Source of the DNA: a bacterium
GTDB taxonomy: Bacteria; B130-G9
Direction of reading: 5' to 3'
Assembly: GCA_021160245.1 (NCBI GenBank)
Contig: JAGHCW010000132.1
Span: forward strand, 1 to 14,832
Length of the DNA stretch: 14,832 nt
Shown here: in pieces, positions 1 to 14,832 of the stretch
Layout of the letters: each line of letters opens with the position of its first letter
How positions within the stretch are numbered: the stretch's first letter is position 1
Position numbers and translations under genes: made by a program
Notes under the pieces: model-generated
What the model was told of the DNA's origin: nothing
What the model saw: the letters and a program-made list of their open reading frames with translations, nothing else
The model's database searches: none

Positions 1-12
1 AAACGGCTGATC

Positions 13-297
13 TCAGGCATGCGCGAGATCGCGGCTTAGTGCTGGGAAGACATCTTCCGGCTTTTTGCTTGTTGCCTTGAGATAGAGCGAATCTGGGCAA
101 AGATCGATTTTATCGTCCCAGACAAGCTCGCCAAATGAACCGATCTCAACCTGTTCAAAAGCGAGCCGATCACGCCATAGAGCGAATACGCCTTTGCCGA
201 CCAATTCTTCGATGTCCACGACACCGCTCACTGCGTCGTCAAAGACCAATTCGAGGCGATAGCCTGATAATACTCTGACTTTTACGATTTTGACCAT
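13..297 (-). CDS. DUF2442 domain protein
   Basis: A 94-residue protein that matches the DUF2442 pattern from memory: an N-terminal strand region (GYRLELVFDDAVSG), then VVDIEELVGKGVFALWRD, and a C-terminal IDLCPDSLYLKA block. I chose the ATG at 297 over an upstream non-ATG start at 354. The protein homology begins just after it, and a purine-rich ribosome-binding stretch (GGATGAGAGAGAC on the minus strand) lies directly upstream. DUF2442 proteins have no established biochemical role. They are often found beside DUF4160 proteins in toxin-antitoxin-like pairs. No DUF4160 partner lies upstream here, and the downstream side is cut by the window edge, so pairing cannot be judged. The family call is fairly sure; the function is unknown. 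Confidence 0.8.
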   Translation of the reverse strand: MVKIVKVRVLSGYRLELVFDDAVSGVVDIEELVGKGVFALWRDRLAFEQVEIGSFGELVWDDKIDLCPDSLYLKATSKKPEDVFPALSRDLAHA

Positions 298-325
298 TGT
301 CTCTCTCATCCTCTTTCTTACTAAG

Positions 326-354
326 ACCATAACAGGTGTTCTGTGCGGAAGCAA
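326..354 (-). promoter_or_regulatory. Weak candidate promoter for the DUF2442 gene
   Basis: On the minus strand TTGCTT (354-349) and TATGGT (331-326) are separated by 17 bases, about 30 bases upstream of the ATG at 297. The spacing is ideal for a sigma70 promoter, but the hexamers match only 3/6 and 4/6, so this is tentative. Confidence 0.25.
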
Positions 355-392
355 AGGTGGTTCGGGCCTTAAGCTGACTTTGCGAGATTCGT

Positions 393-420
393 GGGCAGAC
401 GCCCCCTTGCGGGTGTGCCC
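393..420. repeat. Hairpin palindrome 1 of the cluster
   Basis: An outer GGGC/GCCC stem (393-396 with 417-420) and an inner ACGCCC/GGGTGT stem (399-404 with 411-416, one G-T wobble) flank a six-base loop CCTTGC, with a two-base bulge AG. It would fold in RNA or single-stranded DNA. There is no U-tract, so it is not a classical terminator. Confidence 0.45.
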
Positions 421-453
421 CTGGATTGTAGGTAGTTGATTCGCTGTAAGCTC

Positions 454-473
454 GACCGCGTTTCAACGCGGTC
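454..473. repeat. Hairpin palindrome 2 of the cluster
   Basis: Perfect 9-bp inverted repeat GACCGCGTT / AACGCGGTC with a two-base centre TC. Its compact GC-rich form is typical of REP-type dispersed palindromes. Confidence 0.6.
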
Positions 474-500
474 ATATAGATGTCTCTCATTATATTAACG

Positions 501-517
501 CCCGACTTCCAGTCGGG
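501..517. repeat. Hairpin palindrome 3 of the cluster
   Basis: Perfect 7-bp inverted repeat CCCGACT / AGTCGGG with a three-base loop TCC. It resembles the REP-like palindromes that are dispersed through many bacterial genomes. Whether it recurs in this genome cannot be seen from one window. Confidence 0.55.
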
Positions 518-605
518 TGACTTGAGGGCGCGAGGCGCACCTTCCTCACTCCCCGGAATCCCCGATCTGAAGGGCATATAGAGGGAGGTGTCGGCCGGCC
601 CGCAT

Positions 606-642
606 CCCCCGAATGAATTCGGGGGCTATAGCAATAATAGCC
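606..642. repeat. Compound hairpin palindrome 4 of the cluster
   Basis: A 9-bp inverted repeat CCCCCGAAT / ATTCGGGGG (606-614 with 617-625, two-base centre) overlaps by two bases a second one, GGCTAT / ATAGCC (624-629 with 637-642, seven-base loop). The two stems share bases 624-625 and could be alternative or partly exclusive folds. Confidence 0.6.
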
Positions 643-647
643 TTATG

Positions 648-674
648 CATCGCCTCGGCTGAAGCCGGGCGATG
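648..674. repeat. Hairpin palindrome 5 of the cluster
   Basis: Stem CATCGCC / GGCGATG (648-654 with 668-674), then a one-base bulge and an inner stem CGGC / GCCG (656-659 with 664-667) closed by a TGAA tetraloop. It starts six bases after palindrome 4. Confidence 0.5.
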
Positions 675-794
675 AGGCAACTCGTGCATGAGGTACCTGG
701 CCCTAGGCTGCGAGCCAGCACCATTTCTAGCGCGACAAAAGCCAAGACCCGAAGCTGCCCATAATCCAGCATGGTACCCTCTCTCGCCCGGCGC

Positions 795-822
795 TTGACT
801 CGTTTGGGCGTGAAGCTATAAT
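795..822 (+). promoter_or_regulatory. Sigma70-like promoter of the M42 peptidase operon
   Basis: A -35 box TTGACT (795-800, 5/6 match to TTGACA) and a perfect -10 box TATAAT (817-822) are separated by 16 bases. The predicted transcript would begin near 829-831 and leave a leader of about 72 bases before the ATG at 902. This is the best promoter-like sequence I found in the window. It faces the six-gene plus-strand run. Confidence 0.6.
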
Positions 823-871
823 CAAACAGGCTCAAATTGAGTGTTTGAGCGCTCGGTTACAATCACTGTTT

Positions 872-887
872 TGTGATTTAGATCATA
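872..887 (+). promoter_or_regulatory. CRP/FNR-like operator candidate
   Basis: TGTGATTTAGATCATA matches the classical CRP palindrome TGTGATCTAGATCACA at 14 of 16 positions. It lies about 43 bases after the predicted transcription start and ends four bases before the Shine-Dalgarno GGGAG at 891-895, so a bound regulator would more likely repress than activate. It overlaps another inverted repeat, AATCAC / GTGATT (861-866 with 873-878). A chance match is possible, and no regulator gene is in the window. Confidence 0.3.
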
Positions 888-901
888 TATGGGAGTTAGG
901 A

Positions 902-1975
902 ATGGACGGAACAGAGAAACTTATGAAGAAGATGACCGAAGTCGAGGGGATTTCGGGCTTTGAGCAGGGCGTTGCTAATCTCGTTAAGGACGAGCTGAAG
1001 GGGACTTGCGAGTATGAGCGAGACAATCTTGGTAGTTTGATCTGCATACACAAGGGAACTACTAATTCGCCCAAGATAATGATGGCGGGTCACATGGACG
1101 AGGTCGGGTTCATCGTTCAGCAGGTTACGGACGAGGGATTCGTCAAGTTCCTGCCTGTGGGTGGCTGGTGGCCTGGCAACGTTCTCGCCCAGAAGGTGGC
1201 GATCCAGACGCGTAAGGGAAGGGTCGTCGGCGTCGTAGGCTCGCCTGCCATTCACGACATGGACAAGGAGAAGCAAGGCAAGCTTATGAAGCTCAAGGAG
1301 CTCTTTATAGATGTCGGGCAGTCGGTTGACTTTGACGTGAAGAAGGAACTCGATATCCGGCCCGGCGACCCGATCACGCCGCTCTGTGATTTTGAGATCA
1401 TGAGCAATCCCAAGATGTACATGGCGAAGGCCTGGGACAACAGGATAGGCGTTTTGATCATGGCCGAGGCGATGAAGCGGCTCGCTAAGATCAAGCACCC
1501 GAACACCGCTTACGGAGTTGGCACGGTTCAGGAGGAAGTGGGCCTGCGAGGCGCCAAGACTGCTGCGGCGTACGTGAAGCCTGACGTCGCGTTTGCGCTG
1601 GACGTTTGCACCGCGAAGGACACCGGCGGCAATGGAAAGGGCAGGCCAGAGAAGCCCGGCGCCGGCGTTGGGATTATGGTCTTCGACAATTCTCTTTTGC
1701 CCAACACAAAGCTCCGCGATTTCATGATAGCCCTTGCCGAGAAGAAGAAGATCAAGCATTTCCTCGGCGTTCTGGATGGCGGCGGCACGGATGCTGGTAG
1801 GATCAATCTGAGCGGAACAGGCATCTTGAGCATGTACATTGGCATAGCGGCTAGGTATATCCACTCTCACGTTTCCGTCATTCATCGCGATGATTTCGAG
1901 GCGGCCGTGAGCTTGATGGTTGAGGCGCACAAGGCGCTTGATAAGAAGACGGTGGACAGCCTGAGAACCTTTTAG
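902..1975 (+). CDS. M42 family metallo-aminopeptidase
   Basis: A 357-residue cytosolic aminopeptidase of the M42 (TET/glutamyl aminopeptidase/FrvX) family. These form large tetrahedral dodecamers that remove N-terminal residues from peptides. The two-metal site is complete: His64 in AGHMDEVG, Asp179 in AWDNR, the pair Glu211-Glu212 in VQEEVGLRGA (general base and metal ligand), Asp234 in ALDV and His321 in YIHSHVSVIH. A GGGTDAG motif follows the usual order, and the length is normal for the family. The ATG at 902 is preferred over an in-frame TTG at 845 because GGGAG at 891-895 is well spaced and the conserved region starts at once. It is the first gene after the promoter at 795-822, and galU follows after ten bases. 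Substrate preference cannot be read from the sequence. Confidence 0.93.
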   Translation: MDGTEKLMKKMTEVEGISGFEQGVANLVKDELKGTCEYERDNLGSLICIHKGTTNSPKIMMAGHMDEVGFIVQQVTDEGFVKFLPVGGWWPGNVLAQKVAIQTRKGRVVGVVGSPAIHDMDKEKQGKLMKLKELFIDVGQSVDFDVKKELDIRPGDPITPLCDFEIMSNPKMYMAKAWDNRIGVLIMAEAMKRLAKIKHPNTAYGVGTVQEEVGLRGAKTAAAYVKPDVAFALDVCTAKDTGGNGKGRPEKPGAGVGIMVFDNSLLPNTKLRDFMIALAEKKKIKHFLGVLDGGGTDAGRINLSGTGILSMYIGIAARYIHSHVSVIHRDDFEAAVSLMVEAHKALDKKTVDSLRTF

Positions 1976-1985
1976 GAGAGGCACA

Positions 1986-2915
1986 ATGCGAATACAAAAA
2001 GCCGTCTTCCCCGCAGCGGGATTGGGGACGAGGTTCTTGCCCGCCACGAAGGCACAACCGAAGGTCATGCTGCCACTTGTGGATAAGCCGATAATCCAAT
2101 ATGTGGTTGAGGAGGCGCGGGATTCGGGCATTGAGCAGATAATTTTCGTGACTGGTCGAGGTCAACGTGCGATTGAGGACCATTTCGACACCTCGTTTGA
2201 GCTGGAGCGCGTCCTGGAGAGCAAGATAAAGGAGGCCTCCGATAAGAAAAAGAAGGCCGAGCTGCAGCACATGTTGGACGAGGCGCGAGAGATATCGAAT
2301 ATGTTCAACGTGGCGTATATCAGGCAGAAGGAGGCGAGAGGTCTGGGGCACGCCATTCTTGCTGCGCGCGATGTTATAGGCAACGAGCCGTTCGCGGTGC
2401 TGCTTGGCGACGACGTGATCTACAGCAAGACACCTTGCCTGAAACAGATGATCGACTCATATTCGCGCTACAAATGCCCCGTAATCGCGCTTGAGCGCAT
2501 CCCCAAGGAGAGCATTGGCCGTTTCGGTGTGATTGCGGGCGACTGTGTGGATGACAGGCTTTACAAGCTCTCTGGAATGGTCGAGAAGCCAAAGCCGGAG
2601 GACGCACCGTCTGATTTGGCCATCATCGGCAGATACATCCTGACGCCGGAGATATTCGAGATACTCGCGAACCTTCCGCCCGGCAGAAGCGATGAGATAC
2701 AGCTGACTGACGGTCTCGTCGAGCTCCTTGGCCGACAGGTGATTTACGGCTATGAGTTTGAAGGCAGACGTTACGACGCCGGCGACAAATTGGGCTTTCT
2801 GATTGCAACTATGGAATATGGACTCCGCAATCCTGAACTCAGTGACGAGTTCATTGACTACTTGGGCCAGATGGACATCAAGAGCATCTGTGGCAAGGAA
2901 TTGCCCAAGAAATAA
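1986..2915 (+). CDS. galU: UTP-glucose-1-phosphate uridylyltransferase
   Basis: A 309-residue GalU/GtaB-type enzyme that makes UDP-glucose from UTP and glucose 1-phosphate in the cytosol. UDP-glucose feeds exopolysaccharide, lipopolysaccharide and other glycan synthesis. Near-diagnostic motifs are the nucleotide-binding loop FPAAGLGTRFLPATKAQPK (8-26), LVDKPIIQYVVEEA (31-44), the metal-binding GDD (141-143), EIQLTDG (237-243) and YDAGDKLG (263-270). The usual PKEMLP after the loop reads PKVMLP here, a small departure from the common form. The Shine-Dalgarno GGAGAGG begins inside the stop region of the M42 gene ten bases upstream, so the two are surely co-transcribed. Full length and intact. 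Confidence 0.95.
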   Translation: MRIQKAVFPAAGLGTRFLPATKAQPKVMLPLVDKPIIQYVVEEARDSGIEQIIFVTGRGQRAIEDHFDTSFELERVLESKIKEASDKKKKAELQHMLDEAREISNMFNVAYIRQKEARGLGHAILAARDVIGNEPFAVLLGDDVIYSKTPCLKQMIDSYSRYKCPVIALERIPKESIGRFGVIAGDCVDDRLYKLSGMVEKPKPEDAPSDLAIIGRYILTPEIFEILANLPPGRSDEIQLTDGLVELLGRQVIYGYEFEGRRYDAGDKLGFLIATMEYGLRNPELSDEFIDYLGQMDIKSICGKELPKK

Positions 2916-2931
2916 GAAAGGTGGAAATCAA

Positions 2932-4707
2932 GTGAATGTCGCGAGAATGTGCGCCGCTAGTGCGAAGGCCTTTCCAGAAAAGAAGGCAATTGTCCACAGG
3001 GACGTTACACTCGATTTCGCCTCGTTGGATAAGCTGGTTACTCGCTGTGCGAGCGGATTCCACAAGATGGGCATTGGACCAGGGGCTAAAGTAGTTTTGC
3101 TTCTGGAGAAAACTCCAGAGCTCGTTATCTCATTCGTGGCGTGCGCAAGGGTTGGGGCAATGGTGGTTCCAATCAACTACCAGCTTCAGCCCGCAACGGT
3201 TGAGGAGATTATCCTGAACCATGGCGTTGACGCAATTGTGGCGTCTTGCAGGTTTGAGAGGCTCCTCTCGAAGATGCCTAAGAACCACAAGGCGATGAGC
3301 AACTTAGTTCTCTGCCGGGCGGACGAAGAACACCGGGCCGAGGACTGGCTCACTTGGGAGAAATTCCTAGACGATGCGCCGGACGACTTCACGCCGGCTG
3401 ATGTTGACGACGACGCGCCTTTCTATCTGAACTTCACTTCCGGAACGACGGGCGCGCCTCGTGCGGCGATCACAACTCACACGAATCTATTCTGGAACAC
3501 ATTGGCCTCCGTGGAGACGCTTGGGCTCCGCCACAGCGACGTTCATCTCTGCATGTTTCCCGCATACCTGCATCCCCACGAGATATTCTATCGTGGCATC
3601 TATCTCGGCGGAACCTCGGTCGTTGACAACAGCCTCTTCCCAAAATCCGTTGCACGAGCGATAAGTGACAACGGTGTGACTTGCGTCATGGGCGCTGCAA
3701 CTCTCTACGAGCGGCTCCTGCCATTCGCATCGACGAAGGGGCTCCATTACGAGACGCTCAGGATTGCAGAGAGCGGCGGCATGATTACCCGCGAGACACT
3801 CATCAAGCAGTTCGAGGCGGCGTTCGGCATTCCCATCACCCCTGTATGGGGAAGCACAGAGACGGCCGGCATCGCGGTCGCAACTCCGGCGGAGGAGGCG
3901 AGGAGAGGCGGCTCGATAGGCAAGACCGCGCTTCACTATGAGATCAAGGTTGTGCGTGAGGATGGCTCTGCCGCTGCCGAAATGGAGATCGGCGAGATGC
4001 TCATCTCCGGCAAGGGCGTTGTCTCGGAGTATCACCATATTGCTGACGGCCAGAAGTCGCCGTTTGAGAACGGTTGGTTCAGGACGGGAGACCTCATCAA
4101 GCAAGATGAGGACGGCTTCATCTATTACGTTGACCGCAAGGACTCGATGATGAAGGTGGCCGGCATGAAGGTCTTTCCTGCTACCATCGAGCGAGTCTTG
4201 AAAGAACACCCAGATATCGCTGATGTATGCGTTATACCCGCCTCCGACAAACTGCGCGGCCAGATGCCGATGGCCGTCGTCGTCACAAGGCCCGGCGCCT
4301 CGTTAGCAGCGGACGATCTCCGCGGCTATTGCGCGTCCCGGCTGGCGCCTTATGAGGTACCGAAGCTCTTTGAGTTTAGGGAGGCCATGCCACGAACGGC
4401 CGGGGGAAAGGTGCTTCGCGCGGAGTTGCTTGAGCTCTATCGGAAGGACTCGAGCCACGCTGACATCGCCGACCTAAGGGCCCAGATCGACAGGATTGAC
4501 GTCCAAATCGTGAAGCTCTTGAATGAGCGCGCAAGGTCACTCCTGAATATCCATGACCTGATTGAGGCGCGCGGTGAGAGATCGTTCTCCCCCATGCGAG
4601 ATGAGGAAGTGATCCAAAACGTCCTCGGCTACAATGCCGGCCCCGCCCACGACGGCACAATCGAGGAGATATTCCGCAGCATCCTCGCCGCGCTGAAGAA
4701 GATGTAG
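2932..4707 (+). CDS. Acyl/aryl-CoA ligase fused to a chorismate-mutase-like domain
   Basis: A 591-residue two-domain protein. Residues 1 to about 505 are an ANL-superfamily adenylate-forming ligase, which activates a carboxylate with ATP and usually transfers it to CoA. The P-loop FTSGTTGAPRAA (168-179) has Arg177 where Lys is usual. WGSTE (306-310), RTGD (384-387), the hinge DRKDSMMKVAGMKVFP and the catalytic lysine Lys493 in PRTAGGKVLR are all present. Residues about 511-591 resemble an AroQ (type II) chorismate mutase: LRAQIDRIDVQIVKLLNERA, then MRDEEVIQNV and EEIFRSIL. Aligned to E. coli AroQ, Arg11, Arg28 and Arg51 are kept (516, 533, 556). Lys39 is Ile544, Asp48 is Ser553, Ser84 is a Leu, and Gln88 lies past the end. 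Mutase activity is therefore doubtful. The GTG at 2932 is chosen because AGGTGG lies seven bases upstream. It sits 16 bases after galU. The substrate is unknown. Confidence 0.85.
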   Translation: MNVARMCAASAKAFPEKKAIVHRDVTLDFASLDKLVTRCASGFHKMGIGPGAKVVLLLEKTPELVISFVACARVGAMVVPINYQLQPATVEEIILNHGVDAIVASCRFERLLSKMPKNHKAMSNLVLCRADEEHRAEDWLTWEKFLDDAPDDFTPADVDDDAPFYLNFTSGTTGAPRAAITTHTNLFWNTLASVETLGLRHSDVHLCMFPAYLHPHEIFYRGIYLGGTSVVDNSLFPKSVARAISDNGVTCVMGAATLYERLLPFASTKGLHYETLRIAESGGMITRETLIKQFEAAFGIPITPVWGSTETAGIAVATPAEEARRGGSIGKTALHYEIKVVREDGSAAAEMEIGEMLISGKGVVSEYHHIADGQKSPFENGWFRTGDLIKQDEDGFIYYVDRKDSMMKVAGMKVFPATIERVLKEHPDIADVCVIPASDKLRGQMPMAVVVTRPGASLAADDLRGYCASRLAPYEVPKLFEFREAMPRTAGGKVLRAELLELYRKDSSHADIADLRAQIDRIDVQIVKLLNERARSLLNIHDLIEARGERSFSPMRDEEVIQNVLGYNAGPAHDGTIEEIFRSILAALKKM

Positions 4708-4723
4708 CGAGGGGAGTAGGCAT

Positions 4724-4743
4724 TGTGAGTCGATTCGCTCACA
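4724..4743. promoter_or_regulatory. Inverted repeat before the ATPase cassette
   Basis: TGTGAG / CTCACA (4724-4729 with 4738-4743) with an eight-base centre lies in the 73-base gap between the ligase stop and the ATPase start. It could be an operator or a weak hairpin. There is no U-tract for a terminator, and I found no clear -35/-10 pair nearby. It marks the boundary between the metabolic genes and the three-gene cassette. Confidence 0.3.
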
Positions 4744-4780
4744 GAGTCGGGACAGAATAACGAGCGAAGAGGAGTAGCCG

Positions 4781-6175
4781 ATGTTTACACATCTGCGCAT
4801 AAAGAACTTCAAGGCGTGGCGCGACACCGGCGATATTCGCCTGGCGCCGCTGACGGTCTTTTTTGGCACTAATAGCTCCGGCAAGAGCAGCATCAGTCAG
4901 TTCTTGTTGATGTTGAAGCAAACGGCTCAATCTGCGGACCGGAAGAGAGTATTGATACCTTCGGACAAAGATATGCCGATTAACCTCGGGGGCTACCGTG
5001 ACATGGTGCATGGCCATGCCGATGATGAACGGATCGCCTTCAGACTGGGATGGGAGCTTCCCACAAGGATGGTGCTCAAAGATGTGCGGTCTGACGAGAA
5101 GTTTTCAGGAGACTCAATCAGATTTAGTGCCGAAATCGGTCTGCCAGCAGGCAAGCGGGAGGATGTTGTCATCCACAGTATGCAATATGAACTCGGCAAT
5201 TTGTCTGAGAAGGGCCTTGAACTCGGCATGAAGTTGAAGACTTCGAAAAGCCCCGGAAAGGACCAATATGAGCTGGTGCATTCAGGCTACAATCCGGTTC
5301 GAAAGGAAGGTAGAGTTTGGCCGTTGCCATCTCCCATTCACTTCTACGGGTTCCCCGCGGAAGTAATGGCCTATTATCAAAATGCAGGATTCGTGGGGGA
5401 CCTGGCGTTTGCGCTCGAGCAGCGTTTGCGGCTCATGTCCTACCTAGGGCCCCTTAGAGATTATCCACGCCGGCAATACCCATATATGGGCGAGACACCG
5501 GAGGATGTAGGCAGGCAAGGAGAGCAATCCATTTCAGCGATTCTGGCGGCGCGCGAGCGATTCATCAGGCCAGGCAAGTATAAATCCCGAAAGTCCTTTC
5601 AGGTTCTCATTGCCAGCTGGCTGGAGAACATGGGTCTAATTGGGAGCTTTGATGTCAAACCAATTGTGCCTGACGGACGTCTGTATGAAGTCGTCGTCAA
5701 GACGCCAATGACCGAAGCACACGTGAACCTTACTGACGTCGGTTTCGGGGTCTCTCAAGTATTGCCCGTTCTGGTTCAGTGCTTCTATGCGCCTTCGGAT
5801 TCGGTAATCATAATGGAGCAGCCTGAGCTTCATCTTCATCCGTCTGTTCAGGCTTCGCTTGCGGACCTGTTCATTGAGACTATTCAGGCCCGGGAAAATG
5901 GGAAAGACCGCAACATCCAGCTTCTGGTCGAAAGCCACTCTGAACATTTCCTCATCCGCCTACAGCGTCGAATTGCCGAGGGAAACATCTCTCGTGAAAA
6001 GGTAGCGATTTACTTCTGCAAACCTACTCGTTTAGGAGCGGAGATGAAGACCTTGGAGTTGGATGTTCTCGGCAATATCACCAACTGGCCGAAGGACTTC
6101 TTCGGCGACCGGTTTACGGATATGGCCGAAATGACGAAGGCTGGGGCTGCACGGCGAATGGCGGGGAATGGATGA
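4781..6175 (+). CDS. AAA/ABC-type ATPase, DUF3696 family
   Basis: A 464-residue ATPase of the SMC/OLD-like ABC branch with a DUF3696-type C-terminus. It opens with MFTHLRIKNFKAW, typical of this group. Walker A is GTNSSGKS (29-36), a signature-like block is LTDVGFGVSQVLPV (318-331), Walker B is SVIIMEQPELHLHP (341-354), and the H-loop/switch is LLVESHSEHFLIRLQRRI (381-398). The closing WPKDFFGDRF segment (436-445) fits DUF3696. There is no Toprim or HNH nuclease domain, so it probably acts through its partners. AAGAGGAG lies six bases before the ATG. Its stop overlaps the start of the PIN-like gene by four bases (ATGA). Related ATPases serve as sensors or activators in bacterial defence systems. 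That role here is inference. Confidence 0.88.
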   Translation: MFTHLRIKNFKAWRDTGDIRLAPLTVFFGTNSSGKSSISQFLLMLKQTAQSADRKRVLIPSDKDMPINLGGYRDMVHGHADDERIAFRLGWELPTRMVLKDVRSDEKFSGDSIRFSAEIGLPAGKREDVVIHSMQYELGNLSEKGLELGMKLKTSKSPGKDQYELVHSGYNPVRKEGRVWPLPSPIHFYGFPAEVMAYYQNAGFVGDLAFALEQRLRLMSYLGPLRDYPRRQYPYMGETPEDVGRQGEQSISAILAARERFIRPGKYKSRKSFQVLIASWLENMGLIGSFDVKPIVPDGRLYEVVVKTPMTEAHVNLTDVGFGVSQVLPVLVQCFYAPSDSVIIMEQPELHLHPSVQASLADLFIETIQARENGKDRNIQLLVESHSEHFLIRLQRRIAEGNISREKVAIYFCKPTRLGAEMKTLELDVLGNITNWPKDFFGDRFTDMAEMTKAGAARRMAGNG

Positions 6176-6717
6176 TCTCCTCATTTTCGCTGTGTGCGGT
6201 TGATACGAATGTCCCAATCACTGCAAATGGAATGTCGGATGCAACCGACGCGTGTCTGATAGAGTGTGTAAAAGCCTTACAGAGAATCAAAGAAAGGGGT
6301 CGGATTCTCTTGGACTATAGCCGTCTGATCTTAGGCGAGTACGAGCATAAGCTCTCCCCTTCCGGTCAGCCCGGGCTTGGTGATGAGTTCTTGCTCTGGA
6401 TATACCAGAACCAAGGGACAGGTCGCTGCGTTTTCGTGACAATCACGCCGAAGTCAGGCTGTTCCTACAACGGTATTGCATACGACTTCGTGGAGTTCCC
6501 CAACCACCCAGGATTACACGACTTCGACCTCTCTGACCGGAAGTTCGTCGCCGTTGCGCTCGCTCATCCTGAGCGTCCACCGATTCTAAATGCAACGGAC
6601 ACAGACTGGTTGATAGCTGAGGAGCCGCTGGCAAGACACGGAATCAAGGTCGAGTTCCTTTGCCCGGAAATCAAGGATGTGCTTGAAGGCAAACTCAAAA
6701 AAACCGCTAATGGCTGA
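6172..6717 (+). CDS. PIN-like domain putative nuclease
   Basis: A 181-residue protein with a PIN-like arrangement of acidic residues: Asp11 in AVDTNVPITANG, Glu56 in LILGEYEHKL, Asp119/Asp122 in FDLSDRKFVAVAL, and Asp143/Asp145 in NATDTDWLI. PIN domains are metal-dependent nucleases, mostly ribonucleases, and include the VapC toxins. The spacing, with a longer middle region than VapC, suggests a PIN-like subgroup rather than a classical VapC, and no antitoxin-sized partner is present. Its ATG overlaps the ATPase stop by four bases, and its end overlaps the RNA ligase start by eight, so all three are probably translationally coupled. I infer that it is the cleaving effector controlled by the ATPase. 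The fold call rests on motif reading and needs a profile search; the target is unknown. Confidence 0.7.
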   Translation: MISSFSLCAVDTNVPITANGMSDATDACLIECVKALQRIKERGRILLDYSRLILGEYEHKLSPSGQPGLGDEFLLWIYQNQGTGRCVFVTITPKSGCSYNGIAYDFVEFPNHPGLHDFDLSDRKFVAVALAHPERPPILNATDTDWLIAEEPLARHGIKVEFLCPEIKDVLEGKLKKTANG

Positions 6718-7405
6718 TTTCTTTAAGTTTCCTCATACTCCGCATTTGGTCTGGCTGGGCGCCGAGTCGCCCCGCGAGGACAAAGTTCTTTCGCCTCGGG
6801 ATGTTGAGTCGTTTCTTGAGGGCGAGGTTCTGGTTGAGGAGAAGGTGGACGGGGCCAACATTGGGCTGTCTATTGGTCCGGATGGCGACGTTCGGGTCCA
6901 GAACCGGGGGAGCTATCTTCGTGGCAAGGCGCATCGTCAGTTCGGCCCGCTATGGCCGTGGATCGATGCACGCCGGGCTGCGTTGACCGAGGCGCTCGAG
7001 CCCGGACTCATCCTATTTGGCGAATGGTGCTACGCCCAGCATTCAATCCACTACGATCAGCTGCCTGACTGGTTTCTTGCCTTCGATGTTTATGATACGA
7101 AATCTCGCGAGTTCTGGAGCACGGCCCGGAGAAACCACTTTGTGGATTCGCTTAAGGTGCGCCGAGTCCCTGCGGTGACCGAAGGCACATTCACATTATC
7201 AGAACTCGTTGGACTGTTGGGTGAATCCCGCCTAACCAGAGGCCCCATGGAAGGAATCTATTTACGGAGGGAAGACGGTGATCGTCTGCTCGCCCGGGCG
7301 AAGATCGTCCGTGCTGAGTTTGTACAGAACATCGGCGAGCATTGGTCGAAGAGCGCATTCCAGAGGAATGCCCTCCGCAAAGCCACCGTCGCGGCTGCGG
7401 TTTGA
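6710..7405 (+). CDS. RNA ligase family nucleotidyltransferase
   Basis: A 231-residue protein of the covalent nucleotidyltransferase (RNA ligase, Rnl2-like) superfamily, which joins RNA ends through an enzyme-AMP intermediate. Motif I is EKVDGANIGLS with the predicted AMP-accepting Lys45. Motif Ia is likely VQNRGSYL (Arg66), motif III is LFGEWCYA (Glu105), motif IIIa is AFDVYD (125-130), motif IV is MEGIYLR (Glu181), and motif V is RAKIVRAEF (Lys198). It is a minimal ligase with little C-terminal extension. I chose the ATG at 6710, which overlaps the preceding stop, over an upstream ATG at 6677, because the conserved sequence begins at FFKFPHTPHLVWLG. No strong Shine-Dalgarno is seen, which fits coupling to the PIN gene. 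It may repair RNA cut by the PIN protein or by an invader. That is inference, and DNA nick sealing is not excluded. Confidence 0.85.
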   Translation: MADFFKFPHTPHLVWLGAESPREDKVLSPRDVESFLEGEVLVEEKVDGANIGLSIGPDGDVRVQNRGSYLRGKAHRQFGPLWPWIDARRAALTEALEPGLILFGEWCYAQHSIHYDQLPDWFLAFDVYDTKSREFWSTARRNHFVDSLKVRRVPAVTEGTFTLSELVGLLGESRLTRGPMEGIYLRREDGDRLLARAKIVRAEFVQNIGEHWSKSAFQRNALRKATVAAAV

Positions 7406-7480
7406 TTCTCCCCAGAAGATTGCTGCTCACGAGCGCCATTATTCAAGCTGCGCGCTGCCTCTTTGGAGCCAAAAGCGGCG
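7406..7480. other. Convergent intergenic gap
   Basis: A 75-base gap between the convergent RNA ligase and radical SAM genes. I see only a weak five-base inverted repeat (AGCGC at 7432-7436 with GCGCT at 7452-7456) and no T-tract, so no intrinsic terminator can be claimed. Confidence 0.5.
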
Positions 7481-8635
7481 CTATCTAAACAGCCCGTGGC
7501 GGGCGAAGGTCGCGGCCGTTCGCAGTAGCCAGAGGGGGCTTAGGATGATGTTCGAATAGGCCTGATTCGCGAGCGGGCAGAAGCACTCGCCTCGTCGTAT
7601 CGAGCGCCTCACCTCGTCAGCCTGCTTTGAATGCCACACGTTGAAGAACCGATAATCAGCATCTCTAATGTTGCCGAGCAATGCGTCGCCAGCCATCGTG
7701 CAGCATGGCCAGAGATTGCCATAAGGGTCAAGGTGTGCGTTCGAGATGCCGGCGTAACACGGGATTACCTGTCTCTGCTCACGAAGTGTCTTGATGGCCA
7801 GGTCGTAATAGACGAGGCGCATCGACTCGAGGACGCGAGTATAGAGCCGCTTGCCACGAAGGCTCTCTATGGTTCTTCTTCTGAATTTTTGAATTGCCCG
7901 TTCGTAGTCCTGATGAGATGGAGTGATACTTGTGTGGTGATTTGCAAATTCGGTCCTCTGCTCTGCGAGCTCGTTGCGATAGCTCTCAACGCCCAGCGAG
8001 TGAACGAACGACGCGATCTCGTCTATGCTCTGCGCGTTGAGGCGGGAGATGACGGTTCCGACTTCGAGGTGGAAGTTGGGGCGCGTGTCGGATAGCGGGC
8101 GCAGTTTCTCGATCGTCTCGATGACTTTGTCGAAGTTTCCAGGGACGCCTCTTATCTCGTCGTGCTGCTTGTGAAGGCCATCAAGCGAGGGCTTGACCGA
8201 GAGCTTTGTGCCCGGCGCGAGCTCGTCAATCCGGTCGAGCATTCTGACGACATCGCGCTCAATGCGGTCGGGCATTAGGGCGTTCGTCGGGATATGGACT
8301 ATCTTGGGGCGAAGATGTCTGATGGCAAGATCAACTATCTGCACAAGGTCGTCGCGCAGAAATGGCTCGCCGCCGCTTATGTTGAAGAAGACGATTGGTC
8401 CCATGCTCTTGAATACATTCTCGATCTCATCGAGCTTCAGTTCGTCGTCGGCGAGCTCGGGGCGATCACGGTAAAGCTGCCATATCAGACAGGTCTTGCA
8501 CCTTGACTGACAGCGATTCGTGACCGAGAACGTGAGCGTGATCGGCAGTTTCGGTCTCTGCAAGCCTATCCTGGCAAGGTGAAAGGTGATCGCCTTTTTG
8601 ATATTACTTAAAAGGCTATTTTTAGGCTGATTCAC
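7481..8635 (-). CDS. Radical SAM protein with SPASM-like C-terminus
   Basis: A 384-residue radical SAM enzyme. The 4Fe-4S/SAM motif is CQSRCKTC (Cys42, Cys46, Cys49, a CxxxCxxC pattern), followed by the SAM-binding ISGGEPFLR (87-95). Near the C-terminus CYAGISNAHLDPYGNLWPCC and CFCP supply Cys293, Cys311, Cys312, Cys351 and Cys353. This resembles the auxiliary-cluster-binding SPASM or twitch region of peptide- and protein-modifying family members. The chosen start is a GTG at 8635 with GGAAGG seven bases upstream. It begins 18 bases after the TolC-family stop and is the last gene of the minus-strand operon. No small precursor peptide was recognised nearby, so a RiPP-maturase role is unsupported. 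The reaction and substrate are unknown. Confidence 0.88.
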   Translation of the reverse strand: MNQPKNSLLSNIKKAITFHLARIGLQRPKLPITLTFSVTNRCQSRCKTCLIWQLYRDRPELADDELKLDEIENVFKSMGPIVFFNISGGEPFLRDDLVQIVDLAIRHLRPKIVHIPTNALMPDRIERDVVRMLDRIDELAPGTKLSVKPSLDGLHKQHDEIRGVPGNFDKVIETIEKLRPLSDTRPNFHLEVGTVISRLNAQSIDEIASFVHSLGVESYRNELAEQRTEFANHHTSITPSHQDYERAIQKFRRRTIESLRGKRLYTRVLESMRLVYYDLAIKTLREQRQVIPCYAGISNAHLDPYGNLWPCCTMAGDALLGNIRDADYRFFNVWHSKQADEVRRSIRRGECFCPLANQAYSNIILSPLWLLRTAATFARHGLFR

Positions 8636-8653
8636 GAGATGCCTTCCCGCACC

Positions 8654-10177
8654 TTAGCGACAGCTCTTGCCGCCCATCGCATGCTCTAGCTGGGCAAGCG
8701 CGCTGAGGTAGTCATAGGTCGCGTTGATGTGCTCAATCTGGGCCGCGATGTGGTCATTCTCAGCCGCGATGAGGTCTTTGTTCGTAATCAGGCCCTCGCG
8801 ATAATTCAATCGAGCCAGCTCCAGCTGTTCACTCGCCACACCCTCAGCTCGCTCGAGATACGCCACCTCATCCGAGAGCATCTTGAGGTTCCTGACGATT
8901 TCCCTAATCGACAACTCCACCTGCCTCTTTAAGTCCTCGAGGCTTCTCCCCAACTGGCGCGAGGCGATCCGGGATTGGATATATGACTCGCCGGATGTTC
9001 TATCAAGGAAATCGTGCTCAAAGCTCAAGGCAAACTCCCAAACTCGCTCTGTGATGTCCAGCGACTCGTGGAACTTGTCGTCCGTCTCTTTCATAGTGAA
9101 CTTGCCCTCTGCCGCAAGCGACGGGAGTGTGCTGTCCTTCGCGGTCTTCTCGTATAGCTTGTATCTTCTAAGTGTCACGCGCATCGCGCGCATATCTGGC
9201 CTCTCCCTGAAGGCAATCTCCACATATTCCTGCGGCTCCCTGCTGAGAGGCTTCCGCCTCCGATCAAAGAGCGGCTCTATCCGGGCGCCAACATCAAGGC
9301 CGATGAGAGAAACAAGGGCGTCAATCCTGCTATCCACATCCTTTCTGGAATTACTCAGATAGCGCTGACGATTTATGAACTGCAGCTCTGCCCTGGAATG
9401 TTCGAGGCGCGACGATAGCCCTTCCGTGAGTCGAAGCTCGGCGATCGATAGGTCGATCTTTGAAGCGGCGAGCGATGATTGCATCACTTTCACATGCTCC
9501 TCCGCGCGCAGAAGTGCATAAAAGGCCTGCTTCACAGAGAGCGAAAGGTCGAGAATGCTCTCCTCAAGGTCCAACTTCGCAGTCTCAACTCCCAATCCAG
9601 CCTGCCTCAGCCCAGCGGTCGCAATCTCCTGCCCGGCGCCCCTCAGCAGTTGCTGCGACAGAGAGAAGCCGAGGCTTGTGCCAAACTCCGATTTCCCTGC
9701 TCCGGAGTAGTAGGAACTGTAGATGTCATCGCGGTAATCGGACGTGTGCTCCGTCCAGCCGAGGCCTCCGGCTACGCCAAATTCGCCTCCATATTTGTGC
9801 TTCAGCGAAAAGGCGAGGCCCGCATTATTGCCATAGTCCTGAACGAGATGGGAATTGTAGATTGACACGAGATATGTCGCCTCAAGCGATGGGAGAAACA
9901 TATCCGCCTCAATCAACAAGGCCGAGTCGGCAATCGCGACAGAGTCCTCTTGATTCTTTATGCCGAGATTCCTTTCGAGCGAGATGTTGATGCAGTCCTT
10001 GAGTGTAAGCTTGAGCGTGCCGGCTGAGGCCGGTTTCGCAGGATAGAGCGGGCTGGCAAAGCTCGTTTCGGCCTGCGCGGATGAGACCATGATGAGGCAC
10101 GCTATGAAGCACACCGCAAGCAGCCCCACTCCTGCAAAAAGAAAGGCGGACATGCTTCCCACGCCCGCCTTCCACAT
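8654..10177 (-). CDS. TolC-family outer membrane efflux/secretion protein
   Basis: A 507-residue TolC-family channel, the outer-membrane and periplasmic conduit used by type I secretion and tripartite efflux pumps. Residues 1-36 form a long signal peptide: Lys3, a hydrophobic core, and a predicted cut after SSAQA. The mature part begins LKLTLKDCINISLERNLGIKNQ, the usual opening helix, and ends with the NYREGLITNKDLIAAENDHIAAQ-type helix (described here by its start), as expected for two outer-membrane-efflux repeats. Start choice is uncertain: ATG at 10177 gives a basic n-region, ATG at 10153 gives none, and a TTG at 10216 would overlap the upstream gene. It lies 19 bases after the giant repeat protein and 18 before the radical SAM gene. 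No inner-membrane pump or adaptor is in the window. It may export the giant protein or serve an unseen pump. Confidence 0.88.
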   Translation of the reverse strand: MWKAGVGSMSAFLFAGVGLLAVCFIACLIMVSSAQAETSFASPLYPAKPASAGTLKLTLKDCINISLERNLGIKNQEDSVAIADSALLIEADMFLPSLEATYLVSIYNSHLVQDYGNNAGLAFSLKHKYGGEFGVAGGLGWTEHTSDYRDDIYSSYYSGAGKSEFGTSLGFSLSQQLLRGAGQEIATAGLRQAGLGVETAKLDLEESILDLSLSVKQAFYALLRAEEHVKVMQSSLAASKIDLSIAELRLTEGLSSRLEHSRAELQFINRQRYLSNSRKDVDSRIDALVSLIGLDVGARIEPLFDRRRKPLSREPQEYVEIAFRERPDMRAMRVTLRRYKLYEKTAKDSTLPSLAAEGKFTMKETDDKFHESLDITERVWEFALSFEHDFLDRTSGESYIQSRIASRQLGRSLEDLKRQVELSIREIVRNLKMLSDEVAYLERAEGVASEQLELARLNYREGLITNKDLIAAENDHIAAQIEHINATYDYLSALAQLEHAMGGKSCR

Positions 10178-10196
10178 TGAAATCTGCAAAACTCTT

Positions 10197-13100
10197 CTAC
10201 TCGAGCACCCATTCAACCTGTGCGATTGAGCTTATCAGGTTGAAACTATCCGCATCGGAGACCGCCACAAACCACTTGTATTGGCCTGGGCCGAATGCGC
10301 GAAGGTTGTTGTTGAAGAGGATCATCGGGCAGACATCCGCATGTCTCGGCAGCACATAGTCGTCAAAGAACGGCGCCAATTCCGGCGCGAGGTCCTGACC
10401 AAACGCCAGTGTGCCATCCGGAGCCTGAAGAGCCACATAGAGATCAACGGTCTTTGTAAGGCCGTCATTTCTAAGTCTGGCGCTTAGTACCTGCATCGCC
10501 CCATGATCATAAATCGGATACGTGTTGTTGAGCGAGAGTTCCAGCTCTGGCCTGAGGTCAATTGTCGTAACCAGAGGAACCGATGCCAAGAGGTTCTCGC
10601 CCTCCAAATGCCTCGTCAGAACCGCGCGCCACATATATTCGCCCGGCATAATGGACGAGGGAACCTGAATGTCCGCGAGCGGTATATTGTGAACCGAAAG
10701 GCCGGCTGGCATGTCGAAATTGGTCAAGTATGGACTCGGTTCGCCGGTGAAGCTCGGGAAGAAGACCACATCACCCGTCGGAAGGATGATGCTAATGTAA
10801 AGGTCAAGCCCTCGCACGGTCTCTCCCTTGTTGCGACCAGAGATCGAGACTCTCATGTTATCACCCGAATAGAACATGTCAGCGTTGCACGCAAGCCCAA
10901 CTGAGAGCAGTGAAGGCTCAACACCGATACCAGTCAAAGCGACCTCAATTTCCGGCCTGTCAGGATCGTTTGATTCTATCGTCAGCGTCGCAGAAGTAAC
11001 TCCGATCTCGGTAGGTCCGAAGACCACAGGAGCGAAAGAAGTCAGCCCTGGATTAATCGTAAATGGTGTCGTCGAACTGCAATCAAACGCGACTCCGTCA
11101 ACATCCAACGATACAACAGTCAGCGGCGCCTCGCCCTGGTTGGTGATGAAGAGCTGCCAGAACTTGCTGGCTCCGATCTGAACTTCACCAAAGTTATAGG
11201 ATTCGGCTGAGAGCGCTATCTCAGGATAGAGCATTCTGTACTGCGTCGTCGTGTCGGCCGAGGCCGGCGGCTGCTCAATGTTCCCCGCAGCATCTGTCGC
11301 TATCGAGTAGAACTCGTAGTATCCCTCACCGTTCGCTGCTTCGAACTGGAATAGGCCAGTCTGACCCCCGATGGGCTCGCCTACTTCCGCCCAATCAGTC
11401 CAATCGCCACCCAGTGTCGCCGAATAGCGATACCAAAGCGAGATTGACGCAATCGGACTGAGAATGTCCGTCGCATTTGCGCCAACAGTGAAGATCGCTC
11501 CGTTGACCTCGTCAGGCGATACTGCCGTGGAGTATGGAGACATGGTGTCATAGGCGATCGATGTGTCAGGCGCGGCAGGTATGGTCTCCCTATTCCCAAA
11601 CTTGTCCTCCGCAACCGTATAGAAGTCGTAGTCGCCGTCGCCCTCTATCGGCACGAATTCGAACACACCGACCGTAGATTCTGTCGCCAGAAGCCCAGTG
11701 TCCTTATACGCTCCGCCACCTACTCGATACCAAAGCCGAACCGATGCGATACCCACACCTCGGTCGGAGGCCTCATAAGGCAGCGGAATCGGGGATTGGT
11801 TTGAATACGCGACATCAGATGAAACTGATGACTTCGGCGCAACGTTGTCGAATGTTGAAATGGCGGAAACAGTAGCGCCAGTTGTCGGCTCCGGCTCGCT
11901 GTTGCCGCAGTAATCGGTCGCAACCGTCCAGAACGAATACGTTCCAACGTCATCCGGTGGCAGGAAGTCAATTGTCCCTGATTCGGTGTGCGCAATGTGT
12001 CCGGACTTAGTCCAGTCGCGATCCCCAAAGCGATACCATAAGCAGACATTCTCAACTCCGCTCTTCGCATCCCATGCGGTGAAGAAGACCGGTATGGTAT
12101 CACCCGTAATCATCTCGGGTGAGCTAACGGTCGAGATCGGAACGGTAATATCATAATAAGTCGTGGTGTCAGGCGATGTCGGATCAAGCTCCGTCCAACC
12201 CGCATTGTCCGTTGAGAGCGTGTAAAACTCGTATTCGCCCTCACCGTCCGGCGCGTTGAACTCGAAGACGCCCCAAGAATCAAAGGAGATCATCTCAGCG
12301 CTCTTGTACTCGCCGCCATCGAAGCGATAGAACAGCGTAACCTGCGATACACCCGAAGCATCGTCACGGGCCTCATATCTGATATTCAGCGGCAATTCAG
12401 TTGCATAAGGCGCAGACCAGCAAGTCGAAGCCGGCCTCTCTCCATCATATATGCAGCTGCCATCCGGCACATCTGGCACATACTCCTCATTCCCGGCGGT
12501 ATCAATCGCATGAGAATAGAAGTCATAGCGTCCAAAACCGTCGGCCAGTACGAACGTGAATGTCCCGCTCGTGGCATTGACAGATAAACCTGTGTTTGCC
12601 CAGTCGCCACGCCCATATCGATACCACAACCAGACCGAATCAACGCCAGAGAAGTTGTCCGCCGCTAGGAAGTCAATCGCGATGGTTGCGTTCGTCGAGG
12701 ACTCCGGCACAGTGGCTATCGAAACTGGTCGCGCCATGTCAAACACAGTCGAGGCGTCCTCTATCGCGGGCACAGCTTCGGTGTTACCAGCAAGGTCTCT
12801 ACCTATTGTATAGAACCTGTAGGTTCCGCCAGCTATCTCCGGCTCATATATGAAGCTGCCGGAATTAACGCCATGCTTCTCGTCCACCTTCTGCCACGCC
12901 CAGATATCAAACTGGACCCAGAGCTCAACGACTGCAAGTCCCGTGCCAACATCATTCCCCTCAAAATGAACGTCAATTGGGGAGGATGTAGTCCACGTCG
13001 GAGCGGATGCCGTCGTGTTCGGAGCTACCGTATCGACGAATGAGATACTGCACGGAGCAGTCTCTGCGCTGGGCTCGTCCTGAACATTGCCTGCAGCGTC

Positions 13101-14832
13101 CGTGGCCACAGTGTAAAATGCATATTGGCCATCGCCTTCGGGTGGCAAGAAGGAGAACACACCGAAGTTTTCACCCGGACCTGATACATTGATGCTCTCT
13201 TCCCATCCCAGCCAGTCCGTCCATCCTAGCTCTTTATACTTGTACCAAAGCCTAACTGATGCGAGGTCCGAGCCCGTCCCGTCAGCCGCGAATTGGATGT
13301 TCACAGGCTGCTGGTTATACGTCGCGTCGCTTGTGCATCCGGAAGTCGGGAGCACGACATCATAAGGGACACTCGTGGGCAACTTGGCCGTCCAATCTTC
13401 CTCATTGCCGGCCATGTCGATTCCAACCGTATAGAAATCGTATGTGCCCGGGCCCTCGGTCGGAATGAAATTGAACCATCCCGCTTCCGCATTATGGGAA
13501 AGCCCTGTGCTCATCCAAACGCTGGCGTTGAACCTGTAATAGAGAACTACCGTATCGATCGGCGCCCCCGTCAGAACCGACGGCTCAACACATTCGAACG
13601 ACAGTGAAATCGGCAGCGAATTCACACCCGTCGGTCCCGAGAGAATTGTCAGCGGAGCCGTCGAATCAAAGAGCGTTCCAGAATCGCCATTCACAGGCGC
13701 CGGAACAGCCTCAATAAAGCCCGCATTGTCCGTCGCGACCGTGTAGAAATAGTAAACACCCTCACCAGAAATCGGTATGTAGTCGAATCTGCCAGAAGCC
13801 TCCGAACTCGTCAGCCCAGTAGCGCCCCATGCCCCGGCCTCTCCGAACTTGACATAAAGGTCAACGCTCGCGATGCCGGATGAGTTATCAGTTGCAACGA
13901 AATAGACGGGGAATGGACCCAAGTTCGTGTAGGTCTCGGAAGATGCAACCGATTCTGGCGCTGATATGTCATAAGTGGTCTTGCTATCGATCGAATCGCC
14001 CTGACCAGGAGCCGGCTCCAGATTGCCGGCGTTGTCCTTCGCTATGGTATAGAAGGAATATGCGCCCTCGAGGCCTCCTGGGGGATCGAAGGAGATTGAG
14101 CCGACAGCGGCCGATCCGTAACCGCCCGTGTATTCTGCAAACATGCCCGAATCGAGCTTGAACCAAAGCGCTACCTGGGCAAGACCGGATGGGCCTGTAT
14201 CCCCAGCCGTGTAGTCAACCTGTATCGGCAGCGCTGTCACAATTGCCTCTGATGTACAGGCCGATGTCGGGAGACTCCTATCGTAGATCGTGTTGACGAC
14301 AGTCGATGGAGGCGCGATCTCTACGTTGCCCGCGATGTCGGTCGTCCGCGTGTAGAAGCCATAGGTTCCCTCAACGTCATCCGGCTCAAACATGAACTCG
14401 CCGGATGGTCCGATAACTGGCTCTCCGAATTGCTCAAAAGCTCCGCCATCGAGATTGTAATAAAGGGCAGTGCTCAAGTCGCCTGAGAGATTGTCATCCG
14501 CTGAGAATGTAATGCCTATCGGCAGCGATGTAGCGTACTCCGGAGCATCAACCGTCGAGGTCGGCGCCGTAACGTCAAACACCACTGAGGCGTCCGCATA
14601 GCCCGGCCTGGCCTCGCGATTGTCGCAGTTATCGACAGAAACCGTATAGAAATGGTAGAAGCCCTCGCCGAATGGGAGGTCCACCAATATCGTTCCCGAG
14701 GTGCCAATATAAGCGCCGTAAAGTTCATAAGGACCGTTGTCAACGCTGATTAAGAGCTCCGTGCTCGCAACGCCAGCTGTGGCATCAGTCGCAATCCATT
14801 GGACTTCGCCAATCGGCTCACGAACCAGCTCT
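10197..14832 (-). CDS. Giant Ig-like repeat surface protein, 5' end beyond window
   Basis: An open frame runs from the right edge to a TAG at 10197-10199, giving 1,544 visible residues with no stop. A TTG at 14687 is not the real start, because the frame and the repeat pattern continue to 14832. From the N-terminal side the visible part holds 12 repeats of about 98-106 residues, then one choice-of-anchor D/ASPM-SPD-2-Hydin-like domain (11228-10917), then two copies of a C-terminal domain (10916-10557 and 10553-10200). Each repeat ends in a G-x-Y-x-FYT-x(3)-D-x-AGN-type motif. Such beta-sandwich arrays are usual in adhesins and other secreted or surface proteins. No signal peptide can be seen because the start is missing, and no sortase, RTX or membrane anchor was found. 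The protein heads an operon with a TolC-family gene. Surface role is inference. Confidence 0.85.
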   Translation of the reverse strand, partial: ELVREPIGEVQWIATDATAGVASTELLISVDNGPYELYGAYIGTSGTILVDLPFGEGFYHFYTVSVDNCDNREARPGYADASVVFDVTAPTSTVDAPEYATSLPIGITFSADDNLSGDLSTALYYNLDGGAFEQFGEPVIGPSGEFMFEPDDVEGTYGFYTRTTDIAGNVEIAPPSTVVNTIYDRSLPTSACTSEAIVTALPIQVDYTAGDTGPSGLAQVALWFKLDSGMFAEYTGGYGSAAVGSISFDPPGGLEGAYSFYTIAKDNAGNLEPAPGQGDSIDSKTTYDISAPESVASSETYTNLGPFPVYFVATDNSSGIASVDLYVKFGEAGAWGATGLTSSEASGRFDYIPISGEGVYYFYTVATDNAGFIEAVPAPVNGDSGTLFDSTAPLTILSGPTGVNSLPISLSFECVEPSVLTGAPIDTVVLYYRFNASVWMSTGLSHNAEAGWFNFIPTEGPGTYDFYTVGIDMAGNEEDWTAKLPTSVPYDVVLPTSGCTSDATYNQQPVNIQFAADGTGSDLASVRLWYKYKELGWTDWLGWEESINVSGPGENFGVFSFLPPEGDGQYAFYTVATDAAGNVQDEPSAETAPCSISFVDTVAPNTTASAPTWTTSSPIDVHFEGNDVGTGLAVVELWVQFDIWAWQKVDEKHGVNSGSFIYEPEIAGGTYRFYTIGRDLAGNTEAVPAIEDASTVFDMARPVSIATVPESSTNATIAIDFLAADNFSGVDSVWLWYRYGRGDWANTGLSVNATSGTFTFVLADGFGRYDFYSHAIDTAGNEEYVPDVPDGSCIYDGERPASTCWSAPYATELPLNIRYEARDDASGVSQVTLFYRFDGGEYKSAEMISFDSWGVFEFNAPDGEGEYEFYTLSTDNAGWTELDPTSPDTTTYYDITVPISTVSSPEMITGDTIPVFFTAWDAKSGVENVCLWYRFGDRDWTKSGHIAHTESGTIDFLPPDDVGTYSFWTVATDYCGNSEPEPTTGATVSAISTFDNVAPKSSVSSDVAYSNQSPIPLPYEASDRGVGIASVRLWYRVGGGAYKDTGLLATESTVGVFEFVPIEGDGDYDFYTVAEDKFGNRETIPAAPDTSIAYDTMSPYSTAVSPDEVNGAIFTVGANATDILSPIASISLWYRYSATLGGDWTDWAEVGEPIGGQTGLFQFEAANGEGYYEFYSIATDAAGNIEQPPASADTTTQYRMLYPEIALSAESYNFGEVQIGASKFWQLFITNQGEAPLTVVSLDVDGVAFDCSSTTPFTINPGLTSFAPVVFGPTEIGVTSATLTIESNDPDRPEIEVALTGIGVEPSLLSVGLACNADMFYSGDNMRVSISGRNKGETVRGLDLYISIILPTGDVVFFPSFTGEPSPYLTNFDMPAGLSVHNIPLADIQVPSSIMPGEYMWRAVLTRHLEGENLLASVPLVTTIDLRPELELSLNNTYPIYDHGAMQVLSARLRNDGLTKTVDLYVALQAPDGTLAFGQDLAPELAPFFDDYVLPRHADVCPMILFNNNLRAFGPGQYKWFVAVSDADSFNLISSIAQVEWVLE
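10200..10916 (-). repeat. Duplicated C-terminal domain of the giant protein
   Basis: Two successive protein segments (10916-10557 and 10553-10200) share the same order of features: a polar RN-x-G turn, a DLY strand, P-x-G-x(2)-x-F, a proline-rich loop, PG-x-Y-x-W near the end, and an NL-x(2)-S close. I read this as a tandem duplication of a domain of about 115 residues. I do not recognise a named family. Confidence 0.6.
10917..11228 (-). other. HYDIN/choice-of-anchor D-like domain within the giant protein
   Basis: This stretch encodes about 104 residues with the typical order YNFGEVQIG, WQLFITNQGEAPLTV, FTINPG, VVFGPTEIG, TLTIESNDPDRPEIEVALTG. This is the pattern of ASPM-SPD-2-Hydin or choice-of-anchor D domains, which are Ig-like folds common in secreted bacterial proteins. 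Confidence 0.75.
11231..14832 (-). repeat. Twelve tandem Ig-like protein repeats
   Basis: The aromatic FYT/FYS/FWT signature that marks the end of each repeat is encoded near 14651, 14357, 14054, 13748, 13436, 13118, 12815, 12521, 12227, 11933, 11624 and 11312, so the period is 294-318 bases. Each unit starts with a D-x(2)-xP-x-S-type linker, continues with a VxFxAxDxxSGxxSVxLWYRYG-like core (up to 20 residues quoted as a pattern), and ends in the FYT block. DNA copies are clearly diverged, so this is an old array rather than a recent expansion. The first repeat is cut by the window edge and more may lie beyond it. Confidence 0.85.

Follow-up and report, generated by a model that had tools for sequence, protein, structure and literature searches.

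The window, by which we mean the whole stretch of 14,832 nucleotides analysed here, carries a gene for an acyl-CoA ligase of the ANL type whose reading frame continues into a domain related to chorismate mutase (CM). The gene starts with GTG at position 2932, stops at 4705–4707 and encodes 591 residues with no internal stop. Its parts and the two genes ahead of it are listed below.

845..1975, + strand: M42 aminopeptidase, first gene of a conserved run (Pfam Peptidase_M42, 1.4e-93)
1986..2915, + strand: nucleotidyltransferase, read as a GalU-type UTP-glucose-1-phosphate uridylyltransferase, directly upstream of the ligase–CM gene (Pfam NTP_transferase)
2932..4707, + strand: gene for the ANL acyl-CoA ligase with AroQ-like tail (open frame; orthologues share the join)
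2956..4035, + strand: AMP-binding (adenylation) domain, residues 9–368 (Pfam PF00501, E 8.7e-64; invariant columns; structure match)
3544..3594, + strand: substrate-side motif HLCMFPAYLHPHEIFYR, residues 205–221 (alignment of ligase orthologues)
4186..4410, + strand: AMP-binding_C domain, residues 419–493, with the catalytic Lys493 at its end (codon 4408–4410; Pfam PF13193, E 2.8e-18)
4417..4569, + strand: single predicted helix, residues 496–546, which leaves the end of the ligase C-domain and continues as AroQ helix 1 (full-length model)
4474..4704, + strand: AroQ, or chorismate-mutase type II, domain, residues 515–591 (Pfam CM_2; residues; fold; selection)

The AMP-binding, AMP-binding_C and CM_2 matches all exceed their Pfam cut-offs, the last with 48.8 bits against a cut-off of 27 (E 8.1e-13, residues 515–590). 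An earlier note on this DNA had read one frame joining an ANL ligase, with Lys493, to an AroQ-like tail. The open reading frame, the Pfam matches and the structure model bear this out, and the ligase–AroQ fusion is confirmed as real. The note had proposed residues 505–591 for a check of the tail; the AroQ assignment stands, with the small correction that the CM match begins at residue 515.

The ligase part of the protein keeps its catalytic motifs. The P-loop, WGSTET, TGD and K493 were all found intact; the adenylation domain of the window protein carries TSGTTG (169–174) and WGSTET (306–311), with R177 at the position of the P-loop Lys, and Lys493 is invariant in the 18 sequences of the orthologue alignment. 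On the substrate side, the stretch HLCMFP-x-Y-x-HPHEIF contains several His, one Glu and one Arg that are nearly invariant (H205, H214, H216, E217 and R221) in fused and unfused orthologues alike, and this conserved HPHE-type motif suggests a polar acid as the substrate. The predicted full-length model (mean pLDDT 84.8) has the ANL fold and matched 4wv3 with a Z of 49.4 over 496 residues, while its residues 1–509 match benzoate/anthranilate-type CoA ligases with Z of 48–49 at 24–26% identity. The window protein thus shares the ANL fold and the catalytic Lys with the benzoate, anthranilate and feruloyl CoA ligases (2v7b, 4wv3 and 8weu), and differs from them by the HPHE motif and the AroQ tail. 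The exosortase-associated ligase of TIGR03098 (ligase_PEP_1), which is tied to exosortase/envelope gene systems, is likewise an ANL ligase; at 235 bits against a cut-off of 592, however, the window ligase is not a member of that family. By its domains, motifs and modelled fold, the protein can be placed among the acyl-CoA ligases of the ANL superfamily, and the formation of a CoA ester is predicted.

The acid that such a ligase would activate might lie in unrelated metabolism (fatty, aryl or phenylacetic acids), with the tail sensing aromatics from outside. The window ligase reached no cut-off among the NCBIfam models listed, and the top-scoring general ANL models, all under their cut-offs, were those for a fatty-acyl or o-succinylbenzoate ligase, which is in line with this explanation. 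The unusual conserved HPHE motif argues against it.

In the full-length model, one unbroken helix spans residues 496–546 at a moderate pLDDT of about 64–78; when the tail was modelled alone, a helix was predicted at 502–546 with high pLDDT along most of its length. The unbroken helix suggests that the tail may be rigidly joined to the ligase C-domain. The tail-only model as a whole (mean pLDDT 89.9) is a three-helix AroQ protomer. A profile built from CM domains outside the fusion family gave 59 bits for the window tail and 45–63 bits for 11 fused tails, and the best of 500 shuffled versions of the window tail reached 6.3 bits. A generic coiled coil, which the earlier note had named as the finding that would overturn its reading, is ruled out by the CM profile, the shuffles and the predicted fold; the domain search and structure prediction that the note proposed both returned AroQ. 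In sequence and in fold, the tail is nearest to the CM domains of DAHP synthases: the best Foldseek match was the CM-like domain of the B. subtilis DAHP synthase (1.4 Å rmsd over 76 columns), the best NCBIfam model was TIGR01801 for the CM domain of DAHP synthases (55 bits, under the cut-off of 106), and the best four matches among PDB sequences were all CM domains of DAHP synthases.

The same architecture was found in two groups of bacteria. The ligase gene was present in all four Coatesbacteria genomes examined, a small family, with the fusion complete in the window genome and, at 67–68% identity, in G001 and G003, and the G002 copy cut by the contig end upstream of the tail. In the phylum of G060, an LCP-89/Zixibacteria relative (hereafter the second phylum), 8 of the 39 genomes examined carried the fusion, so that 12 fusion-bearing genomes, all draft assemblies, were counted with the cut copy included. 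The survey of other genomes that the earlier note proposed therefore recovered its join in both groups. Homologues lacking the tail, with a frame error behind the join, had been offered there as a second way for the reading to fail, but orthologues at 68% identity share the join. A frame error or an assembly chimera is ruled out because independent genomes, at 68% and 37% identity, share the join, and we give it practically no weight.

Between the window and both complete Coatesbacteria copies, the tail is 76–79% identical and the ligase 66–68%. For the two closest Coatesbacteria copies, the tail has a dN/dS of 0.05 and the ligase one of 0.12. These values indicate that the tail, more conserved than the ligase that carries it, is maintained by purifying selection. 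All fused proteins group together in the ligase tree with moderate support (81/81), so that a single fusion event is likely but not certain.

We compared the active-site set R11, R28, K39, D48, R51, E52, S84 and Q88 (E. coli numbering) on an alignment with an E. coli CM reference sequence. In the window tail, R11, R28 and R51 are kept, E52 is replaced by D, K39 by I, D48 by S and S84 by L, and Q88 is missing. The same active-site set is given for the DAHPS-type CM domain of B. subtilis (PMC5526877). K39 is replaced by I or V and S84 by L or F, and the three pocket arginines are kept in all Coatesbacteria tails. In the second phylum, R11 is lost in every tail, position 39 is H, R, L or K and position 48 is S or Y; R28 is always kept there and the other pocket residues vary. 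Every fused tail has an LLN-x-R stretch and the helix-3 motif N-x-GP-x-x-D-x-x-x-E. Because D48 is variable in ordinary CM members too, most weight falls on the missing K39 and S84. The tail has the AroQ fold and matches the CM_2 profile but does not have the catalytic residue set, and judged from these alignments it is apparently a non-catalytic pseudo-chorismate mutase.

The shikimate pathway of the fusion genomes is incomplete. Chorismate synthase was found in 0 of the 12 draft genomes, with controls positive in 14 of 14, and shikimate dehydrogenase was likewise found in 0 of 12; prephenate dehydratase and prephenate dehydrogenase were found in none of the seven searched for them. PF00793, which covers DAHP synthase together with KDO8P synthase, and dehydroquinate (DHQ) synthase were each present in 7 of 7 genomes searched and DHQ dehydratase II in 9 of 12. 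The genome that the window comes from encodes DAHP synthase as well as DHQ synthase and DHQ dehydratase. Such gene content suggests that the fusion genomes can make 3-dehydroshikimate and not chorismate. Among the 31 second-phylum genomes without the fusion, 15 have chorismate synthase and 16 lack both. The difference from the fusion genomes of that phylum (0/8 versus 15/31, Fisher p 0.015) is confounded by relatedness, and the 16 genomes with neither point to a loss of chorismate that extends more widely across the clade and is not caused by the fusion.

These results bear on whether the tail is an enzyme. An active CM working on imported chorismate would come near the supply link of the earlier note, and it accords with the fused tail being the only CM_2 match in the window's genome and with the arginines kept in Coatesbacteria. 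Set against the replacements at K39 (I/V), D48 (S) and S84 (L/F) and the absence of chorismate synthase, prephenate dehydratase and prephenate dehydrogenase, we regard it as very improbable. An active CM feeding Phe and Tyr synthesis was rejected on the same missing residues and enzymes, which also speak against the idea that the fusion serves chorismate or prephenate supply; cell-made chorismate as the substrate of the tail finds no support in this gene content, and a link of the ligase–CM protein to endogenous chorismate or prephenate is unlikely. In genomes with only the first shikimate steps and no chorismate synthase, the tail probably serves in regulation or docking, not as an enzyme.

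Besides AroB, the Coatesbacteria have a second gene of the DHQ synthase family (G000:C136, G000:C5, G001:C1:15278 and G003:C221). AroB itself adjoins a glycerate-kinase-like gene.

The gene neighbourhoods differ between the groups. In Coatesbacteria, the order M42–GalU–ligase–CM is common to the window and G001, and the genes for DAHP synthase, DHQ synthase and DHQ dehydratase are dispersed, none adjoining the ligase. Three genes, the ligase among them, have glycan-type neighbours: GalU before the ligase, a GT2-like protein by DAHP synthase and a GT2/polyprenyl sugar transferase fusion next to DHQ dehydratase. In the second phylum, all eight fusion loci continue with a DAHP synthase gene as the next conserved one; its product has ~270 residues and no CM domain. 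This gene follows the ligase–CM gene directly in seven genomes and after one 221-aa ORF in G098. Downstream of this DAHP synthase is a Wzx-type flippase; on contigs that extend far enough, the flippase is followed by a B12-binding radical SAM protein and a SPASM radical SAM protein. Most of these genomes have another locus with genes for an MDR dehydrogenase, DHQ synthase and DHQ dehydratase, and a FemAB-like acyltransferase, a B12-binding radical SAM protein and a PMT_2 glycosyltransferase often accompany them. In Desulfobacterota, together with one record labelled Deltaproteobacteria, the ligase orthologue has no tail. Behind it come an MDR dehydrogenase, a relative of scyllo-inosose dehydrogenase, and/or a CM-DAHP synthase. 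The L040 locus continues with DHQ synthase and DHQ dehydratase, whereas in L045 the MDR gene is present and no DAHP synthase adjoins. Depending on the group, the CM module is thus carried either by DAHP synthase or by the ligase.

Since orthologues of the ligase lie beside DAHP synthase, and once beside DHQ synthase and DHQ dehydratase, we assign the ligase to shikimate-pathway metabolism. Of the aromatic link proposed in the earlier note, the tie to the shikimate pathway is broadly upheld by these DAHP synthase neighbours, and the tie to endogenous chorismate or prephenate is not. For a ligase acting on an unrelated acid, the lack of linkage to DAHP synthase in Coatesbacteria is favourable and the linkage in two other lineages is not, and we hold that explanation to be distinctly unlikely.

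Five cluster-linked CM-DAHP synthases (L037 8633–9613, L040 8663–9745, L042 8814–9944, L043 8602–9750 and L044 7449–8549) carry Phe at the position of the substrate-binding R28 in every CM domain, and by this substitution they look non-catalytic too. Two distinct B12-binding radical SAM proteins occur in conserved loci (L076 6154–12527 and L036 7762–13332, with equivalents in G061, G062 and G072–G074), one of them scoring towards BzaD and TIGR04072 (ladderane-type lipid clusters). These two-radical-SAM loci adjoin DAHP synthase and DHQ enzymes, a flippase and acyltransferases, and look like an undescribed biosynthetic system.

A CM domain on the ligase with a CM-less DAHP synthase next door at eight loci, and a CM-DAHP synthase where the ligase is unfused, would be expected if the tail were a docking module, the ligase–CM protein associating in trans with the stand-alone DAHP synthase in the manner of MtCM and MtDAHPS and so coupling the first and the acid-activating steps. 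Non-covalent CM–DAHPS complexes exist (2w1a and 5hud; PMC7762937), and in the tail position 46 of the Listeria interface is still mostly aromatic and position 76 mostly basic. In L. monocytogenes, the DAHP synthase residues that contact the CM domain are D326 and V329 (PMC5526877). In our alignment the stand-alone DAHP synthases do not keep them, having N/Q/W and K instead, and docking through a Listeria-type interface is therefore unsupported. The closest solved relatives, moreover, include barrel-only DAHP synthases without CM in the chain (1zco and 1vs1), and in Coatesbacteria the two genes are unlinked. The DAHP synthase tree did not unite the Coatesbacteria and second-phylum enzymes, which leaves co-inheritance of the ligase–CM/DAHP synthase pair unsupported. 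We consider docking possible but rather doubtful.

Among known systems, the CM-DAHP synthases of B. subtilis (AroA(G)), L. monocytogenes (3nvt) and Geobacillus (5j6f) carry the same AroQ-like subtype on a shikimate-related enzyme, and the domain has a regulatory role in those proteins (PMC5526877). CM and barrel are in one chain there, whereas here the barrel is encoded by a separate gene, the CM domain is C-terminal on an acyl-CoA ligase, K39, D48 and S84 are lost and chorismate synthase is absent. The M. tuberculosis CM–DAHPS complex (2w1a) likewise has its CM on a chain apart from DAHP synthase; MtCM, however, is catalytic and free, and the window CM is degenerate and ligase-borne, with docking putative.

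The explanation that we tentatively prefer, at somewhat less than an even chance, is that the ligase belongs to a shortened shikimate pathway feeding an envelope glycan and carries the pseudo-CM tail for dimerisation or regulation, not for catalysis. The route to 3-dehydroshikimate would run through DAHP synthase, dehydroquinate synthase and dehydroquinase; the ligase would adenylate dehydroshikimate or an acid derived from it (a reduced cyclitol acid or dihydroxybenzoate) and join it to CoA; and the acyl group would then be used for a polyprenyl-linked envelope or extracellular glycan. We identified no enzyme converting dehydroshikimate to the ligase substrate. The glycan-type neighbours (GalU, GT2, polyprenyl sugar transferase, Wzx flippase and PMT_2) count for this explanation, and the pathway genes unlinked to the ligase in Coatesbacteria count against it.

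AroQ folds are intertwined dimers, and the tail may dimerise the ligase in the same manner. ANL ligases need domain rotation between their two half reactions; acting through the helix, the tail could restrain this rotation, and from its place on the mobile C-domain the tail with its rigid helix could relay a signal from a pathway acid or from DAHP synthase. As to the ligand, chlorogenic acid is an ester of quinic acid. A regulatory role has been argued for the CM-like domain of the B. subtilis DAHP synthase, in whose pocket chlorogenic acid was bound (PMC5526877). By analogy with that ester, a shikimate-type acid is plausible as a ligand of the fused tail, and it is possible that the tail is a sensor of a shikimate-type acid other than chorismate or prephenate, the form in which the sensor idea of the earlier note survives. 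The variation of pocket residues other than R28 in the second phylum weakens the case for a ligand common to all tails. It would also fit, with the helix-3 motif staying while the pocket drifts, a tail that is a dimerisation module only, with no ligand or partner, the fusion fixing the ligase as a dimer. Such a tail is unlikely: Coatesbacteria keep R11, R28 and R51, more than a pure dimer requires, and the recurrence beside DAHP synthase would be coincidence.

The fusion recurs under selection in two little-studied phyla and marks genomes that have the entry to the shikimate pathway and no means to make chorismate. Pathway entry without chorismate suggests an unrecognised product of dehydroquinate or dehydroshikimate, probably for the cell envelope. 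The architecture also suggests that a regulatory domain has passed from one enzyme to another within a single pathway. In its fullest form, the pseudo-CM domain of DAHP synthase would have been taken over by the ligase, coupling the last and first enzymes of the pathway allosterically or physically in a shortened, chorismate-free shikimate pathway of Coatesbacteria and Zixibacteria/LCP-89 that would provide an envelope glycan with a dehydroshikimate-derived acyl group; we put this forward as speculative and more probably wrong than right. The earlier note did not know the fusion as a standard architecture, and we too found no description of it in the open-licence literature. Both domains are well known, and their architecture as ligase and AroQ tail is apparently undescribed; the domain combination and its chorismate-free setting are new to the sources searched.

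Other genes of the window were also noted. Positions 4781–6714 (+ strand) encode an AAA_15/DUF3696 ATPase followed by a small protein, with PADLOC matches to HEC-03B (E 2.5e-127) and HEC-03A (5.5e-30), and this pair is a candidate two-gene anti-phage system beside the ligase; it was not seen at the corresponding place in G001 and G003. The gene for an RNA ligase family protein (6677–7405, + strand; PF09414, E 1.6e-33) overlaps the end of the HEC-03A-like gene and possibly belongs to the same island. An outer-membrane efflux protein gene at 8654–10216 lies beside the gene for a very long protein (10197–14831, − strand; >1500 aa) with many Ig/FN3-like repeats, open at the contig end. In two Coatesbacteria genomes, DNA that looks intergenic contains similar translated stretches of the form PDWKSG.NIMR.IY.TALKR (window 239–577, − strand; L107 3423–4212, − strand), which suggests a dispersed repeat element.

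Follow-up and report, generated by a model that had tools for sequence, protein, structure and literature searches.

The three overlapping genes delimited in Table 1 are proposed to form an anti-phage guard, in which an ATPase of the HEC-03 family would gate a PIN-domain RNase and an RNA ligase would act as a repair-type antidote; judged on the whole of the analysis, this reading was given a probability of about 0.5. The cassette looks like an immune switch with its own repair enzyme because the trio recurs in about ten phyla and is often located in known operons directed against viruses. The window, i.e. the whole stretch of DNA analysed, is a complete contig of 14,832 bases from a source genome of 3.43 Mb in 244 contigs, and its phylum was represented by four genomes in the collection searched.

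Table 1. Coordinates of the cassette genes, their conserved motifs and the region of DNA similarity in the window.
Feature	Position	Strand	Description
ATPase	4781..6175	+	464 aa, HEC-03B family, SMC/OLD-like AAA_15 with DUF3696 tail
Walker A motif GTNSSGKS, ATPase	4865..4888	+	G29, N31, G34, K35, S36 invariant in alignment A3
Walker B / D-loop region, ATPase (SVIIMEQPELHLH)	5801..5839	+	E346, Q347, P348, E349, H351 invariant in alignment A3
PIN-domain nuclease	6172..6717	+	181 aa, HEC-03A family, VapC-like fold
PIN metal-site motif I D11-T-N13	6202..6210	+	D11 and N13 identical in 88/88 homologues
PIN acidic residue E56	6337..6339	+	88/88 homologues
PIN acidic residue D122	6535..6537	+	88/88 homologues
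PIN acidic residue D143	6598..6600	+	88/88 homologues
Minimal RNA ligase	6710..7405	+	231 aa, PF09414, nucleotidyltransferase core without C-terminal domain
Ligase motif I K45-V-D47 (KxDG)	6842..6850	+	K45, D47, G48 identical in 37/37 ligases
DNA similarity to nearest trio-bearing relative (L005)	4777..7388	+	blastn, 77.8%; delimits the cassette

Open reading frames were found exactly where the preliminary description had placed the three genes, on the same strand and with the same overlaps. The ATPase matched the PADLOC model of HEC-03B with an E-value of 2.5e-127 over residues 1-461 of 464. The NsnB model (the Menshen ATPase) ranked second with 3.8e-57, and the values of the AriA (PARIS) and GajA models were 1.1e-25 and 7.4e-10, respectively, the latter far below that of HEC-03B. 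The Pfam matches were AAA_15 (3.1e-23) and DUF3696 (2e-07), together with AAA_23 and SMC_N; the literature search returned nothing on DUF3696 in combination with PIN. The N-terminus of a second DUF3696/HEC-03B-like ATPase is located at the end of contig C228 of the window's own genome (L167, 2142-8167), after an hsdR-hsdM-hsdS type I RM operon.

The PIN protein had no Pfam match and its profile detected nothing meaningful among the PDB sequences. It was matched by the PADLOC HEC-03A model (5.5e-30, residues 9-166 of 181), and an AlphaFold2 model built from alignment A6 reached a pLDDT of 93. With a structural aligner, the best matches of this model were VapC toxins (VapC21: Z 9.9, 123 aligned residues, rmsd 2.9), and the other high-scoring structures were mostly PIN domains too. 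The structures of HARP/PRORP ranked below VapC with Z values of 6.1-6.5, and Foldseek gave weak matches with HARP/PRORP in the top row. D11, N13, E56, D122 and D143 are invariant in the 88 homologues, as is typical of the PIN metal site, and the earlier assignment of the second gene to the PIN domain is confirmed by these residues and by the structural comparison.

The third gene, previously described as a nucleotidyltransferase-type RNA ligase, was supported as such by RNA_ligase PF09414 (1.5e-33; 116.8 bits against a cut-off of 27), by its KxDG motif and by its predicted fold. K45 is the predicted AMP-accepting lysine, as read from the motif. In Foldseek the ligase model matched the Naegleria RNA ligase (1.7e-08) and archaeal Rnl3, and it also matched T4 Rnl2 over the core domain of that enzyme; the ligase profile matched the archaeal Rnl3 structure 2vug with 3.4e-06. 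The TIGR01209 model remained below threshold (E 0.19; 10.5 bits, cut-off 136.9), and none of the PADLOC models matched the ligase. The last 24 residues of the model were of low confidence. At about 230 aa the protein is devoid of the accessory domains present in the Naegleria ligase, Rnl3 and T4 Rnl2, and its own activity is uncertain for this reason.

The ATPase and PIN genes share the 4-base overlap ATGA, and the PIN and ligase genes overlap by 8 bases. The mechanical open reading frame of the ligase begins at 6677; the start at 6710 was adopted because it is favoured by the homologues. Among the relatives, overlaps are present in 65/86 loci at the ATPase-PIN junction, 51 of them 4 bases long, and in 30/35 loci at the PIN-ligase junction, 21 of them 4 bases long. 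Since the overlaps recur at the same junctions, they are not due to chance. The dN/dS values between the window and its nearest trio-bearing relative were 0.15 for the ATPase, 0.20 for the PIN and 0.16 for the ligase, i.e. all three genes are under purifying selection. The signal of a promoter and terminator scan was at the level of shuffled sequence.

A genome scan resulted in 362 relatives, the best 80 of which (those closest to the window) were analysed. Among these best 80 of 362, the ATPase adjoins the PIN in 78 loci and the ligase is directly downstream in 30, while 50 contain the pair without the ligase, which indicates that the ligase is not essential to the ATPase-PIN pair. The PIN tree had 88 rows. 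One supported side consists of 45 loci that lack the ligase, from Chloroflexota, Cyanobacteriota, Poribacteria, Hymenobacter and other groups, and the opposite side comprises all of the 37 rows with the ligase together with six rows without it. Five label changes suffice to account for the presence of the ligase compared with about 28 for shuffled labels, gain and loss being indistinguishable on this unrooted tree. The ligase-bearing rows belong to about ten phyla, the window's own included: Thermodesulfobacteriota, Myxococcota, Nitrospirota, Planctomycetota, Synergistota, Spirochaetota, Chlorobiota, Pseudomonadota and, on a plasmid, Actinomycetota. The only recurrent third gene of the ligase-less loci encodes a 206-aa protein in Poribacteria; as a common third gene of these loci it was rejected, since it looks like a lineage-specific neighbour.

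A search that started from the ligase covered 297, 398 and 195 genomes of three phyla (890 in total) and gave 27 strong matches (E <= 1e-54), of which five came from genomes that the first scan had already yielded. The order ATPase-PIN-ligase was present at 25 of the 27, and the adjacency of homologous trios, which the preliminary description had made a check of its proposal, was thereby borne out. The other two were a Burkholderiales PIN-ligase pair and a truncated locus. Some of the PINs next to strong ligase matches were strongly diverged (E about 1e-10 to 1e-23), and the 12 weaker ligase matches (E >= 4e-42) had no adjoining PIN. Four ligases were detected in the 297 genomes and 11 in the 195 genomes; in the phylum with 297 genomes the PIN was present in 8 and the ligase in 4, each time next to a PIN. 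In the 38 PIN genomes, no ligase was found elsewhere at E 1e-6 when the local one was missing. The PIN and ligase distances were correlated with a coefficient of 0.91. Within the genomes searched, ligases of this type pair near-exclusively with PINs of this type. The trio is a genuine unit of inheritance: the earlier view that the three genes belong together holds, their order and overlap being conserved and the genes being co-inherited in the relatives. Two Burkholderiales genomes (L077, 9998-11225; L089, 2465-3683) possess the PIN and the ligase with no such ATPase genome-wide, and the ATPase is therefore not always required.

With the PIN as a tblastn query, 12 plasmids were found, and the ligase follows in all except three Acinetobacter plasmids. 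The trio-bearing plasmids span four genera, and the carriers include conjugative and mobilizable plasmids. On an Aeromonas caviae plasmid (L009, 10520-12615) the ligase is split by an IS256-type element and the ATPase and PIN are intact. No PIN relatives were detected in phage genomes, and none of three stretches in viral contigs was confirmed; a phage origin of the cassette is not supported by these searches.

Outside 4777-7388, the nearest trio-bearing relative, which belongs to the same family and a different genus, has no DNA similarity to the window. The genes flanking the cassette occur in relatives on other contigs or in other places, and no clean, empty site of insertion could be identified among the relatives. 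The GC content of the cassette (0.535) is almost the same as that of its flanks. Its neighbours are metabolic genes with no visible defence island. Two further features of the window are an AMP-binding ligase with a C-terminal type II chorismate mutase domain, an unusual fusion (2896-4707), and a repetitive, secreted-looking protein of 1496 aa on the - strand (10197-14687), encoded downstream of the gene of an outer-membrane efflux protein.

Some of the relatives occupy another setting. In up to eleven loci the trio is located within a BREX operon, with PglX on one side and BrxHI/PglZ on the other, and in three (L044, L071, L092) it follows the hsdM-hsdS-hsdR genes of type I RM; BREX was typed by PADLOC in L052 and L080, and the BREX and RM assignments beyond L052, L080 and L044 were made by homology to these three. 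Altogether, 14/37 ligase loci are situated within or next to BREX or type I RM operons vs at most 6/51 ligase-less ones (Fisher p 0.005, a guide only because the rows are related). The expectation that homologues would reside in defence islands agrees with the BREX, type I RM and Hma settings of the relatives and does not extend to the window copy. In L052 (3933-5759) a Schlafen AlbA_2 protein with a Fic-like C-terminus lies between BrxC and PglX of the BREX operon, and in L046 (3580-5919) and L070 (5871-8246) a TOTE-type archaeo-eukaryotic primase-helicase is located directly downstream of the ligase.

The preliminary description had stated that no named system is known to consist of these parts. 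This stands for the trio, as far as it could be checked, and fails for the ATPase-PIN pair because PADLOC (PADLOC-DB 2.0.0) already lists HEC-03B and HEC-03A, of which the two proteins of the cassette are full-length members. HEC denotes Hma-embedded candidate (PMC12988326, PMC12111858), and Hma embedding is the way in which the HEC-03 family was found rather than a component of it. There are no Hma genes in the window, and relatives are found in BREX and type I RM; an HEC-03 pair in an Hma-like operon is present on an Acinetobacter soli plasmid (L011, 8636-11290), where the ATPase is annotated as two ORFs and an HNH gene occupies the third place, in which the ligase would stand. A shared HNH partner was rejected, since the HNH genes beside the Acinetobacter pair and a Nitrospirales trio are not alike. 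What distinguishes the cassette from HEC-03 is the dedicated RNA ligase directly after the pair, which is not covered by the PADLOC models. None of the models and papers searched, which did not include the HEC preprint or a 2016 RNA-repair survey, has a dedicated ligase in third place. At the level of sequence families, two of the three parts are an already catalogued defence candidate and the ligase is the added part.

PARIS, composed of an ATPase and a two-metal RNase that leaves tRNA ends with 3'-OH and 5'-phosphate (PMC12409363), resembles the cassette in the pairing of an ATPase with a small nuclease and in the chemistry, which for the cassette PIN is predicted; its ATPase may be of a related type. 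It differs in that the cassette has a PIN instead of the AriB Toprim, an additional ligase, and an ATPase far nearer to HEC-03B than to AriA. PrrC, the anticodon nuclease of EcoprrI, is encoded in a type I RM operon (type IC), and its activation follows the blocking of restriction by T4 Stp (PMC12707154); the damage is repaired by T4 with Pnk and Rnl1 (PMC12409363). An association of the ATPase and nuclease genes with type I RM is seen in the relatives L044, L071 and L092, although not in the window, and an RNA ligase takes part in the conflict, as one would in the case of the cassette. However, PrrC is a single polypeptide with HEPN whereas the cassette encodes two separate proteins with a PIN nuclease, and the ligase and kinase are carried by phage T4 whereas the cassette encodes the ligase together with the nuclease. 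In HARP-Rnl3 (PMC12153264) the genes of a PIN nuclease and an ATP-dependent RNA ligase also co-occur, often as neighbours, but they belong to other families (PF09745 PIN, TIGR01209/PF18330 ligase), are mostly divergent or distant, and are not accompanied by an ATPase. Pnkp1-Rnl-Hen1 (PMC4411300) similarly ties a dedicated RNA ligase to immunity against ribotoxins; it comprises end-healing and methyltransferase subunits but lacks a nuclease, whereas the cassette carries the cutter itself. Septu and Gabija differ by their HNH PtuB and UvrD-like GajB partners, neither of which is present in the cassette. VapBC shares the toxin fold of the PIN and differs by the adjacent VapB antitoxin.

From these comparisons we infer the trigger, the RNA target, the toxicity and the repair. 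The ATPase would hold the PIN nuclease inactive, as in PrrC and PARIS, and would sense phage interference, e.g. with the BREX or type I RM restriction of the host. The freed PIN would then cut host RNA, probably tRNA, and translation would stop. The two-metal chemistry of PIN nucleases should leave ligatable ends. Metal-dependent cleavage by the cassette PIN would yield 3'-OH and 5'-phosphate ends, so the ligase alone may be enough for repair: in an ATP-dependent reaction it would seal them with no need of a kinase, which T4 does require to counter PrrC, and as an antidote it would undo low-level or ended cleavage. The stricter version, a closed immune switch guarding BREX and type I RM that combines a cutter with ligatable ends, a restraining sensor ATPase and a reversing ligase, is tentative, its odds being estimated at somewhat over one in three. 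Several observations speak against the guard: the 50 loci with the pair and no ligase, the six ligase-less loci on the ligase side of the PIN tree, the two Burkholderiales genomes devoid of the ATPase, the missing accessory domains of the ligase and the position of the window copy outside a visible defence island.

Two other explanations are unlikely to a similar degree. The cassette may be an RNA-processing or housekeeping RNA-repair module, like HARP-Rnl3, that is not dedicated to defence. This would suit the metabolic neighbours of the window copy, the one conserved chromosomal setting of the Burkholderiales PIN-ligase pair, the alignment of the PIN model with HARP/PRORP and the match of the ligase profile to archaeal Rnl3; however, VapC structures outrank HARP, and the patchy spread, the plasmids and the BREX and RM loci fit mobile defence better. 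Alternatively, the genes may be a toxin-antitoxin unit that stabilises a plasmid or operon; its antitoxin would be either the ATPase or the ligase, and its benefit would be retention of the linked operon rather than phage defence itself. The VapC-like toxin fold, the carriage by conjugative and mobilizable plasmids and the insertion within other operons are consistent with this, but the only neighbours of the PIN are the overlapping ATPase and ligase, no small VapB-like antitoxin being found beside it, and the ATPase family is rich in phage-sensing defence proteins.

Slightly less probable than either is a ligase that belongs to the weapon and would mis-join, circularise or adenylate the RNA ends cut by the PIN, making the damage permanent. 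In its inheritance the ligase accompanies the PIN but, as in the Burkholderiales, not always the ATPase, and its fold relatives include the circularising archaeal Rnl3 (PMC12153264); against this, ligase-less pairs are common and presumably work, and a ligase as defence effector has no precedent in the literature searched. A DNA-damage defence, in which the PIN would cut DNA and the ligase protect or repair that of the host, is improbable: SMC/OLD-like ATPases, to which the AAA_15, AAA_23 and SMC_N matches point, are often DNA-linked and relatives are embedded in DNA-targeting systems, but the ligase belongs to RNA_ligase PF09414 with RNA ligases as its nearest folds, and the PIN resembles VapC RNases.

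The guard with its own antidote makes predictions about the end chemistry of the PIN, a requirement for K45 of the ligase and anti-BREX or anti-restriction proteins as the trigger. Known RNA-cleaving defences are countered by repair enzymes of the phage, such as T4 Pnk and Rnl1 in the case of PrrC, or by repair operons that the host encodes separately. If the cutter and the sealer indeed act from one cassette as a closed switch, this would show that bacteria can construct abortive infection in a reversible form, and the absence of end-healing enzymes would be explained. The HEC-03 family gains a predicted mechanism and a component that is unmodelled in the PADLOC library. If active, the ligase would be a very small RNA ligase of about 230 aa.
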